Shown in pieces: positions 1 to 64,000 of a stretch of DNA of 64,000 bases; within the stretch, counting starts at the first letter, position 1, and the number at the start of each line of letters is the position of its first letter. A program made the position numbers and the translations under genes. The notes beneath the pieces were generated by a model. The model was not told the DNA's origin, searched no databases, and was given only the letters and a program-made list of their open reading frames with translations. This stretch comes from Streptomyces sp. R44 (GTDB taxonomy: Bacteria > Actinomycetota > Actinomycetes > Streptomycetales > Streptomycetaceae). Location of the stretch: positions 7,410,501 to 7,474,500 of the forward strand of contig NZ_CP163444.1 of NCBI RefSeq assembly GCF_041053105.1, given 5' to 3'.

Positions 1-747
1 CTGCTCGTCGCGGAGGCTGTCGAGGATCCGGACGAGCGCGGCGAGTGCGTCGGGTGCCGGGCCGCCGAACATCCCGGAGTGCATCTCGCCCTTGAGGGTG
101 GAGACCGTCACGACGACATGGGTGAGCCCGCGCAGCGAGGTGGTGGCGGTGGGCAGGCCGAGCGCGAAGTTGCCGGTGTCGCAGACCAACAGGGTGTCGG
201 CGGCGAACAGTTCGGGCCGCAGCGGCACGAGCTGCTCAAGACCGCCCGTCCCCTGCTCCTCCGAACCCTCCGCCACGAACTTGATGTTCACCGGGAAGCC
301 CCGGCCCTCCGGCCCGCCGAGCGCGCGCAGCGCCGTCAGATGCATCGCGATGTTGCCCTTGCAGTCGGCGGCGCCGCGCCCGTACCAGCGCCCGTCGCGC
401 TCGGTCAGCTCGAAGGGCGGCGTCCGCCAGGCGACGTCGTCGAGGGGCGGCTGGACGTCGTAGTGGCAGTAGAGCAGCACCGTCGGTGCCCCTTCGGGGC
501 CCGGAGCGTGTCCCACCACCGCGTCCGTGCCGTCCGGGGTCGTCACCCGGCGCATGTCGCGGAGCCCCGCCTCCGTGAAGGCCCGGACGAGGAAGTCGGC
601 GGCCTTCGCGCACTCCTCGGGCGGGAACTGACGCGGGTCGGCGACCGAGCGCAGTGCCACCAGCGCGGTGAGGTCCTCCTTCGCCCGGGGCATCAGCGCC
701 CGGACCCTCTCCCGCAGGGCTGCGGTCTCGGGGGACTCGGCGGACAT
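1..747 (-). CDS. M20 family dipeptidase, C-terminus beyond the window
   Basis: This is a cytoplasmic zinc metallopeptidase of the M20 (ArgE/DapE/CPG2, dipeptidase) family, which hydrolyses dipeptides or N-acyl amino acids. The first 249 residues are in the window. They show HYDVQPP (His95 and Asp97, first metal-binding segment), a GRGAADCKGN segment near residue 130 that supplies the bridging Asp, and an EGSEEQGT segment near 165 with the catalytic Glu pair. The ATG at 747 is followed directly by MSAESPE, and no good start lies upstream. The family usually has about 450 residues, so nearly half is missing off the left edge. The family call is firm; the substrate is not known. Confidence 0.9.
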   Translation of the reverse strand, partial: MSAESPETAALRERVRALMPRAKEDLTALVALRSVADPRQFPPEECAKAADFLVRAFTEAGLRDMRRVTTPDGTDAVVGHAPGPEGAPTVLLYCHYDVQPPLDDVAWRTPPFELTERDGRWYGRGAADCKGNIAMHLTALRALGGPEGRGFPVNIKFVAEGSEEQGTGGLEQLVPLRPELFAADTLLVCDTGNFALGLPTATTSLRGLTHVVVTVSTLKGEMHSGMFGGPAPDALAALVRILDSLRDEQ

Positions 748-918
748 GCGTACCCACTTCCCTCGGGGACGAAAGCCCACTCAGTCAAGCAACAGTGGGC
801 GTTCGCCGCAAAACATGACTCAAGTGGACTATTCCGGGTGGGGTTCGGAGGGCGCCCGGGAGCCGCCGGGACCAGAGTGGACGACGTACGCCTCCGCCTC
901 CCGCACCTGGAGAACCTC

Positions 919-1470
919 ATGTCCCACCCCAACCGACGCGATCTCGGGCTGCTCGTGCTGAGGGTCGGCACGGGTGCCGTGCTCGCCGCGCACGGCACGC
1001 AGAAGCTCCTCGGCTGGTTCGGGGGCGGCGGCATCGAGGGCACCACCAAGGCGATGGAGGCCATGGGCTTCAACCCGGGCCGCGAGAGCGCGATCGCCGC
1101 CGGTCTCGGCGAGGCGGGCGGCGGAGCACTGCTCGCCCTCGGCCTGGCCACCCCGGTCGCCGGTGCCGCCGCGGCCGGCGCCATGGCGGGAGCCGTCTCC
1201 GTGCACGCCCCCTCCGGCTTCTTCGCCATGTCCGGCGGCTACGAGTACCCGGCCTTCCTCGGCTTCACGGCCGCCGCGATCGGCATCGCCGGCGCCGGAC
1301 GGTACTCCCTCGACCACGCCACCGGGCACGTCCTCGACCGCCCCTGGGTGGTGGTCACCGCCTTCCTCGGCACGGCGATCGCCGCCGCGGCCGTCGTCGG
1401 CCGCCGCGCCGTCGAACAGGCCTCCCCCGCACCGGAACCCGACCCGGGCCCCGGCCCGGAAGCCGCCTAG
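919..1470 (+). CDS. DoxX family membrane protein
   Basis: This 183-residue integral membrane protein belongs to the DoxX family, a poorly characterised group linked to membrane redox or detoxification roles. It begins RDLGLLVLRVGTGAVLAAHG followed by QKLLGWFGGGG, the usual DoxX opening helix and glycine-rich turn. Three further hydrophobic segments follow, at about residues 55-85, 100-120 and 140-160, then a Pro/Glu-rich tail. The ATG at 919 has GGAGAA just upstream. The same frame stays open far upstream, but that part has shadow-like composition, so the later start is chosen. It is transcribed away from the M20 peptidase, and the gap of about 170 bases should hold both promoters. Confidence 0.85.
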   Translation: MSHPNRRDLGLLVLRVGTGAVLAAHGTQKLLGWFGGGGIEGTTKAMEAMGFNPGRESAIAAGLGEAGGGALLALGLATPVAGAAAAGAMAGAVSVHAPSGFFAMSGGYEYPAFLGFTAAAIGIAGAGRYSLDHATGHVLDRPWVVVTAFLGTAIAAAAVVGRRAVEQASPAPEPDPGPGPEAA

Positions 1471-1552
1471 CAGGCACCTCTCGGGGGGACCCGCACGCGT
1501 CCGCCGCGCGGGAGGGTTAGGCTCGCCGCAGAGGAAGGGACGGGCGCCGCAC

Positions 1553-2464
1553 ATGAAGATCGATCTGACGGACACCGACTCCAGCAAGATCAACAAGGCG
1601 ATCCTGCAGGGGCGCAGGGCCGTCGGCACACCCGCCGTCGGCGCCGTGCTCACCCTCGTCATCGTCACCGACGAGGAGAACGCCTACGACTCCGTCAAGG
1701 CGGCCAACGAGGCCTCCCGGGAACACCCTTCCCGCACCCTCGTCGTCATCAAGCGCCACGCCCGCACCCCCCGGGAGCGCTACGAGACCCGGCTCGACGC
1801 CGAGGTCCGGCTCGGCACCGACGCCGGCTCGGGCGAGACGGTCCTGCTCCGGCTGTACGGCGAACTCGGCGCCCGCGCCGACTCCGTGGTCCTGCCCCTG
1901 CTGCTGCCCGACGCGCCCGTCGTCGTCTGGTGGCCGGTCGACGCCCCCGAGGTGCCCTCCCGGGACCCGCTGGGCTCGCTCGCGCAGCGGCGGATCACCG
2001 ACATGTACGCGGTCGAGGACCCGCTCGCCGCCCTGGAGCGCCGTGCCGCCTCGTACGCCCCCGGGGACACCGACCTCGCCTGGACGCGGCTCACCCCGTG
2101 GCGCTCGATGCTGGCCGCGGCCCTCGACCAGGCGCCGCTCACCGTCACCTCCGCCGCCGTCGAGAGCGAGGCGGAGAATCCCAGCGCCGAACTCCTGGCC
2201 CGCTGGTTCGAGGTCCGGCTCGGGGTCGCCGTCGACCGGGTCGTCACCGACGGCCCCGTCGTCACGGCCGTGCGCATGGGCACGGCCGACGGCGAGATCC
2301 GCATCGACCGGCCCGAGGGCCCGGTCGCGCGGCTCGCCATCCCCGGCCAGCCCGGCCGGGTCCTCGCGCTGAAGGTCCGGACCACCGCGGAGCTGATCGC
2401 CGAGGAGCTCCGCCGCCTGGACCCGGACGAGGCCTATGCGGCGGCACTGCGGGGGCGCGCCTGA
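1553..2464 (+). CDS. opcA: OpcA, glucose-6-phosphate dehydrogenase assembly protein
   Basis: OpcA activates or assembles glucose-6-phosphate dehydrogenase, the entry enzyme of the oxidative pentose phosphate pathway. The 303-residue product starts MKIDLTDTDSSKINKAI and contains the family signatures LTLVIVTDE near residue 37, VVVWWPVDAP near residue 125 and a late RVLALKVRTTAELIAEELRR segment. In actinobacteria opcA normally sits between zwf and pgl. Here no pentose-phosphate gene is adjacent, so this looks like a second, stand-alone paralog. It ends just before a large palindromic element that separates it from a convergent methyltransferase gene. Confidence 0.88.
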   Translation: MKIDLTDTDSSKINKAILQGRRAVGTPAVGAVLTLVIVTDEENAYDSVKAANEASREHPSRTLVVIKRHARTPRERYETRLDAEVRLGTDAGSGETVLLRLYGELGARADSVVLPLLLPDAPVVVWWPVDAPEVPSRDPLGSLAQRRITDMYAVEDPLAALERRAASYAPGDTDLAWTRLTPWRSMLAAALDQAPLTVTSAAVESEAENPSAELLARWFEVRLGVAVDRVVTDGPVVTAVRMGTADGEIRIDRPEGPVARLAIPGQPGRVLALKVRTTAELIAEELRRLDPDEAYAAALRGRA

Positions 2465-2477
2465 ACCGCCGACCCCC

Positions 2478-2682
2478 GTGTGGGCAATCGTCCCGCTGGG
2501 CGGGACGGGTGGGCACACGGGACGGCGCCCTCTAGCGGCGCCTCCGCGTTCCGAGCCTGGACCCGCACCCGATGCGCGGCGCACGCGTGGTGCGGGTCCA
2601 GTTGCGTAAGCCTCTGGCGCCGGCAAGGGCGCCGTCCGTTGTGCCCACCCGTTCCGCCCCTTGCGGAACGCATGCCCACAAC
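2478..2682. repeat. Inverted pair of a Streptomyces-type intergenic repeat with central hairpin
   Basis: Two related units lie in opposite orientation. Unit A is at 2478-2542. Unit B, at 2616-2682, reads almost the same on the minus strand. Both contain a TGGGC core, a small GTTCCGC/GCGGAAC-type hairpin, GGGTGGGCAC and GACGGCGCC. Between them CTGGACCCGCACC (2557-2569) pairs with GGTGCGGGTCCAG (2589-2601). The whole 205-base block can fold as nested stems. It separates two convergent genes, so it can act as a bidirectional terminator. From memory such units recur in Streptomyces intergenic regions; that needs a genome search. Confidence 0.75.
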
Positions 2683-2702
2683 GGGCGGGGCGCGGGCCCG
2701 GG

Positions 2703-3473
2703 TCAGGTCCCTCGTGTGAACAGCAGCACGACGTCCGCCCCCCGCCTCACCCGGGGGACGTCCGGGTTCGGCAGGGCGAGCAGGCGTGACCTGGTCTCGT
2801 CCACCAGGCGCGTGGCCTCGCCGCCGACCGCCCAGGCGCCGGTGAACAGGCCGCGGGAGAGCGACGCGGCCATCGCCCGCGGTGACACCTGGAACGACGT
2901 GGGCCGCTCCGAGGCCGTCCCCTCGTAGACGAGGCCGTGGGCCGCGGCGATCGGGGCCAGCCACTCCGGGCCGTCGCGGCGGCTGCCCTCCGGATCGAGT
3001 CGGTTCTCCAACTCCCCGACGAGGAGGCCGATGTCGTCCGTCGGGCGCGTTCCGCCCGCCGGGATGACCAGATAGCGCCCGCCCGGCCGCAGGACCCGTC
3101 CGACCTCGGCCAGGACGGCCCGGTTGTCCGGTCCGGCGTGCAGCAGCCACGTCGACACCGCCTGGTCCACCGACCCGCTCTGTACCGGCAGCCGGCAGGC
3201 GTCGGCCACCGCGACCCGTGCGCCGAGCCGGTCCTTCGCCCGGGCGAGCATGCCGGGCGAGAGGTCGAGTCCGTGCACCGTGTGCCCGAGCGAGGTCAGT
3301 TCGGCCGCGACGATGCCCGTGCCCACGCCGATGTCGAGCACCGGGCGCGCAGGGTCGAGCAGCGGTGCCAGCATCCGGGCGAAACCCGCCGCCCGTTCCG
3401 TACCGCCGCGCGACTCGTCGTACTTCGGCGCGATCTCGTCGAACTCCGCGACCGACACCGTCCTCCCCCTCAC
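2703..3473 (-). CDS. Class I SAM-dependent methyltransferase
   Basis: This 256-residue protein has a Methyltransf_11-type Rossmann core. Motif I is VLDIGVGTGIVAAEL near residue 46, followed by the acidic HGLDLSPGM loop, VAVADACRLP and the post-motif LAEVGRVLRPGGRYLV. Methylation substrate is unknown. The GTG start at 3473 overlaps the stop of the upstream P450 gene by four bases (GTGA), so the two are translationally coupled. A second GTG at 3458, behind GGGGGAGG, is a possible alternative start that would shorten the product by five residues. Coupling to a P450 that diverges from the crosslinking P450 and its pentapeptide makes it a candidate tailoring enzyme, which is inference. Confidence 0.87.
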   Translation of the reverse strand: MRGRTVSVAEFDEIAPKYDESRGGTERAAGFARMLAPLLDPARPVLDIGVGTGIVAAELTSLGHTVHGLDLSPGMLARAKDRLGARVAVADACRLPVQSGSVDQAVSTWLLHAGPDNRAVLAEVGRVLRPGGRYLVIPAGGTRPTDDIGLLVGELENRLDPEGSRRDGPEWLAPIAAAHGLVYEGTASERPTSFQVSPRAMAASLSRGLFTGAWAVGGEATRLVDETRSRLLALPNPDVPRVRRGADVVLLFTRGT

Positions 3474-4696
3474 GCCTGCGGGGTGAAGGTCACCGGCAGC
3501 GTCGCCATGCCGCGCAGGATGCCCTCGCGCCGGCTCAGGTCCGCGTCCGGATCGGCGAGCCGGAGGTCGGGGAAGCGCCGCAGCAGGGTGCCGATCGCGA
3601 TCCTGGCCTCCGCGCGGGCGAGCGGGGCGCCCAGGCAGAAGTGCACACCATGGCCGAAAGCGAGCTGTTGCGGCACCTCGCGGCGGGCCACGTCGAGGAT
3701 GTCGGGACGGTCGTAGCGCGCCGGGTCGCGGTTGGCCGCGGCGAGTCCGATGATGATCATCTCGCCGGGCGGCACGGTGACCCCGCCGATCTCGTACGCG
3801 TCGACGGTGAAGCGCGCGACGCCCCGGCTCACCGGCCCCTCGTAGCGCAGGAGTTCCTCGATCGCGCCGGGCAGCAGCGAGGGGTCGTCGCGCAGCGCGG
3901 CGAACTGCTCGGGGTGGCGCAGGAGGGCGTGGACGCCGTTCGCGATGAGGCTCGCCGTCGTCTCGTGGCCGGCGAGCGTGAGCAGGATGGCCATGGCCGT
4001 CAGCTCGCGGTCGCTGATCTTCTCCTCGGCCTGCGCGGCACAGAGCGCGCTCAGCAGATCGTCCTTCGGGTCCGCCTTGCGCGCGGCGATCAACGGCTCG
4101 AAGAACTCGGTGAGTTCGGCTCGCGCCCGGGCTCCCTTGGCGAGTCGCTCGGGGGTGTTCGGCGGCATGATGAGGCCGACCGCGAGGCGGGCGAAGTCCG
4201 GCTGCCCCTCGGCCGGGATGCCGATGAGCTCGCTGAGCACGGCCATCGGCAGCGGCAGGGCGAACTCGGAGACCAGATCGGCCGATCCGCGCGCGGCGAT
4301 CGCGTCGAGGAAGGCGTCGGTGTGCGCCTGGACGCGCGGCGCGAGCGCCTCCACGCGGCGGAAGGTGAAGGCCTTCGAGACGAGGTTGCGCAGCCGGGTG
4401 TGGTCCTCGCCGTTGGCCACGAGCATGCTGGCCATCAGGACGTTGGTGCGCTCCTGGTGGGCCATCTCCTCCTCGAGGCCGTTGACCCCGACGGGGCTGC
4501 TGCTGAGGCGCGGGTCGGTGAGCGCGGCCACCGCCTCGTCGTAGCCCGTGACCATCCAGACTTCAAGGGTGGGATTCAGCCGGACGCGCTGGACGACGCC
4601 GTGCTCACGGATGCGTTCGAAAAGCGGGTAGGGGTTGGGCTGTTGAGCGACGTTTACCGGGACATCGTGAACGATTGTCTGGTCTTGACCGGTCAT
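3470..4696 (-). CDS. Cytochrome P450 (CYP107-like), coupled to methyltransferase
   Basis: This is a complete 408-residue soluble bacterial P450 monooxygenase. It has the I-helix oxygen-activation motif LAGHETT, the K-helix ExxR in EELLRYEG, and the heme-thiolate loop FGHGVHFCLGAPLARAE. All key residues are intact, so it should be an active hydroxylase or oxidase needing ferredoxin partners that are not encoded nearby. The ATG at 4696 has GGGGAG about nine bases upstream. It is divergent from a second P450 at 4935 and overlaps the downstream methyltransferase by four bases. Substrate is unknown; CYP107-type enzymes usually act on secondary metabolites. Confidence 0.93.
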   Translation of the reverse strand: MTGQDQTIVHDVPVNVAQQPNPYPLFERIREHGVVQRVRLNPTLEVWMVTGYDEAVAALTDPRLSSSPVGVNGLEEEMAHQERTNVLMASMLVANGEDHTRLRNLVSKAFTFRRVEALAPRVQAHTDAFLDAIAARGSADLVSEFALPLPMAVLSELIGIPAEGQPDFARLAVGLIMPPNTPERLAKGARARAELTEFFEPLIAARKADPKDDLLSALCAAQAEEKISDRELTAMAILLTLAGHETTASLIANGVHALLRHPEQFAALRDDPSLLPGAIEELLRYEGPVSRGVARFTVDAYEIGGVTVPPGEMIIIGLAAANRDPARYDRPDILDVARREVPQQLAFGHGVHFCLGAPLARAEARIAIGTLLRRFPDLRLADPDADLSRREGILRGMATLPVTFTPQA

Positions 4697-4934
4697 CTTC
4701 CGTAACTCCCCGAAGCTTTGTGAAAGATCTGAGGCAGGTAGTCATACCAGCCACCCCAGTTGCGTGGTAGCGTCACCGGCGCTCGGCTCGGATGATGTAC
4801 GGGGAAGGACCGGCGAACCGCCGGTGAAGCACCAAACGAGGCGTTCCACCCACCGGTGTTCCGGCGTCTCGTTCGCTCGACTCGGAAAGCAGCCAAGGCC
4901 TCAACCAGGCCCGATGCACAGGGGGAGACGTTTC
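4697..4934. promoter_or_regulatory. Divergent promoter region between two P450 operons
   Basis: These 238 bases separate the two divergent P450 genes and must hold both promoters. The stretch near 4697-4745 is clearly lower in GC than its surroundings. On the minus strand an open frame ends at 4693 with its TGA overlapping the first P450's ATG. Its last 27 codons, from a GTG at 4776, encode an aromatic-rich tail including NWGGWYDYLPQIF. No convincing ribosome binding site precedes that GTG and the codon usage is not Streptomyces-like, so I do not call it a gene, but it deserves testing. Confidence 0.5.
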
Positions 4935-6125
4935 GTGGAGCAAGCGGCAGCCGTGGACCCGATTCTGGATCTGGCCCGTCCGTCGATCCTGCGGAACCCC
5001 TACCCGGCCTACGCCCGGCTGCGGGACAGCACCCCCGTCTTCTGGCACGAACTGCTCGGCTCCTGGGTCCTGACGCGCCACGCCGACTGCCTCGCCGTGC
5101 TCACCGACAGCAACCGTTTCGCCTCCGACTGGCGCCGCGCCGGCGAGGACATCCCCGCGCCGCTGCTCAGCGTCCAGACCCTCGACCCGCCGGAGCACAC
5201 GGCCATCCGGCACCTGCTGCTCGACGGCTTCCGCGCCCAGGACCGCCAGGCCCTGCACGACGGTCTGGAGCACCGGATCGCGGACCTGCTCGCCGAGCTG
5301 GCCGAGCGGCCCTCCTTCGACCTCGTCGGAGAGCTCGCCGAACCGGTCGCCCTCCGGTTCGTCACCGCCTTCCTCGGGGTCCCCGCGCCCGAACTCGACT
5401 GGTTCGTGCCCATGTCCCGTACCGTCGTCGACGGCATGGACGCCGGGCTCTGGCCCGAGAAGCACGAGCCGGCCGTCGCCGCCCGCGCCCGGCTCGCCGA
5501 GTACGCCGGAGGATGGCTCGCGGATCCACCCAAGGAAGGGCTGATCGCGTACGTCGCCGAGCACGCGGCGGACAGCGGCGTGGCAGAAACGGTTCTGCGG
5601 AACAGTCTGCGCGCGGTCCTCCACGCCGGATACGAATCCGCCTCCCGGCTCCTCGGCAACGCCGCGGCCGCCCTCCTCACCACCCCCGGCGCGCTCGCCG
5701 CGTTCCGGGCGAGCCCGGCCACGGCCGTGGACGAACTCATGCGGTACGACGCACCCGTCCAGGCGGACGCCCGGGTCTGCGTCACCGACACCGAACTGGG
5801 TGGCGTCACCCTCAAGGCGGGTGATCCGGTCACGCTCCTCCTGGGCGCGGCCAACCACGACCCGCTGCGGTTCGACCACCCCACAGAGCTGCGACTCGAC
5901 CGCGCCCCGAACCCGCACCTCGGGTTCGGACGCGGGGCCCATGCCTGTCTGGGCGCGTCCATGGCGATCCGGCTCGCCGGATCGGTCCTCGGGGCCCTGG
6001 CCAGGGACTACCCGGACGCACGGGCGGTCGCGGAACCGGACCACCGGCGCAATCTGACCCTCCGCGGTCTCGACCGCTTCGAGGTCACCCTGCGCCCACG
6101 AGCGGGGGAGGAGGTTCGACCATGA
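4935..6125 (+). CDS. Cytochrome P450, likely biarylitide-type peptide crosslinking enzyme
   Basis: This 396-residue P450 is complete: ExxR in DELMRYDA, and heme loop FGRGAHACLGAS with the cysteine ligand near residue 338. The I-helix is unusual, reading AGYESAS near residue 230 where most P450s have AGxE/DTT, so the conserved threonine is replaced by serine. The GTG start at 4935 follows GGGGGAGA with good spacing; an ATG at 4914 is a weaker alternative. The stop overlaps the ATG of a five-codon gene by four bases. In biarylitide pathways (BytO with BytA) a P450 couples two aromatic side chains of a pentapeptide such as MRYYH. The neighbouring peptide fits that pattern, so I infer the same role here. 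It could instead be an ordinary oxidase. Confidence 0.85.
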   Translation: MEQAAAVDPILDLARPSILRNPYPAYARLRDSTPVFWHELLGSWVLTRHADCLAVLTDSNRFASDWRRAGEDIPAPLLSVQTLDPPEHTAIRHLLLDGFRAQDRQALHDGLEHRIADLLAELAERPSFDLVGELAEPVALRFVTAFLGVPAPELDWFVPMSRTVVDGMDAGLWPEKHEPAVAARARLAEYAGGWLADPPKEGLIAYVAEHAADSGVAETVLRNSLRAVLHAGYESASRLLGNAAAALLTTPGALAAFRASPATAVDELMRYDAPVQADARVCVTDTELGGVTLKAGDPVTLLLGAANHDPLRFDHPTELRLDRAPNPHLGFGRGAHACLGASMAIRLAGSVLGALARDYPDARAVAEPDHRRNLTLRGLDRFEVTLRPRAGEEVRP

Positions 6126-6139
6126 AGTACTGGCACTGA
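6122..6139 (+). CDS. Five-codon minimal RiPP precursor gene, product MKYWH (biarylitide class)
   Basis: The sequence directly encodes Met-Lys-Tyr-Trp-His and a TGA stop in 18 bases. Its ATG overlaps the stop of the upstream P450 (ATGA), and a strong GGGGGAGGAGG ribosome binding site ends seven to eight bases before it, still inside the P450 reading frame. Biarylitide precursors (bytA) are 18-base genes of the form M-x-Y/F-x-H, for example MRYYH, placed beside a dedicated P450. Tyr3 and His5 here occupy the crosslinked positions, Lys2 replaces Arg and Trp4 replaces Tyr. The expected product is a cyclic Tyr-Trp-His tripeptide after P450 coupling and loss of the first two residues. Tandem placement after the P450, rather than before it, may also be a variation. 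Expression and product are unproven. Confidence 0.8.
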   Translation: MKYWH

Positions 6140-6208
6140 AACCAGCGAGCGTGACGCCCGTCCGGGAGGCGGGCGGCACGCCGGTGTACGGCTCACGTGC
6201 ACCCCGCC

Positions 6209-6240
6209 GGAGCCCGGGCCCGCTGCGCGGTCCGGGCTCC
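6209..6240 (+). terminator. GC-rich hairpin terminator after the pentapeptide gene
   Basis: GGAGCCCGG (6209-6217) pairs perfectly with CCGGGCTCC (6232-6240) around a 14-base loop. It lies 70 bases past the pentapeptide stop and just before the end of the convergent esterase gene, so it can stop transcription from both sides. There is no U-tract, as is common in Streptomyces. Confidence 0.7.
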
Positions 6241-6251
6241 GGCCCCTTCCG

Positions 6252-7220
6252 CTACCGGAGCCTCCCCGGCAGCCAGCGGAGCTGCGCCGCCTGCTGGAAC
6301 GTTCCGCCGCCCTCGTGGTCGTTGAAGTCGTACAGCTCGATCGCCTTCTCCTCCGCGGCGTACGCGTTGAAGGCCGCGAACACCGTCGACGGCGGGCACG
6401 TCTCGTCCTCCAGGGCCGTCGAGAACAGGGCCGGGGCCGTGGCGCGGGCCGCGAAGTGGACGCCGTCGAAATAGGCGAGGGTCTCCCTGACCCGCTGCAC
6501 CCGGCCGCGGTGCGTCTTCAGGTAGTTGCCTATCTCGCGGTACGGCATGCGGTCCGTGATCGTCGTCGCGCGCGGGAAATCGCACAGGAACGGGACGTCC
6601 GGCGCGACCGCCACCAGATTCCGCACGAGACCCGCCACCGCCAGCGTGATGCCGCCGCCCTGGCTCCCACCCGTCACCGCCGTACGCCCCGCGTCCACCA
6701 GGGGATGCGAGCGGGCCGCCTCGACGGCGCGCACCGCGTCCGTGAAGACCCGCCGGTAGTAGTAGGCGTACGGGTCCTCGACGCCGCGCGTCATGAAGCC
6801 CGGGAACGAGGGCGCGCTGCCCACCGGATCCGGGGTGTCGCCGGTGGCCCAGCCGCTGCCCTGCCCGCGCGTGTCCATCACGAAGTGCGCGAACCCGGCC
6901 GAGGCCCAGAGCAGATGCGTGTGCGGAAGGCCCCGCCCGCCGCCGTACCCGAGGAACTCCACCACCACGGGCAGCGGTTCGGACGTCCCGGCCGGCAGCA
7001 CGAACCACCCCTTGACCGGGTGCCCGCCGAACCCCGCGAAGGTCACGTCGTACACCTCCACCGTGGCCAGCCCCGTCGCCACGGGCTCGAAACGTGCGTC
7101 CAGCTCGTGCGCGCGGGCCTCGTCGAGGGTCTTCGTCCAGAAGGCGTCGAAGTCCTCGGGCTCCACCGACGCGCTGCGGTAGGTGCGGAGCCGGTCGACG
7201 GACAGGTCGAACTGAGTCAT
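6252..7220 (-). CDS. Acetylxylan esterase / cephalosporin-C deacetylase family (CE7)
   Basis: This 322-residue alpha/beta hydrolase of the AXE1/CE7 family deacetylates xylo-oligosaccharides and related esters in the cytoplasm. The nucleophile lies in VTGGSQGGG, the acid in ALEDETCPPS, and the histidine in DFNDHEGGG. The oxyanion-region pattern VMDTRGQGSGW is also typical. Length matches the family (about 320), and there is no signal peptide, as is normal. The ATG at 7220 gives MTQFDLSVDRLR, the usual family start; the frame is open further upstream but that part looks non-coding. It is monocistronic and convergent with the P450/pentapeptide unit. Confidence 0.92.
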   Translation of the reverse strand: MTQFDLSVDRLRTYRSASVEPEDFDAFWTKTLDEARAHELDARFEPVATGLATVEVYDVTFAGFGGHPVKGWFVLPAGTSEPLPVVVEFLGYGGGRGLPHTHLLWASAGFAHFVMDTRGQGSGWATGDTPDPVGSAPSFPGFMTRGVEDPYAYYYRRVFTDAVRAVEAARSHPLVDAGRTAVTGGSQGGGITLAVAGLVRNLVAVAPDVPFLCDFPRATTITDRMPYREIGNYLKTHRGRVQRVRETLAYFDGVHFAARATAPALFSTALEDETCPPSTVFAAFNAYAAEEKAIELYDFNDHEGGGTFQQAAQLRWLPGRLR

Positions 7221-7474
7221 GGAAACCGCCTGGTGAGTGAGGCTTTGTTCGAAATACCGACCGGTCGCCCCGGCCGCTCCCACCCTAGGGCGCGCCCCCG
7301 GCGATTCATATACGTGAACCCTCCGGGGTCCGGCCGGGGTCCGCCCGGGCGGACACTCCGCGCGGTGAACGCCGCGAGAACACCACCTGGCCGTCAGTCG
7401 TGACATCCTCGGACGAACCGCCCACGCCGACGTCCCGCTGTGGGCTTTCCTCGTCTCCTGTGCGGAGGGATGCC

Positions 7475-7756
7475 TTGCTCATCAGTCACGCCGTACGTCA
7501 CGACGCCCTGCACGTGACGCTCCACCGGGACCTGGACGTCACGAACCGCGCCGCGGCCGCCCTCCAGATCCAGGCCCTCGTCCAGGAGCACCGGCCCGCC
7601 CGGGTCGTCATCGCCGTCCCGGCCGCCGACCCCAGCCCCGCCACCCTCAGCGCCCTCGCCCGCGCCCACCGGATGTGCGCGGGCCTCGGCGTGCCCCTGA
7701 CGCTCAGCGGCGCCAGCGACCGCACCTGCCGCCTCCTGGACGCCAACAGCGCCTGA
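7475..7756 (+). CDS. STAS-domain-like protein, anti-sigma factor antagonist type
   Basis: This is a short cytoplasmic protein of about 93 residues with an alternating beta-alpha pattern (ALHVTLHRDLDVTNRAAAA, then RVVIAVPA and GVPLTLSG) resembling STAS anti-anti-sigma proteins. The usual phosphorylatable DS-G motif is not evident. The region corresponding to it reads VPAADPSPATLSAL, so regulation by a serine kinase is uncertain. The TTG at 7475 follows GGAGGG at ideal spacing and is preferred; a GTG at 7400 in the same frame would add 25 residues. It is followed closely by the CHAT protein gene and may be cotranscribed with it. Confidence 0.55.
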   Translation: MLISHAVRHDALHVTLHRDLDVTNRAAAALQIQALVQEHRPARVVIAVPAADPSPATLSALARAHRMCAGLGVPLTLSGASDRTCRLLDANSA

Positions 7757-7845
7757 GACGGCGGGGCCGGGCCCGTTGCCCCCCTCCTGCGCGGGGGATC
7801 CAGAATGATCCCATCGGCCGGTCCGGAACGATGGAGGCAACACCT

Positions 7846-10224
7846 GTGCTGCACGACGACGCGTACGCGTGGCCGCCGCGCTGGGAGCTGGAGGCGGAGC
7901 TGCGCGCCCTGCGGGACTCCGCGTGGTGGCACCGGCCGGAGCTGGAGGAGGAGGCCCGGCGCGCGTGGGAACGACTGCTGTGTGACGCGGACATGGACGA
8001 GGAGGGCTTCACGTCCGCGTTCCACGAGATCGGTGCGGCTTTCCCGGGCGCGAACGAGACCGTGCTGCTCTTCCGTTCCAGGCCCGTGGTCGTACCGCGC
8101 GGCGTTCCCGGCGGCTTCCCCGACGAGGTCCCGGCCGAGAGCGGTCCACCGCCCACCCCCGCCCCGGGGCACGTGGACGAGCGTCGACCGGAGACCGAGC
8201 CGGAGACCGAGCCGGAGCCCGAGCCGGAGCCGGAGCCGGAGCACGAGCCCGAGCCGGTCCACCGGGCCGAGCGCAGGAAGCACCGCAAGGCCCGGCCCTG
8301 GCGCTGGTCCCGGACCCGGCCCGAGGTCCCGGACATCACGCAGCCCTGGGGCGCCTCGCTGCCGCCGTGGACCGAGCACGCCACCGGACGCGCGCCCGGG
8401 ACCGCGGCGCCCGAACCCGCCCCGGGGCGTGCGCCGGCCCGCCCGGCCGAGGAAGAACGGTTCCTCAATCTGGCCGTCGTATGGCCGCTCTCCCGGGAGG
8501 CCGTCCCCGAGGACCGTGTCCTCGCCTCCGGGAGCCGCTACGAACTCCGGGTGGACATCGGCGACCTGTCCCCGAAGAGCCTGCTCGCGGGGCAGGCCAC
8601 GTCCTTCCCCGAAGGGCCGCTCGCCCACGCGGACGACGAAGGCCGGGGCGACTGGCTGGACGTGACCGTCATCAGCGAGGACTTCGTCCTCCCTGCGGTC
8701 GCGCACCCGCTCTTCCTGCCGCTGAAGGGCGGCAGTTGGGTCTGCCCGTGCGGGCCCGGCGAGCGGCACGCGTGCGAGCCGCGCCACCGGGGCCGGTACC
8801 TGCACATCCCGTTCACCGCGCCGGAGACGCCCGGCCCGGCGCGGATGCGGGTGCACGTCGCGTACCGCGGCAACCAGCTCCAGTCGGCGTCCCTGACGGC
8901 CGTGGTCGCCGCCCGGGAGAGCGCGGGCGGCGCGACGACCGCCGTCGTCGACTACACCCTCACGCCCGGGTTCACGGACCTCGCCGAGCTGCCCGCGCGG
9001 ACCGCGGGCGTACGCATCGGCCGCGGCGGCGACGGCACGATGACGGTCGACGTCACCTCGCAGCACGGTCCCGTGGCCACGTTCTGGCTCGGCGACCATC
9101 AGGTGCGCGACGTCCTGGAGAAGGCACGCGCGGCCCTGCTCGACTGTCACGCCTTACGGACGGGGGAGGGGGAGAACCGCGGACTGGAGAACCTGCTCGA
9201 CCAGGACAACGGCAAGTCGCCCGAGGCCCTGCTCCACGACATGACGAAGCTGGCCCGGCTGGGCTGGTCCTTCTTCCAGCTGGTCGCGCGCGGCCGGACG
9301 GAACGTGCCGCGCTGATGCGCGTCCTGCGCGAACCCGCCCAGATCCAGATCTGCCGCGAGGAACACCAGTACCTCGTCTTCCCATGGGGCCTGTTGTACG
9401 ACATCCCCGTCGAGAGCCGGGCGCAGCTCGTGCCGTGCGGCCCCGGCTGGGAGCAGGTCAAGCGGGACACCACGGCCCGCTGCTGCCCGGCGGAGGGGCG
9501 GCACACGCTCAACACCCTCTGCCCGTACGGCTTCTGGGGATACCGCCACTTCATCGAGCACCCGCCGTCCGTCCCGCGCGGACGGCGCCTGCGGCTCACG
9601 GCGGGCCGCGAGGGCGCCGCCCCCGTGCTCACCGTGGCCCGCGGCAACCGCCTCGACCGGCGCCTGTCGGACCGTCACATCGCCACCCTGCGCTCACGGT
9701 TCCGATGGGTGAACGTCTACGACTACAGCGCGGCGCTGCGCCAGGCCTTCATCGGCGACCCGGGCGACTGCGTGTACTTCTACGGGCACGGCCGCCGGCC
9801 CCGCGCCGCCGACGGCGAGTTCTCCAGCGCCACGGTCCTGGAGATCGGCCGGACGGACCGGATCCTCCCGCAGGACCTCAAGGCCTGGGCGGTGGACGAG
9901 GGATGGGACCGCTGGGACGAACTCGCCCCCCTCGTCTTCCTCAACGGCTGTCACACCGCCGACCGCGACCCCGCCTCCTGGCTCGGCTTCGTCGACACCT
10001 TCACCGAACTCCACGCCTCCGGAGTCATCGGCACCGAGATCACCGTGGACCAGGCGCTCGCGAGCGAGTTCGCCGAACTCTTCTGGGAGGCGCTCCTCGC
10101 CGGGCAGGAGGTCGGCCCCGCCCTGCACGGCGTCCGGATGCGGCTCCTGCGCAAGGGCAACGTCCTGGGGCTCGCCTACACGGCGTACTGCTCCGCCGCA
10201 CTCCGCCTGCGCGGCACCGTCTGA
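7846..10224 (+). CDS. Large CHAT-domain (caspase-like) protease
   Basis: This 792-residue protein ends in a CHAT domain, a caspase-clan cysteine protease fold. The catalytic dyad is visible: His648 in VYFYGHG and Cys702 in FLNGCHTAD. The N-terminal 100 residues are acidic and helical, followed by a Glu-Pro repeat region at about residues 112-140 and a basic patch (ERRKHRKARPWR). A beta-rich middle (about 200-400) holds VCPCGPGERHAC, a possible metal site. GGAGG lies eight bases before the GTG at 7846; an ATG at 7831 is an alternative. CHAT proteases act as effectors in several prokaryotic signalling and immunity systems, but no known partner (TPR-CHAT, Cas, gasdermin) is adjacent. Function is therefore open. 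Confidence 0.82.
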   Translation: MLHDDAYAWPPRWELEAELRALRDSAWWHRPELEEEARRAWERLLCDADMDEEGFTSAFHEIGAAFPGANETVLLFRSRPVVVPRGVPGGFPDEVPAESGPPPTPAPGHVDERRPETEPETEPEPEPEPEPEHEPEPVHRAERRKHRKARPWRWSRTRPEVPDITQPWGASLPPWTEHATGRAPGTAAPEPAPGRAPARPAEEERFLNLAVVWPLSREAVPEDRVLASGSRYELRVDIGDLSPKSLLAGQATSFPEGPLAHADDEGRGDWLDVTVISEDFVLPAVAHPLFLPLKGGSWVCPCGPGERHACEPRHRGRYLHIPFTAPETPGPARMRVHVAYRGNQLQSASLTAVVAARESAGGATTAVVDYTLTPGFTDLAELPARTAGVRIGRGGDGTMTVDVTSQHGPVATFWLGDHQVRDVLEKARAALLDCHALRTGEGENRGLENLLDQDNGKSPEALLHDMTKLARLGWSFFQLVARGRTERAALMRVLREPAQIQICREEHQYLVFPWGLLYDIPVESRAQLVPCGPGWEQVKRDTTARCCPAEGRHTLNTLCPYGFWGYRHFIEHPPSVPRGRRLRLTAGREGAAPVLTVARGNRLDRRLSDRHIATLRSRFRWVNVYDYSAALRQAFIGDPGDCVYFYGHGRRPRAADGEFSSATVLEIGRTDRILPQDLKAWAVDEGWDRWDELAPLVFLNGCHTADRDPASWLGFVDTFTELHASGVIGTEITVDQALASEFAELFWEALLAGQEVGPALHGVRMRLLRKGNVLGLAYTAYCSAALRLRGTV

Positions 10225-10248
10225 CCGGGGGCCGGCCCGGCGCCGGTC
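10223..10248. terminator. Hairpin between convergent CHAT and small membrane genes
   Basis: GACCGG at 10223 pairs with CCGGTC ending at 10248, with further GC pairing inside. It spans the 22 bases between the two convergent stop codons and fits a compact bidirectional terminator. Confidence 0.5.
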
Positions 10249-10660
10249 ACTCCTCGCCCATCCACGTGGACGTCGAGGCGGACGTGGAGGCGGACGTGGA
10301 CGTGGACGGGCCGGCACCGGCCTCCTCCCGCGGCGCCGGGACCGCATCGGAGGCCTCCGCCGGCACCGGGACCTCCGCACGGAGCCGCGCCTTCGCCCTG
10401 GCCTCGGACCGGTCGACGAGCAGACCGGCCACGAAGTAGCCGAAGAAGCCGACGAACAGACCGATGCCGTAGGCGGCGAAGAGATCCGGTTCCGCGAACT
10501 GGTTGTTCACGACCGCGCCGCCGCCCAGTGCCGCGATGATCGTGACGAGATCGGCGATCCGCGACCCGGCGGCCGCGCGCCGCAGCGTCCGGTAGGCGAT
10601 CCAGCCGATGACCGCGCCGAAGGCCCCGGCCCCCCAGAGGCCGAGCGTCGAAACCTGCAT
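10247..10660 (-). CDS. Small membrane protein of unknown function with Ser/Thr repeat tail
   Basis: I do not recognise a family. The 137-residue product has about three hydrophobic segments (GLWGAGAFGAVIGWIAY; IADLVTIIAALGGGAV; AAYGIGLFVGFFGYFVAGLL), a charged stretch EARAKARLRAE, then a low-complexity tail STSTSASTSASTST encoded by near-perfect tandem DNA repeats at about 10267-10310. The ATG at 10660 follows GAGGAG. It is convergent with the CHAT protease gene and divergent from the SRPBCC gene. The tail length could vary by slippage. Confidence 0.7.
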   Translation of the reverse strand: MQVSTLGLWGAGAFGAVIGWIAYRTLRRAAAGSRIADLVTIIAALGGGAVVNNQFAEPDLFAAYGIGLFVGFFGYFVAGLLVDRSEARAKARLRAEVPVPAEASDAVPAPREEAGAGPSTSTSASTSASTSTWMGEE

Positions 10661-10808
10661 GTGTGCTCCTCGATTCGCCGGTGCCTGCGCGGATCAAGGT
10701 ACCGGCGCGGCGGTTCCCGAGTGGGACGTCTGTACAGCCCGGTCGTGGGTAGACGCGGCGGTGGAATGTCCACCGGAAACACCCCCGGCCACCGAAGGAG
10801 GCCACACC

Positions 10809-11420
10809 ATGAGCAAGGTGGAGCAGACGATCGATGTGGACGTACCGCTGCGGAGCGTGTACGACCAGTGGACGCAGTTCGAGGAGTTCCCGAGCTTCAT
10901 GGAGGGCGTCGAGGACGTCCGGCAGATCGACGACCGGCACTGCCACTGGCGGACCAAGGTCGCCGGAGTCCGGCGCGAGTTCGACACCGAGATCGTCGAC
11001 CAGCTTCAGGACCAGCGCATCGCCTGGCGCACCACCGGAGGCGACGTTCACCAGAAGGGCGTCGTCAGCTTCCAGCCCCTGGGCGAAGGCCACACCCGGG
11101 TGCGGCTCGCCATGGACGTGGAGCCCGACGGCATGGCGGAGAAGGCCGCCGACGCCCTGGGGATGCTCGACCGCCGGGTCAAGGGCGACCTCAAGCGCTT
11201 CAAGGGCTTCATCGAGGAGCACGGGGACGCGACCGGCGGCTGGCACGGCCGGATCCGCCCCGACGAGGCCGGCACCGCCAGGGGGACGGGGACGACCGGG
11301 AAGGGTCCCGACGCGATGCGGGAGCCGCCCGGACCGATGAAGTCGCCCGGAACGACGGGTACGCCCCCGGAGACCGGGTCCTGGTCGCTGCCGCCCGACG
11401 ACGAACCGGGCATGCGGTGA
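10809..11420 (+). CDS. SRPBCC family (polyketide cyclase/dehydrase-like) protein
   Basis: This 203-residue protein belongs to the START/Bet v1-like SRPBCC superfamily, specifically the group related to cyclase/dehydrase COG5637. It begins MSKVEQTIDVDVPLRSVYDQW and has FEEFPSFMEGVEDVRQID, typical of that group, then FQPLGEGHTRVRL and DLKRFKGFIEE. The last 60 residues are a Pro/Gly/Thr-rich disordered tail. The family binds hydrophobic ligands and the local ligand is unknown. AAGGAGG lies upstream of the ATG at 10809. Confidence 0.87.
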   Translation: MSKVEQTIDVDVPLRSVYDQWTQFEEFPSFMEGVEDVRQIDDRHCHWRTKVAGVRREFDTEIVDQLQDQRIAWRTTGGDVHQKGVVSFQPLGEGHTRVRLAMDVEPDGMAEKAADALGMLDRRVKGDLKRFKGFIEEHGDATGGWHGRIRPDEAGTARGTGTTGKGPDAMREPPGPMKSPGTTGTPPETGSWSLPPDDEPGMR

Positions 11421-11447
11421 CCGCACCGTCCCGCGCCCGCGGCGCGG

Positions 11448-11471
11448 GGGCCGGCTCCTCGGAGCCGGCCC
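11448..11471 (+). terminator. Terminator after the SRPBCC gene
   Basis: GGGCCGGCTCC (11448-11458) pairs perfectly with GGAGCCGGCCC (11461-11471) across a two-base gap, 28 bases past the stop codon. Confidence 0.75.
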
Positions 11472-11574
11472 GTTCCCGTTGCGGACACCCCGGTCGCGGC
11501 ACGTCCCCGCCACCCGCCGAGCCGGTCCTCGGCACGCGCGCGTGCCCCCGCTTCCGCGGGGTAACCGCACGGGC

Positions 11575-12002
11575 ATGACCCCACCGATCCAGGACTGCAC
11601 CGTTGCGCTGCTGCTCCAGGGATACGGCTGGCTCCCCGACGCGCGTCGCAGGGCGCCGAACGGCGACGTCGTCCCGGGCGGCGGCGTCCGCGCCGGACAC
11701 GCCGCTCGGGGCCGTCGCCCGGCACCGGGAGGCCGGGTGCGCGCTGCTCGACATCCACACCGCCGCCGTGGAGCTCCTGAACATCGCACGGCCGGCGATC
11801 GCCGTCGCCTGCGAGGACGCGCTGCTCCTCCTCGACGTGTACGGCCAGAACCACGACGCGGCCCTCTGGCCCGACCCGTACCGCTTCGCCCCCGGCCGCC
11901 TCCTGTCCCGGCCGCCGCACCCGGACGCACTGATCCCGCAGGGCGGCGGAGACACCCGTACCGGCCACCGCTGCCCCGGCGAGGACATCACGGTCGCCCA
12001 CG
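11575..12002 (+). pseudogene. Decayed CYP152-type P450 peroxygenase
   Basis: Three fragments match the order of a CYP152 fatty-acid peroxygenase but in different frames and with large losses. The first is an N-terminal piece DCTVALLLQGYGWLPDARRR from 11575. The second is HTAAVELLNIARPAIAVA, the I-helix region. The third is LLLDVYGQNHDAALWPDPYRF, PQGGGDTRTGHRCPGEDITVA, the heme-ligand loop with its cysteine. About 250 residues between the first two pieces, and the segment between the second and third containing ExxR, are missing, as is the C-terminus. A normal CYP152 has about 415 residues. This cannot make a working enzyme. Confidence 0.8.
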
Positions 12003-12026
12003 GACGTCCGGCAGGGCGCTACGGTC

Positions 12027-12515
12027 GTGCTCGTGGAGTCCGAGACGGCGTTCGCCGACGAAGAGTTGTTTCCCCGGGACCAGCCCTGGGACGCGGTGTT
12101 CGACGCCCTGAGCGTGTCGCACAGCGAGTTCTGGCTGGTCGCCGACGACATGCTCGGCGCCGACCTCGTGAGCGCCGTCCCGGAAGGGGACACCTTGAAG
12201 GGCAACGGCGCAGCCGTCGGCATTCCGACGCAGCTCTCCGCGAGGCGCATCGCGGTCGTGCTCTCCGTCTGGGAGGAGCCCGCGCCGGACGGGCGAGGCG
12301 TCCTGCTGGGCACGTCCCGGATCACGGCACCCGGCAGGGAACTGTCCCTCGTCAACGTGGAGGGCAGGGAGCCGGGCCCCGTCCTGGTGCTCCCGGACGA
12401 GGGCGAGCACGAGGTGAAGGTATGGCGCCTCGCGCCGGCAGAGGCCGGCGGTCCCGAGCGCTACGACGTCCGGGTGTGGCCCGCTGACCGCGAGGACTCG
12501 TTCAGGTCTGGGTGA
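12027..12515 (+). CDS. Hypothetical protein
   Basis: I do not recognise this 162-residue protein. It has typical Streptomyces codon usage and alternates short beta-like strands (SEFWLVADDMLG, RIAVVLSVWEE, VLVLPDEGEHEVKVWRL) with acidic loops, with no signal peptide or membrane segment. Start choice is uncertain; the GTG at 12027 gives MLVESETAFADEE. It sits directly after the decayed P450, and its last 14 bases overlap the end of the convergent decayed SDR/NuoL chimera, so it lies inside a degenerate region and may itself be a remnant. Confidence 0.55.
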   Translation: MLVESETAFADEELFPRDQPWDAVFDALSVSHSEFWLVADDMLGADLVSAVPEGDTLKGNGAAVGIPTQLSARRIAVVLSVWEEPAPDGRGVLLGTSRITAPGRELSLVNVEGREPGPVLVLPDEGEHEVKVWRLAPAEAGGPERYDVRVWPADREDSFRSG

Positions 12516-13462
12516 CCAGCGCGACGCACAGGGCGGCGAGGCCGAGGGCGAGCCAGGCCAGGTAGTCGCCGAGATGGCCGGAGTGCAGACGGCGCAGCGC
12601 CCGTACCGCATGGACCACCGGGTGGCGCGCGGACAGCGCGGGGCCTCGGTGACGGACCGCGACGGTCGCCGACGCGGCCGCGAGGGCCGCGGACAGCAGG
12701 CCGAGGAGTACCCCCGGTACGGTCCACTCGGCCTCCGGCGCCGTGGCGCCCGTCGGGGGTGTGCCGGGCCCGCCGAGGACCGCGGCGGCGTAGCGGGCGG
12801 GGGCGGTGAAGACGGCCGCCCCGTGCGCCAGGGCGCCGGCGACGGCCGGGAGGCAGCCGATGAGCGCGGCCAGGGCCAGCAGGACGGCCGGGACGACGGT
12901 CATGGGGAGCGGCAGGGTGCGCCGCGGTGCGCGAATCTCGGGTTCCTCGCCCTCGCCGGTGGTCTCCTCCTCGCCCGGACGGCTCCGGGGCACGGGGCCG
13001 ACGCCGAAGCGGCCGTGCGCCCCGAACTCCCGCACGGCGTCCACCGGCGCGAACAGGTTGACCGGGTCCCCGGCGGGCCGTCGGCTGCCGTCCTGCTGCG
13101 CGTCGAACCCCGTCCGGGCGAGGTAACGGTCGAGGAGCCCGGGTGCGACGGCGTTCGCCACCAGGGTGGCGACGGTGCTGCCACCGACCCAGTACTCGCG
13201 ACGCCGGGGGTGGTCGGCCGCGTACAGCACCGCGCGGGCGGCGACCTCCGGCTGGTAGACCGGGGGGCACCGGCCGCGCCCGCTCCGGGAGGCGGGACCT
13301 GACCCAGTCGAACTGCGGGGTGTTCACGGCCGGCATCTGCACCATCGTGATGCGCACCCGGGTGCCGGAGGCGAGCAGTTCGCAGCGCAGCGCCTCGTGC
13401 CGGCCCTGGAGCGCGGCCCCGCTGACCACGACGGTGCGTGGTGCGGTCTCCACTTCGTCCAT
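12502..13462 (-). pseudogene. Chimeric remnant: SDR C-terminal half fused to NuoL-like C-terminus
   Basis: Reading the minus strand, 13462 to about 13120 resembles the later half of a short-chain dehydrogenase: RCELLASGTRVRITMVQMPAVNTPQFDWV, then EYWVGGSTVATLVANAVAPGLL. The segment before the first piece is abruptly shortened, losing the YxxxK region. A one-base shift occurs in a run of six G at 13262-13267, between SRLPERARPVPP and VYQPEVAARAVLYAADH. From about 12930 to 12502 the same frame continues into hydrophobic sequence ending LRRLHSGHLGDYLAWLALG, which resembles the C-terminus of proton-translocating NuoL/Mrp-type subunits. Two unrelated gene ends are thus joined. A long open frame (242 codons from 13230) survives but is unlikely to be functional. 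Confidence 0.65.
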
Positions 13463-13643
13463 ATGGGCCCGGCTCTCCCGGATCCGGACCGGCAAACGTC
13501 TCTCCGTCCGCGTCAGCGCGTCTCGACGAACAGCCGGCTCTGATCCTCCTGCCCCAGTGCGAGACGCCCGGGAATCCGGGCCGAAGGCGATCCCGCTCCT
13601 CGATCGAGACCACCCGCGTCCCACACCGCGCTAGCGTGGGGCC

Positions 13644-14168
13644 GTGATCGTATGGCTCAACGGCACCCATGGCGCAGGCAAGACCACGACCAGTGCACTC
13701 GTACAGCAACTGATCCCGGATTCACGGGTGTTCGACGCCGAGAAGGTCGGCGAGACGCTCATGGACATCACGCCGGGACTGCCCGAGACGGACAACTTCC
13801 AGCACTGGCCGCCGTGGCGGCCGCTCGTGGTCGAGACCGCTCGCCACGTACTCGACTACACCGGCGGCACTCTGGTGATCCCCATGACCGTCCTGGTCGA
13901 GCGGTACTGGCGCGAGATCGGCTCAGGACTCGCCCGGCACGCGATTCCGGTACGTCACTTCGTCCTCCATGCCGACCAGGACACCCTCCGCGCGCGCATC
14001 GCGGGCGACACCGTTCTCGGCCCCGACTCCCCGTTCCGGCTCGCGCACCTCGAGCCCTACGCCGAGGCGGCCCGTACATGGCTGCACGCGGAGGCGGAGG
14101 TCGTCGACACCACCCACCTCACGCCCGCCCAGGCCGCCCTGCGGATCGCGGAGGCCGCCAAGGGTTGA
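13644..14168 (+). CDS. TmrB-like P-loop ATP-binding protein
   Basis: This 174-residue P-loop protein has Walker A GTHGAGKT at residues 7-14. The overall pattern matches Bacillus TmrB, an ATP-binding tunicamycin-resistance protein: MIVWLNGTHGAGKTT, VFDAEKVGETL, FQHWPPWRPLVVE, LVIPMTVLVERYWREI and VRHFVLHADQDTLRARI. Related proteins are often annotated simply as AAA or zeta-toxin-like kinases. No tunicamycin-type biosynthesis gene is nearby, so a self-resistance role is only a possibility. The GTG at 13644 gives the conserved N-terminus. Confidence 0.8.
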   Translation: MIVWLNGTHGAGKTTTSALVQQLIPDSRVFDAEKVGETLMDITPGLPETDNFQHWPPWRPLVVETARHVLDYTGGTLVIPMTVLVERYWREIGSGLARHAIPVRHFVLHADQDTLRARIAGDTVLGPDSPFRLAHLEPYAEAARTWLHAEAEVVDTTHLTPAQAALRIAEAAKG

Positions 14169-14208
14169 GGGCCGCTCGTCGATCGCCCCTGGGCGTGGCC
14201 TCGTCCGG

Positions 14209-15282
14209 TCAGCCGACGAGGAGGTCCTTCTTGAGGCGCTTCAGCTCGATGTGGTCGATGCCGAGACCGTCGTTCAGGTAGCGGTCGAAGGTGCCGTACT
14301 CCGCCTCGACCTCGTCGTAGCCGGAGTTGAGGTACTCGGGGCGGACGTCGAGCAGCGGCTTGTAGACGGCGGCCTGCTGGGGCGGGAGGTGGCCGAGGAG
14401 GGCGTCGTTGGCGGCCTTGCGGTACGTGTTGCTGGCGAGGTAGTCGGCCATGACGGTGTTCCGTGGCACTCCGAGGGCGGTGAGCAGGGCGGCGTCGGAC
14501 CAGCCGGTGCGGTCCTTGCCGGCCGTGCAGTGGAAGAGCACGGAGCGGGCGTCGTCCTCGCGGATGCCGTCGAAGACCTGGGTGTAGGCCTTCCTGCCGC
14601 CGTCGCCGCTGACCATCGCCTTCTCGGCGTCGATCATCATCCGTTCGGCCTCGGCCGGGGTCTTGGGCATGGCCTGGAAGGCGCCGGAGCCCGCGAAGAC
14701 GTCGGCGACGACGTAGTCGGCTCCGGCCGGGACGTTGTCGGGGGCCTTGGCGCGCTCGTCCTGCGTGCGCAGGTCGAAGACGGTTCGGACGCGCAGGCGC
14801 TGGAGCTTGGCCAGGTCCTCGGCGGTGAGCTTGTCGAGGGCGTCGGAGCGGTAGACCTCGCCCATCCTGACCCACTGGCCGTTCTCGGTGCGGTAGCCGC
14901 CCACGTCACGGAGATTGACGGTTCCGGAGAGCTGGACAAGGCGGTCGGCGAGGCGCAGGCCCTGGCCGCGGTCGGCCTCGAACCAGAACCACTGACGGTC
15001 CGCGACGGGCAGCCCGGTGACCACGGCGCGGCCTGAGGCGCCGCCCCTCGCGACGACCTTGCCGTCGGCGCGGATCTCCACTCGCCGGACGCCTTCCGCC
15101 TCCCAGGTGAGCGTGAAGGAGCCGTCGGCGCCGGCGGTGACGGTGGCTGCGGTGAACGGGACGGCCTGACCGGACCGGTGCCGGAAGGCCTGGTCGGGAA
15201 GTTCCCGCGCGGAAGCGGGGACGGCGGCGGTGAGGGTGAGGGCTGCGGCGACGGCCGTCGCCGAGAGGATTGCCTTGTTCAT
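14209..15282 (-). CDS. Secreted tyrosine/serine phosphatase (PTP superfamily)
   Basis: This 357-residue exported phosphatase has a Sec signal peptide at about residues 1-26 (KAILSATAVAAALTLTAAVPASA). An immunoglobulin-like beta region follows, then a bacterial Y_phosphatase3 domain beginning SGTVNLRDVGGYRT. The catalytic P-loop is FHCTAGKDRTG with Cys252 and Arg258, and VRTVFDLRTQDER upstream supplies the general-acid region typical of the family. It probably removes phosphate from small molecules or proteins outside the cell. Two upstream bases near 15310-15330 contain CATATGA-type AT-rich sequence within its likely promoter. It is convergent with the TmrB-like gene. Confidence 0.9.
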   Translation of the reverse strand: MNKAILSATAVAAALTLTAAVPASARELPDQAFRHRSGQAVPFTAATVTAGADGSFTLTWEAEGVRRVEIRADGKVVARGGASGRAVVTGLPVADRQWFWFEADRGQGLRLADRLVQLSGTVNLRDVGGYRTENGQWVRMGEVYRSDALDKLTAEDLAKLQRLRVRTVFDLRTQDERAKAPDNVPAGADYVVADVFAGSGAFQAMPKTPAEAERMMIDAEKAMVSGDGGRKAYTQVFDGIREDDARSVLFHCTAGKDRTGWSDAALLTALGVPRNTVMADYLASNTYRKAANDALLGHLPPQQAAVYKPLLDVRPEYLNSGYDEVEAEYGTFDRYLNDGLGIDHIELKRLKKDLLVG

Positions 15283-15435
15283 GGCCGTGACACTGGGCGG
15301 CCGCGGCGAACGTCATATGAACGCGACATGGCTGGATCCCGCCCCGCCGACGGCGAGTGGCAAAACGTGCCACCTCTGCATCATGTGACGGCGCCCTGCT
15401 CGTCCAGCTGTTCCCGCAGGCGCCCCTCTGTAACA

Positions 15436-15600
15436 TTCACCTTCAGTCCATTGCAACGATCACATGGCTGTCGTTGCGTTAATCTCCAAGATCATAGCAA
15501 CGATCTTCCTTCTTTTACCTGCAGTTATGGCTATTTGCGGCTGCAGGGCGGTTGATGGAATCATGAATGCAACGTAGCTTTTCCCTCATCGGAAACAGCG
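15436..15600 (+). promoter_or_regulatory. Shared TTGC-box regulatory region, copy A
   Basis: This low-GC region upstream of the first DUF4097 gene has CCATTGCAACG (15448-15458), CGTTGCGTTA (15472-15481), ATAGCAACGATC (15494-15505) and AATGCAACG just before the promoter -10. The promoter reads TTGATG (15552-15557), a 17-base spacer, then TAGCTT (15575-15580). Order and spacing recur at 18643-18790 and, inverted, at 48834-48980. The remaining bases from 15283 hold the phosphatase promoter on the other strand. Confidence 0.75.
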
Positions 15601-15617
15601 AGCTCAAGGAGAGCACC

Positions 15618-16289
15618 ATGCAGATCTTCGACACCCCCGGCACCATCTCCGCCGTCCTCGACATCCCCGCGGGACGCATCCGGTTCATCGCCACCGACCG
15701 GGCCGACACCGTGGTCGAGGTCCTGCCCGCGGACGCCTCGAAGCGCCGCGACGTGCAGGCCGCGGAGAAGACCGAGGTCGCGTACAGCGACGGCGTTCTG
15801 CGGATCGCGGCCCCGGAAGCGAAGAACCAGCTCCTCGGCGACTCGGGATCCGTCGAGGTGACCGTCCAGCTGCCCGTCGGCTCCCGCGTCGAGACGAAGA
15901 CGGCCAGTGCCGAGTTCCAGGGCGTCGGACGGCTCGGCGACGTCGACTTCGAGGGTGCGCAGGGCACGGTCGAGCTCGACGAGACCGCGAGCGCCCGTCT
16001 CGCCCTCGCCGCCGGCGACGTCTCCGTCCGCCGCCTGGGCGGCCCCGCCCGGATCAGCACGCAGAAGGGCGACATCCGCATCACCGAGGCCGTGACCGGC
16101 ACGGTCACCCTGAGCACCGAGCACGGCGCGATCTCCGTCGGCGCCGCCCGCGAGGTCTCCGCCTCCCTGGACGCCCGCACCTCCTACGGCCGGATCCACA
16201 ACTCGCTCACCAACACCGAAGGCGACGCCGCGGGTCTGAACATCCACGCGACCACCTCCTACGGCGACATCACCGCCCGCGGCCTCTGA
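15618..16289 (+). CDS. DUF4097 family beta-strand repeat protein (copy 1)
   Basis: This 223-residue cytoplasmic protein is built of repeated short beta strands, the DUF4097 (adhesin-like, beta-helix) family. Repeats of the type GDVSVRRLGGPARISTQKGD, GTVTLSTEHGAISVG and SYGRIHNSL are visible through residues 110-215, and it ends NIHATTSYGDITARGL. Biochemical function is unknown. AAGGAGAG precedes the ATG at 15618. It is followed after 59 bases by an S9 peptidase, probably as an operon, and is driven by the TTGC-box promoter. A paralog with the same promoter lies at 48001-48774. Confidence 0.9.
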   Translation: MQIFDTPGTISAVLDIPAGRIRFIATDRADTVVEVLPADASKRRDVQAAEKTEVAYSDGVLRIAAPEAKNQLLGDSGSVEVTVQLPVGSRVETKTASAEFQGVGRLGDVDFEGAQGTVELDETASARLALAAGDVSVRRLGGPARISTQKGDIRITEAVTGTVTLSTEHGAISVGAAREVSASLDARTSYGRIHNSLTNTEGDAAGLNIHATTSYGDITARGL

Positions 16290-16348
16290 TCCGCGCGGCG
16301 ACGCGCCGTGGTACCAGCACACCCCAACCGACGAGAAGGAACCGAAGA

Positions 16349-18625
16349 ATGAGCACCACTCAGAACTACGAGGCCGCCGAGCAGCTCCTGCGCCGGCCCG
16401 CCCGACCCGGTGAACTCGTCGTCGGCGACAAGGTCAGGCCGCAGTGGATCGACGGCGGCGCCCGCTTCTGGTACGCGGTGAGCAACGGCGCCGGCAAGCG
16501 GTTCGTGCTGGTCGACCCGGCGGCCGGCACCCGTGAGCCGGCCTTCGACCACGCCCGGCTCGCCGCCGCCCTCGCCGCCGCCTCCGGCCATCAGCCCGAC
16601 CCCGAGTTCCTTCCCACCACGGCGATGGAACTGACAGAGAACACCGTCGAGTTCGACGCGTTCGGCGAGTACTGGCGCTGCCACCTGGACGACTACACCT
16701 GCGAGCGCGCCGAGTTCACGCCGCCGGGCAACCCCCTCGAAGTCCCGTCACCCGACCACAAGACCGCGGTGTCCCGGCGGGGCCACGACCTGTGGGCGCG
16801 CTCGCTGTCCGACGGCCGCGACTGGGCGCTGACCGACGACGGTGCGCCCGGCCACCCGTACGGCACCGGCCCGGACTGCACGGCGAACGGCACCCTGCTC
16901 CGGAAGATCGGCCTGCCGTACATGCCGCCCGCGGTGGCCTGGTCGCCCGACTCGACGAAGGTGCTGACGCACCGCACCGACGAGCGCGCCGTCCGGGAGA
17001 CCCACCTGGTGGAGGCCAGACCCGCCGACGGTGGGGCCCCGGTGCTGCACACCCAGCGGTACGCCTACCCCGGGGACGAGCACCTGCCGCTGGCCGAACT
17101 GGTCGTACTGGACGTCGCCGCGGGCACGGTGGTCCGCGCACAGGCCGATCCGCTGCTCATGCCGCAGCTGTCTCCGATCATGACCAAGTGGGCCTGGTGG
17201 GCTCCGGACGGCTCCGCGGTGTACTACCTCGGCCGGCCCCGCGACCTGCGCACACTCACCCTGTACCGGCTGGACCCGGTCACCGGCGGGGTCACCGCCG
17301 TGCTCAGCGAGACCGGAACCACCCGCGTGGAGCCCAACCAGTTCGGGTACGAGCCGCCGATCGTGCGGGTCCTCGCCGGCGAGGTCCTCTGGTACTCCCA
17401 GCGGGACGGCTGGGGCCACCTGTACCGGTACGACCTGCGGACCGGCGCCCTGCTCGGACAGGTCACCTCCGGCCAGTGGGCGGTACGGCAGATCCTGCGC
17501 GTCGACGAGGCCGAGCGGGTCGTGTACTTCACCGCCTCCGGGCTGGTCGAGGAGGACCCGTACCGGCGCACGGTCTGCCGCGTCGCCCTCGACGGCTCCG
17601 GCTTCGCCAGGCTCACGGACGACGACCTGGACCACACGGTCACCTTCCCCGACCACCAGCAGTACTTCATCGACTCCGCGTCCACCGTCGACATCCCGCC
17701 GGTGACGACGGTCCGCGACCTGACCGGACGGGTCCTGGTGGAGCTGGAGCGCGCCGACATCGGCAAGCTCACCGCCACCGGCTGGACGGCGCCGGAACGG
17801 TTCCGCGTGAAGGCCGCCGACGGGGTGACGGACCTCTACGGCGTGCTGTACCGGCCACGCGGCTTCGACCCCGCCCACCGCTATCCCGTGGTGGACAACG
17901 TCTACCCCGGCCCGCAGGTCAACCGGGTCGCCCCCTGCTTCGACCCCGGCGGGATGGGCCTCGACGCCGAACCCCTCGCGGCGCTCGGCTTCGTGGTGGT
18001 GGCACTGGACGGACGCGGCACCCCGGGCCGGGACAAGGCCTTCCACGACGCCTCCTACGGCCGCCTCGCCGACGCGGGCGGCCTGGCCGACCACGTCGCG
18101 GCGCTGTCTCAACTGGCCGCGACCCGGCCCTGGATGGACCTGGACCGCGTCGGTGTGTTCGGCCACTCCGGCGGCGGGTTCGCCGCGGCCCGCGCGATGC
18201 TGGACTTCCCCGAGACGTACAAGGCGGGCGTCGCGCTCTCCGGCTCGCACGAGACCCGGCACTTCAACGCCGGCTTCGTCGAGACCTACGACGGCTCCGA
18301 CAACTCCGAGGCCTGGGTCCGCACTTCCAACGTGGACCTCGCCGATCGGCTGGCGGGCAAGCTGCTCCTCGTCCACGGCGAGATGGACGACCAGGTCCAC
18401 CCGGACCACACCCTGCGCCTGGCCGACCGCCTCGTCGCCGCGGACAAGGACTTCGAACTGCTCGTCGTCCCGGGCGCCGAGCACACGTTCATCGACCACC
18501 TGGCCTACGTCCGGAAGCGCTGCTGGGACTTCCTGGTACGCGAACTGACGGGCACACAGCCGTCCGCCCACCGGCCCGCCCCCATCGCCATCAGCCCCGA
18601 GACGCTCGCCGAGCTGTTCGCCTGA
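16349..18625 (+). CDS. S9 family (prolyl oligopeptidase/DPP-IV-like) peptidase
   Basis: This 758-residue serine peptidase has an N-terminal beta-propeller-like half (residues 60-480, with VAWSPDSTKV and KWAWWAPDGSAVYYL repeats) and a C-terminal alpha/beta hydrolase domain. The catalytic triad is visible: Ser in GVFGHSGGGFAA, Asp in HGEMDDQVHP and His in PGAEHTF. No signal peptide is seen, so it acts in the cytoplasm on short peptides. AAGGA precedes the ATG at 16349. It forms an operon with the upstream DUF4097 gene. Confidence 0.92.
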   Translation: MSTTQNYEAAEQLLRRPARPGELVVGDKVRPQWIDGGARFWYAVSNGAGKRFVLVDPAAGTREPAFDHARLAAALAAASGHQPDPEFLPTTAMELTENTVEFDAFGEYWRCHLDDYTCERAEFTPPGNPLEVPSPDHKTAVSRRGHDLWARSLSDGRDWALTDDGAPGHPYGTGPDCTANGTLLRKIGLPYMPPAVAWSPDSTKVLTHRTDERAVRETHLVEARPADGGAPVLHTQRYAYPGDEHLPLAELVVLDVAAGTVVRAQADPLLMPQLSPIMTKWAWWAPDGSAVYYLGRPRDLRTLTLYRLDPVTGGVTAVLSETGTTRVEPNQFGYEPPIVRVLAGEVLWYSQRDGWGHLYRYDLRTGALLGQVTSGQWAVRQILRVDEAERVVYFTASGLVEEDPYRRTVCRVALDGSGFARLTDDDLDHTVTFPDHQQYFIDSASTVDIPPVTTVRDLTGRVLVELERADIGKLTATGWTAPERFRVKAADGVTDLYGVLYRPRGFDPAHRYPVVDNVYPGPQVNRVAPCFDPGGMGLDAEPLAALGFVVVALDGRGTPGRDKAFHDASYGRLADAGGLADHVAALSQLAATRPWMDLDRVGVFGHSGGGFAAARAMLDFPETYKAGVALSGSHETRHFNAGFVETYDGSDNSEAWVRTSNVDLADRLAGKLLLVHGEMDDQVHPDHTLRLADRLVAADKDFELLVVPGAEHTFIDHLAYVRKRCWDFLVRELTGTQPSAHRPAPIAISPETLAELFA

Positions 18626-18642
18626 GCACGCCACCCGCACGA

Positions 18643-18800
18643 GCGTTCACGTTCAGGTCATTGCAATGGATCGACGATGGCCCTTGCGTTCAGCGGCAGG
18701 ACGATTGCAATGATTTCCCTCAACTGACCTGCATGAACAGGAGGATTGAGTGATCCATCGGTTGCTGGGCCCCTGAACGCAACATAGCTTTCTCCCGTCG
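18643..18800 (+). promoter_or_regulatory. Shared TTGC-box regulatory region, copy B
   Basis: The region has GCGTTCAC at 18643-18650, the palindrome CATTGCAATG (18659-18668), CTTGCGTTC (18683-18691), GATTGCAATGATT (18703-18715), GACCTGCA and AACGCAACA before the -10. The promoter is TTGCTG (18762-18767), 17 bases, TAGCTT (18785-18790). It matches copies A and C and drives the RibD/DHFR-like gene at 18915, leaving a leader of roughly 115 bases in which I see nothing else. Confidence 0.75.
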
Positions 18801-18914
18801 CGAACGAACGGCAGGGATTCCAGCGGCAGGGAGTCCGACGCGAGCCTTCAGGCCGTCGACACCGCCGCGGCCCACCCCATCTGAACCCAACGGATCAGGA
18901 AGCGAGACATCCCC

Positions 18915-19511
18915 ATGCGCATTGCGATCGGCGAATTCATCAGCTTGGACGGCGTTGTTCAGGCCCCGGGGCACCCGGACGAGGACACCGACGGCGGGTT
19001 CGCCCACGGTGGCTGGACCCACCCGTTCTTCGACCCGGAGGTGATGGGCGGCGCCCTGGCCGAGTGGCAGACCAGCACCGAGGCCCTGCTGTTCGGACGC
19101 CGCACCTGGCAGACCATGGCCGCGGCGTGGCCGGGCCGGGCCGGCGACCCGTTCGCCGACCACATGAACAGCGTCACCAAGTACGTCGTGTCCAGCACCC
19201 TCGGCGAGGACGAGCTGACGTGGAACAACACCACGCGCATCCCCGGCGACCAGGCCCTGGACCAGATCAAGAAGCTGCGCGAGGCGGAAGGCCGTGACCT
19301 GGTCGTCATGGGCAGCGCGTCCCTCACGCGAACCCTGCTGGCCGAGGGGCTGGTCGACGAGCTCCGTCTCATGATCCTGCCGGTGCTCCTGGGCGGCGGT
19401 AAGACGATCTACCCGACCGACGGCCACCTCCGCACGTTCGACCTGGTCTCCACGGTCGTCAGCGGCACCGGAGTGCACGTGTGCACCTACCGGCCGAAGG
19501 CCGAGGTGTAG
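18915..19511 (+). CDS. RibD C-terminal / dihydrofolate reductase family protein
   Basis: This 198-residue NADPH-dependent reductase-fold protein is related to the C-terminal domain of RibD and to DHFR. It starts MRIAIGEFISLDGVVQAPGH, has LLFGRRTWQTMAAAW, a YVVSSTL strand, the VVMGSASLTRTLLAEGLVDELRL nucleotide-binding segment and LPVLLGGGKTI. Substrate is unknown; family members are not true folate enzymes. GGAAGCGAG precedes the ATG. It is monocistronic and ends before a strong terminator. A second family member lies at 50054. Confidence 0.9.
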   Translation: MRIAIGEFISLDGVVQAPGHPDEDTDGGFAHGGWTHPFFDPEVMGGALAEWQTSTEALLFGRRTWQTMAAAWPGRAGDPFADHMNSVTKYVVSSTLGEDELTWNNTTRIPGDQALDQIKKLREAEGRDLVVMGSASLTRTLLAEGLVDELRLMILPVLLGGGKTIYPTDGHLRTFDLVSTVVSGTGVHVCTYRPKAEV

Positions 19512-19562
19512 TCGGCGGACGTACGAGCCGATGCCGACCGGGCGGGCGACGTTCCGGGAGGT

Positions 19563-19588
19563 GATCCGGCCTCGGTCGAGGCCGGATC
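19563..19588 (+). terminator. Terminator after RibD/DHFR-like gene
   Basis: GATCCGGCCTC (19563-19573) pairs perfectly with GAGGCCGGATC (19578-19588) around the tetraloop GGTC. Confidence 0.85.
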
Positions 19589-19610
19589 GCATCGTCCCGT
19601 GCCCGGCCTT

Positions 19611-19695
19611 CGTCAGGAGCGCGTTACGGGTCCGGGGAAAGGCGTCAAGCCCGCGTCAGTGACGTGCCCGGAGCCCGTCCCGGCGGGCATAGCTT
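19611..19695 (+). promoter_or_regulatory. K+-island-type operator and promoter for SAV_915 gene 1
   Basis: Half sites CGTCAGG (19611), CGTTACG (19622), CGTCAAG (19643) and CGTCAGT (19654) form two 11-bp direct-repeat pairs offset by exactly 32 bp. A TAGCTT -10-like element lies at 19690-19695 with no -35, as expected for an activator-dependent promoter. The SAV_915 paralog promoter at 22354-22438 has the same spacing to TAGCTT. Confidence 0.65.
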
Positions 19696-19776
19696 CCTCT
19701 CGGAGCACGCACGGCCGAACGGCCGGGCGACACCGCATCACCTGCTCCGTCTCCGACGTCTCCGAGAGGCACTGCC

Positions 19777-20181
19777 ATGTCTGAAGTCGAGCACTCCGAG
19801 GACCCCGAGCCTTCCGAACGCGTCCCGGCCGGACCCCTCCTCGTCCCCGTCCGGTCGGGCCCCGCGGGCTGCAGCGCCCGCCTTTTCCGTACCCCCCTGG
19901 GCGGCCGGACGGCCGTCGGTTTCACCTCCGCGGCCGGACTCGCCGCCACGCTCGGCCCGGACCACGCCTGCGTGAGGCTCTCCGAGCCCGCACTGCGTGC
20001 CCTCGTGGCACCGCTGGGTGTCACCGCCCTCACCGTCGACCCGCAGTTCGCCGCCCCCGGCGTCACGAAGACCCCGCGCGACGACAGCTCCTGGCGGACC
20101 TGGGACCCACGACACGTGGGCGTCCTGCGCGTGGCGGGTGCCGCCGCCGTCATCTCCCGCATCAATCTCTTGATCGGCTGA
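19777..20181 (+). CDS. SAV_915 family protein (paralog 1)
   Basis: This 134-residue cytoplasmic protein belongs to the Streptomyces SAV_915/SseB-like group of unknown function. The core reads GPLLVPVRSGPAGCSARLFRTPL then GGRTAVGFTSAAGLAATLG and VRLSEPALRALVAPLGVTALTVDP. The N-terminus is acidic. The start ATG at 19777 follows GAGAGG. A diverged paralog lies at 22511-22870 under the same operator type. The next gene, lysA, starts nine bases later, so the two are probably one transcript. Confidence 0.8.
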   Translation: MSEVEHSEDPEPSERVPAGPLLVPVRSGPAGCSARLFRTPLGGRTAVGFTSAAGLAATLGPDHACVRLSEPALRALVAPLGVTALTVDPQFAAPGVTKTPRDDSSWRTWDPRHVGVLRVAGAAAVISRINLLIG

Positions 20182-20190
20182 GGAGACGTC

Positions 20191-21540
20191 GTGTCCCCGT
20201 CCCTTTCGTCACCCCAGGCGCCGTCACCCGCGCCTCACGGAACCGGCGAACCGTCGATCTGGCCGCGTTCCACCCGCCCCGAGCACAGCGGGGACGTCAC
20301 CGTCGCCGGTGTGTCGCTGGCCGAGACCGCGGGCCGGTTCGGCACCCCCGTCTACGTACTCGACGAGGACGAGGTCCGGGAGCGCTGCCGTACGTACCGC
20401 ACGGCCTTCCCGGAGAGCGACGTCGTCTACGCCGCGAAGGCGTTCCTGTGCCGGGCCATGGCCCACTGGGTGCGGGAGGAAGGCCTGGGCCTCGACGTGT
20501 GCTCGGCGGGCGAGCTGATGCTCGCCGTCACCACCGGCTTCCCGCCCGAGAAGATCGTCCTGCACGGCAACGCCAAGAGCCCCGAGGACCTCGACACGGC
20601 GATGCGGCTCGGCGTCGGGCGGATCGTCCTCGACAGCGCCTCGGAGATCGCGCGCCTCGCCGCGATCGTGCCGCACGGCTCGCGCCAACGGGTCATGCTG
20701 CGCGTCGTCCCCGGCATCGCGGCCGGCGGCCACGCCAAGGTGCGGACCGGTACGGAGGACCAGAAGTTCGGGCTGTCCATCACCGACGGCTCCGCGCAGC
20801 ACGCGGTCGCCCGGGTGCTCGACCAGCCCCGCCTGGAACTCGTCGGACTGCACTGCCACATCGGCTCGCAGATCACCACCGTCAAGCCCTACGTCGCCGC
20901 CGTACGCCGCATGGTCGGCCTGATGGCACGGGTCAGGGAACAGCACGGCGTGGCGCTGCCCCAGCTGAACATCGGCGGTGGCCACGGCATCGCCTACCGG
21001 CCCGGCGAGGAGAGCCTGGACGTGCATCAGCTCGCGGCACGCGTCCGGGCCGAACTGCGGGACGGCTGCGCCAAGGTGAAGCTGCCCGTACCCCGGCTCA
21101 CGATCGAGCCGGGCCGTGCGGTCGTCGGACCCGCGGGCGTCTGCGTCTACCGGGTGCTCGCCGTCAAACGCACCGGAGCGCACACCTTCGTCGCCGTCGA
21201 CGGCGGCATGAGCGACAACCCCCGGCCCGCGCTGTACGGCGTCCGCTACGCACCCCGACTGATCGGCCGGCGCTCCACGGCGGAGCCCCGCCTCGTCACC
21301 GTCGTCGGCCGCCACTGCGAGGCCGGCGACATCCTGGCGGACGAGGTTCCCCTCCCTGAGGACGTCCACCCCGGAGACCTCCTGGCCGTCCCCGTGACCG
21401 GCGCTTACCACCTGTCCATGGCTTCGGGCTACAACCTGGTCGGCCGCCCGCCCGTCGTCGCCGTGAAGGACGGCACCGCGCGCACGCTGGTACGCCGGGA
21501 GTCGCTCGACGACATGAACCGCCGCGACGTCGGCCTCTGA
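20191..21540 (+). CDS. lysA: Diaminopimelate decarboxylase
   Basis: LysA is a PLP enzyme that makes lysine from meso-diaminopimelate. The 449-residue protein has the PLP lysine in VVYAAKAFLCRA (Lys83), LDVCSAGELMLA, the phosphate-binding LNIGGGHGIAY, HCHIGSQI and EPGRAVVGPAG, and the family length. The first 35 residues are a Pro/Ser-rich extension. AGGAGA precedes the GTG at 20191. The usual housekeeping lysA neighbours (argS, hom, thrC) are absent, so this may be a second copy. It follows a SAV_915 gene by nine bases and probably shares its promoter. Confidence 0.9.
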   Translation: MSPSLSSPQAPSPAPHGTGEPSIWPRSTRPEHSGDVTVAGVSLAETAGRFGTPVYVLDEDEVRERCRTYRTAFPESDVVYAAKAFLCRAMAHWVREEGLGLDVCSAGELMLAVTTGFPPEKIVLHGNAKSPEDLDTAMRLGVGRIVLDSASEIARLAAIVPHGSRQRVMLRVVPGIAAGGHAKVRTGTEDQKFGLSITDGSAQHAVARVLDQPRLELVGLHCHIGSQITTVKPYVAAVRRMVGLMARVREQHGVALPQLNIGGGHGIAYRPGEESLDVHQLAARVRAELRDGCAKVKLPVPRLTIEPGRAVVGPAGVCVYRVLAVKRTGAHTFVAVDGGMSDNPRPALYGVRYAPRLIGRRSTAEPRLVTVVGRHCEAGDILADEVPLPEDVHPGDLLAVPVTGAYHLSMASGYNLVGRPPVVAVKDGTARTLVRRESLDDMNRRDVGL

Positions 21541-21556
21541 CGCTCCCTCGTCTCGT

Positions 21557-21616
21557 CCGCCCAGCCTGAACATGCCGCTGCCGCCGACCGGGCAGCGCCA
21601 TGTCTAGGCTGGGCGG
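21557..21616 (+). terminator. Long hairpin terminator after lysA
   Basis: CCGCCCAGCCT (21557-21567) pairs with AGGCTGGGCGG (21606-21616), and inside it GCTGCC pairs with GGCAGC. The structure ends 27 bases before the next gene's start, so it could also affect that gene's leader. Confidence 0.7.
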
Positions 21617-21642
21617 GGGAGCACAGCGGGAAAGGGAGCACC

Positions 21643-22305
21643 GTGGCGGACGAGCGCGAGCAGGTCCAGGCCCAGCAGCGGCACTGGGAGGACACGTACG
21701 CCGCCCACCCAGGCATGTACGGCGAGGAGCCGTCCGACCCCGCGATCCACGCCGCCCGCGTGTTCAGGACGGCGGGGGCCCAGGACGTGCTGGAGCTGGG
21801 GGCCGGGCACGGCCGGGACGCGCTGTTCTTCGCCCGTGAGGGCTTCACGGTGCGGGCGACGGACTTCAGCCACGTCGGTCTCGAGCAGCTGCGGGACGGC
21901 GCCCGCTCCCGGGGCGTCGACGCGCGGGTGACCACCACGGTGCACGACGTCCGCGAGGCCCTGCCGCTGCCGGACGCGTCGGTGGACGCGGTCTACGCGC
22001 ACATGCTGCTGTGCATGGCGCTGTCGACGAAGGAGATCCAGGCCCTGGTCGGCGAGGTCCGCCGTGTCCTGAGGCCCGGCGGGGTGTTCGTCTACACCGT
22101 GCGGCACACGGGCGATGCCCACTACGGAGCGGGCACGGCGCACGGCGACGACATCTTCGAGCACGGCGGGTTCGCCGTCCACTTCTTCGGCCGCGAGCTC
22201 GTCGACGCCCTCGCCGTCGGCTGGACCCTGGACGAGCTCCACGCCTTCGAGGAGGGCGCACTGCCCCGCCGCCTGTGGCGCGTCACCCAGACCCTGCCCC
22301 GGTGA
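21643..22305 (+). CDS. Class I SAM-dependent methyltransferase
   Basis: This 220-residue methyltransferase has motif I VLELGAGHGRDALFFA, the acidic ATDFS loop, a TTVHDVREALPLPDASVDAVYAH segment and VGEVRRVLRPGGVFVYTVRH. The N-terminal QQRHWEDTYAAHPGMYGEEPS pattern is typical of TehB/UbiE-like small-molecule methyltransferases. Substrate is unknown. The GTG start has GGGAG upstream. It is flanked by a lysA terminator and a SAV_915 gene and looks monocistronic. Confidence 0.88.
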   Translation: MADEREQVQAQQRHWEDTYAAHPGMYGEEPSDPAIHAARVFRTAGAQDVLELGAGHGRDALFFAREGFTVRATDFSHVGLEQLRDGARSRGVDARVTTTVHDVREALPLPDASVDAVYAHMLLCMALSTKEIQALVGEVRRVLRPGGVFVYTVRHTGDAHYGAGTAHGDDIFEHGGFAVHFFGRELVDALAVGWTLDELHAFEEGALPRRLWRVTQTLPR

Positions 22306-22353
22306 CCGAGCTGCCCGCGCCATCGGTGGACGCCACCCGTCGACGGCGCGGGC

Positions 22354-22438
22354 CGTCAGGGAAGAGCATGAAGACGACTGGTGGTCGTCAGGATCCCGTC
22401 AGGGGCGGGCAGGACGTATGGGGACGCGGGCATAGCTT
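22354..22438 (+). promoter_or_regulatory. K+-island-type operator and promoter for SAV_915 gene 2
   Basis: CGTCAGG at 22354, 22386 and 22397 occupy three of the four positions of the 11/32-bp operator; the 22365 position is degenerate. TAGCTT lies at 22433-22438, exactly 36 bases from the start of the last half site, as in the 19611-19695 promoter. Confidence 0.65.
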
Positions 22439-22510
22439 CGATGCCGTGCCGGATCGCGCTCACGGATCCGGCGGACATCTGTCCGATCGAGGTTCCTCAA
22501 GGAGCGCCCC

Positions 22511-22870
22511 ATGTGCCTCTTCCAGTACGAAGACGACGACCCCGAGCCCGAGGAACCCGACCCGGCCGGGCCCCTGTACGTCCCGGGCCGGCCGGGGACA
22601 CGAACGGTGGCGGTCCGGGTCTTCCGTACCCCGCTGGGCAGTCGTACCGCTGTCGGGTTCACCACCGTGGAGAGGCTGACCGCCACACTCGGCGCCGAGC
22701 AGCCCTGGATCCGGCTCTCGGAGTCGCTCCTGCGCGCGCTGGCCGAGCCGCTCGCCGTGGAGCTCCTGACCGTCGACCCGACGCTCACCGCCCCCGCGGT
22801 CACGAGCCCGTCGGCCTCCGCCCAGGCATCGCGAAAGAGGCCGGCCGGACGCGTGGCCCGGACTACCTGA
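22511..22870 (+). CDS. SAV_915 family protein (paralog 2)
   Basis: This 119-residue protein is clearly a paralog of the 19777 gene: GPLYVPGRPGTRTVAVRVF, RTPLGSRTAVGFTTVERLTATLG and RALAEPLAVELLTVDPTLTAPAVTS align along the whole core. It has an acidic N-terminus (YEDDDPEPEEPD) and a short basic tail. Function unknown. AAGGAGC precedes the ATG at 22511. Paralogs under the same operator suggest they act in the same stress or ion response. Confidence 0.78.
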   Translation: MCLFQYEDDDPEPEEPDPAGPLYVPGRPGTRTVAVRVFRTPLGSRTAVGFTTVERLTATLGAEQPWIRLSESLLRALAEPLAVELLTVDPTLTAPAVTSPSASAQASRKRPAGRVARTT

Positions 22871-22883
22871 CCCGTGCTGCGCA

Positions 22884-22927
22884 CCGCGCCCCGCGCGTTC
22901 CGCGACTGCGGAACCCGCGGGGCGCGG
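22884..22927. terminator. Strong bidirectional hairpin terminator
   Basis: Twenty-base arms at 22884-22903 and 22908-22927 (CCGCGCCCCGCG... and ...CGCGGGGCGCGG) pair with about one mismatch around the loop GACT. It lies between the convergent SAV_915 and permease genes. Confidence 0.85.
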
Positions 22928-23001
22928 TCATGGCCCACCCGTGCGACCGGACGAGGACACGGCGACTGCAGGATCTGTGGGCTCTCGGGCAGCCTCGGGT
23001 A

Positions 23002-24957
23002 TCAGCCGACGTGGACGCGGGGGCGCCGCTCCCGGTCGGGCTCCGCCTCGCGGAGGATCTCACGGGTGGTGGGCGCGACCTCGCCACGGCCGAGGAGGAA
23101 GAAGCGGAAGAAGTTGGCGAAGGGGTTGCCCTCGGTCCACTCGAAGTAGATGTGCGGGCGGACGCCGGTGAGGTCCCGTGCGTGGAGCAGGAGCGCCGCG
23201 AGGGCGTTGGGGACGGAGGAGCTCTCCACGGTCAGGACCCGGAAGCGGTCGTGCAGGACTTCGCCCTTCACCGTCAGGCCGGCTTCGAATTCGGAGGGGT
23301 CGGTCACCGTCACCTCGACGAAGACGAAGTCCTCCGTGCCGGGGATGTCGTTGTCCGCGCGGATCTGGTCCTTCTTCGCCCGGTACTCGTCGGCGTCCCG
23401 GTTGTCCGGCTCGTTGGCGATGAAGCGCGGGGTGCGGCGGGAGATGTCCTGGATGAAGCGCTCGGCCATCTCGTCGAGATCGATGTGGGTGACCCGCAGC
23501 TCGAAGGCGCGGCCGAGCCGGGAGAGGAGGGAGATGAGGATGATGCCGGCGATGAAACAGGCACCGATCTTCACGCCGTCGGGACGCTCGATGACGTTGA
23601 CGACGGTGGTGTACAGGAAGACCACCGAGATCACGCCGAAGCCGATGGTCCAGCCGCGCTGGCCCGCCTTGCGGGCCGCGATGGTCACCGCGATGGCCGC
23701 CGACGAGATCAGGACGAGCACACCCGTCGCGTAGGCGCCGCCCTGGGCGTCGACGTCGGCGTCGAAGATCCAGGTCACCAGGAAGGCGACCAGGGTGAAG
23801 ACGATCACCATGGGGCGCACGGCGCGGGCCCAGTGGGGTGCCATGCCGTACTTGGGCAGATAGCGCGGCATCAGGTTCAGCAGGCCGGCCATGGCGGAGG
23901 CGCCCGCGAACCAGAGGATCGCGATGGTGGAGATGTCGTAGATGGTGCCGAAGGTGTTGCCGAGGTACTCGTGGGCCAGATAGGCGAGGGCACGGCCGTT
24001 GGCCTGGCCGCCGGACTCGAACTCCTTCTCGGGGATGAGGACCGTGGTGATGAAGCTGGTGCAGATCAGGAAGACGCTCATGATCAGCGCGGCCGTGGTC
24101 AGCAGCTTCTTCGTGTCCCGGATGCGGCCCGTGGGCTTCTCCTCGGTGTCGCCCGGGTCGCCCTGGACGTGCGGCATGACGGCGACGCCGGTCTCGAAGC
24201 CGGACAGGCCGAGCGCGAGCTTCGGGAAGACCAGCAGGGCGACGCCGACCATGGCGAAGACGTTTCCGTGCTCGGCGGTCAGGGCCGCGGTCCAGTCGGT
24301 GACGACATGGCCCTCGGTGATCACGTGCCACAGGCCGTTGACCACGACGACCGCGTTCAGGGCGAGGTAGACCCCGACCAGGGCGACCGCGACGCCGATG
24401 GCCTCCAGGAAGCCCTTGAGGAACACCGCGCCGAGCAGTGCGACGAGGATCATGGTGATCAGCACCTGCTTGTCGTGCAGCGCCGATTCCAGATGCGGGT
24501 TCTCCACCAGGTGGGTGGAGGCGTCGGCCGCCGACAGGGTGATGGTGATCAGGAAGTCGGTCGCGGCGAAGCCGAGCAGGGTCAGGACGAAGAGCTTGCC
24601 CTTCCAGAAGGACAGCAGGCGCGACAGCATCGCGATCGAACCCTCGCCGCGCGGGCTCTCCTCCGCCACCCGCCGGTAGACGGGCAGGGCGCCCGCCAGG
24701 GTGACGATCACCAGGACGATCGTGGCGACGGGCGAGAGCAGCCCGGCGGCCAGAGCCGCGATGCCGGGCTGGTAGCCGAGGGTGGAGAAGTAGTCGACAC
24801 CGGTCAGGCACATCACCCGCCACCAGCGCTGCCCCTGGTGCCCGGCGTCCGCGGCCGGTTCCTTGGGGCGCGAGGGCTTGCCCTTCCCCATGTCGGAGAG
24901 GCCCTCCAGCATCCACGCGCGCAATCGTCCGGTGCGCGCGTCCGGTGTGGTGGCCAT
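23002..24957 (-). CDS. APC-superfamily permease, likely cation/amino-acid transporter
   Basis: This 651-residue membrane protein has about 12 hydrophobic segments (residues 50-500) and a 140-residue cytoplasmic C-terminal domain. It opens with [21 protein letters not shown], a TM1 pattern seen in APC permeases related to KUP/KimA transporters, and contains [21 protein letters not shown] and [20 protein letters not shown]. Similar proteins are usually annotated as amino-acid transporters, but neighbouring KimA and Kdp genes make K+ possible. GGGAG lies eight bases before the ATG at 24957, whereas the upstream in-frame extension looks non-coding. Confidence 0.85.
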
Positions 24958-25020
24958 GAGGTACTCCCGAGCTGGGCTGGATGAGGGGTATCCGTCCATA
25001 CGTGCGGACGGCCGGGCCAG

Positions 25021-25074
25021 CGTAAGCAACGCGTCAACGACTGATCGGAGCGGGCGCGTCAGGAAAGCGTCAAG
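25021..25074 (+). promoter_or_regulatory. Two CGTCA direct-repeat pairs with variant 36-bp offset
   Basis: CGTAAGC (25021), CGTCAAC (25032), CGTCAGG (25057) and CGTCAAG (25068) form two 11-bp pairs, but the pairs are 36 bp apart rather than 32. They lie upstream of the divergent permease gene (start 24957), in the orientation opposite to it. No forward gene starts within 450 bases, so the target is unclear. Confidence 0.5.
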
Positions 25075-25204
25075 ATGCACCGGGCGGGCTCATCTCCGGC
25101 ACTCACCGACCGAGGGTGTCGGCGCTGTGTGAGACCGGAGGATCGGCACGTCTGCCCGAGGAGACCGCGCACAAGTGCGAGACGACAGGGCGTCGACGGC
25201 GATC

Positions 25205-25387
25205 TCAGGGACGGTAGACGAGTTCGATCAGGATGGCCGCGACGAGGAGCCAGGCTCCTGCGCCGAGCACCCACACGACGTCCTGGACGACTCCGAGGAC
25301 GCAGACGGGCAGAGCCGCGGCGGCGAGCGACAGCGAGATGCGTCGCATGCGGATCTCGGCGGGTGTCCGCGAGCTGTTCCGGACCAT
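25205..25387 (-). CDS. Small two-helix membrane protein, hypothetical
   Basis: A 60-residue ORF with a basic N-terminus (MVRNSSRTPAEIRMRR) and two hydrophobic stretches, SLAAAALPVCVLGVV and WVLGAGAWLLVAAILIELV. I recognise no family. The composition fits a small membrane protein and the codon bias is reasonable, but there is no supporting neighbour. It lies between the permease and KimA genes. Confidence 0.45.
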   Translation of the reverse strand: MVRNSSRTPAEIRMRRISLSLAAAALPVCVLGVVQDVVWVLGAGAWLLVAAILIELVYRP

Positions 25388-25451
25388 GACACGACCGTAG
25401 CCCGATGCGTCCCCACCGGATGCTCGATGACCGGCGGTTCCCGAGCACTCG

Positions 25452-25501
25452 TGTCAAAAACGTGTGAAGAGAGGCGCACCCGGCGCAAAGAACGCGCCAG
25501 G
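25452..25501 (+). promoter_or_regulatory. K+-island-type operator upstream of kimA
   Basis: Half sites TGTCAAA (25452), TGTGAAG (25463), CGCAAAG (25484) and CGCCAGG (25495) are diverged in sequence but hold the exact 11/32-bp geometry. The kimA start is 66 bases downstream. I looked for a c-di-AMP ydaO-type riboswitch here and did not see one. Confidence 0.5.
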
Positions 25502-25567
25502 AAGTGCCCGAACCACGTCAGGCGGGGGACACCCTGAGCGGACCTGAGTACGAAGGAGACCACCCGC

Positions 25568-27406
25568 ATGTCCGCTCTGACCACCGAGAACGGGGCCGCG
25601 CCCGTCGCTGAGGAGCCCCCGGATACCGGTGCGCGCCACAAGCTGACCGCCGTCACCGGGCTCGCCGCGCTGTCGCTCGACGCGATGGCTTCGGTGGCGT
25701 ACGGCCCCGAGGCCATCGTCCTCGTCCTCGCGGCGGCCGGCGGCTACGGCCTCGGGTTCACCCTGCCCGTCACGCTGGCCATCGCGGGCCTCCTCGGCGT
25801 GCTCGTGGCCTCGTACCGGCAGGTCATCGCGGCGTTCCCGGACGGTGGTGGGTCGTACGCGGTCGCCAAGACGCACCTGGGCTGCCGGACGAGCCTCGTG
25901 GCCGCCGGCTCCCTGGTCCTGGACTACGTGCTGAACGTGGCCGTGGCCGTGACGGCCGGTGTCGCCGCCCTCACCTCCGCCTTCCCCGAGCTGTACGGGG
26001 ACCGGCTGGCGATCTGCCTCGGCGTCCTCGTCCTGATCACCGCCGTGAATCTGCGAGGGATCGTCGACTCGGCGCGCGCGTTCATCCTCCCGACTGCCGT
26101 CTTCATCGGCGCGATCCTGGTGCTGATCGTCGTGGGCCTGTTCCGCGACGCGCCCGTCTCCACGGCTGCCTCGGACGGCCACGCCTCCGTCCTCGCCGAC
26201 AACGCCACCACCGTCGGCACCCTGCTGCTGCTCAAGGCGTTCGCCTCTGGCTGCTCGGCGCTCACCGGCGTGGAGGCGATAGCGAACGCGGTGCCGTCCT
26301 TCCGCGCCCCCGCCGCCCGACGCGCCATGCGCGCCGAGATCGCGCTCGGCGCGCTGCTCGGCGTGATGCTGATCGGCCTGTCCGTACTGATCTCCCGCTT
26401 CGGCCTCCAGCCGGTCGAAGGGGTCACCGTCCTCGCCCAGCTCGCCGACGCCTCCCTCGGCCACAACTGGGCCTTCTACGTCATCCAGTTCGCCACCATG
26501 GTGCTGCTGGCCCTGTCCGCGAACACCTCCTTCGGCGGACTGCCCGTCCTGCTGAAACTCCTCGCCCGCGACAACTACCTGCCGCACGTCTTCGGCCTCA
26601 AGGCCGACCGGCAGGTCCACCGCCACGGCGTCGTCTGGCTGGCGGTCGTCTCCGCCGCCCTCCTCGTCTTCTCCGGCGGCGACACCAACACCCTCGTCCC
26701 GCTCTTCGCGATCGGCGTCTTCGTCGGCTTCACCATCGCCCAGACCGGCATGGTGCTGCACTGGCGCCAGGAGAGAGGACCCAAGTGGGCGGCAAAGGCC
26801 CTGCTCAACGGTCTCGGCGCGGTCCTCACGGGCGTGTCGGCGGTGGTCGTCACCGCCACCAAGTTCCACGACGGGGCCTGGCTGATCGTCATCGCGCTGC
26901 CCCTGCTCGTCGCCCTCTTCGAGGCCGTCCACCGCGCGTACGGGAAGATCGGTGAGCGTCTCGGCGTCGGCCGGATCCCGGAGGCCCCGCACCGTGAGCG
27001 CTCCCTCGTTCTGGTCCCCGTCTCCTCCCTGACCCGCGTCACCAGCGAGGCGCTGACCGCGGCCGTCTCCCTCGGCGACGAGGTCCGCGCCCTCACCGTC
27101 TGCCACCCGGACCCCGAGGACCTGGCGGCCACCGAGGCCCTCGAACGGGACTGGGCCCTGTGGAACCCCGGTGTTCCTCTCGTACGGCTCCCCTCCGAGC
27201 GCCGCTCCCTCGGCCGGCCCATCACCGCCTACGTACGCGACCTGCGGGCGGCCGAACCGGGGACCCGGGTCACCGTCCTCATCCCGGAGGCCGAACCCGA
27301 GCGCCTGTGGCAGCGGGCCCTGCAGAACCAGCGGGGCGCGGTCGTCGCCCACGCCGTCCGCCGCGACACGAACGCCGTCGTCTGCCGGCTCCGCTTCCGC
27401 TGCTGA
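25568..27406 (+). CDS. kimA: KimA-type high-affinity potassium transporter
   Basis: This 612-residue protein aligns along its length with Bacillus KimA (YdaO), a KUP-family K+/H+ symporter of the APC superfamily. Recognisable parts are LSLDAMASVAYGPEAIV (TM1, with the ion-site Asp and Tyr), SYRQVIAAFPDGGGSYAVAK, GSLVLDYVLNVAVAVTAG, LLKAFASGCSALTGVEAI, ANTSFGGLPVLL and FAIGVFVGFTIAQTGM. It ends in a cytoplasmic USP-like domain from about residue 475, beginning SLVLVPVSSLTRVT, as in KimA. It should import K+ at low external concentration. GAAGGAGA precedes the ATG, and the diverged 11/32 operator is upstream. A 14-bp hairpin follows. Confidence 0.88.
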   Translation: MSALTTENGAAPVAEEPPDTGARHKLTAVTGLAALSLDAMASVAYGPEAIVLVLAAAGGYGLGFTLPVTLAIAGLLGVLVASYRQVIAAFPDGGGSYAVAKTHLGCRTSLVAAGSLVLDYVLNVAVAVTAGVAALTSAFPELYGDRLAICLGVLVLITAVNLRGIVDSARAFILPTAVFIGAILVLIVVGLFRDAPVSTAASDGHASVLADNATTVGTLLLLKAFASGCSALTGVEAIANAVPSFRAPAARRAMRAEIALGALLGVMLIGLSVLISRFGLQPVEGVTVLAQLADASLGHNWAFYVIQFATMVLLALSANTSFGGLPVLLKLLARDNYLPHVFGLKADRQVHRHGVVWLAVVSAALLVFSGGDTNTLVPLFAIGVFVGFTIAQTGMVLHWRQERGPKWAAKALLNGLGAVLTGVSAVVVTATKFHDGAWLIVIALPLLVALFEAVHRAYGKIGERLGVGRIPEAPHRERSLVLVPVSSLTRVTSEALTAAVSLGDEVRALTVCHPDPEDLAATEALERDWALWNPGVPLVRLPSERRSLGRPITAYVRDLRAAEPGTRVTVLIPEAEPERLWQRALQNQRGAVVAHAVRRDTNAVVCRLRFRC

Positions 27407-27410
27407 CCCT

Positions 27411-27470
27411 CGTCAGGGATCCGTCAAAGACTCCTCCGCCCGGTGCCATCCACGCCGCACCGGGCGGAGG
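27411..27470 (+). terminator. kimA terminator preceded by a CGTCA direct repeat
   Basis: CCTCCGCCCGGTGC (27433-27446) pairs perfectly with GCACCGGGCGGAGG (27457-27470), a 14-bp stem with a 10-base loop. Between it and the kimA stop codon lies one 11-bp direct repeat, CGTCAGG (27411) and CGTCAAA (27422), oriented toward the next gene at 27518. Confidence 0.8.
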
Positions 27471-27517
27471 CTTGAGGTGTCGGGGGCAGTGGGGGACTGG
27501 ATCTTGCGAGGTGGATC

Positions 27518-28276
27518 ATGAGGATTCCGCTTCGGGACACGGCCGCTGTCGCCGCCGGAGCCCTGGCGCCGTTCGCCACGGCTCTCGTGCTGATGCCGCT
27601 GCGGACCTCCGTCACGCACACCAATCTCGCGCTGCTGCTCGTCGTCGTGGTCGTCGCCGTGTCGGCCTTCGGCAACCGGTTCGCCGGCGCGCTCGCCGCC
27701 CTTTCCGCGGCCGCCTGGTTCGACTTCTTCCACACCGAGCCGTACCAGAGCTTCCACATCCGGGACCGGGCCGACATCGAGACCGCCGTCCTGCTTCTGG
27801 TCGTCGGTCTGATCGTGTCCCAACTGGCCGTGCGCGGACGGACGATGCGGCGGGTCGCGGTCATGGACGCCATGCATCTGGAGAGGTTGCACGGCACCAC
27901 CCGTCTGGCCCGATCCGGCACCTCGTCCTCCGACGATGTCGTCCGACGGGTGCGGGAGGAGCTCATCGAGGCCCTCGAGCTGCGAGGGTGCCGTTTCGAG
28001 TACGGCGCGCTCATCGGGCGTCCGCCACGGCTCGACCCGGACGGGACGGTGAGGGTGGACGGCTGGATCTGGGACCTGGAGCGGCAGGGCTGGCCGGACG
28101 GCGAGATCGAACTGCGCGCCATCGCCCACGGCCGGTACCAGGGCCGCTTCCTGCTGACCCCCGAACCCGGCTCCGTACCACCGCCTCTTGAGGCGCGCCT
28201 GGTCGCCGCAGACCTCGCGGCGCAGGCCGCCGCCGCGCTGGACGACGATGCGGTCAGTGCAGGCCCGAGATCCTGA
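27518..28276 (+). CDS. Stand-alone DUF4118 (KdpD membrane-module) protein
   Basis: This 252-residue protein has the four-helix DUF4118 module of KdpD (residues 7-105, including FAGALAALSAAAWFDFFHTEPYQSFHI and ETAVLLLVVGLIVSQLAVRGR), followed by a short alpha/beta region instead of GAF, HisKA and HATPase domains. It thus has a sensor's membrane part but no kinase. It may sense turgor or modulate the full-length KdpD proteins, which is inference. GAGGTGG precedes the ATG. Its 3' end overlaps the convergent gene by 23 bases. Confidence 0.75.
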   Translation: MRIPLRDTAAVAAGALAPFATALVLMPLRTSVTHTNLALLLVVVVVAVSAFGNRFAGALAALSAAAWFDFFHTEPYQSFHIRDRADIETAVLLLVVGLIVSQLAVRGRTMRRVAVMDAMHLERLHGTTRLARSGTSSSDDVVRRVREELIEALELRGCRFEYGALIGRPPRLDPDGTVRVDGWIWDLERQGWPDGEIELRAIAHGRYQGRFLLTPEPGSVPPPLEARLVAADLAAQAAAALDDDAVSAGPRS

Positions 28277-28790
28277 AGACGGAGTGGGCGGTGTCCCGTT
28301 CGACACGGTCCTTGAGCCGGTCGAGGTCCCGTACACCGTCCTTGAGGGTGCCGTTCTCGTAGGAGGCCCTCGCGTCGGCTTCCCAAAGCAGCCAGAGAGC
28401 CGGATTGGCGAGGAGAATGCGTACGTCGATCTGGGTCCGGCCGCCCTCCATGTCGGTCATGACGAGACGCTGCTCGATCCCGTCAGGCCAGCTGATGGTC
28501 GTGAGCCGGTCGGTGCGTACGACCGTCCGGGTCCACAGGGTCCGGACGGTCAGGCTGCCCGGTGCCGCGGTGACCCTGGCGGGCAGCAGGATTACGAAGA
28601 GCGCGACGGCCAGCGCGATCCACAACAGCGCGCTCGACAGGGTCAGGCCGTCGTCCCCGGCGTCCACGCTCAGTGACACGGTCAGCAGGAGGCCGGCGCA
28701 GCCGAAGGCGGCCCAGGCCTCGCCGGCCCACGCGCCGTCGTGAACGGTACGGCCGACTGGCTCCGACCGAGGGGCGAATCGTGACTCCAT
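28254..28790 (-). CDS. Two-helix membrane protein with PH-like domain, hypothetical
   Basis: This 178-residue protein has two hydrophobic helices (EAWAAFGCAGLLLTVSLSV and SSALLWIALAVALFVILL, residues 25-75) followed by a beta-rich domain (GSLTVRTLWTRTVVRTDRLTTISW, RLVMTDMEGGRTQIDVR) that resembles bacterial PH domains of the bPH family. Function is unknown. The ATG at 28790 gives MESRFAPRSEP. The 11/32-bp K+-island operator lies 53 bases upstream in the correct orientation, so it is likely part of that regulon. Confidence 0.7.
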   Translation of the reverse strand: MESRFAPRSEPVGRTVHDGAWAGEAWAAFGCAGLLLTVSLSVDAGDDGLTLSSALLWIALAVALFVILLPARVTAAPGSLTVRTLWTRTVVRTDRLTTISWPDGIEQRLVMTDMEGGRTQIDVRILLANPALWLLWEADARASYENGTLKDGVRDLDRLKDRVERDTAHSVFRISGLH

Positions 28791-28842
28791 GGCACGGACG
28801 CTAGAACCATGACCGGCCCCGGCCGGTCTCCGCCGCTCCGTC

Positions 28843-28892
28843 TTGACGGGGTACTTATGCGGCCTCCGCCGACCTTGACGCGCCGCTGACGG
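28843..28892 (-). promoter_or_regulatory. K+-island-type operator, minus orientation
   Basis: Read on the plus strand, TTGACGG (28843), CTTATGC (28854), TTGACGC (28875) and CTGACGG (28886) are the complements of four CGTCAAG-like half sites with exact 11/32-bp geometry. Most of it lies inside the 3' end of the GNAT gene and points toward the PH-like membrane gene at 28790. Confidence 0.65.
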
Positions 28893-29634
28893 GACCGGCG
28901 ATGTGATGGACGTATTCGCGGGTGAGGCGGAAGCCGGCGGTCCAGGCGAGGAGGCGGCTCGGACGGTTGTCGCGGGAACAGCTCCAGCTGGCGCGGTGGC
29001 TGCGGGCCGCGATGTCGGTCGTAAGGCCGGTGACGCAGGCGAGGGCCAGGTGCTGCCGGCGTTCGTCCGGAGCGGTGGCGCAGGCGACGTCTTCGTACCG
29101 GCTGCCGAGGAAGCGTGTGGAGGCGACGGCGAGCACGCGGCCGCGGCGGAACGCGGCCCAGGCCGCACCGGAGGCGGCGAGGGCGGCGGGGCCGTCCCAG
29201 GTGCCGTGGATCCAGGCCATGGAGGGATCGAGCGCCGAGAGCGCCGGGGCGTCCTCAGGGGCGAGCCTGCGGACGGTCACGCCACGGGGGACACGGGGTG
29301 TGACGGCCTCCGCCCGGTGGACGTAGAGCATCCGCTCCCACGGGACCAGTTGCTCGAAGGCGGCGCCGAGGGCGGGGAGGAAGCGGTCCGCCGCCTCGAT
29401 GCAGTGCCCGGCGAGCGCGGCCAGCTCCCCGGGGGCCACGGCGGTGGGATCGCCGGCGAGGAGGGCGTGGTCGCCGCAGGAGACCGCCACCACGCGCGGC
29501 CGGTCGGCCCGGTCGGTCCACCACTGTCCGTGTCCGGTGGCGAGCACGTGCTCGGCGAGAGCCGCGGTGCCGGGAGCGGCGGAGGGGAACGCCCGGGCGG
29601 AGGCGGGAGGCTGATGGGACGGGTGCGGGATCAC
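28855..29634 (-). CDS. GNAT family N-acetyltransferase
   Basis: This 259-residue protein has a C-terminal GNAT acetyltransferase fold: VTVRRLAPEDAPALSAL opens the domain, GRVLAVASTRFLGSRYEDVACATAPDERRQHLA is the acetyl-CoA-binding region (R-R-x-x-L-A form), and CSRDNRPSRLLAWTAGFRLTREYVHHI closes it. The N-terminal 110 residues form an ancillary domain, as in other actinobacterial GNATs with ligand-binding halves. Substrate unknown. AGGAGCTCCT precedes the GTG at 29634. Confidence 0.82.
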   Translation of the reverse strand: MIPHPSHQPPASARAFPSAAPGTAALAEHVLATGHGQWWTDRADRPRVVAVSCGDHALLAGDPTAVAPGELAALAGHCIEAADRFLPALGAAFEQLVPWERMLYVHRAEAVTPRVPRGVTVRRLAPEDAPALSALDPSMAWIHGTWDGPAALAASGAAWAAFRRGRVLAVASTRFLGSRYEDVACATAPDERRQHLALACVTGLTTDIAARSHRASWSCSRDNRPSRLLAWTAGFRLTREYVHHIAGPVSGASRSAEAA

Positions 29635-29660
29635 AGGAGCTCCTGGTACGGAACGGGGAA

Positions 29661-29688
29661 GGGGGCGGCCCGGGTGCGGGCCGCCCCC
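29661..29688 (-). terminator. Terminator of the SDR-bL37 operon
   Basis: GGGGGCGGCCCG (29661-29672) pairs perfectly with CGGGCCGCCCCC (29677-29688) around GGTG, nine bases past the bL37 stop codon. It separates bL37 from the GNAT gene downstream. Confidence 0.8.
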
Positions 29689-29696
29689 CGGGGGGT

Positions 29697-29774
29697 TCAG
29701 CGGGCGCCGGCCCTGCGGCCGTGGTTCGCCTTCTTCTTGCGGCGGTCCTTCTTCTTGCGGGCGCGCTTGGACAT
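29697..29774 (-). CDS. Ribosomal protein bL37-like (AURKAIP1/COX24 domain), 25 residues
   Basis: This tiny, extremely basic protein MSKRARKKKDRRKKKANH-GRRAGAR matches the actinobacterial bL37 (AURKAIP1/COX24-domain) ribosomal proteins of about 24 residues, which bind rRNA in the large subunit. Basic residues make up more than half of it, and the KKKANHGRR core is diagnostic. It starts 14 bases after the SDR gene's stop and has GGGAT-GG-type purines before its ATG, so it is probably cotranscribed. Streptomyces genomes often carry two paralogs, which cannot be checked here. Confidence 0.85.
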   Translation of the reverse strand: MSKRARKKKDRRKKKANHGRRAGAR

Positions 29775-29788
29775 GTCCCGGATCCCTC

Positions 29789-30595
29789 TCAGGCGTTCTG
29801 GCCGACGAGGAGGTCGGCGAGCTTGGCGAGGCGCTTGACGGTGCGGGCCTCGGAGGCGGCGGGCGCGGGGGCGACGCGCTGGTCGCGGTCGTAGTAGGCG
29901 CCGTTGACGATCTCGACGGCCGGGTCGCAGAGCCGTACGACATGGGCCGCGCCCTCGGCCGGTGACACGCCCTCGTGGGCGTAGAGGGGGAGGAGGCTGG
30001 TGGTGCAGATGCCGGGGTGGACGGAGACGGCGGTGACGCGTGGGTCCGCGGCGAAGACGGTCAGGGCCAGCTGGGACTGTGCGTAGGCGGCGAGGCGCGA
30101 GTAGCGGCGCACCCGGTTGGGGTCGTTCCACTGGATGGAGCCCGTGCGGTGCAGGGAGGAGGAGACGTTCACGACCCGCCCGCCCGCGCCGCCGGTGAGC
30201 GCCGGCTCCAGAAGGTGCGTGAGCAGGTAGTGGGCGAGGAAGTTGACCTGGAACGCGATCTCGTTGCCGTCGACCGTGACGGTGTGGCGCTCGGGCGCGG
30301 CCAGGCCCGCGTTGTTGACGAGGATGTCGAGGCGCGGGTGCTCGGCCAGGACCCGGGCCGCGAGGTGCTCGACCTCCTCCAGGCGGGTGAAGTCCGCGCC
30401 GAGCGGGCAGAGCCGGGACCCGTCGACGTCGGCGAGGGTCACGAGCCGGTCGGTGGCGGCGTGGGCCTCCTCGGCGGTGCGGCCGTGGACGAGCACCGTG
30501 GCGCCGCGCTCGGCGAGCAGCCGCGCGGTCTGGTAGCCGATGCCGGAGGTGGATCCGGTGACGAGAACGGTGCGTCCGGGCAGGGAAGAAGACAT
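29789..30595 (-). CDS. Short-chain dehydrogenase/reductase with altered catalytic motif
   Basis: This 268-residue SDR resembles retinol-dehydrogenase/WWOX-like types. Cofactor motif TGSTSGIG and structural NNAG are intact, and GGRVVNVSSSLH contains the catalytic serine region. The catalytic YxxxK is replaced: the segment reads AYAQSQLALT, so the lysine is glutamine. Loss of this lysine usually cripples SDR catalysis, suggesting altered chemistry or a non-enzymatic role. The ATG at 30595 gives MSSSLPGRTVLVTGS; an upstream ATG at 30658 would add 21 unlikely residues. It is probably cotranscribed with bL37. Confidence 0.87.
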   Translation of the reverse strand: MSSSLPGRTVLVTGSTSGIGYQTARLLAERGATVLVHGRTAEEAHAATDRLVTLADVDGSRLCPLGADFTRLEEVEHLAARVLAEHPRLDILVNNAGLAAPERHTVTVDGNEIAFQVNFLAHYLLTHLLEPALTGGAGGRVVNVSSSLHRTGSIQWNDPNRVRRYSRLAAYAQSQLALTVFAADPRVTAVSVHPGICTTSLLPLYAHEGVSPAEGAAHVVRLCDPAVEIVNGAYYDRDQRVAPAPAASEARTVKRLAKLADLLVGQNA

Positions 30596-30852
30596 GGTTC
30601 GTCCAGGGGTAGGTGAGGTGGTGGTACGAGAAAGGGGGCGCCGGACCGGTATGGTCACGGCGCCCCGAGGACTGCGGAGCGGTCGTCAGCGCGAGGCGGA
30701 CGGCTCCGGACAGCGGGGCGTGCGACACGGCGACGCCTGATGAGGCGGCCGGTCGAGCAGGGGCCACGCGCTGTTCATGACGTCCATCGAACCCCTGCCG
30801 CAGTCCCCGTGCAAGAAGAACGGTATTTCCCTTACGTCCTCCTGACGAAGGC

Positions 30853-33024
30853 TCACCCCAGGCCGGGAACGGTGGACACGAGCAGGTCGATGACCTTGAT
30901 GCCGAGGAAGGGCAGCACGAGTCCACCGAGGCCGTACACCAGCAGATTGCGCCTCAGTAGGTCGTGCGCGGAGGCCGGCCGGTAGCGGACCCCGCGCAAC
31001 GCCAGCGGGATGAGCGCCACGATGATCAGGGCGTTGAAGATGATGGCCGAGGTGATGGCCGAGGTCGGGCTGTGCAGCCCCATGATGTTCAGCGCTTCCA
31101 GCCCCGGGTACGCGCCCGTGAACATCGCCGGGATGATCGCGAAGTACTTCGCCACGTCGTTCGTGATCGAGAAGGTCGTCAACGCGCCCCGTGTGATGAG
31201 GAGTTGCTTGCCGATCTCGACGATCTCGATGAGCTTGGTCGGGTTGGAGTCGAGGTCGACCATGTTGCCGGCCTCCTTCGCGGCCGACGTGCCCGTGTTC
31301 ATCGCGACACCGACGTCGGCCTGCGCCAGGGCAGGGGCGTCGTTCGTGCCGTCACCGGTCATCGCGACCAGCTTCCCGCCCTCCTGCTCCTTCCTGATGA
31401 GGGCGAGCTTGTCCTCGGGCGTGGCTTCGGCGAGGAAGTCGTCGACCCCGGCCTCATGCGCGATCGCCCTGGCGGTGAGCGGGTTGTCGCCGGTGATCAT
31501 CACCGTACGGATGCCCATGCGGCGCAGCTCCGCGAACCGCTCCTTGATGCCGTCCTTGACGACGTCCTTGAGGTGGACGATGCCGAGGACGCGGGGGCCG
31601 TCCCAGTCGTTGACGGCGACCAGGAGCGGGGTGCCGCCGGCCGCCGAGATCTGGTCGCTCCAGGCGCGCGCCTCGCCCGGCACCGTACCCCCGTACATCT
31701 CGACCCACGCGATGACCTGCGCCGTCGCGCCCTTGCGGATGTGGCAGACGGCCCCGTTGTCCCAGCGCAGGTCGATGCCGCTCATCCGGGTCTGTGCGCT
31801 GAACTCGACGAACCGGGCGTTCGCCAACTCGCCTTCGGCCGGGGCCCGCAGTCCGTACCGCTCCTTCGCGAGCACCACCACCGACCGGCCCTCGGGTGTC
31901 TCGTCGGCGAGCGAGGCCAGCTGCGCGGCGTTCGCGAGCTGGGCCTCCTCGATCCCCGGCAGCGGGATGAAGTCGGCGGCTTCACGGTTGCCGAGGGTGA
32001 TGGTGCCGGTCTTGTCGAGGAGGAGCGTGGTGATGTCGCCCGCGGCCTCGACCGCGCGTCCCGACATGGCGAGGACGTTGCGCTGGACGAGCCGGTCCAT
32101 GCCGGCGATGCCGATCGCCGAGAGCAGCGCACCGATGGTCGTCGGGATCAGTGTCACGAGCAGGGCGACGAGGACGGTGGTGGAGGGGGCGGCTCCGGCA
32201 TAGGTGGCCATGGGCTGGATCGCGACGACGACCAGGACGAAGACGACGGTGAGCGCCGCGAGCAGGATGTTCAGCGCGATCTCGCTCGGTGTCTTCTGCC
32301 GGGAGGCGCCCTCGACCAAGGCGATCATCCGGTCCATGAAGGAATGGCCCGGGCGGGACGTGACCCGTACGACGATCCGGTCCGACAGCACCGTCGTCCC
32401 GCCCGTCACTCCGGTCCGGTCGCCGCCCGACTCGCGGACGACCGGGGCGGATTCGCCGGTGACGGCGGACTCGTCGACCGCCGCGACCCCGTCGACGACG
32501 TCGCCGTCGGCCGGGATCAGCTCGCCCGCCTCGACGAGCACGAAGTCGAACAGCCGGAGGTCGGTCGCGGCGACGGCCTCCGTCTCGGCCCGGTCGAGGT
32601 CCATGCCGTAGCGCCAGTGCCTCAGCCGCAGCGCCACCGTGTCCGTACGCGCCTTGCGCAGGGACTCGGCCTGCGCCTTGCCGCGGCCCTCCGCGACGGC
32701 CTCGGCGAGGTTGGCGAAGATCACCGTCAGCCACAGCCAGACGCTGATCACCCAGGTGAACACGGATGGGTCGAACACCGCCGACAGGGTCGTGAGCACC
32801 GAACCGACCCCGACGACGAACAGCACCGGATTGCGCACCAGGGCCCGTGGATGCAGCTTGCGCACCGCTTCCGGGAAGCACTTCACGAGCTGTACGGGGT
32901 CGAGCAGCTCACTCCGTTCGGAGCGCCGTCGCTTCGGCGCGGGGGCCGGGAAGCGGGGCGGCGCCTGCGGGGCGGACGGCGTCGGGGGAGTGGAGGGCGC
33001 CCGGTGGGGCGCGCGGGATTGCAT
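30853..33024 (-). CDS. kdpB: Orphan KdpB: potassium-transporting P-type ATPase catalytic subunit
   Basis: This 723-residue protein closely resembles KdpB at 41866-44004. It has all P-type ATPase motifs: TGES, the phosphorylated Asp337 in [24 protein letters not shown] and [21 protein letters not shown], and complete membrane segments. The first 35 residues are a Pro/Arg-rich extension. KdpB normally works only in a complex with KdpA, KdpC and KdpF, yet none is adjacent. It may pair with KdpA/KdpC from the operon 7 kb away, form an alternative pump, or be regulatory. It is divergent from the 33504 gene and shares its operator-rich region. Confidence 0.9.
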
Positions 33025-33334
33025 CGCGGGAGACCTTCTGGATGAGCCCGGCCCCGCCCGATCGGCGCCGGCCGGGAGAGCACGGCAGGGCCGTCCTCGT
33101 CCGCGTCCCGTGGGTGCACAGGGGTTCCCGGCAGGGGGGGATCCCCGGCGCCCACAGGACGGCTGCGGACGGACAGCGACGCTCGTGGTGCGGGGGCACG
33201 GCAGCCGGATGGGAGGGGGTGCCGTGCCCCCGCGGTCCGGGGACGATCAGGCCACTGACGTCCGCGGCCCGGTGAGCGACCGAGAAGAAAACTAGGCCAC
33301 CCTGCGAGGCGCGAGCATCATCGGAACGCCCGAA

Positions 33335-33416
33335 TTGACGGCCCCCTGACGGACGTTGGCCCCGGCCGTCAAGGGCCCGTCAATTCGGAAGGCAGCAGCG
33401 TCAGGGCCGCGTCAAC
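33335..33416. promoter_or_regulatory. Bidirectional K+-island operator cluster between orphan kdpB and a membrane gene
   Basis: Pairs CGTCAAG (33367)/CGTCAAT (33378) and CGTCAGG (33399)/CGTCAAC (33410) have the exact 11/32-bp geometry toward the 33504 gene. Facing the other way, TTGACGG (33335) and CTGACGG (33346) form one 11-bp pair toward the orphan kdpB. Together they create a palindrome (GAATTGACGG at 33333 with CCGTCAATTC at 33377). A CAGACT -10-like element is at 33445. The rest of the 479-base gap (33025-33334) shows nothing I recognise beyond GC-rich inverted repeats. Confidence 0.7.
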
Positions 33417-33503
33417 GCCGTCGGACCGTGGCCGAAACGAACCCCAGACTCCTCACCACGGGGGATCGGACAACCGTCCGAGGTGTGAGGGTGGGAGGGA
33501 AGC

Positions 33504-35078
33504 GTGGTTACCACTGCCGGTAGCGCGCACGGTCCGGAAACGACGGCCCGGAGCGTCACCACCACACCCAGGGCGGCTGTACGAGGGGTGGGCCGCCCCG
33601 GTCCGCGACCACGAGGGGGTCGCGGACCGGGCGGGCCATCCGCGGGCGACATCGTCCGGCGCGTGACCCGACGCCCGCACGCGTGGCGGCGCCGCGCCTG
33701 GGACACGCTCCCCGCCCGGCTGCGCCTGCTGCGTACGGCCATCCTGCTGCTCGCGACAGCCTGGATCGCGCTCGTGATCACGGCCGGGGTCGCCGCCTCC
33801 GACACCTGGGGCGCCGTCACCGGCCACCACGCGCCGCGCACTGTGAGCGCCGCCGGTCTCAACCTCGCCCTCAACGACATGGACGCCCAGGCCGTCAACT
33901 CCCTCCTGGCGAACGGCGACGCGGGCAAGGGCCGGATGACCGTCCCGTACGACAAGGCCATCGAGCTGTACGACGAGGCGCGCGAGGCCGTCAGCCGCGA
34001 TCTGCGGACCCTCGGCGTCGCGGCGGAGGGCGATGCCGGGGCCGAGCAGACCGTCGAACGCGTCACCGCCGACTTCGCCCGGTACCAGGAGTTCATCGGA
34101 CGCGCCCTGGAGAACGACACCCGCACCGGCGGCAAAGCGGAGGCCGTCGAGAACTACCGCACGGCCAACGACCTCCTCACTCAGCGGCTCCTGCCCGAGG
34201 CCCGCAGCCTCGTCGACGGCACCAACCGCCAGTTCGAGGACGCCTACGCCACCGAACGCTCCGACCTCGGCACACAGGCGGCCCTGCTCGTGGGCCTGGG
34301 CGTCATCCTGCTCGCCGTCCTCGTCGTGCTCCAGTGGCACCTCGCCCGCCGCTTCCACCGCATCCTCAGCCCTGGCCTGCTCGCCGCCACCGCCTGCGCC
34401 CTCCTCGCCGTCCTCCTCGGCACCCAGGCGCTCACCATCACCTCCGAGGACCTGAGGATCGCCCGCCACGACGCCTTCGACTCGGTCGTCGCGCTCTCCC
34501 GTGCCCGGGCCATCGCCTACGACGCCAACGCCGACGAGAGTCGCTACCTCCTCGACCGCGACCACCGCACCGCCCACGAGGCGGACTTCCTCGCCAAGTC
34601 GCAGAGCCTGTACGGGACGACGGGCGCCGACCTTCCCTCGTACGAGTCACGGCTGGCCGAGACCTGGGAGGCGTACCAGGTGAACCACGAGGACAAACGG
34701 TTCACTGGTGAGTTCCGGCGCGAGCTGGACAACATCACCTTCCCGGGGGAACGGGCAGCAGCCGAGCGGACCGTCGAGGCGTACACGGTGTACCAGCGGG
34801 ACGACCGCACGGTCCGCTCCCTGGTCGCCGCCGGCAAGGAACGGGAGGCCGTCGCCTTCTGCATCAGCTGGGAGCCGGGGAAGTCCAACGCCCACTTCGG
34901 CGCGTGGATGAAGGCCCTCGACGAGGTCACGGCCGTGAACAGCCGTGCCTTCGACGCGGCGGCCGACGACGGCAGGGACGCGCTCACCGGACGCCTGCCC
35001 TGGGCGGTCGGAGGCCTGCTCGCGGCCGCGGCCCTGGCCGCTCTGGGCCTGCGTCCGCGTCTCGCCGAGTTCCGCTGA
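33504..35078 (+). CDS. Four-helix sensor-like membrane protein without output domain
   Basis: This 524-residue protein has hydrophobic helices near residues 80-100, 255-275, 293-312 and 500-515. Two long helical extracellular domains lie between them, resembling the 4HB/CHASE3-type ligand-binding bundles of chemoreceptors and histidine kinases. No kinase, HAMP-signalling or cyclase domain follows, so it may be a sensor or regulator that acts through a partner. I recognise no named family. GGAGGGAAGC precedes the GTG at 33504. The K+-island operator upstream places it in that response, and kdpF/kdpD follow after 160 bases. Confidence 0.7.
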   Translation: MVTTAGSAHGPETTARSVTTTPRAAVRGVGRPGPRPRGGRGPGGPSAGDIVRRVTRRPHAWRRRAWDTLPARLRLLRTAILLLATAWIALVITAGVAASDTWGAVTGHHAPRTVSAAGLNLALNDMDAQAVNSLLANGDAGKGRMTVPYDKAIELYDEAREAVSRDLRTLGVAAEGDAGAEQTVERVTADFARYQEFIGRALENDTRTGGKAEAVENYRTANDLLTQRLLPEARSLVDGTNRQFEDAYATERSDLGTQAALLVGLGVILLAVLVVLQWHLARRFHRILSPGLLAATACALLAVLLGTQALTITSEDLRIARHDAFDSVVALSRARAIAYDANADESRYLLDRDHRTAHEADFLAKSQSLYGTTGADLPSYESRLAETWEAYQVNHEDKRFTGEFRRELDNITFPGERAAAERTVEAYTVYQRDDRTVRSLVAAGKEREAVAFCISWEPGKSNAHFGAWMKALDEVTAVNSRAFDAAADDGRDALTGRLPWAVGGLLAAAALAALGLRPRLAEFR

Positions 35079-35115
35079 CCGACTCCGCCGAGCGAGCGGC
35101 TCCGCGCTAGAGATC

Positions 35116-35165
35116 CGCCAAGACGCCGTCAGCATGCGACGGCACCCCGCAAGGGACCCGTCAAA
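35116..35165 (+). promoter_or_regulatory. K+-island-type operator for kdpF1-kdpD1
   Basis: CGCCAAG (35116), CGTCAGC (35127), CGCAAGG (35148) and CGTCAAA (35159) follow the 11/32-bp geometry. TTTCCTCA at 35193 lies 34 bases from the last half site, exactly as in the main kdp promoter. Confidence 0.7.
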
Positions 35166-35241
35166 GTGCTCGTACGCGCGCCGCGCACCGGGTTTCCTCA
35201 CAAGAGACACCCGTAGGGACTCACCAGGGAGTGACGCGCTC

Positions 35242-35331
35242 ATGAGCGTGGAGAACGTGGTCGGCCTGATCGTCGCCCTCAGCATCGTGGGCTATCTCGT
35301 GGCCGCACTGATCCGCCCGGAGAAGTTCTGA
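35242..35331 (+). CDS. kdpF: KdpF-like single-helix subunit (first copy)
   Basis: This 29-residue protein, MSVENVVGLIVALSIVGYLV then AALIRPEKF, is a KdpF, the small stabilising subunit of the Kdp K+ pump. It matches the second KdpF at 40107 at most positions, including the ENxVGLIVA start and the RPEKF/KPERF end. GGGAG precedes the ATG. Unusually, the next gene is not kdpA but a KdpD-type sensor kinase whose probable CTG start overlaps this stop codon (CTGA). Confidence 0.9.
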   Translation: MSVENVVGLIVALSIVGYLVAALIRPEKF

Positions 35332-37844
35332 ACCTGCCCGCACCGTCGAGGCCCGTCGACCCGGAGGTTCGTCCGGGGAGGCTCAAGGTCTTCGTCGGTG
35401 CCGCCACCGGGGTCGGCAAGACCTACCGCATGCTGGACGAGGGCCGGCGCAGAACCGCGCGCGGCGCCGACGTGGTCGTCGGCATCGCCGACTGCCGGCG
35501 CCGCCCGCACACCGAGGCGATGCTCGCCGGTCTGGAGCACCTGGAGCCGGCCCGAACCCCCGGCGCCGTCCGCGCCGGCCGCGTCCGCCCCGAGCTCGAC
35601 CTCGACCGAGCCCTGCGACGCGGCCCCGCCCTGATCCTCGTCGACGACCTCGCCCACACCAACCCGCCGGGCCACCGCAACGCCCACCGCTGGCAGGACG
35701 TCGAGGAGCTGCTCGCCGCCGGCATCGACGTCGCGACCACGGTCAACGTCCAGCACCTGGAGTCGCTCAGCGACGTCGTCGAGAAGATCACCGGGGTGCC
35801 GCAGGACGAGACCGTGCCCGACGCGGTCGTCCGCCGCGCCGATCAGATCGAGCTCGTGGACATGGACCCGCAGGAGCTGCGGCGCCGGATGGCCCACGGC
35901 AACATCCACCCGCCCGAGGACGTCGACGCCGCCCTCGCCAGCTACTTCCGTACGGGCAACCTCATCGCGCTGCGGGAACTGGCCCTCCTGTGGGTGGCCG
36001 ACCGGGTCGACGAGGCGCTGCACACGTACCGCTCCGAACGTGGCATCGGCCGCGTGTGGGAGATACGCGAGCGGATCGTCGTGGCCCTCACCGGCGGGCC
36101 CGAGGGCGACACCCTGATCCGGCGAGCGAGCCGCATCGCCGCCCGGACCGCCCAGGGCCGGCTCCTCGCCGTGCACGTCGTCCGCAGCGACGGCCTGGCG
36201 GCCGGTACCTCGTCCGCGGCCCTCGGCCGTCAGAGGCGGCTCGTCGAGAGCCTCGGCGGGACCTATCACACGGTCGTCGGGGACGACGTGCCCACGGCCC
36301 TGGTCGAGTTCGCCCGCGCCGAGAACGCCACCCAACTGGTCCTCGGCACCAGCCGTCGGGGTCGCCTCGAACGCTTCCTGACCGGCCGGGGCATCGGGGA
36401 GACGACCGTCGCACTCTCTGGTGACATCGACGTCCACGCGGTCACCCACGAACGGGCGGGACACGGCCGACTGCTCCCCTCACGCCGCCCCACACTGCCG
36501 GTCTCGCGCCGGATCGCCGGGCCGCTCGCAGGGCTCGTCCTGCCGGTCCTGCTCACCCTGGTCCTCGACCACACCAGGGGAGTGTTCAACCTGACCAGCG
36601 AGGCACTGCTCTTCCTCGCCACCGTGGTCGGCGTGGCCTGCATCGGCGGGGTCGTCTCGGCGCTCGTCGCCGCCGTCACCGCGTCGCTCCTGCTCAACTA
36701 CTCGTTCATACCGCCCGTGGGTGCCTTCACCTTCGCCGACGCGGACAACATGCTCGCCCTCGCGGTGTTCGTCCTGGTCGCCGCCGTCATCGCCGGAGCC
36801 GTCGACCGTTCCCTACGCCTGTCCAGACGTGCGGCCCGGGCCACCGCCGAGGCCGAGACCCTCTCCTCACTCGCCGGGTCGGTGGTACGGGGCGACCACA
36901 CGGTGCCTGACCTCCTCGCCCGTACGAGGGAGATCTTCGGCGCCGAATCTGCCGAACTAGTGCCCGCCGAACAGGCCACCGCCGCGCACGCGGGAGACCC
37001 AGCGGTCAGCCAAGTCGCGGTAGGCGACGGCCACTTCCTCGTCCTGCGCGGCCGGACCCTGCCCTCATCGGATCGCCGTGTCCTGGCCGCCTTCGCCGCC
37101 CACGTCACCGCGGCAGCCGAACACGCCCGGCTCGCCGAGGCTGCGGCGGAGGTGGAGCCCGTACGGGCCGCCAACCGGATGCGTACAGCCCTGCTCGCCG
37201 CCGTCAGCCACGATCTGCGCACCCCCCTCGCCGCCGGCTGGGCGGCTGTCGCCTCCCTGCGCAGCACCGACGTCGAGTTCACCCCGGACGAGCGAGACGA
37301 ACTGCTCGCCGCCGCCGACGAGTCCATGGCTCGACTGGCCCGGCTCATCGACAACCTCCTCGACATGAGCCGCCTCCAGGCGGGCGCCCTGAAGCTCTCG
37401 CTCCGCCCCACAGCGCTGGAAGAGGTCTTGCCCGCTGCCCTCGACACCCTGCCTTCCGGCGCGACCCGACCCCTTCTGCATGGTTTCGAGCACGCTCCGC
37501 CGGTCTTCGCCGATCCACCCCTGCTCGAACGGGTGATCGCCAACCTGGTCGGAAACGCCAGCCGTTACGCCCCACCCGCCCACCCCGTCCTCCTCACCGT
37601 GAGCGCACTCGCCGGCCGGGTGGAACTCAGGGTCGTCGACCGCGGCCCCGGACTCCCGCCCAGCGACCGGGAGCGGGTCTTCGAGCCGTTCCAACGACTG
37701 GGCGACACCGACAACACCACAGGTGTCGGCCTCGGCCTGGCCTTGGCCCGCGGCCTCACCGAGGCGATGTCCGGCACGCTGACCCCGGAGGACACCCCGG
37801 GCGGCGGCCTGACCATGGTCGTCTCGCTGCCGTGCGCGGTGTGA
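35328..37844 (+). CDS. kdpD: KdpD-type sensor histidine kinase (second copy), probable CTG start
   Basis: This is a turgor/K+ sensor kinase. From the proposed start it has about 838 residues: KdpD N-terminal domain with Walker A GAATGVGKTYRM and Walker B LILVDDLAHTNPPG, a USP-like domain, DUF4118 helices (FIPPVGAFTFAD), a GAF-like region, HisKA with His628 in AVSHDLRTPLA, and HATPase motifs NLVGNASRY and GVGLGLALARG. An ATG at 35430 lies inside Walker A and would destroy it. No ATG, GTG or TTG exists upstream in frame before a stop. The CTG at 35328 has GGAG five bases upstream and overlaps the kdpF stop, so I infer a non-canonical CTG start. No response regulator follows. Confidence 0.87.
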   Translation: MNLPAPSRPVDPEVRPGRLKVFVGAATGVGKTYRMLDEGRRRTARGADVVVGIADCRRRPHTEAMLAGLEHLEPARTPGAVRAGRVRPELDLDRALRRGPALILVDDLAHTNPPGHRNAHRWQDVEELLAAGIDVATTVNVQHLESLSDVVEKITGVPQDETVPDAVVRRADQIELVDMDPQELRRRMAHGNIHPPEDVDAALASYFRTGNLIALRELALLWVADRVDEALHTYRSERGIGRVWEIRERIVVALTGGPEGDTLIRRASRIAARTAQGRLLAVHVVRSDGLAAGTSSAALGRQRRLVESLGGTYHTVVGDDVPTALVEFARAENATQLVLGTSRRGRLERFLTGRGIGETTVALSGDIDVHAVTHERAGHGRLLPSRRPTLPVSRRIAGPLAGLVLPVLLTLVLDHTRGVFNLTSEALLFLATVVGVACIGGVVSALVAAVTASLLLNYSFIPPVGAFTFADADNMLALAVFVLVAAVIAGAVDRSLRLSRRAARATAEAETLSSLAGSVVRGDHTVPDLLARTREIFGAESAELVPAEQATAAHAGDPAVSQVAVGDGHFLVLRGRTLPSSDRRVLAAFAAHVTAAAEHARLAEAAAEVEPVRAANRMRTALLAAVSHDLRTPLAAGWAAVASLRSTDVEFTPDERDELLAAADESMARLARLIDNLLDMSRLQAGALKLSLRPTALEEVLPAALDTLPSGATRPLLHGFEHAPPVFADPPLLERVIANLVGNASRYAPPAHPVLLTVSALAGRVELRVVDRGPGLPPSDRERVFEPFQRLGDTDNTTGVGLGLALARGLTEAMSGTLTPEDTPGGGLTMVVSLPCAV

Positions 37845-37874
37845 GAAGGCGGTGAAGGAGGCTTCCCTGCGATC

Positions 37875-37892
37875 CTGACGCGACCTTGACGC
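37875..37892 (-). promoter_or_regulatory. Single CGTCA-type 11-bp direct repeat, reverse orientation
   Basis: CTGACGC (37875) and TTGACGC (37886) are the complements of CGTCA half sites, 11 bp apart, between kdpD1 and the RCK gene. No second pair exists at 32 bp, so this is a weaker case. TTGACG could alternatively be a -35. Confidence 0.4.
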
Positions 37893-37938
37893 CGAACTCT
37901 CGTACGAAGGAGGACGCGGCGGGCTTCGTTCGGCAGGG

Positions 37939-39864
37939 TTGCCGGATGTGACGTCAACGCTCCATCTCCGTATGCCACTTGGGCAGCGCTCTCAGCACAT
38001 GGTGATCTGTGGGGACGACAGTCTTGCTCACCGCCTCGCCGTCGAACTCGACGCCGTCTGCGGCGAGGCGGTCACCGTAGTCCTCCCCTCACGGCGTGAC
38101 CAGCACGGCGCCGACATCGCCGCGCTGCACCGCGATCCGCGCTCCCCGATCGAACTGATCGTGGCCCCCGCCCCCGACGAGCGGACGCTCCGAGCCGCCG
38201 GCGTCGAGCGCGCCGCCGCGCTCGCCCTCACCTACGCCGACGACCAGGTGAACATGACGGCCGCCCTGCTCGCCCGTGGCCTCAACCCGTCCATACGCCT
38301 GGTCATCCGCATGTATCACCGTGAGCGGGGGCGCCATCTGGAACGGCTCCTGGACCGGGCGGCGGGTGTGCAGGGGGAGTCGGACGCCTCGACGACCGTC
38401 CTCTCCGACAGTGACACGGCCGTTCCCGAGCTGGTGGCCGCGGCCGCAGTCGGCGAGGGTCACACCCTCCAGGTCGAGGGGAAGGTGTTCCGCGGTGTGG
38501 TGCGCGCGGCGGGCACCTCACCGCACACCGCCGACCTTGCCACCCTCGCCATCCTGTCCGGGGCGCACGAGGACGACCCGGCGAGCGAGGACAGCGCCGA
38601 GACCACCGGCCTCGGGGGCACCCAGCTGCTGCCCGACACCAGGACCGCGGACCGTCGTCAGTTCACCCACGGCCGCCTCATGCTCGAAGAGGTCACCCAC
38701 CACCACGCGCCGCGTGTCCCGGACGACGGGAGCGGCGGCGGCACCTGGCTGCGTGCACGGTTCACGCACCTCCCGTGGAAGGTGTTCCTCGCAAGGGAGG
38801 TCCTCGCCGTCTTCGGCGTGCTCGCCGCGATCGTCGTCGTCCTCTCCGTCGCCACCTGGCTGGCGGAGGACGGCCCGCTGTGGCGAGCCGTCTATCTGCC
38901 GCTCCTGGACATCTTCACCATGGGTGATCCCGCCACCGGTGACGACGAGTCCCCCGCACGGCGGATTCTCCAGCTCATCGCCGGCTTCGTCGGGCTCGCC
39001 ATCCTGCCGCTGGTGGTCGCCGCGACCATGAACGCCACCGAAGCCTTCCGCACCGGCTCGGCGAACCAGCCGCCCGCCCCGGAGATGGGCGACCACATCG
39101 TCCTCGTCGGCCTGGGGAAGATCGGCACCCGCGTCCTGGCCCGCCTGCGCACCACAGACCACAAGGTCGTCGTCATCGAGCGCGACCCGGCGGCGCGCGG
39201 CGTCGACTATGCCCGTGAGCTGGGCGTTCCCGTGCTCCTTGAGGACGCAACCGCGCCCGGGGTCCTCGAACAGGCCAGGATCCGGCACAGCAAGTCCCTC
39301 CTGGTCGTCACGCACGGTGACGGGGAGAACCTGGACATCGCGATGGCGGCGCGGGAGATCAACCCGGCGATCCGGGTGGTCATGCGCCTGTACGACGACG
39401 ATTTCGCGGCCACCGCGTCAGCGACCATGCGTGCCTCGTACCCCGGCGCGCTCACCCGTAGCCGCAGCGTCTCCGCCCTTGCTGCGCCAGCCTTCGCCGC
39501 CGCGATGATGGGGCGACACGTCCTGGGCGTGATGCCGGTCGAGCGAGGCTCGCTGCTCTTCACGGTCGTCGACGTGGCCGGTCACCCGGAGCTGGAGGGG
39601 CGCTCGGTCCACGATGCCTTTCGGGTGAACGAGTGGCGGGTCCTCGCCGTGGGGACGGGGCCCGTGCATCCGGTGGCGGCCGGGGACACCCTGGCGGGGT
39701 TTCGTTACGAGCGACCTACCGGCTTCGACTGGCGTCCGGTGCACGGCCGGGTGCTGCGTGCGGGTGACCGCGTCGTCCTGGCGACCAGCCGGCAGGGCTT
39801 GGACGTCCTCATGTCCGGGGTCCAGCCGCACCCGGAGCGCCGACGCGAAGGGGCGGGGGAGTGA
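37939..39864 (+). CDS. RCK/TrkA-N domain potassium channel-like protein with central membrane region
   Basis: This roughly 640-residue protein has an N-terminal RCK (TrkA-N) domain starting [19 protein letters not shown], a membrane region near residues 285-370 with a re-entrant loop [13 protein letters not shown], and a second RCK domain with the intact dinucleotide motif [17 protein letters not shown]. The order resembles Streptomyces ion-channel RCK proteins of the CASTOR/POLLUX type and suggests gated K+ flux. The first RCK lacks the GxGxxG motif (CGDDSL), so only the second is likely to bind NAD. The TTG at 37939 is one possible start; GTG at 37948 and ATG at 37972 are others. Confidence 0.78.
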
Positions 39865-39892
39865 CCTGGTTCCACGTCGGGAGCCAGGGAGC

Positions 39893-39942
39893 CGTAGGGG
39901 ACGCGTCAAGACCGTGCTGCGGGGCGTAAGAGGGACGTTAAC
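39893..39942 (+). promoter_or_regulatory. K+-island-type operator for the kdpFABC operon
   Basis: CGTAGGG (39893), CGTCAAG (39904), CGTAAGA (39925) and CGTTAAC (39936) keep the exact 11/32-bp geometry upstream of the kdp operon. TTTCCTCA starts at 39970, 34 bases after the last half site, as in the kdpF1 promoter. This is the expected location for KdpE control. Confidence 0.75.
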
Positions 39943-40026
39943 GAGGGCCGATCCGTGGCCGAAACGCGATTTCCTCATCTGGTCCGAGAATCCGTTCTTC
40001 CTTCTTCCTGCATCCGGGAGCTCACG

Positions 40027-40110
40027 ATGGCCGACGTGGCCTTCGTCGTCACCACGATCGCGGTCTTCGCGCTGGTGGCCTTCATCGCCAAGGGGGTGGC
40101 CAAGCTGTGA
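40027..40110 (+). CDS. 27-residue single-helix membrane microprotein leading the kdp operon
   Basis: The sequence encodes [20 protein letters not shown] followed by AKGVAKL and a stop. It is one hydrophobic helix with a basic end, preceded by GGGAG. Its stop overlaps the GTG start of kdpF by four bases (GTGA), so translation is coupled. It resembles no named subunit that I know. Its size and position suggest an accessory of the KdpFABC complex, perhaps a second KdpF-like stabiliser, which is inference. Confidence 0.75.
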
Positions 40111-40196
40111 CTGCCGAGAACATCGTCGGTCTGATCGTGGCCGCCGCCCTGCTGGTCTATCTCGTCCTCGCCCTCGTCAAGCCGGAGAGGTTCTGA
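40107..40196 (+). CDS. kdpF: KdpF, small subunit of the Kdp potassium pump
   Basis: This 29-residue single-helix protein begins [20 protein letters not shown] and ends LALVKPERF, matching KdpF, which stabilises the KdpABC complex in the membrane. The GTG start overlaps the previous stop codon. kdpA starts nine bases after its stop, using GGAGAGG inside kdpF as ribosome binding site. Confidence 0.92.
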
Positions 40197-40204
40197 GTAC
40201 GGAT

Positions 40205-41865
40205 ATGAGTCCTGTTCTTGCTGGAGTCCTCCAGCTTCTGGCGCTGATCGTCGCTCTGGGCCTGTCGTACCGACCCCTTGGCGACTACATGGCGAAGGTC
40301 TACTCCTCGGAGAAGCACTACAGGCCCGAGAAGTGGATCTACAAGGCGATCGGCGCCAACCCGAACGTCGAGATGCGCTGGCCCGCCTACCTGCGCGGGG
40401 TGCTCGCCTTCTCCGCCGTGAGCGTCCTCTTCCTCTACCTGCTGCAGCGGGTGCAGGGCTCCCTGCCCGGCTCGCTCGGCTTCGTGTCGATCGACCCGGA
40501 CCAGGCGTTCAACACGGCCGCGTCCTTCGTGGCGAACACCAACTGGCAGTCGTACTACGGCGAGCAGGCCATGGGCCACGTCGTACAGACCGGCGGCCTT
40601 GCGGTGCAGAACTTCGTCTCGGCGGCCGTGGGCATCGCGGTCGCGGTCGCCCTGGTACGCGGCTTCGCCCGCTCCCGTACGGGTGAGCTGGGCAACTTCT
40701 GGGCCGACCTGGTCCGGGGTACCGTCCGCATCCTCTTGCCGATCTCCGTGATCGGCTCCCTGGTGCTGGTCGCGTGCGGTGCGATCCAGAACTTCTCCGG
40801 GATCCACGAGGTCGGCCAGTTCACGGGCGGTACGCAGCAGTGGAACGGTGGGGCGGTGGCCTCGCAGGAGGTCATCAAGGAGCTGGGCACGAACGGCGGC
40901 GGTTACTTCAACGCCAACTCGGCCCACCCCTTCGAGAACCCCAACGGCCTCTCCAACCTCTTCGAGATCTACCTGATCCTCGTCATCCCGTTCGCGCTCA
41001 CCCGCACCTTCGGCCGCATGGTCGGTTCGATCAAGCAGGGGTACGCGATCCTCGCCACGATGGCCACCATCTGGCTGGGCTTCACCGCCCTGATGATGTG
41101 GACCGAGTTCTCCCACCACGGCCCGGCCTTCGACATCGCCGGCGGGGCGATGGAGGGCAAGGAGACCCGGTTCGGGATCGGCGGCTCGTCCATCTTCGCG
41201 GTGGCGACGACGCTGACGTCGACGGGTGCGGTGAACTCCTTCCACTCCTCGTACACGGGCTTCGGCGGCGGGATCACGATGCTGGGCATGCAGCTCGGCG
41301 AGATCGCGCCCGGCGGTGTCGGCTCAGGCCTCTACGGCATGCTGATCATGGCGATCATCGCGGTGTTCATCGCCGGTCTGATGGTCGGCCGTACCCCGGA
41401 GTACCTGGGCAAGAAGATCGGCACGCGGGAGATCAAGTTCGCCGCGCTCTACATCCTCATCACCCCTGCCCTGGTCCTGTGCTTCACGGCGGCCTCGTTC
41501 GTCCTGGACACCCCCTCGCACTCGATGACCAACTCCGGCGCGCACGGCTTCTCCGAGATCCTGTACGCCTTCACCTCCGGCGCGAACAACAACGGCTCGG
41601 CGTTCGCCGGCCTGAACGCGGACACGCAGTGGTTCAACACCACGATCGGTATCGCGATGCTCCTGGGCCGGTTCCTGCCGATGGTGTTCGTGCTCGCGCT
41701 CGCGGGTTCGCTGGCCGAGCAGACACCGGTGCCGGAGACGGCGGGCACCCTGCGGACCGAGAAGCCGCTGTTCACCGGCCTCCTGGTCGGCACCATCATG
41801 ATCATCACCGGTCTCACCTACTTCCCGGCCCTCGCCCTGGGACCGCTCGCCGAAGGGCTCGCGGC

Positions 41866-41869
<4 letters not shown>
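40205..41869 (+). CDS. kdpA: KdpA, potassium-binding channel subunit of the Kdp ATPase
   Basis: KdpA binds and conducts K+ in the KdpFABC pump. The 554-residue protein has about ten membrane segments and the selectivity-filter-like loops [39 protein letters not shown] and GANNNGSAF, all intact. Length matches the family (about 555). The ATG at 40205 gives [10 protein letters not shown]. Its stop overlaps the ATG of kdpB by four bases, showing translational coupling. Confidence 0.97.
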
Positions 41870-44004
<2,135 letters not shown>

Positions 44005-44010
44005 CCCGCG

Positions 44011-44676
44011 ATGAACAACTCCGTAGGAAACACAGGACGCGTGCTCTGGGCCGGACTCCGCGCCCTCCTCGTCCTCACCGTGATCACTGGCGTCCTCTAC
44101 CCGCTCGCCGTCACCGGCATCGCCCAAGTGGCCTTCCCCGGCAAGGCGAACGGCTCCGAGGTGAAGGTGGACGGGAAGATCGTCGGCTCCGAACTGATCG
44201 GCCAGACCTACAACCTTCCGCTGAAGGACGGCGAGGAGACGCCGGCCCCGGACCTGAAGTGGTTCCAGCCGCGTCCGTCCAACGGGCTCGGCGCCAACAG
44301 CGCCAACACCCAGTACAAGCTGATCCTCTCCGGCGCCACCAACCGCTCCGGCGACAACGAGGACCTGATCAAGTGGGTCACCGACGCCAAGGCGGCCGTC
44401 GTCAGGGACAACTCGGTCAAGGGCTACGCGGTCAAGCCGTCCGACGTCCCCGCCGACGCCGTCACCTCCTCCGGCTCCGGCCTGGACCCGCACATCTCCC
44501 CGGCCTACGCCGAGCTCCAGGTCCACCGGGTCGCCGAGAACAACCACCTCTCCGTCGCCCAGGTCGAAAAGCTCGTCGCCGACCACACTGACGACCGCAT
44601 CCTCGGCTTCATCGGCGAACCCCGCGTCAACGTCCTCCAGCTCAACATCGCACTCCGGGAATTGACCCAGGGCTGA
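44011..44676 (+). CDS. kdpC: KdpC, accessory subunit of the Kdp ATPase
   Basis: KdpC is a single-span membrane protein that assists ATP binding in KdpFABC. The 221-residue product has an N-terminal helix (LWAGLRALLVLTVITGVLYPLAVTGIAQ). The conserved periplasmic/cytosolic features follow: GSELIGQTYN, FQPRPSN, NSVKGYAVKPSDVPADAVTSSGSGLDPHISPAYAELQ and a late RVNVLQLNIAL. It begins six bases after kdpB and is followed by a strong hairpin before kdpE. Confidence 0.96.
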   Translation: MNNSVGNTGRVLWAGLRALLVLTVITGVLYPLAVTGIAQVAFPGKANGSEVKVDGKIVGSELIGQTYNLPLKDGEETPAPDLKWFQPRPSNGLGANSANTQYKLILSGATNRSGDNEDLIKWVTDAKAAVVRDNSVKGYAVKPSDVPADAVTSSGSGLDPHISPAYAELQVHRVAENNHLSVAQVEKLVADHTDDRILGFIGEPRVNVLQLNIALRELTQG

Positions 44677-44695
44677 TGGCCTTATCGAAGCGGCA

Positions 44696-44740
44696 CGGGA
44701 GTCGGCGGATCCGGGAATGCCCCGGGTCCGCCGGCTCCCG
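44696..44740 (+). terminator. Hairpin between kdpC and kdpE (terminator or attenuator)
   Basis: Twenty-base arms at 44696-44715 and 44721-44740 (CGGGAG...GATCCGGG with CCCGGGTCC...CTCCCG) pair with two mismatches. Located 20 bases past kdpC, it could lower expression of kdpED relative to the pump genes. Confidence 0.75.
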
Positions 44741-44809
44741 CGGCACGACGCACAACACGAGCTACCCGAACCACAGGAACTGCACGTACAAGAGGAAGGC
44801 AGCACGCCG

Positions 44810-45502
44810 ATGACGCGGGTGCTGGTGGTCGAGGACGACGCACAGCTCGCACGAGCTCTGGTGATCAACCTGCAGGCGCGCCAATACGTGGTGGATGCGG
44901 CGCCGGACGGTGCCACGGCGCTCTCCCTCGCCGCCGCCGAACCGCCGGACGTGCTGATCGTCGACCTGGGGCTCCCTGACATGGACGGCGTCGACGTCAT
45001 CCAGGCCTTGCGGCGCTGGAGCCGTTCCCCCGTACTGGTCCTCTCGGCTCGCAGCGGCTCCGAGGACAAGATCCGCGCTCTCGACGCCGGCGCCGACGAC
45101 TACATGACCAAGCCGTTCAGCATGGACGAGCTCCTGGCCCGGCTTCGGGCCGCCACCCGGCGTACGGCCGAAGCGTCCGCGGTCTCCCCGGCCACGGATG
45201 GCGGTCGGGTCATCACCGACGATTTCACGGTCGACCTGGTGGCGAAGAAGGTGAAGCGGATGGGCCGGGACGTACGGCTCACCCCCACCGAGTGGCACCT
45301 GCTGGAGATACTGATCTGCAACCCGGGGCGGCTCATCAGCCAGCGCCGGCTGCTCCAGGAGGTGTGGGGCCCGAGCTACAGCACCAAGACGAACTATCTG
45401 CGGGTCTACATGGCCCAGCTGCGGCGCAAACTGGAAGTGGACCCGTCGCATCCCCGCTATCTGATCACCGAACCCGGTATGGGTTACCGGTTCGAACCGT
45501 AG
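44810..45502 (+). CDS. kdpE: KdpE, OmpR-family response regulator
   Basis: KdpE is the response regulator paired with KdpD that activates kdp transcription in K+ limitation or osmotic stress. The 230-residue protein has a receiver domain with acidic pair Asp9/Asp10, phosphoacceptor Asp52 in LIVDLGLPDMDG, and Lys101 in YMTKPF. A winged-helix domain follows with LTPTEWHLLEIL, LISQRRLLQEVWG and NYLRVYMAQLRRKLE. OmpR/PhoB-type regulators bind 11-bp direct repeats, which fits the operators found across this region. The ATG at 44810 follows GAGGAAGG. Confidence 0.94.
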   Translation: MTRVLVVEDDAQLARALVINLQARQYVVDAAPDGATALSLAAAEPPDVLIVDLGLPDMDGVDVIQALRRWSRSPVLVLSARSGSEDKIRALDAGADDYMTKPFSMDELLARLRAATRRTAEASAVSPATDGGRVITDDFTVDLVAKKVKRMGRDVRLTPTEWHLLEILICNPGRLISQRRLLQEVWGPSYSTKTNYLRVYMAQLRRKLEVDPSHPRYLITEPGMGYRFEP

Positions 45503-45524
45503 AGCCGTAGGAGAGACGCAGAAC

Positions 45525-48068
45525 ATGGGACGCGGAAAGCTGCGTATCTACCTGGGCGCCGCGCCGGGCGTCGGCAAGACGTACTCGATGCTCTCCGAGG
45601 GGCACCGGCGCGTCGAACGCGGCACGGACTGCGTCGTGGCCTTCGTCGAGCACCACAACAGGCCCCGGACCGAGGTCATGCTGCACGGTCTGGAGATGAT
45701 TCCGCGCCGGACGATCGAGTACCGGGGGACGTCCTTCACGGAGATGGACGTGGACGCCGTCCTGGCCCGGCGGCCGGCCGTCGCGCTCGTCGACGAGCTG
45801 CCGCACACGAACGTTCCCGGCTCGCGGAACGCCAAGCGCTGGCAGGACGTCGAGGAGCTGCTCGCGGCAGGCATCGACGTCGTGTCGACGGTCAACATCC
45901 AGCACCTGGAGTCACTCGGGGACGTCGTCGAGGCCATCACGGGCATCCGGCAGAAGGAGACCGTCCCCGACGAAGTAGTCCGGCGCGCCGACCAGATCGA
46001 ACTCGTCGACATGTCGCCCCAGGCGCTGCGCCGCCGCATGGCGCACGGCAACATCTACAAGCCGGACAAGGTCGACGCCGCCCTCTCCAACTACTTCCGC
46101 CCCGGCAACCTCACCGCGCTGCGCGAACTGGCCCTGCTGTGGACGGCAGACCGGGTCGACGAGTACCTCCAGGAGTACCGCACCGAACACCGGGTCTCGA
46201 AGATCTGGGGGTCGCGGGAGCGGATCGTGGTGGGTCTGACCGGCGGGCCCGAGGGACGGACCCTGATAAGGCGGGCTGTACGGCTGGCCGAGAAGGGCGC
46301 CGGAGGAGAGGTCCTCGCCGTCTACATCTCGCGTAGCGACGGCCTGACCTCGGCCTCCCCGAAGGAGCTGGCGGTCCAGCGCACCCTCGTGGAGGACCTG
46401 GGCGGCACCTTCCACCACGTCGTCGGCGACGACATCCCGGCCGCGCTGCTCGAATTCGCCCGAGGCGTCAACGCGACCCAGATCGTGCTGGGCGTGAGCC
46501 GGCGCCGTTCCTGGCACTACCTGTTCGGGCCCGGTGTCAGTGCGACGGTCGCCCGTGAGTCCGGGCCCGACCTCGACGTCCACATCGTCACCCATGACGA
46601 GGCGGCGAAGGGTGGGGGGCTGCCCGTCGCTCGCGGGGCCCGGCTCGGTCGGTCCCGGACGATCTGGGGTTGGGGCGTGGGCCTCGGTGGACCGGCCCTC
46701 CTCACCTTGATCCTCAGTTCGACCGTGCCCGACGTGGGTCTGGCCAACGACGTCCTGCTCTACCTCACGCTCACCGTCGCGGCGGCGCTCCTGGGCGGGC
46801 TCAGGCCGGCCCTGGCGTCCGCCGCCTTCGGATCCCTGCTCCTGAACTGGTTCTTCACCCCGCCGATCCACGAACTGACGATCGCGGACCCGCGCAACAT
46901 CGTCGCCCTGGCCATCTTCGTGGGCGTGGCGATCTCAGTGGCGTCGGTCGTGGACCTGGCCGCCCGGCGCACCCACCAGGCCGCCCGGCTGCGGGCCGAA
47001 TCCGAGACGCTGTCCTTCCTCGCCGGGAGCGTGCTGCGCGGCGAGACGACCGTCGAAGCGCTCCTCGAACGGGTCAGGGAGACCTTCGCCATGGAATCGG
47101 TCGCCCTCCTGGAACGCCCCGACGAGACGGACCCGTGGTCCTGCGTCGCCTCCGTCGGCCACCGTCCGGCCGACCGCCCGGACGACGCGGATGTCGACAT
47201 GCCGGTCGGTGACCACCTCGCGCTCGCGCTCACCGGCCGTGTGCTGCCTGCCGAGGACCGGCGGGTGCTCGGTGCCTTCGCCGCTCAGGCCGCGGTCGTC
47301 CTCGACCGGCAGCGGTTGGTGGGCGAGGCGGAGGAGGCCCGCAAGCTGGCGGAGGGCAACAAGATCCGCACGTCGCTCCTCGCGGCCGTCAGCCATGACC
47401 TCCGTACCCCCTTGGCCGGCATCAAGGCGTCGGTCTCCTCCCTCCGTTCCGCCGACGTCGAATGGTCCGAAGAGGACCGGGCCGAGCTCCTCGAGGGCAT
47501 CGAGGACGGCGCCGATCGCCTCGACCACCTCGTCGGCAACCTCCTCGACATGTCCCGCCTGGACACGGGCACCGTCACCGCCGTCATCCGGGAGACCGAT
47601 CTCGACGAGGTGGTGCCGATCGCCCTGCTCGGAGTCCCCGAGGGCAGCGTCGAGCTCGACATCCCAGAGACGCTGCCGATGGTGGCCGTCGACCGAGGTC
47701 TCCTGGAGCGGGCCGTCGCCAACATTGTCGAGAACGCGGTCAAGTACAGCCCGCACGGGCAGATCGTGCTCGTCTCGGCGAGCGCCCTGGCCGACCGCGT
47801 GGAACTCCGGGTCGTGGACCGTGGCCCGGGTGTCCCGGACGAAGCCAAGGACCGCATCTTCGGCCCCTTCCAGCGCTACGGCGACGCTCCGCGCGGCGAG
47901 GGGGTCGGTCTCGGCCTGGCGGTGGCGCGGGGCTTCGTGGAGGCGATGGGCGGAACTCTGACGGCGGAGGACACGCCCGGCGGTGGGCTGACCATGACGG
48001 TCACCCTGCGGATGGCCGAAGGAGCCGCTGCCTCCGTCCCGGACCTGGCGGCCGAGGCGACCACCTGA
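45525..48068 (+). CDS. kdpD: KdpD, osmosensitive potassium sensor histidine kinase
   Basis: This 847-residue sensor kinase starts MGRGKLRIYLGAAPGVGKTY with Walker A GAAPGVGKT. It then has ALVDELPHTNVPGSRN, a USP-like domain, four DUF4118 helices around residues 385-480 (FFTPPIHELTIADPRN), a GAF-like region, His624 in AVSHDLRTPLAGIKAS, and NIVENAVKYSPHGQ and GVGLGLAVARGF in HATPase_c. All catalytic residues are intact. It lies 22 bases after kdpE. Its last 68 bases overlap the convergent DUF4097 gene. Confidence 0.96.
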   Translation: MGRGKLRIYLGAAPGVGKTYSMLSEGHRRVERGTDCVVAFVEHHNRPRTEVMLHGLEMIPRRTIEYRGTSFTEMDVDAVLARRPAVALVDELPHTNVPGSRNAKRWQDVEELLAAGIDVVSTVNIQHLESLGDVVEAITGIRQKETVPDEVVRRADQIELVDMSPQALRRRMAHGNIYKPDKVDAALSNYFRPGNLTALRELALLWTADRVDEYLQEYRTEHRVSKIWGSRERIVVGLTGGPEGRTLIRRAVRLAEKGAGGEVLAVYISRSDGLTSASPKELAVQRTLVEDLGGTFHHVVGDDIPAALLEFARGVNATQIVLGVSRRRSWHYLFGPGVSATVARESGPDLDVHIVTHDEAAKGGGLPVARGARLGRSRTIWGWGVGLGGPALLTLILSSTVPDVGLANDVLLYLTLTVAAALLGGLRPALASAAFGSLLLNWFFTPPIHELTIADPRNIVALAIFVGVAISVASVVDLAARRTHQAARLRAESETLSFLAGSVLRGETTVEALLERVRETFAMESVALLERPDETDPWSCVASVGHRPADRPDDADVDMPVGDHLALALTGRVLPAEDRRVLGAFAAQAAVVLDRQRLVGEAEEARKLAEGNKIRTSLLAAVSHDLRTPLAGIKASVSSLRSADVEWSEEDRAELLEGIEDGADRLDHLVGNLLDMSRLDTGTVTAVIRETDLDEVVPIALLGVPEGSVELDIPETLPMVAVDRGLLERAVANIVENAVKYSPHGQIVLVSASALADRVELRVVDRGPGVPDEAKDRIFGPFQRYGDAPRGEGVGLGLAVARGFVEAMGGTLTAEDTPGGGLTMTVTLRMAEGAAASVPDLAAEATT

Positions 48069-48774
48069 GACCGAGAAGGCCGTCGGGGGATGAGGGGGGT
48101 TCGGGGGGGCAGAGGCTGCGGGCGGCGATGTCGCCGTAGGCGGTGGTGGCATGGATGTTGAGGCCGGAGGTGCCGTCGTTCTTCAGGGCGTTGCTGACGC
48201 GGCCGTAGGCGGTGCCGGCGTCCAGGGAGGCGGAGACACCGGCCGCGGCGGTGACGGAGATGTCGCCCTTCTGGGTGGTCAGCGTGACGGTGCCGCTCAC
48301 GGCCTCGGCGACGCGGATGTCGCCGCGGGCGGTGGTGATGTCGGCGGAGCCGGTGATCCGGCCGACCTCGACGTCGCCGTCGGTCGCGGTGAGGCGGAGG
48401 TTGGCGGCCTCGTCGATCTTGACCTGGTGGTAGGCGCCCTCGAAGGCGATGTCGCCGAGCCGGCCGACCGCGCGGAGTTCGGCGGCCGCGGCCTGGGCCT
48501 CGACGCGGGAGCCGGCGGGCAGCTGGACCGTCACCTCGATGGAGCCGGTGCCGCCCAGGACGTTGTTCTTCGACTTCGGGACCTCGATGCGCAGGACGCC
48601 GTCGGTGTAGGTGACTTCGGTCCGCTCGGCCGTCTTCACGTCGCGGCTCTTGGAGGCGTCGGCGGGCAGGACCTCGACGGTGGTGTCGGTCCGGTCGGCG
48701 GCGATGAGGTTGATGCGGCCGGCGGGGACGGCGAGGACGGTGACGATCGCGGCGGCGGTGTCGAACTTCTGCAT
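48001..48774 (-). CDS. DUF4097 family beta-strand repeat protein (copy 2), extended C-terminus
   Basis: This 257-residue protein is a paralog of the 15618 gene: MQKFDTAAAIVTVLAVPAGRI, DASKSRDVKTAERTEVTYTDG and NIHATTAYGDIAARSL align throughout. Copy 1 stops two residues after that last motif, but copy 2 reads on for about 36 Pro/Arg-rich residues antisense to kdpD. This suggests loss of the original stop codon. The ATG at 48774 follows GAAGGAGA, and the TTGC-box promoter (copy C) lies just upstream. Function unknown. Confidence 0.85.
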   Translation of the reverse strand: MQKFDTAAAIVTVLAVPAGRINLIAADRTDTTVEVLPADASKSRDVKTAERTEVTYTDGVLRIEVPKSKNNVLGGTGSIEVTVQLPAGSRVEAQAAAAELRAVGRLGDIAFEGAYHQVKIDEAANLRLTATDGDVEVGRITGSADITTARGDIRVAEAVSGTVTLTTQKGDISVTAAAGVSASLDAGTAYGRVSNALKNDGTSGLNIHATTAYGDIAARSLCPPEPPSSPDGLLGLRWSPRPPGPGRRQRLLRPSAG

Positions 48775-48833
48775 GGTGCTTCTCCTTCGTGTGGAGCGGG
48801 CGCTTGTTCGCCGCGCTCTTTCCGATAAAGGAA

Positions 48834-48985
48834 AAGCTACGTTGCGTTCGACATCCCGGCAAGCACTTCGTTGCGAGAAAACCCCATCACTGCAGGCCAG
48901 TTACTGGATTTCATTGCAATGGTTCTGAATCTAACGCAACAATCCACCCTCATTGCGTTGCAATGGACTGTGAGTGAACGCTCTG
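48834..48985 (-). promoter_or_regulatory. Shared TTGC-box regulatory region, copy C
   Basis: On the minus strand it has GTTCAC (48979-48974), CCATTGCAACGCAATG (48966-48951), TTGCGTTAG, CATTGCAATG (48921-48912), GGCCTGCAGTGATGG, then the promoter TTGCCG (48862-48857), 17 bases, TAGCTT (48839-48834) with AACGCAACG in the spacer. It drives the second DUF4097 gene. In the remaining 280 bases up to the AraC start at 49269 I see no gene or clear motif. Confidence 0.78.
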
Positions 48986-49268
48986 GCGAGAGTGTCGCGG
49001 ACGGCCTCGTCGGTGCGGGTACCGGTCTGGGAGTGCGGCGACCACGCACACGGTGCGACGCGCAGGGACGACACGCGTGGAACACCTTCCGGTTCCTCAG
49101 GCGTACGACGCTCACGACGGACATCGTGCACGTCAACAGCGAGTTCGCGGACCAGGCCGACGATCACGACCCCCAGGTCGTCCGACTCGTCCCCTGGCCC
49201 CGCGAAGCGCCGCTCGCCGCCCTGCCACGTCCGGACGGCGTGGCAGACTGGCGGCTCACGCGGCGGCG

Positions 49269-50009
49269 GTGAGCGGGGAGTTGATCCGGTTGGGGCTGGA
49301 GATCGAGAGCCGGTCGTCGGAGCTGCCGTACATCGAGCGGGTCTGGCGCAGCCGAAGCGACGACGTCGGGCGGATGACGTCGATCGCGACGTCGCACTGG
49401 GAGCTCGTCTTCTGGGAGCACGACGGCCGGGTCCAGGCCGCGGTACTGGGCCCGGAGCCCAAGGCCGGTCCGGCACCCGTCCCGAAGGACGCCACCTTCT
49501 TCGGCATCAGCTTCGCCCTCGGTACGTCGATGCCGCATGTTCCGATCAGCCGGCTGGTGGGCGGCAGCGCGGAGATCCCCGACGTGACGCGGCGGTCCGT
49601 GTGGCTGAAGGGCTCGGCGTGGCACGTGCCCGATTACGACAACGCGGAGGCGTTCGTGCGGCGCCTGGTGCGCGAGGGCATCGTGGATCGCGATCCGATC
49701 GTTCCCGCCGTGCTCGACGGGGCCGCTCCCGACGTCTCCGAACGCACCCTCCAGAGACGATTCGTCGCCGCGACGGGCCTCACCCGGGGCGCCGTGCGGC
49801 AGATCCACCGTGCCCGCCGGGCGGCGGTGCTGATCCAGGAGGGCGTTCCGGCACAGGACGTCGTACACAGCCTCGGGTACTTCGACCAGCCGCACCTGGC
49901 GCGGTCCCTGACCCGGTACATCGGCCGCACCGCCACTCGGCTGAGCGCGCCGGACACGACGGAGCCGCTGTCGCTTCTGTACAAGCCCTCGGCCTCGGAG
50001 CCCGCATAG
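49269..50009 (+). CDS. AraC-family transcriptional regulator
   Basis: This is a regulator of about 246 residues. The C-terminal 90 residues contain an AraC-type double helix-turn-helix: SERTLQRRFVAATGLTRGAVRQI and IQEGVPAQDVVHSLGYFDQPHLARSLTRYIG. The N-terminal part (HWELVFWEHDGRVQAAVLGPEPK, FFGISFALGTSMPHVPI) resembles the cupin-like sensing half of short AraC members. The start is uncertain: GTG at 49269 or TTG at 49290 after GGGGAG. It sits next to TTGC-box copy C and upstream of a RibD/DHFR-like gene, so it is a candidate controller of the TTGC-box genes. Confidence 0.83.
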   Translation: MSGELIRLGLEIESRSSELPYIERVWRSRSDDVGRMTSIATSHWELVFWEHDGRVQAAVLGPEPKAGPAPVPKDATFFGISFALGTSMPHVPISRLVGGSAEIPDVTRRSVWLKGSAWHVPDYDNAEAFVRRLVREGIVDRDPIVPAVLDGAAPDVSERTLQRRFVAATGLTRGAVRQIHRARRAAVLIQEGVPAQDVVHSLGYFDQPHLARSLTRYIGRTATRLSAPDTTEPLSLLYKPSASEPA

Positions 50010-50053
50010 CCTTCCTGACGTAGCGACAACCCCGCACACGTCACGGAGGAATC

Positions 50054-50608
50054 ATGCGCAAGGTCGTTTCCGGTCTGTTCGTCTCGCTCGACGGTGTCGC
50101 CCAGGCGCCGAACGAGTGGCAGTTCGCCTTCGACGAGGAGATGGGCGCCGCGCTGGAGGAGACGCTGGAGACGGCCGACACGATCCTGCTGGGCCGGGTG
50201 ACGTTCACCGAGTGGGCCGGGTACTGGCCGACGGTGACCAGCGGGGAGGACGTCGGCTTCGCCAAGTGGATCAACGACTCGCCCAAGTACGTCTTCTCCT
50301 CCACGCTGGACAGCGTCGACGACTGGGCGAACAGCACGCTCGTCAGCGGCGACCTGGCGGCCACGGTCGAGGGGCTCAAGGCGGGCGAGGGCAAGAACAT
50401 CACCGTCGCGGGCAGCCCGACGCTGGTGCGCTCGCTGCTGGAGCTGGACCTCCTGGACGAACTGATCCTGCTGATCCACCCGGTGGTGGCCGGCGAAGGG
50501 CGCAAGAAGCTGTTCGCCGACGACGCCGCCCTGAAGAAGCTGGAACTGGTGAGCGCCCACCCGACCAGCAGTGGAGTGATCATCGCGACCTACCGTCCGA
50601 AGCGCTGA
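50054..50608 (+). CDS. RibD C-terminal / dihydrofolate reductase family protein (second)
   Basis: This 184-residue NADPH-binding reductase-fold protein begins MRKVVSGLFVSLDGVAQAPNEW, has ADTILLGRVTFTEWAGYWP, YVFSSTL, NITVAGSPTLVRSLLELDLLDELILLIHPVVAGEGRKKLF and ends HPTSSGVIIATYRP. It is a different subgroup from the 18915 gene. CACGGAGGAA precedes the ATG. It lies 44 bases after the AraC gene and is probably cotranscribed, so the AraC protein may control a RibD/DHFR-like enzyme at both sites. Confidence 0.9.
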   Translation: MRKVVSGLFVSLDGVAQAPNEWQFAFDEEMGAALEETLETADTILLGRVTFTEWAGYWPTVTSGEDVGFAKWINDSPKYVFSSTLDSVDDWANSTLVSGDLAATVEGLKAGEGKNITVAGSPTLVRSLLELDLLDELILLIHPVVAGEGRKKLFADDAALKKLELVSAHPTSSGVIIATYRPKR

Positions 50609-50652
50609 CGCATCCTCCGGTGGCGCGGGCGTCGTCGCCGGCGGCACGGTCG

Positions 50653-50702
50653 CGTATGAACCGTGTCAGGGCGACGTACGGCGACGTCAGAATCGCGTCA
50701 GT
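50653..50702 (+). promoter_or_regulatory. K+-island-type operator upstream of usp
   Basis: CGTATGA (50653), TGTCAGG (50664), CGTCAGA (50685) and CGTCAGT (50696) keep the exact 11/32-bp geometry. TAGTCAT at 50731 is a -10 candidate 35 bases from the last half site. Confidence 0.7.
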
Positions 50703-50820
50703 GGAACCGCCCCGGCCTCTCTCCCCCCGGTAGTCATGGGGTGCCGTGCCGAACGCGCCATCGTGGAAGGCACGGCAGGAGCCGCGGGGAGCCCCGCGCC
50801 ACGCAGCGAAGGAGGAGGCA

Positions 50821-51330
50821 GTGCCGAAGATAGTGGTCGGAGTGAGCGGGAGCCTCGGCTGTCTGACGGTTCTGCACCGGGCCGCTGCCGAGGCCCGACT
50901 GCGCCGGGCGGAGCTGTGGGCCGTCCTGGCCTGGGAGACGCCCGGCGGAGAACTCGGCGGCCGCTGTTCCGCACACGTCTCGGCCGTGGCCCAGTGCCGC
51001 GCGACCGCCGGCGAGCGGCTGCGCGAGGCGCTCGACACCGCGTTCGGGCCCGGGCGACCGGAGGTCACGGTCCAGGGCGTCACGGTCTGGGGCAGCCCGG
51101 GCGCGGCGCTCGTCGATGTCGCACAGGACCCCGACGACCTCCTGGTGGTGGGCACCGGATCCCGCGGGCGCCTGCGCCGTCTGGTCCACCGCTCCGTCTC
51201 CCGCTACTGCCAGACCCACGCGGTCTGCCCCGTACTGGCCGTGCCACCGTCCCCGCTCCTCGCGACGTACGACACGACCCACCGCCGCAACCTCTGGCAC
51301 ATGCGGCTCGACCCGCGCGAGGTCGGCTGA
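50821..51330 (+). CDS. Universal stress protein (UspA family)
   Basis: This 169-residue single-domain USP has the N-terminal KIVVGVSGSLGCLTVL and the ATP-binding signature DLLVVGTGSRGRLRRLVHRSVSRYC near the end. A Usp with this motif is likely an ATP- or nucleotide-binding stress protein. GGAGGAGG precedes the GTG at 50821. The K+-island operator lies upstream. A 17-residue basic tail ends the protein. Confidence 0.88.
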   Translation: MPKIVVGVSGSLGCLTVLHRAAAEARLRRAELWAVLAWETPGGELGGRCSAHVSAVAQCRATAGERLREALDTAFGPGRPEVTVQGVTVWGSPGAALVDVAQDPDDLLVVGTGSRGRLRRLVHRSVSRYCQTHAVCPVLAVPPSPLLATYDTTHRRNLWHMRLDPREVG

Positions 51331-51367
51331 GCGTCGTTGCCAACGGTGACGCCCTCCCGTGGCAACC

Positions 51368-51931
51368 TCACTTCGCAGAGAGGAACGGGCCCTTCCGGGG
51401 TGCCACGCATTTCTCGACGAGGGTCTTGTGGCCTTCCACCGAGCCGTTGAGGCAGAGCCGGCCGCCCTTGTCGCGCAGGTCGAGGGCGAACGTCGTGGCC
51501 GTGCCCGACTGCCGGAGTCCGTGGATGCGTGCGTCGATGTAGCCGAGGCCGTTCAGGATCTTCCTGACCTTGTCCGGGCTGGGGTCCGCCAGCTCCCAGA
51601 CCGCCTGGGTGATGCGCTCCTCGTGCAGGGCGCTCGCGCACCAGTCGCGAGCGTTCAGCTCCACCTCCGGTCCCGCCGTGGGAGCGGGCGCGAACGCGTC
51701 GCCCGGGGGCTTCTCCACGGGGCCGGGCTCAGGGCACGACCGCGCCACCTTGTCGAGCATCGCGGTGAACGCCCTGTCGGCCGAGGCACCGGCGGAGGAG
51801 TCGTCCCGTACGCGTACGGCCTCCTGCGGCTGGGCTCCGCAGCCGACAAGTGCCAGGACGGCCAGGGCGGTTGCCGAGATGATGTGCCGCGAGCGGGCGA
51901 ACGAACCGGTCCGAGCTGGGATTTCGATCAT
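51368..51931 (-). CDS. Putative lipoprotein of unknown function
   Basis: This 187-residue protein has a lipoprotein signal: basic N-terminus, hydrophobic HIISATALAVLALVGC, with the lipidation cysteine at residue 31. The mature part has two more cysteines (near CPEPGP and DWCASAL) and a late cysteine pair (RLCLNG, EKCVAP), suggesting disulfides. No family is recognised. It is divergent from corA with a perfect palindrome between them, 35 bases upstream of this start. Confidence 0.75.
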   Translation of the reverse strand: MIEIPARTGSFARSRHIISATALAVLALVGCGAQPQEAVRVRDDSSAGASADRAFTAMLDKVARSCPEPGPVEKPPGDAFAPAPTAGPEVELNARDWCASALHEERITQAVWELADPSPDKVRKILNGLGYIDARIHGLRQSGTATTFALDLRDKGGRLCLNGSVEGHKTLVEKCVAPRKGPFLSAK

Positions 51932-51965
51932 GCGCCAAGTCTGTGGCGGTGCCCCGGGCGCCACA

Positions 51966-51981
51966 TGAGTACGCGTACTCA
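51966..51981. promoter_or_regulatory. Perfect 16-bp palindrome between lipoprotein and corA genes
   Basis: TGAGTACGCGTACTCA is a perfect inverted repeat located 35 bases upstream of the lipoprotein start and 145 bases upstream of corA. It fits a dimeric repressor operator. A lone CGTCAAG follows at 52013. Confidence 0.6.
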
Positions 51982-52125
51982 ATCGCAGCCGTGCGTGCAC
52001 ACGGGGCGGCGTCAAGAAGTACGCGACCGTCGACGCGGCACGCGCCCCGGACACGCGCGGGACGGCCTGTCGTCCCTGACCAGGCTGCTGGCAGACTGGC
52101 GGGCGATCTGCCGAAGGAGCCTCTC

Positions 52126-53214
52126 GTGTCGATGATCCACCGCCTGCGCAGCGCCGTCCGCCGGACGTACCGGCGTGCCGTCGACCTCAGTCACCCGGCG
52201 CGTTCGCCGCTCGGCAGCGCGGTGGTCAACTGTGTGGTCTACCGCGACGGCGTGCGGCAGGACGAGGTCCGGTCGGTCGAGGAGGCCGTGCGGCGCGTGC
52301 GGAAGTCGGGTGACGGGTTCGTGTGGATCGGTCTCCACGAACCGGAGGAGAAGGAGTTCGCCGGGCTGGCCGAGCTGTTCGGGCTGCACCCGCTCGCGGT
52401 GGAGGATGCCGTCCATGCCCACCAGCGCCCGAAACTGGAGCAGTACGACGACGTGCTGTTCGCCGTCTTCAAGACGGTGCGGTACGTGGAGCACGACGAG
52501 CTCACCGCCACCAGCGAGGTGGTGGACACCGGGGAGCTGATGGCCTTCACCGGACCCGACTTCGTCATCACCATCCGTCACGGGGGACACGGTTCGCTCG
52601 GTCCGCTCCGTGAGGCCCTTGAGTCGGAGCCCGAGCAGCTCGCGAAGGGGCCCTCCGCGGTGCTGCACGCGGTCGCGGACCACGTCGTCGACGACTACCT
52701 CGCCGTCACGGAGGCCGTGCAGGACGACCTGGACGCGATCGAGACCGCGGTCTTCTCCGAGCAGGGGCACCGGGGAGACGTCGGCCGGATCTACCAGCTC
52801 AAGCGCGAACTCCTCGAACTCAAGCGGGCGGTGACACCACTGGGCCGTCCTCTCCAGCGCCTGGCGGCCGAACCGATGCCGATGGTCGCGGCCGAGATAC
52901 GCGCGTACTTCCGTGACGTGGCCGACCACCTGGCGCGGGTCACCGAACAGGTCGCCTCGTTCGACACGCTCCTGGACTCGATCCTCCAGGCACACCTCGC
53001 GCAGGTGACCGTCGCCCAGAACGAGGACATGCGCAAGATCACCGCCTGGGCCGCGATCATCGCCGTCCCGACGATGGTGTGCGGGGTCTACGGCATGAAC
53101 TTCGACAACATGCCGGAACTGCGCTGGACCTATGGCTATCCGCTGGTCCTCGGCGTCATGGCCGTCGCCTGCTTCGTCATCCACCGGGGCTTCCGCCGCA
53201 ACGGCTGGCTCTGA
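52126..53214 (+). CDS. corA: CorA family magnesium/cobalt transporter
   Basis: This 362-residue protein is a CorA divalent-cation channel. A large cytoplasmic N-terminal domain (residues 30-290) is followed by two membrane helices with the selectivity motif Gly323-Met324-Asn325 in VYGMNFDNMPEL. The willow-helix region LLDSILQAHLAQVTVAQNEDMRKITAW is also typical. AAGGAGC precedes the GTG at 52126. It is the only divalent transporter in the ion island. Confidence 0.94.
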   Translation: MSMIHRLRSAVRRTYRRAVDLSHPARSPLGSAVVNCVVYRDGVRQDEVRSVEEAVRRVRKSGDGFVWIGLHEPEEKEFAGLAELFGLHPLAVEDAVHAHQRPKLEQYDDVLFAVFKTVRYVEHDELTATSEVVDTGELMAFTGPDFVITIRHGGHGSLGPLREALESEPEQLAKGPSAVLHAVADHVVDDYLAVTEAVQDDLDAIETAVFSEQGHRGDVGRIYQLKRELLELKRAVTPLGRPLQRLAAEPMPMVAAEIRAYFRDVADHLARVTEQVASFDTLLDSILQAHLAQVTVAQNEDMRKITAWAAIIAVPTMVCGVYGMNFDNMPELRWTYGYPLVLGVMAVACFVIHRGFRRNGWL

Positions 53215-53217
53215 CCC

Positions 53218-53255
53218 GCCGACGCGCCGCACGTCCGCCGACGCGCCGCACGTCC
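53218..53255. repeat. Two perfect tandem 19-bp repeats
   Basis: The unit GCCGACGCGCCGCACGTCC occurs twice in tandem (53218-53236 and 53237-53255), just past the corA stop codon and before the convergent NACHT gene. Confidence 0.85.
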
Positions 53256-53314
53256 GCGGCGCCCGGCGGGACCCGCCACGCGACAGCTCGTGGACCCGCT
53301 CGGTCGGCCGCCGT

Positions 53315-55918
53315 TCAGCCGGTCGGGCCGCGCCTGCGGAGCTTCGTGAGCGCCTTGGTGGCGTGCCTGCGGGTGCTCCCGCCCTGGGCCATGCGGGTGA
53401 GCAGCGCGAGGGCCTCCCCGTGGTGCCCGTCCACATCGGCCAGGAACTCGGCCGCCTCCACGCGCGCGAGGCTGTCCCAGGCGTCCGGGTCACCGGCGAT
53501 CCTGGCCAGCGCTCGCGCGCCCTCCTCGCGGTGCCGGGACAGCTGGGCGAGCGCACGGGCCGCCAGCATGGGTCCGTAGATCTCGTACTCGGGGTCGTAC
53601 GAGGTCATGGCCGCAAGCGGCTCGGCCACCCGTTCGTCGTCGAGCCGCGCCAGGCCGAAGGCGGCCCTGGCGCGGGGGCGGGTGTCCAGGGCGGTGTTGT
53701 TGGTCATCTGCAGGAGGAACTCGATACCCCGCTCATCGCCCCAGCCGGCCAGGACGGTGGCGATGTCCATGTGCGCGTACACATCCGGATCGCCGGGTCG
53801 GGGGGCGCTGCCCAGATGTGAGGCGAGCACGACGATGGCCTCGTCCCGGTACTCGGCCAGCACGCCGAGCGCCTTCCAGGTCTTGAGACGGTCGACGAAC
53901 GGTCTGCCGTCCCCCATGTGGAGAAGGAGCTTCGCGGCCCGGGACCGGTACTCCCCGACACGCGCCAGCTGCGCGGCCGCCCGTACGCGGTTCGCGAACG
54001 TCAGGGCGGTGTCGTCGGCGAGCCCGGCGAGCAGCTCGGCGCCCTCCTCCCGGTGCCCCTCGACCAGGACCAAACACAGCGCGGCCAGGATCCGCTCGCC
54101 GGCCAGCTTCTGGTCACGCGCAAAGGCGCCGAACTGCCGGGCCAGCAGGTCAGCGGGAAGGCCGGTCCGCATCTTCAACTGGTCGGTCAGCAGCCGCAGG
54201 CCGGCAAGGGGGGCGTGCGCGGCAAGCTCGTCCAGGGCCCGCACGGTGTCGGCCGCGACGCGGTCCCCGGGAGCGAGGAGCCCGTTGAGGAGGAAGCCCA
54301 GGTAGGACGGGTCGAGGGCGAGCAACTGCACGGGAGACACGGGAGACACGGGAACGGGGGACGGTGCCGCGTCGTCCGCAGCGGAGATTGGCCGGCGGGG
54401 AAACAGCCGTGTGTGCAGCTCGGCGCGGGCCCGTACGTCACGGGTGGCGTGCCGGGCGGCGTGGTACTCGAGCAGCGTCTGGTGGAGGAAGTGGAAGTCT
54501 CCCGCCCGCTCGGCCAGGAGTCCGGTGGGCCGCAGGAGATCGCCCAGGAAGGCGTTCCAGAGCGCCGGCCTGACCTTGTCCGGGCGCCGGACGTGCAGGT
54601 GGGAAGCGAGGATCGCCACGATCGGGGCGGTGTTCCCGTTCATCCTCTCGTACGCCACGTGGTCGATGAGGTCCGGCAGTTCGTCCCGCACCGCACGCGC
54701 GGCCTGCTCGGCCGCCCGCTGGTCGCGGGGGATCTGGTGCCGGTCCGCGAGGACGCGGATCGCCTCGGCGTGAGTGGCCGCGATGCTCTTGTGCGTGTTC
54801 TGCTCGTACAGCAGCTCGACGAAGGCCCCGTAGGCACCGGTGCGGCCCTCGGGCAGGGGCCGGTTCGGGTCGGCCGCGTACAGCGGACACAGCATGGAGG
54901 CCATCAGCGGGGTGCGGGCCAGCTCCTGCAGGCCCGATGCTCGCAGTCCCGTGGTGAAGACCTGGAGATGCCTGTCGCGGTTCGGCAGGTCGCGGAAACA
55001 CCGTCGGGCGTACGTACCCAGGTCGGCCGGAGTGAAGGGCTGGAGTTCGAAGCGGCCGACACCCGGCCCCAGCCGGGCGAGCTCGTCGTCGGGCAGCGGA
55101 CGGGTCGCGACGACGAACCGGTAGACCGTCGGCTCCTGGCTGCCCTCCCGGGCGAGCCGCTCAAGCAGGGCGACGCGGGTGGCGCGGTCGGGAACCTCGT
55201 CCAGGCCGTCGACCATGACCAGCCAGGGTGTCCCGGGGGACGGCGGCCGGGTGAAGAAGTCCGCGGTCGGCGCCTCGCGGAGTCCGTACGGGCCGAGTTC
55301 CTCGATGACAGCGGCTTCGAGGGCACAGGACAGGAGGGGTTCGGCGGCGAGCGCGGTTGCGCGGATCAGGACCGGGACGGCCGAGCGCGACCGGTCGTGG
55401 GCCCGGCCGGCGAGTCGGCGGACGGCCCAGTTCGACAGGTGTTGGCGCAGGAGTACGGACTTGCCGCCGCCCGCGGTGGCCAGGAGGGTCCGTATGCGGT
55501 CGGTCCCGGTGAAGACGGCTTCGGCGGGCATCCGCCGGCTGTCCGCGCTCGGTACGTCGGCGGTCATGTCGCCCGGCACCCGCGTGTCGGGTCGCTGGTC
55601 CTCGGCCTCCTGGTCCTCGGCTCCCTGCTCCCCGGGTACCTGGTTCTCGACGAGCTGGCGGACGTAGACCTCGGAGAGCGGGAAGGGGCCTGGCCCCTCG
55701 GCAAGACCGGGGTAGGGGTGGCGGCCGGCCGTGAGCGCGGCGGCACGCAGGTAGGACGCCAGCAGCGCATCGTGCCCGGGGGCGAGGTCGCCGCGTCCCG
55801 GAGCCAGGACGTAGTAGTTGACCTGGTCGGTGTGTCCGACCGCGAGGCCGCCCCCGGAGGCGGTGATCGCGGTCCGGGCGGTGTCGGGCGGGGCTGGGGT
55901 GGCGCCGGGCGCGCTCAG
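53315..55918 (-). CDS. NACHT-type NTPase with HEAT-like repeats (probable CTG start)
   Basis: This 867-residue protein is a STAND/NACHT NTPase. From the proposed start it has an N-terminal segment with TASGGGLAVGHTDQVNYYVLA and HPYPGLAEGPGPFPLSEVYVRQL, a P-loop AGGGKS with Lys153, and the NACHT Walker B LVMVDGLDEVP (Asp237 to Glu241). A helical arm domain and a C-terminal array of short helical repeats follow. A GTG at 55579 is the first standard start but would drop the conserved N-terminus, whereas a CTG at 55918 overlaps the upstream stop (CTGA), so I infer the latter. NACHT proteins act as signalling or antiphage sensors; no effector domain is recognisable here. Confidence 0.8.
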   Translation of the reverse strand: MSAPGATPAPPDTARTAITASGGGLAVGHTDQVNYYVLAPGRGDLAPGHDALLASYLRAAALTAGRHPYPGLAEGPGPFPLSEVYVRQLVENQVPGEQGAEDQEAEDQRPDTRVPGDMTADVPSADSRRMPAEAVFTGTDRIRTLLATAGGGKSVLLRQHLSNWAVRRLAGRAHDRSRSAVPVLIRATALAAEPLLSCALEAAVIEELGPYGLREAPTADFFTRPPSPGTPWLVMVDGLDEVPDRATRVALLERLAREGSQEPTVYRFVVATRPLPDDELARLGPGVGRFELQPFTPADLGTYARRCFRDLPNRDRHLQVFTTGLRASGLQELARTPLMASMLCPLYAADPNRPLPEGRTGAYGAFVELLYEQNTHKSIAATHAEAIRVLADRHQIPRDQRAAEQAARAVRDELPDLIDHVAYERMNGNTAPIVAILASHLHVRRPDKVRPALWNAFLGDLLRPTGLLAERAGDFHFLHQTLLEYHAARHATRDVRARAELHTRLFPRRPISAADDAAPSPVPVSPVSPVQLLALDPSYLGFLLNGLLAPGDRVAADTVRALDELAAHAPLAGLRLLTDQLKMRTGLPADLLARQFGAFARDQKLAGERILAALCLVLVEGHREEGAELLAGLADDTALTFANRVRAAAQLARVGEYRSRAAKLLLHMGDGRPFVDRLKTWKALGVLAEYRDEAIVVLASHLGSAPRPGDPDVYAHMDIATVLAGWGDERGIEFLLQMTNNTALDTRPRARAAFGLARLDDERVAEPLAAMTSYDPEYEIYGPMLAARALAQLSRHREEGARALARIAGDPDAWDSLARVEAAEFLADVDGHHGEALALLTRMAQGGSTRRHATKALTKLRRRGPTG

Positions 55919-56430
55919 TACTGGGGCGGGCCCGGCAACGGAGGGTTTGCCAGGGTGACGTCCCCCATGCGCAGCGCGGCCACTGAACCATGGTCGGCCC
56001 GGATCGCGACATCCCCGCCGACGGCGAGCCCGTCACCGGTCGCCGACACCGCAGCGGCAGGGGAGGGCGCATGCGCGTCGAGCAGGGCGCGCAGGGCCTC
56101 GGCGGCCGGTCCCCGCTCGTGGTCGGCGAGCCCGGCGAGGGCCGTCTCGAACCGCGCCTGCCACGCGTCCCGTACGGCACGCCGCACGGCCTCCGCCACG
56201 GCGTCGTCGGCGCTGGTCAGCGCATGGGCGCTCCGGTCCAGCTCGGTGCCCACGCTCTCCTCGTCCTCACGACCGAAGTCCTCACGACCGAAGTCCTCAC
56301 GACCGAAGTCCTCACGACCGAACCACCCGACCACCGCCTGCCGGAGCCCCGGCCAGGCACTCGTTCCCGCAGCCCGCACCACCGCCGTACCTCCCACCGC
56401 GGCCGGTGCAGTCGACTCCTCCGCCACCAT
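55915..56430 (-). CDS. Small NACHT-associated protein with FGRED repeats
   Basis: This 171-residue partner gene overlaps the NACHT gene by four bases. It has four tandem pentapeptides GREDF, a helical middle (AVAEAVRRAVRDAWQARFETAL), and a C-terminal SATGDGLAVGGDVAIRADHGSVAALRMGDV segment that resembles the GGGLAVGH segment at the NACHT N-terminus. No enzyme motif is seen. The shared motif suggests direct association with the NACHT protein, perhaps as its regulator or cofactor. The ATG at 56430 follows GGGGACGG. Confidence 0.7.
   Translation of the reverse strand: MVAEESTAPAAVGGTAVVRAAGTSAWPGLRQAVVGWFGREDFGREDFGREDFGREDEESVGTELDRSAHALTSADDAVAEAVRRAVRDAWQARFETALAGLADHERGPAAEALRALLDAHAPSPAAAVSATGDGLAVGGDVAIRADHGSVAALRMGDVTLANPPLPGPPQY
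56263..56322. repeat. Four perfect 15-bp tandem repeats inside the NACHT partner gene
   Basis: The unit GTCCTCACGACCGAA repeats four times without mismatch (56263, 56278, 56293, 56308). Each unit adds one GREDF-type pentapeptide in frame, so copy-number change alters protein length without a frameshift. Confidence 0.95.
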
Positions 56431-56510
56431 CTGCCGTCCCCTCGCTCGCCCCTCGTCGGACGCCTGACGACCGTAGCGCCCGACCGGCCCCCGCACAGGC
56501 CCTTCCGCCA

Positions 56511-57509
56511 TCAGGTGATCGTTCGCCCGCCGAGCGGCTTGCGGTAGCGGACGTACTCGTTCTGCCGCCGGAACCCCACACTCTCGTACAGGCCGTAGGA
56601 CCGGTACGGATTCGCCGTGCCCGTGAACAGCCGGGCGGTCGTCGCACCCTGCTCGCAAAGGCTCCGCAGCCCCTCAAGGAGCAGGACCCGGCCGATGCCG
56701 AGGCGTCGATGGTCCGTCCGGACGCTCAGCTCTTCCACCTCGCCCACGGTGTGGTGGTGACGGCGGAGGGAGCAGAGGGCGACGCCGACCATGTCCTGCC
56801 CGTTCCAGGCAGCCCTCCAGCACGCCGGGTCGGCGCTGTCGACGAAGTCCTGGAAGGGCCATCGCTGAGTGAAACCGGTGTCCGCGTACGAATCGACGAC
56901 CGTCCTCCAAGCCGCACGGTAGTGCTCCGTCCCGATCGGCCCCGTCTGTATCCCGGCCGGCAGCTCGGTGCCGGGCTCGGGCAACTGCTGCAGATCGCCC
57001 AGAGCCATCTCGACCAGGCTGAAGACCCGTCGGTAGCCGGCTGCGAGCAGCAGCGCCGTGGCGTCCTGCTCGGAGGCCGCGGCGTTCGCACCGATCACCG
57101 CTGTCCGCGCCGTTCCGTGCTGTTCGACGAGCTCGCGGATCCGCTCCTCGGCCCAGCGCAGCATGGCTGAGCCGATGCCCTGGCCGCGATGCCCGGGCAG
57201 GAGGTGGCCGCGGTGCAGGTACAGCCACGTGCCGTCCCGCTCCTGCCACCACCGGATCGTCGAGTAGCCGACGACGCTCCCGTCGAGCACCACCAGGATC
57301 TGGTCCTCGGACGGTTCCTCCAACTCGGCAGAAGCTTCGGCGATCTCGGCGGCCGTCGGGAGCCCTTCCACCACCGAACGGACGTCGACCCGGTCCCGTT
57401 CGACACACCCCACCCGCACCGCGGCCATGGCGCCGTGGTCTTCCTCGCCGCGATACGGCCGGAGCCCGAAGCCGACCGGAAGGTTGCGTCCTGCCGTGCC
57501 CTCCCACAT
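56511..57509 (-). CDS. Two-domain GNAT acetyltransferase
   Basis: This 332-residue protein contains two GNAT domains in tandem. The N-terminal domain has YLHRGHLLPGHRGQGIGSAML, an acetyl-CoA-binding R/Q-x-x-G-x-G/A motif. The C-terminal domain has VEELSVRTDHRRLGIGRVLLLEGL and ends GLYESVGFRRQNEYVRYRKPL. The arrangement resembles mycothiol synthase and Eis-like two-domain GNATs, but the substrate is unknown. The ATG at 57509 gives MWEGTAGRN. It is divergent from a TetR gene with a nested palindromic operator between them. Confidence 0.87.
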   Translation of the reverse strand: MWEGTAGRNLPVGFGLRPYRGEEDHGAMAAVRVGCVERDRVDVRSVVEGLPTAAEIAEASAELEEPSEDQILVVLDGSVVGYSTIRWWQERDGTWLYLHRGHLLPGHRGQGIGSAMLRWAEERIRELVEQHGTARTAVIGANAAASEQDATALLLAAGYRRVFSLVEMALGDLQQLPEPGTELPAGIQTGPIGTEHYRAAWRTVVDSYADTGFTQRWPFQDFVDSADPACWRAAWNGQDMVGVALCSLRRHHHTVGEVEELSVRTDHRRLGIGRVLLLEGLRSLCEQGATTARLFTGTANPYRSYGLYESVGFRRQNEYVRYRKPLGGRTIT

Positions 57510-57568
57510 GACCGGATCATCTCGAACTTGGAGGGAGGCAGGTAGGCCACCCTGATGTCTCTCCTTGC

Positions 57569-57609
57569 GATCCTAGGGGCTCTAGGTTAAAACTAGGACC
57601 CCTAGGATC
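57569..57609. promoter_or_regulatory. Nested palindromic TetR operator
   Basis: GATCCTAGGGG (57569-57579) and CCCCTAGGATC (57599-57609) are perfect inverted repeats. Inside them CTAGGTT and AACTAGG-type CTAGG boxes repeat at regular spacing, giving four CTAGG half sites in 41 bases. It lies between the GNAT start (57509) and the TetR start (57620), so it is the likely autoregulatory site. Confidence 0.8.
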
Positions 57610-57619
57610 GGGGGAGTGG

Positions 57620-58213
57620 ATGGCGCGGGCAGGGCTGACGGCGGAGCGGGTGACGATCGCGGGTGCCGAGCTGGCCGACGAGGTCGGACTCGACCGGGTG
57701 ACCATGTCGCAGGTGGCGCGGCGACTCGGCGTGAAGGACGCGAGCCTCTACACGCACGTCCGCAGCCTGGAGGATCTCCGCGGACGCATCGCGCTGTTGG
57801 CGGCGGACGAGAAGACCCTGCGCATCGCGGAGGCGACCTCCGGGCGGGCGGGCAAGGACGCGCTGGTCGCGTTCGCCGACGCCTGGCGTGAGTACGCCCA
57901 CGAGCATCCCGGTCGCTACACGGCGACGCAGACCCCGATCCGGATCGACCCCGACCTGGCGGCGAAGGCGGCCGGCCCGCGGCGCGCGGTCGAGCTGACG
58001 TACGGCATGCTCCGCGGCTATGGACTGGCGGAGCCCGATCTGACCGACGCGGTCCGGTTGCTGCGCAGCACGTTCCACGGGTTCGTGGCCTTGGAGACCG
58101 CGGGCGGCTTCGCGCACGAGCGCACGCCGCAGCAGTCCTGGGTCCGTGCTCTCGACGCGCTCCACACCCTCCTGGAGCACTGGCCCCCCTCCCGAGAAGG
58201 AGACTCCGCATGA
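57620..58213 (+). CDS. TetR/AcrR-family repressor (WHG-type C-terminal domain)
   Basis: This 197-residue regulator has an N-terminal helix-turn-helix VTMSQVARRLGVKDASLYTHV and a C-terminal WHG (TetR_C_33) ligand domain (GRYTATQTPIRID, RAVELTYGMLRGYGL, LRSTFHGFVALETAGGFA). GGGGGAG precedes the ATG at 57620. The upstream palindrome is its probable operator, controlling both itself with the downstream hydrolase and the divergent GNAT gene. Its stop overlaps the hydrolase start. Confidence 0.9.
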   Translation: MARAGLTAERVTIAGAELADEVGLDRVTMSQVARRLGVKDASLYTHVRSLEDLRGRIALLAADEKTLRIAEATSGRAGKDALVAFADAWREYAHEHPGRYTATQTPIRIDPDLAAKAAGPRRAVELTYGMLRGYGLAEPDLTDAVRLLRSTFHGFVALETAGGFAHERTPQQSWVRALDALHTLLEHWPPSREGDSA

Positions 58214-59046
58214 CCGACCCGACCACCGGCACCCTGCGCGTGAACGGTGCGAACCTGCACTACGAAGTGCGCGGCCGGGGCCCGCTCCTGCTGCTGATCC
58301 CCGGAGGGACCGGCGGCGCGGCCTCCTTCGACGGCATCGCCGACGACCTGGCCGCCGAGTACACCGTCGCGACCTACGACCCGCGCGGCATGTCGAGAAG
58401 CACGCTGGACGACCCCGAAGCCGAGCAGCGCGTGGCCGAACACGCCGACGACGCCTTGCGCATACTGGACCTGCTGTCGCCCGACGCGCCCGCCCGAGTG
58501 TTCGGGTCCAGCTCGGGCGCGATCGTCGCCCTGCACCTGCTCACCGCCCATCCCCGACGCGTCGAACGCCTCGTGGCGCACGAGCCTCCGGTCGTGGAGG
58601 TCCTGCCGGACGCCCCCGAACACCGCGCGCTCATCGCACGCGTACAGGCGACGTTCCACCGAGAGGGGCTCATGCCGGCGATGGCCGTGTTCGCCGCGGG
58701 TCTCAAGAAGGACGGCGACACCTCCCAGCCGAAGGCCGAGATCACGCTGCCGCCGCAGGCAGCGGCGCGGATCGAGCGGACGATGGCCGACCTGCCCTAT
58801 TTCCTCGGGCGCATCGTGCCGGCCTTCATGTCCTATGCCCCCGACGTCCACCGGCTGGAGGCACTGTCGGACCGGCTCGTGCTCGCCTGCGGCCAGGACT
58901 CGCGCGGCGAGCTGCCCTACCGGCCGGCCGCCTTCCTGGCCGAGCGCCTCGGAACGGAACTCCAGCACTTCCCCGGCGGGCACACCGGCCTGACCACGCA
59001 CCCCGCCGAGTTCGGCGAACGCCTCCGGAAGGCATTCCGGGCCTGA
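58210..59046 (+). CDS. Alpha/beta hydrolase
   Basis: This 278-residue alpha/beta-hydrolase has LLLIPGGTGGAASFDGIADDL near the oxyanion hole, the nucleophile in VFGSSSGAIVAL (Ser in G-S-S-S-G), a late Asp region in VLACGQDSRGELPYRP and His in FPGGHTGLTTHP. It probably hydrolyses an ester or related substrate. The ATG overlaps the TetR stop by four bases, so the repressor probably controls it in response to the hydrolase's substrate or product. Confidence 0.9.
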   Translation: MTDPTTGTLRVNGANLHYEVRGRGPLLLLIPGGTGGAASFDGIADDLAAEYTVATYDPRGMSRSTLDDPEAEQRVAEHADDALRILDLLSPDAPARVFGSSSGAIVALHLLTAHPRRVERLVAHEPPVVEVLPDAPEHRALIARVQATFHREGLMPAMAVFAAGLKKDGDTSQPKAEITLPPQAAARIERTMADLPYFLGRIVPAFMSYAPDVHRLEALSDRLVLACGQDSRGELPYRPAAFLAERLGTELQHFPGGHTGLTTHPAEFGERLRKAFRA

Positions 59047-59151
59047 CCCTGGAGCAGACCCATGGGGTGATGCGGCTGCTCGTCGGCACCGGCGTCACGT
59101 TCGTCCAAGGCGCGCGTCCAGCGCCCGCGACGAATCGTTCTGGAGAATCGC

Positions 59152-60012
59152 GTGTCCCGCACCACACCCCGCGTCCCTACGACGTCGAGGCGTTGTTCCC
59201 CGCCCTCGCCGGCCACCGGCGTACGGCGACGAGACTGCACCCCCGCCCCGGCGAGCCGGAGGCGCACGACAGCTCCGTCGCCGGGCCGATGCTCTGGCCG
59301 GCCGACGAACCCTGGCCGGTGTGCACCGCCGTCCACGCCAAGGCGACCGGGCACCCTGTGGGCACGCGACATCCCCGACCTCTCCGGACCCGAGGGCCAT
59401 GACCTCCTCCAGGTCTTCTGGTGCCCCTTCGAAGTGCACGGCACCGGCCAGACCGTCGACGTCGTCCTGAAGTGGCGCCGCAGCGAAGACATCGGAGCCG
59501 TCCTCCAGGAGCAGCCCGAACCGCTGGTGGTCGGCTCACCCGAGTGCGTGCCCCAGCCCTGCGAACTCCACCCCGAGCAGATCACCGAGCACGCATACCT
59601 CGGCCTGCTCCCCGAGGACCTCCAGGAGGCCATCGCGACGTGGGAGGAAGAGCTCCTCGACGAGGAGGAGGAAGAGGCGGAGGCGGACTTCCCCACCGAG
59701 TACTCCAGCGATCTGTCCCTCGCACCCGGCTGGAAGGCCGGCGGATTCGCCACCTGGCACCTCAGCGACCCCCACCCTGTCGACTGCACCGTCTGCGGCA
59801 CCCCCATGCCACCGCTCCTGACCGCGTACTACGTCGAATGGGACCCCGCCTCGGAGAGCTGGGCCCCACGGGAAGACCTTCGCCCCGACCTGTTCCGGCA
59901 CGTGATCACCCCCACCGGGGTGTACCTGGGGCGCGGGTATCTGCGCATCCACACCTGCCCTGCAGACCCCTGCCACTCCCACCGACTCAGCGCCCCGGGG
60001 CGCCCGTTGTGA
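59152..60012 (+). pseudogene. Frameshifted zinc-finger-like hypothetical protein
   Basis: The GTG at 59152 has GGAG six bases upstream and begins MSRTTPR. Coding quality then moves to another frame (RPYDVEALFPALAGHRR, AHDSSVAGPMLWPADEPWPVC) until about 59350, then returns to the first frame for LLQVFWCPFEVHGTGQTVDVVLKWRR and a C-terminal half with CTVCGTPMPPLLTAYYVEWDP and TCPADPCHSHR. This matches a Streptomyces hypothetical family with a WPADEPWPVC core and paired cysteines that probably bind zinc. Two compensating indels of the same gene are the simplest explanation. Both could also be sequencing errors. Confidence 0.65.
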
Positions 60013-60022
60013 TCGAGTACGA

Positions 60023-60277
60023 ATGCGGCACGGATCCGAGCGTGATCAACCGGGGGCCTTCGAGCCCGCTGGTAGGCCCTGGTACGTGGCCGCGGGCTGG
60101 GCACTGGACCTGTTCCGCGGCAGTCAGACGCGCGCTCATGGGGACATCGAGATCGCGATTCCGGCCGCGAGCTTTCCCGAGCTTCGCCACCGCTTCCCCG
60201 GATACGTCTTCGACGCGGCAGGCAGTGGCCGGATCTGGGAGGACGCCACACCGGAGGCGCTGGCCGCCGTGCAGTGA
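60023..60277 (+). pseudogene. Truncated nucleotidyltransferase-like gene
   Basis: This 84-residue ORF opens with WYVAAGWALDLFRGSQTRAHGDIEIAI, the pattern of aminoglycoside-type nucleotidyltransferases (GGWALDLxxG...HxDIEI), and FPELRHRFPGYVFDAAGSGRIWE. It stops where family members continue for another 100 residues. The catalytic acidic residues lie at the start, but the truncated product is unlikely to be active. It follows the frameshifted gene, so this is another damaged stretch. Confidence 0.65.
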
Positions 60278-60346
60278 CGCGCGAGTTCTTGTGAGGTGTC
60301 TTGACAGCCCCGTGCGGCGCTCCGAGACTCGTCTCCGACGCACTCG

Positions 60347-60360
60347 TGTTTACGTGAACA
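60347..60360. promoter_or_regulatory. Palindromic TGTTTACGTGAACA, possible LacI/GntR-type operator
   Basis: TGTTTACGTGAACA is palindromic at 12 of 14 positions and lies 158 bases upstream of the GH95 gene. LacI-family sugar regulators often bind such sites before glycoside hydrolase genes. A TTGACA -35 candidate is at 60301. The remaining bases to 60517 show nothing else. Confidence 0.55.
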
Positions 60361-60517
60361 TGAAGGGGTGGCATCTCAACGACGCATGGATGTCACCTCG
60401 GTTCGGCCGATCCGCAGCCGCCGGTGAGTTCCGTCGCCCGCGTGGCCCGAGTGTGCACTCTTCCGCAGCACCCCTGGCGGATGCCGTCCCGCTCACCCCC
60501 CGCCGAAAGAGCCCCTC

Positions 60518-63415
60518 ATGCCCCCTCATGACTCCTTCAATCGCAGAGGCTTCCTCACGGCAGCCGCACTGACCGCGGGTGCGGTCGTCCTCCCCGGAGG
60601 CGTCCTGTCCACGCGAGCCTCCGCAGCCGTCCCGCCCCAGGTCACCCTCCCCGAGCGGGGCATCTACGACACCGCGCCCGCGGCGGCGTGGACCGACGGA
60701 TTCGTGACCGGCAACGGCGAGTACGGCGCGGTGCTGCACGGCACGCCGAAGCTGGAGAAGATCGTCCTCAACCACCACCGCTTCGTCCTCCCGAACGGCA
60801 CACGTGACGTGGCGCCGCCCGCGCTCGCCGGCCGCCTTGACGCGGTACGGGATCAGGCCCTGGCCGGCGACTACTGGGGTGCCGCCGCCACCTTCTCCTC
60901 AGGGTGGTCCCTGCGCTGGACACAGTCCTTCCACCCCGGGTACGAGCTGCACCTGAGCACCCCGGGCGCGACCACGTCCGACAACTACGCCCGGATCACG
61001 GACTTCCGTACCGGCGAGGTCACGCACACCTGGACCGACAGTGCCGGTACCTGGAAGCGCCGCGCCTTCGTGTCGCGCACCGACAAGGTCGTCGTCCACG
61101 AGCTGCTCCCCGCCGGCGGCCGTACGGTCGACACCACGGTCAAGGTGAACCCCGCGCTCGAAGGGGTCCCGGCGAACGTCGCCTTCACCACGATCGCCAC
61201 GGTCGTCGGCCGGGACGGGTACCTCAACCTGCGCGGCACGTATCCGGCGGGAGAAGGCGCGTACGGCTACGAGGGCGTCACCCGGGTCGTGGTCAGCGGC
61301 ACCAGGGCGTCGGTGTCGGTCAGCGGAGACACGCTGGTCGTCGCCCGAGCGGCCAAGGTGGTGCTCCTCACCAAGCTGGCCCGGTACGAGAACGCCGGCG
61401 AGTGGAACGCCAAGCCGCTGCACGCCGCCCTGGCCACGCTGTCCGCCGACTACGCGACCCTGCTCGACCGGCACGCTCCCGTGCACAAGGCCATGTTCGA
61501 CGGGTCCAGCCTGGACCTCGGCGTCTCCTCCGCCGACCGACGGCTGTCCACGACAGAACTGACCTCGCGGCAGAACGCCGACCGGTCGACCGTCGACCTG
61601 GCGCTGCTGGAGCGGATGTACGACTCCGGAAGGTACCTCTTCGTCAGCTCCAGCGGGGTGTTGCCCCCGCGGCTGACCGGTATCTGGTCCGGCAGCTGGA
61701 ACGGCGCCTGGGCCGACGACTTCACCACCGACGCCAACGTCAACTTCCAGGTCGCCGGCGGCAACATCCTGAGCCACGGCGACGCCATGCAGGGGTACTT
61801 CGACCTGGTCCTGGGGCAGCTCGACGACTGGCGCAGGAACGCCGCCAACCTCTACGGCACACGGGGGTTCCTCGCGCCGTCCCGCACCGACGGCGAACAC
61901 GGCCACATGCTCCACTTCAACGACACCGACTTCCCCGGCCAGTGCTGGACCGGCGGCGCGGACTGGCTGCTGTACCCGCTGCTCGAGTACTACGAGGTGA
62001 CCGGCGACACCGCGTTCCTGCGGGACAAGCTGGGCCCGGCTCTGATGGAACTCGCCCTGTTCTACGAGGACTTCCTCACCAGGACCGACTCGCGCGGCAA
62101 GGCGGTCTTCGTGCCGTCCCTCTCGATGGAGAACTCCCCGTCCAACACGGGCCAGATGCTCTCCGTCAACGCCACCGGCGACATCATGGCCGGCCGCCAC
62201 GCGCTCCGGGCCGCCATCGACGCGGCCGACGCACTCGGTGTGGAGCAGGGCGCCGGGCAGTGCGTCGCGCGCTGGACCGCTCTCCTCGACAAGCTGCCCG
62301 AGTACACGGTCAACGGCGACGGCGCCCTGGCCGAGTGGTCCTGGCCCGGACTGAACGACCGCTACAACCACCGCCACACCCAGCACCTGTACGGCGCCTG
62401 GCCCCTCCACGAGATCAACCCCGAGGACACTCCCGACCTGGTGAGCTCGGCGCGCAAGGCGCTCAGAGTGCGCGGCGACGAGAACTACTCGGCCCACGGC
62501 AGCCTCCATCGAGCACTCGCCTGGAGCCGGTTGAAGGACGGGGCGGGCGTCTACGACAACATCAGGAAGATCCTCGGCCGCAACATGGTCTGGCGCTCCC
62601 TTGCGACCTCGCACAATCCCGACCTGCACATCTACAACACCGACGCGGCCAACGCACTGCCGGCGGTCATCGCCGAGGCCCTGGTCCACACCCGGCCGGG
62701 CTTCCTGGAGATCCTGCCGGCGCTGCCCGAAGAGCTCGCCCGGGGCGCGATCCGCGGCGTACGAGGCCGCAACCGCGTCCTCGTCGAGAGCCTCACCTGG
62801 GACACCGCGGCCCGCACCGCCACCGTCACACTCGTGTCGGACATCACCCAGCAGGTCACCTTCGTCTGCCGACGCGGCATCACCTCGCTGTCCACCACCG
62901 CGACCGTGGCCTCCTCCCCGCTCGGGGACCACGCCAGAAAGCTGTCCCTGACCGCGGGCACCCGTACGGTGGTCACCGTCGGCATGCTCACCGGGACCTT
63001 CCGCGTCGTGAACCGGGCCAGCGGCAAGGTGCTCGACGTGTCCGGCCGGTCGACCGCCGACGGAGCCGCGGTCATCCAGTGGCCCTGGTCGGGCGACACC
63101 AACCAGCAGTGGAGGCTGCTGCCGGACCACGACGGTTCCTTCCGCCTGTCCAACGTCAACAGCGGCAAGGTCCTCGACAACCCCGGTGCGTCCACGACCC
63201 ACGGCCAGGCCCTGGACCAGTGGACCGACACCGACAGCCCCAACCAGTGGTGGAAGCTCACGCCCACCGGGACCAGCGGCATCTACCACCTGGTCAACGG
63301 ATCCAGCGGGCTGCGCGCGGACGTGGAGAACGGCTCCACCGGCGACGGCGCGAGGATCGTCCAGATGCCTTCCGACGGCTCGGTCCACCAGGAGTGGGCG
63401 ATCGTCGGCGTCTGA
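60518..63415 (+). CDS. Exported GH95 alpha-L-fucosidase with C-terminal ricin-type lectin domain
   Basis: This 965-residue secreted glycosidase has a Tat signal (NRRGFLTAAALTAGAVVLPGG, cleaved near residue 40). The GH95 family body has QVTLPERGIYDTAPAAAWTDGF, NGEYGAVLHG, FTTDANVNFQVAGGNI, GQCWTGGADWLLYPLLEYYEVTG and YNHRHTQHLYGAWPL. It likely removes alpha-1,2-linked fucose or related galactose residues from glycans. From about residue 830 there is a three-fold ricin B/CBM13 lectin with repeats (VNRASGKVLDVSG, NVNSGKVLDN, VNGSSGLRADV) and QxW motifs (NQQWRL, NQWWKL, HQEWAI). CATG start at 60518 lacks a strong ribosome binding site (AGAGCC). It probably leads a sugar-degradation locus extending past the window. 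Confidence 0.92.
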   Translation: MPPHDSFNRRGFLTAAALTAGAVVLPGGVLSTRASAAVPPQVTLPERGIYDTAPAAAWTDGFVTGNGEYGAVLHGTPKLEKIVLNHHRFVLPNGTRDVAPPALAGRLDAVRDQALAGDYWGAAATFSSGWSLRWTQSFHPGYELHLSTPGATTSDNYARITDFRTGEVTHTWTDSAGTWKRRAFVSRTDKVVVHELLPAGGRTVDTTVKVNPALEGVPANVAFTTIATVVGRDGYLNLRGTYPAGEGAYGYEGVTRVVVSGTRASVSVSGDTLVVARAAKVVLLTKLARYENAGEWNAKPLHAALATLSADYATLLDRHAPVHKAMFDGSSLDLGVSSADRRLSTTELTSRQNADRSTVDLALLERMYDSGRYLFVSSSGVLPPRLTGIWSGSWNGAWADDFTTDANVNFQVAGGNILSHGDAMQGYFDLVLGQLDDWRRNAANLYGTRGFLAPSRTDGEHGHMLHFNDTDFPGQCWTGGADWLLYPLLEYYEVTGDTAFLRDKLGPALMELALFYEDFLTRTDSRGKAVFVPSLSMENSPSNTGQMLSVNATGDIMAGRHALRAAIDAADALGVEQGAGQCVARWTALLDKLPEYTVNGDGALAEWSWPGLNDRYNHRHTQHLYGAWPLHEINPEDTPDLVSSARKALRVRGDENYSAHGSLHRALAWSRLKDGAGVYDNIRKILGRNMVWRSLATSHNPDLHIYNTDAANALPAVIAEALVHTRPGFLEILPALPEELARGAIRGVRGRNRVLVESLTWDTAARTATVTLVSDITQQVTFVCRRGITSLSTTATVASSPLGDHARKLSLTAGTRTVVTVGMLTGTFRVVNRASGKVLDVSGRSTADGAAVIQWPWSGDTNQQWRLLPDHDGSFRLSNVNSGKVLDNPGASTTHGQALDQWTDTDSPNQWWKLTPTGTSGIYHLVNGSSGLRADVENGSTGDGARIVQMPSDGSVHQEWAIVGV

Positions 63416-63462
63416 CGGCCCGCGCCCCACGCCACACTTCGCCCGGTCCTTCGAGGAGAACC

Positions 63463-64000
63463 ATGCAACGCTGGTACAGGACGCCGATCGCGAGGGCGGT
63501 CACCGGTGTCGTCGCACTCGCCACCGCCGCGGTCGGCCTGGCTGCGGCGCCCGCCGCGGCCGCAGGGACGACCTACTACGTCTCGCCGACCGGCCGCGAC
63601 TCCAATCCGGGGTCGTCGTCGAGCCCGTTCAAGACCATCCAGAGGTGCGCCGACGTCGCCGTCGGCGGTGACACCTGCCTGATCCGCGGCGGCACCTATC
63701 GGGAGACGGTCACCCCGCCGAGGTCGGGTACGTCCACGGCGCCCATCACCTTCGCGTCGGCGCCGGGAGCGACGGTAACCGTCGACGGCACCGACACCGT
63801 GACCGGGTGGGCCCTCGCGAGCGGCAAGATCTACAAGGCGCGGGTGACCCTGGCGGGCACCGCCACGGCCCCCTACAGCTCCACGCAGTACCCCGCCAAC
63901 GGCGACCTGTGGGCCAACCAGGTGTTCACCTCCGGCTCCCTCGTGCCGGAGGCCGCCTATCCGCCGGCCTCCAGCGACCCGTGGAACCAGTCGTTCATCA
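63463..64000 (+). CDS. Secreted right-handed beta-helix protein, C-terminus beyond the window
   Basis: The first 179 residues begin with a Sec signal (ARAVTGVVALATAAVGLAAAPAAA, cleaved before GTTYYVSPTG). A segment typical of pectate-lyase-like/DUF1565 beta-helix proteins follows: YYVSPTGRDSNPGSSSSPFKTIQRCADVA, CLIRGGTYRETVTPPRSGTSTAPITFAS and VTVDGTDTVTGWA. These proteins often degrade or bind polysaccharides outside the cell. GAGGAGA precedes the ATG at 63463, 47 bases after GH95, so it is probably cotranscribed. The gene runs past the right edge. Confidence 0.87.
   Translation, partial: MQRWYRTPIARAVTGVVALATAAVGLAAAPAAAAGTTYYVSPTGRDSNPGSSSSPFKTIQRCADVAVGGDTCLIRGGTYRETVTPPRSGTSTAPITFASAPGATVTVDGTDTVTGWALASGKIYKARVTLAGTATAPYSSTQYPANGDLWANQVFTSGSLVPEAAYPPASSDPWNQSFI

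Follow-up and report, generated by a model that had tools for sequence, protein, structure and literature searches.

A five-codon gene overlapping the stop of a BytO-type P450 gene in Streptomyces: a likely biarylitide precursor beside a conserved divergent second P450

The window analyzed here, a stretch of 64,000 nucleotides from Streptomyces sp. R44, contains an 18-bp gene for the pentapeptide MKYWH at the end of a gene for a BytO-type cytochrome P450 (Table 1). MKYWH is very probably the whole precursor of a biarylitide, and the P450 encoded upstream of it is predicted to join Tyr3 to His5. The pair is a biarylitide pathway of an already known type with the pentapeptide gene behind the enzyme gene; a July 2026 publication (PMC13417212) already describes the MKYWH motif and the Tyr-His cross-link that a BytO homologue makes, and these Streptomyces loci are likely among the 277 clusters of that work. 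We observe two architectural twists: the precursor gene follows the P450 gene, and a second, divergently oriented P450 is conserved beside the pair, in most loci together with a methyltransferase. Neither the downstream precursor nor the second P450 is described in the main-text sections of PMC13417212.

Table 1. Features of the MKYWH locus in the window
Feature	Position	Strand	Description and basis
bytA-like 18-bp precursor gene	6122..6139	+	ATGAAGTACTGGCACTGA (ATG-AAG-TAC-TGG-CAC-TGA), MKYWH-stop
Ribosome binding site of the pentapeptide gene	6104..6114	+	GGGGGAGGAGG, inside the P450 3' end
BytO-type cytochrome P450	4935..6125	+	396 aa, GTG start; structure searches, trees, Pfam PF00067
Divergent intergenic region	4697..4934	.	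Likely shared regulation; conserved blocks GTAGTCATACCA and GCGTGGTAGCGTC
Divergent second P450	3470..4696	-	408 aa, CYP107/PikC-like, predicted tailoring enzyme; nearest 5cje, PikC
SAM methyltransferase	2703..3473	-	256 aa, GTG start, possible tailoring enzyme; Pfam Methyltransf_11/25

An earlier note on this DNA had proposed an MKYWH open reading frame (ORF) that overlaps the P450 stop, follows the P450 gene, and is preceded by a ribosome binding site. The sequence and its coordinates agree on all three counts: the P450 stop and the pentapeptide start share four bases (ATGA, 6122-6125), and GGGGGAGGAGG lies 7 nt 5' of the ATG, with a purine-rich run, differing by small changes, at the same position in 21/21 aligned sequences. 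With its stop codon, MKYWH has the form of an 18-bp gene for a five-residue M-x-aromatic-x-aromatic/His precursor. The note's figure of about 5 in 100,000 for a chance occurrence is arithmetically sound (2/64 x 2/64 x 3/64) but was derived post hoc, and the comparative data far outweigh this uniform-codon estimate. Directly 3' of the pentapeptide gene, hairpins are predicted at 6148-6205 that possibly act as a terminator; the fold is only weakly better than that of shuffled sequences (z -2.06, with 5/200 shuffles equally good). No terminator was found in a scan of 4600-6300, and Rfam gave no matches on 2400-7400.

The strong part of the case against a chance ORF is co-occurrence. Of 392 sampled genomes from the window's genus, 45 match the P450 at E 1e-60, and 13 of these reach at least 92% identity; the ATGAARTAYTGGCAYTRA pattern is found in exactly those 13 genomes, always at the P450 end (13/13), and a scrambled MKWYH pattern is found in 0/392. 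A scan of genome contigs yielded a second sample of 59 loci, in which MKYWH stands at the P450 end of all 19 close orthologues (L001-L019, 81 to 96% identity, all named Streptomyces). The MKYWH start overlaps the P450 stop or begins two bases after it in the 18 loci found by script; L019, missed by the script because indels in that assembly break the P450 frame, was read from the sequence and has the same 18 bases. Among 38 ordinary P450 loci (L022-L059), no M-x-aromatic-x-aromatic pentapeptide was found on the P450's strand within 500 bp of either end. The two samples have eight assemblies in common and are therefore not independent. Co-inheritance is thus without exception in both, a tight gene linkage that answers the earlier note's proposal to search P450 neighborhoods for a conserved pentapeptide ORF.

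The assembly of Streptomyces diastatochromogenes ATCC 21481 (L019/L079 in the locus sets and G224 in the genus sample) has a P450 gene split by short indels and an intact 18-bp gene; in G224, the motif lies 10 nt past the matched piece of the P450. The split is probably a sequencing error, and decay of the P450 is an alternative that might also account for it.

Across 21 sequences (the window, L001-L019, and L123), 0/18 motif bases vary, as against 15/24 bases upstream and 17/18 downstream, a flank variability that is somewhat inflated because the flank comparison was ungapped. The same three codon types show synonym changes in 26/340 unaligned comparisons in the P450 genes of 17 loci; since these codon types rarely change in the P450 genes too, synonymous constancy alone is weak evidence.

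The P450 itself is predicted from its sequence to be the Tyr-His cross-linking enzyme. In sequence searches, its best solved relatives are the RufO entries 8spc, 8spp, 9eby, and 9m47 (E about 1e-104), followed by P450Blt (8u2m; E 3e-92). The identities of the RufO and P450Blt structures are those given in PMC12186263 and PMC12951456, and 9m47 appears to be RufO on the strength of a near-identical alignment. NCBIfam gave only below-cutoff P450 matches to this protein, and plasmid records contain four matches at 41 to 47% identity. A class-wide sample contains a relative at E 1e-75 in 9/394 genomes; two of these lie outside the genus and have the pentapeptides MFYDH and MRYYH.

A 42-row tree, built from the window, nine of the 19 named MKYWH loci, L123, 24 other relatives, RufO, and six ordinary P450s (the window's second P450 and five others), splits the window P450 and 35 kin from the ordinary P450s at 100/99. 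The same split appears at 100/100 in a 38-row tree from which four long-branched rows were removed, with a long-branch warning for ordinary P450s joining the family in both trees. The MKYWH P450s fall into a single clade (100/100 in each tree), and RufO groups apart from it with L082 and L086. RufO is the sole characterized enzyme in these trees, which are without AchB and the BytO of Planomonospora, and P450Blt was compared by sequence search alone. The trees and the solved matches place the window P450 in the BytO/P450Blt/RufO family, and the two splits rule out membership among ordinary monooxygenases. The earlier note had suggested placing the P450 in a tree to check its reading of a biarylitide-type minimal pathway; that reading is supported, as the P450 clusters with RufO and with P450s adjoining MxYxH/Y genes, hence in a pentapeptide-linked family, and its orthologues keep the pentapeptide.

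The active-site residues point in the same direction. Peptide cross-linking by P450Blt is under the control of A231, H234, and E238 in the I helix, and S239 is involved in binding (PMC10929621); H234 or its equivalent contacts His5, with Val or Leu at this position in enzymes forming C-C bonds (PMC12951456). When positions are mapped through RufO numbering in the alignment, P450Blt A231, H234, E238, S239, and V169 correspond to Ala, His, Glu, Ser, and Val in the window P450, so that the cross-linker residues His234, Glu238, and Ser239 are all matched. The A231 equivalent varies within the clade, being Val in L014 and L016 and Thr in L123. Asp169 and Val240 of RufO have been tied to nitration by its authors (PMC12186263); the corresponding residues of both the window P450 and P450Blt are Val and Ser. 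A linked nitric oxide synthase, the other mark of RufO-type nitration, was not found by Pfam or NCBIfam among the four conserved genes.

With respect to the position of the precursor across the family, the sister clade of the MKYWH P450s comprises five P450s with MRHAH or MRHVH (94/96 in the 42-row tree and 98/97 in the 38-row tree), and the pentapeptide gene is downstream of the P450 in both clades. Outside the MKYWH clade, a survey of 22 loci of the family, drawn from the genus and class-wide matches and leaving 18 weaker genus-sample matches aside, found a pentapeptide in 19, downstream in five (the MRHxH set) and upstream in 14; L086, L096, and L128 have no pentapeptide within about 1.5 kb. 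Upstream pentapeptides are also seen in the two distant relatives with names, Lentzea L020 (MRYAY) and Sorangium L021 (MKYCW). Searches restricted to the upstream side would overlook both the MKYWH clade and its MRHxH sister. The MRHxH loci (L080, L081, L083, L084, and L085) belong to the same genus, with two pentapeptide copies in L081; their P450s have Gln at the His234 and Glu238 positions, and they are likely a His-x-His biarylitide group, judging from these sequences. In L082, a RufO-like P450 with Asp169 and Val240 has an MRYLH gene about 1.34 kb upstream; since it also pairs with RufO in the trees, L082 is likely a rufomycin-type locus. The MRYAY loci L020, L089, L091, and L095 each have two tandem BytO-like P450s.

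The second P450 starts 238 bp upstream of the BytO-type P450 on the opposite strand. Its nearest relatives, 5cje and PikC, are what we take to be the CYP107 group. It adjoins the BytO-type gene in 19/19 named loci (84 to 100% identity; partial in L017, at a contig end), and its orthologue at E 1e-140 occurs in exactly the same 13/392 genus genomes. Much of this co-occurrence may reflect shared descent in one species group and therefore speaks for linkage, not function. The methyltransferase gene, which overlaps the stop of the second P450 by four bases, was matched in 14/19 named loci (in L019 at just 54% across 194 aa); L007, L009, L012, and L013 lack it beside the pair, and in L017 the contig ends before it. 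The view that the five-codon gene and the P450 form a minimal pathway thus holds for the pair, but it had missed the conserved second P450 and methyltransferase.

In the intergenic region between the two P450 genes, for which 14 of the 21 sequences were aligned, block GTAGTCATACCA (4738-4749) is conserved in 13/14 and block GCGTGGTAGCGTC (4762-4774) in 14/14. The two blocks, spanning 4738-4774, are operator-like. A scan of 4600-6300 for a sigma-70 consensus gave no match.

The limits of the conserved unit are seen most sharply in two genomes, L015 and L016, in which DNA homology runs from the methyltransferase (2713) to 6140 and 6151, respectively, and covers the four-gene block only, within the 4-kb flanks examined and counting matches over 150 bp. 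In L014 and L017, homology breaks at 6143, and other stretches of the neighborhood match elsewhere in those loci. Since homology stops at 6140-6151 in L014-L017, a conserved gene downstream of bytA was dropped as a candidate. Six ORFs of L015 and L016, five of them downstream of bytA, had no Pfam match; among six more compared with Pfam, the downstream ones comprised a LysR-domain ORF in L015 and two MFS-transporter ORFs in L016, which are not shared, together with an unmatched ORF in L015. By Pfam, the neighboring genes are one of the acetyl xylan esterase family, encoded downstream on the other strand, and an OpcA gene on the far side of the methyltransferase.

From these observations, we infer the following pathway. 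Translation of the pentapeptide would be coupled to that of the P450 through the ribosome site inside the P450 end and the ATGA overlap. The P450 would then bind the pentapeptide by Met1-Lys2 and link Tyr3 to His5 around Trp4, most likely from a Tyr ring carbon to His N-tau. An unlinked host protease would remove Met-Lys to leave a cyclic Tyr-Trp-His (calculated [M+H]+ 503.20, or 545.21 with N-acetylation), which the divergent CYP107-like P450, together with the methyltransferase where present, might modify further. Within the conserved block, we identified neither a protease nor an exporter or redox partner.

Whether the 18 bases encode a precursor at all can be doubted on the grounds that the motif is tiny, that the post hoc chance estimate is weak, and that the same slow-changing codon types in the P450 genes lead one to expect some constancy. 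Even so, we give hardly any credence to a fortuitous ORF at the overlap or to a short leader that regulates a downstream gene: the motif is exactly conserved in 21 sequences with changing flanks, it co-occurs perfectly with one P450 clade, and other pentapeptides, MxYxH/Y and MRHxH, accompany sister P450s. A leader ORF is further at odds with the lack of a conserved plus-strand gene after it, homology ending at 6140-6151 in L014-L017. The ORF is not a chance one, the ordinary loci (0/38), the scrambled control (13/392 versus 0/392), and the 18-base invariance all rejecting that origin.

Accepting MKYWH as a precursor, its P450 could be RufO-like, nitrating Tyr3 and supplying nitrotyrosine with no cross-linking. 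We consider this very improbable: RufO entries are closer than P450Blt among solved sequences, but RufO clusters with L082 and L086 outside the MKYWH clade, its Asp169 and Val240 (PMC12186263) are replaced by Val and Ser in the window enzyme, and the four conserved genes come without a nitric oxide synthase. Nitration was dropped as the main reading on the residue alignment. It is also rather unlikely that the enzyme cross-links MKYWH through another bond, either C-C or a C-O bond to Trp or His. Several bond types, dependent on enzyme and peptide, are reported among biarylitide P450s (PMC13417212, PMC10929621), and AchB is outside our trees; against this, C-N bonding has been linked to His at the H234 position and C-C bonding to Val or Leu there (PMC12951456), and AchB forms C-N on the same peptide (PMC13417212).

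Beyond the Tyr-His biarylitide reading preferred here, we see about an even chance that the locus encodes a two-P450 biarylitide, in which the second P450 oxidizes Tyr-Trp-His (for example, at Trp4), the methyltransferase caps the product, and the precursor has been relocated; the roles of these two enzymes are guesses. If true, an unrelated second P450 would complete the biarylitide, in a clade whose precursor gene has moved behind the enzyme gene. PMC13417212 names sulfotransferases, Pgm1 ligases, nitric oxide synthases, an amidinotransferase, and a beta-hydroxylase among tailoring genes, and PMC9113118 mentions methyltransferases close to biarylitide pairs. A search of the main text of PMC13417212 turned up no second P450 in a biarylitide cluster, and none of the literature titles and abstract openings screened describes a two-P450 biarylitide cluster.

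The MKYWH gene is a clear case among the smallest genes known, backed by co-inheritance and invariance, and it lies within the 3' end of an enzyme gene, a place that gene finders pass over. MKYWH pathways are widespread and little explored, and the conserved second P450 and methyltransferase are a direct lead to their finished product.

Among known systems, atropopeptides of the tryptorubin type are defined by a longer leader-core precursor and a P450 of their own clade; the precursor in the window has five residues. The myxarylin genes bytA-bytO-bytZ of Pyxidicoccus (PMC8708641) combine a pentapeptide, a P450, and a SAM methyltransferase in a small cluster, as does the window. The myxarylin methyltransferase gene shares one operon with the other two, in the order A-O-Z, whereas that of the window is in a divergent operon behind the second P450 and is missing in some relatives. 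The bytA-bytO pair of Planomonospora (Zdouc et al.; PMC9113118) likewise has an 18-bp precursor closely linked to one P450, and the two genes are enough for product in Streptomyces coelicolor; its YYH/YFH cores, C-C biaryl bond, and N-acetylation (PMC8708641) differ from the window, where the core is YWH and the precursor comes after the P450. RufO (8spc, 8spp, 9duj, and 9eby), acting on MRYLH, offers the closest solved sequences and a pentapeptide substrate like that of the window, but it nitrates Tyr and has Asp169/Val240 in place of Val/Ser. P450Blt (8u2m), also with MRYLH, is matched by the window P450 at A231, H234, E238, S239, and V169 and makes the C-N Tyr-His cross-link predicted here, although it tolerates a bulky position 4 poorly (PMC12951456, PMC13417212) and this position is Trp in the window. 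Judged by the peptide, the nearest counterpart is AchB of Actinomadura hibisca (PMC13417212), a BytO-homologous P450 with the identical pentapeptide MKYWH. The main-text passages on AchB mention neither a stop-overlapping precursor nor a divergent second P450, both of which are present in the window. In vivo studies of AchB were unsuccessful, and in vitro it cross-links Nle-KYWH from Tyr to His-N-tau, with a loss of 2 Da (746.4 to 744.4; PMC13417212); on this precedent and the residue pattern, we therefore read the two window genes as encoding a biarylitide precursor and the cyclase that acts on it.
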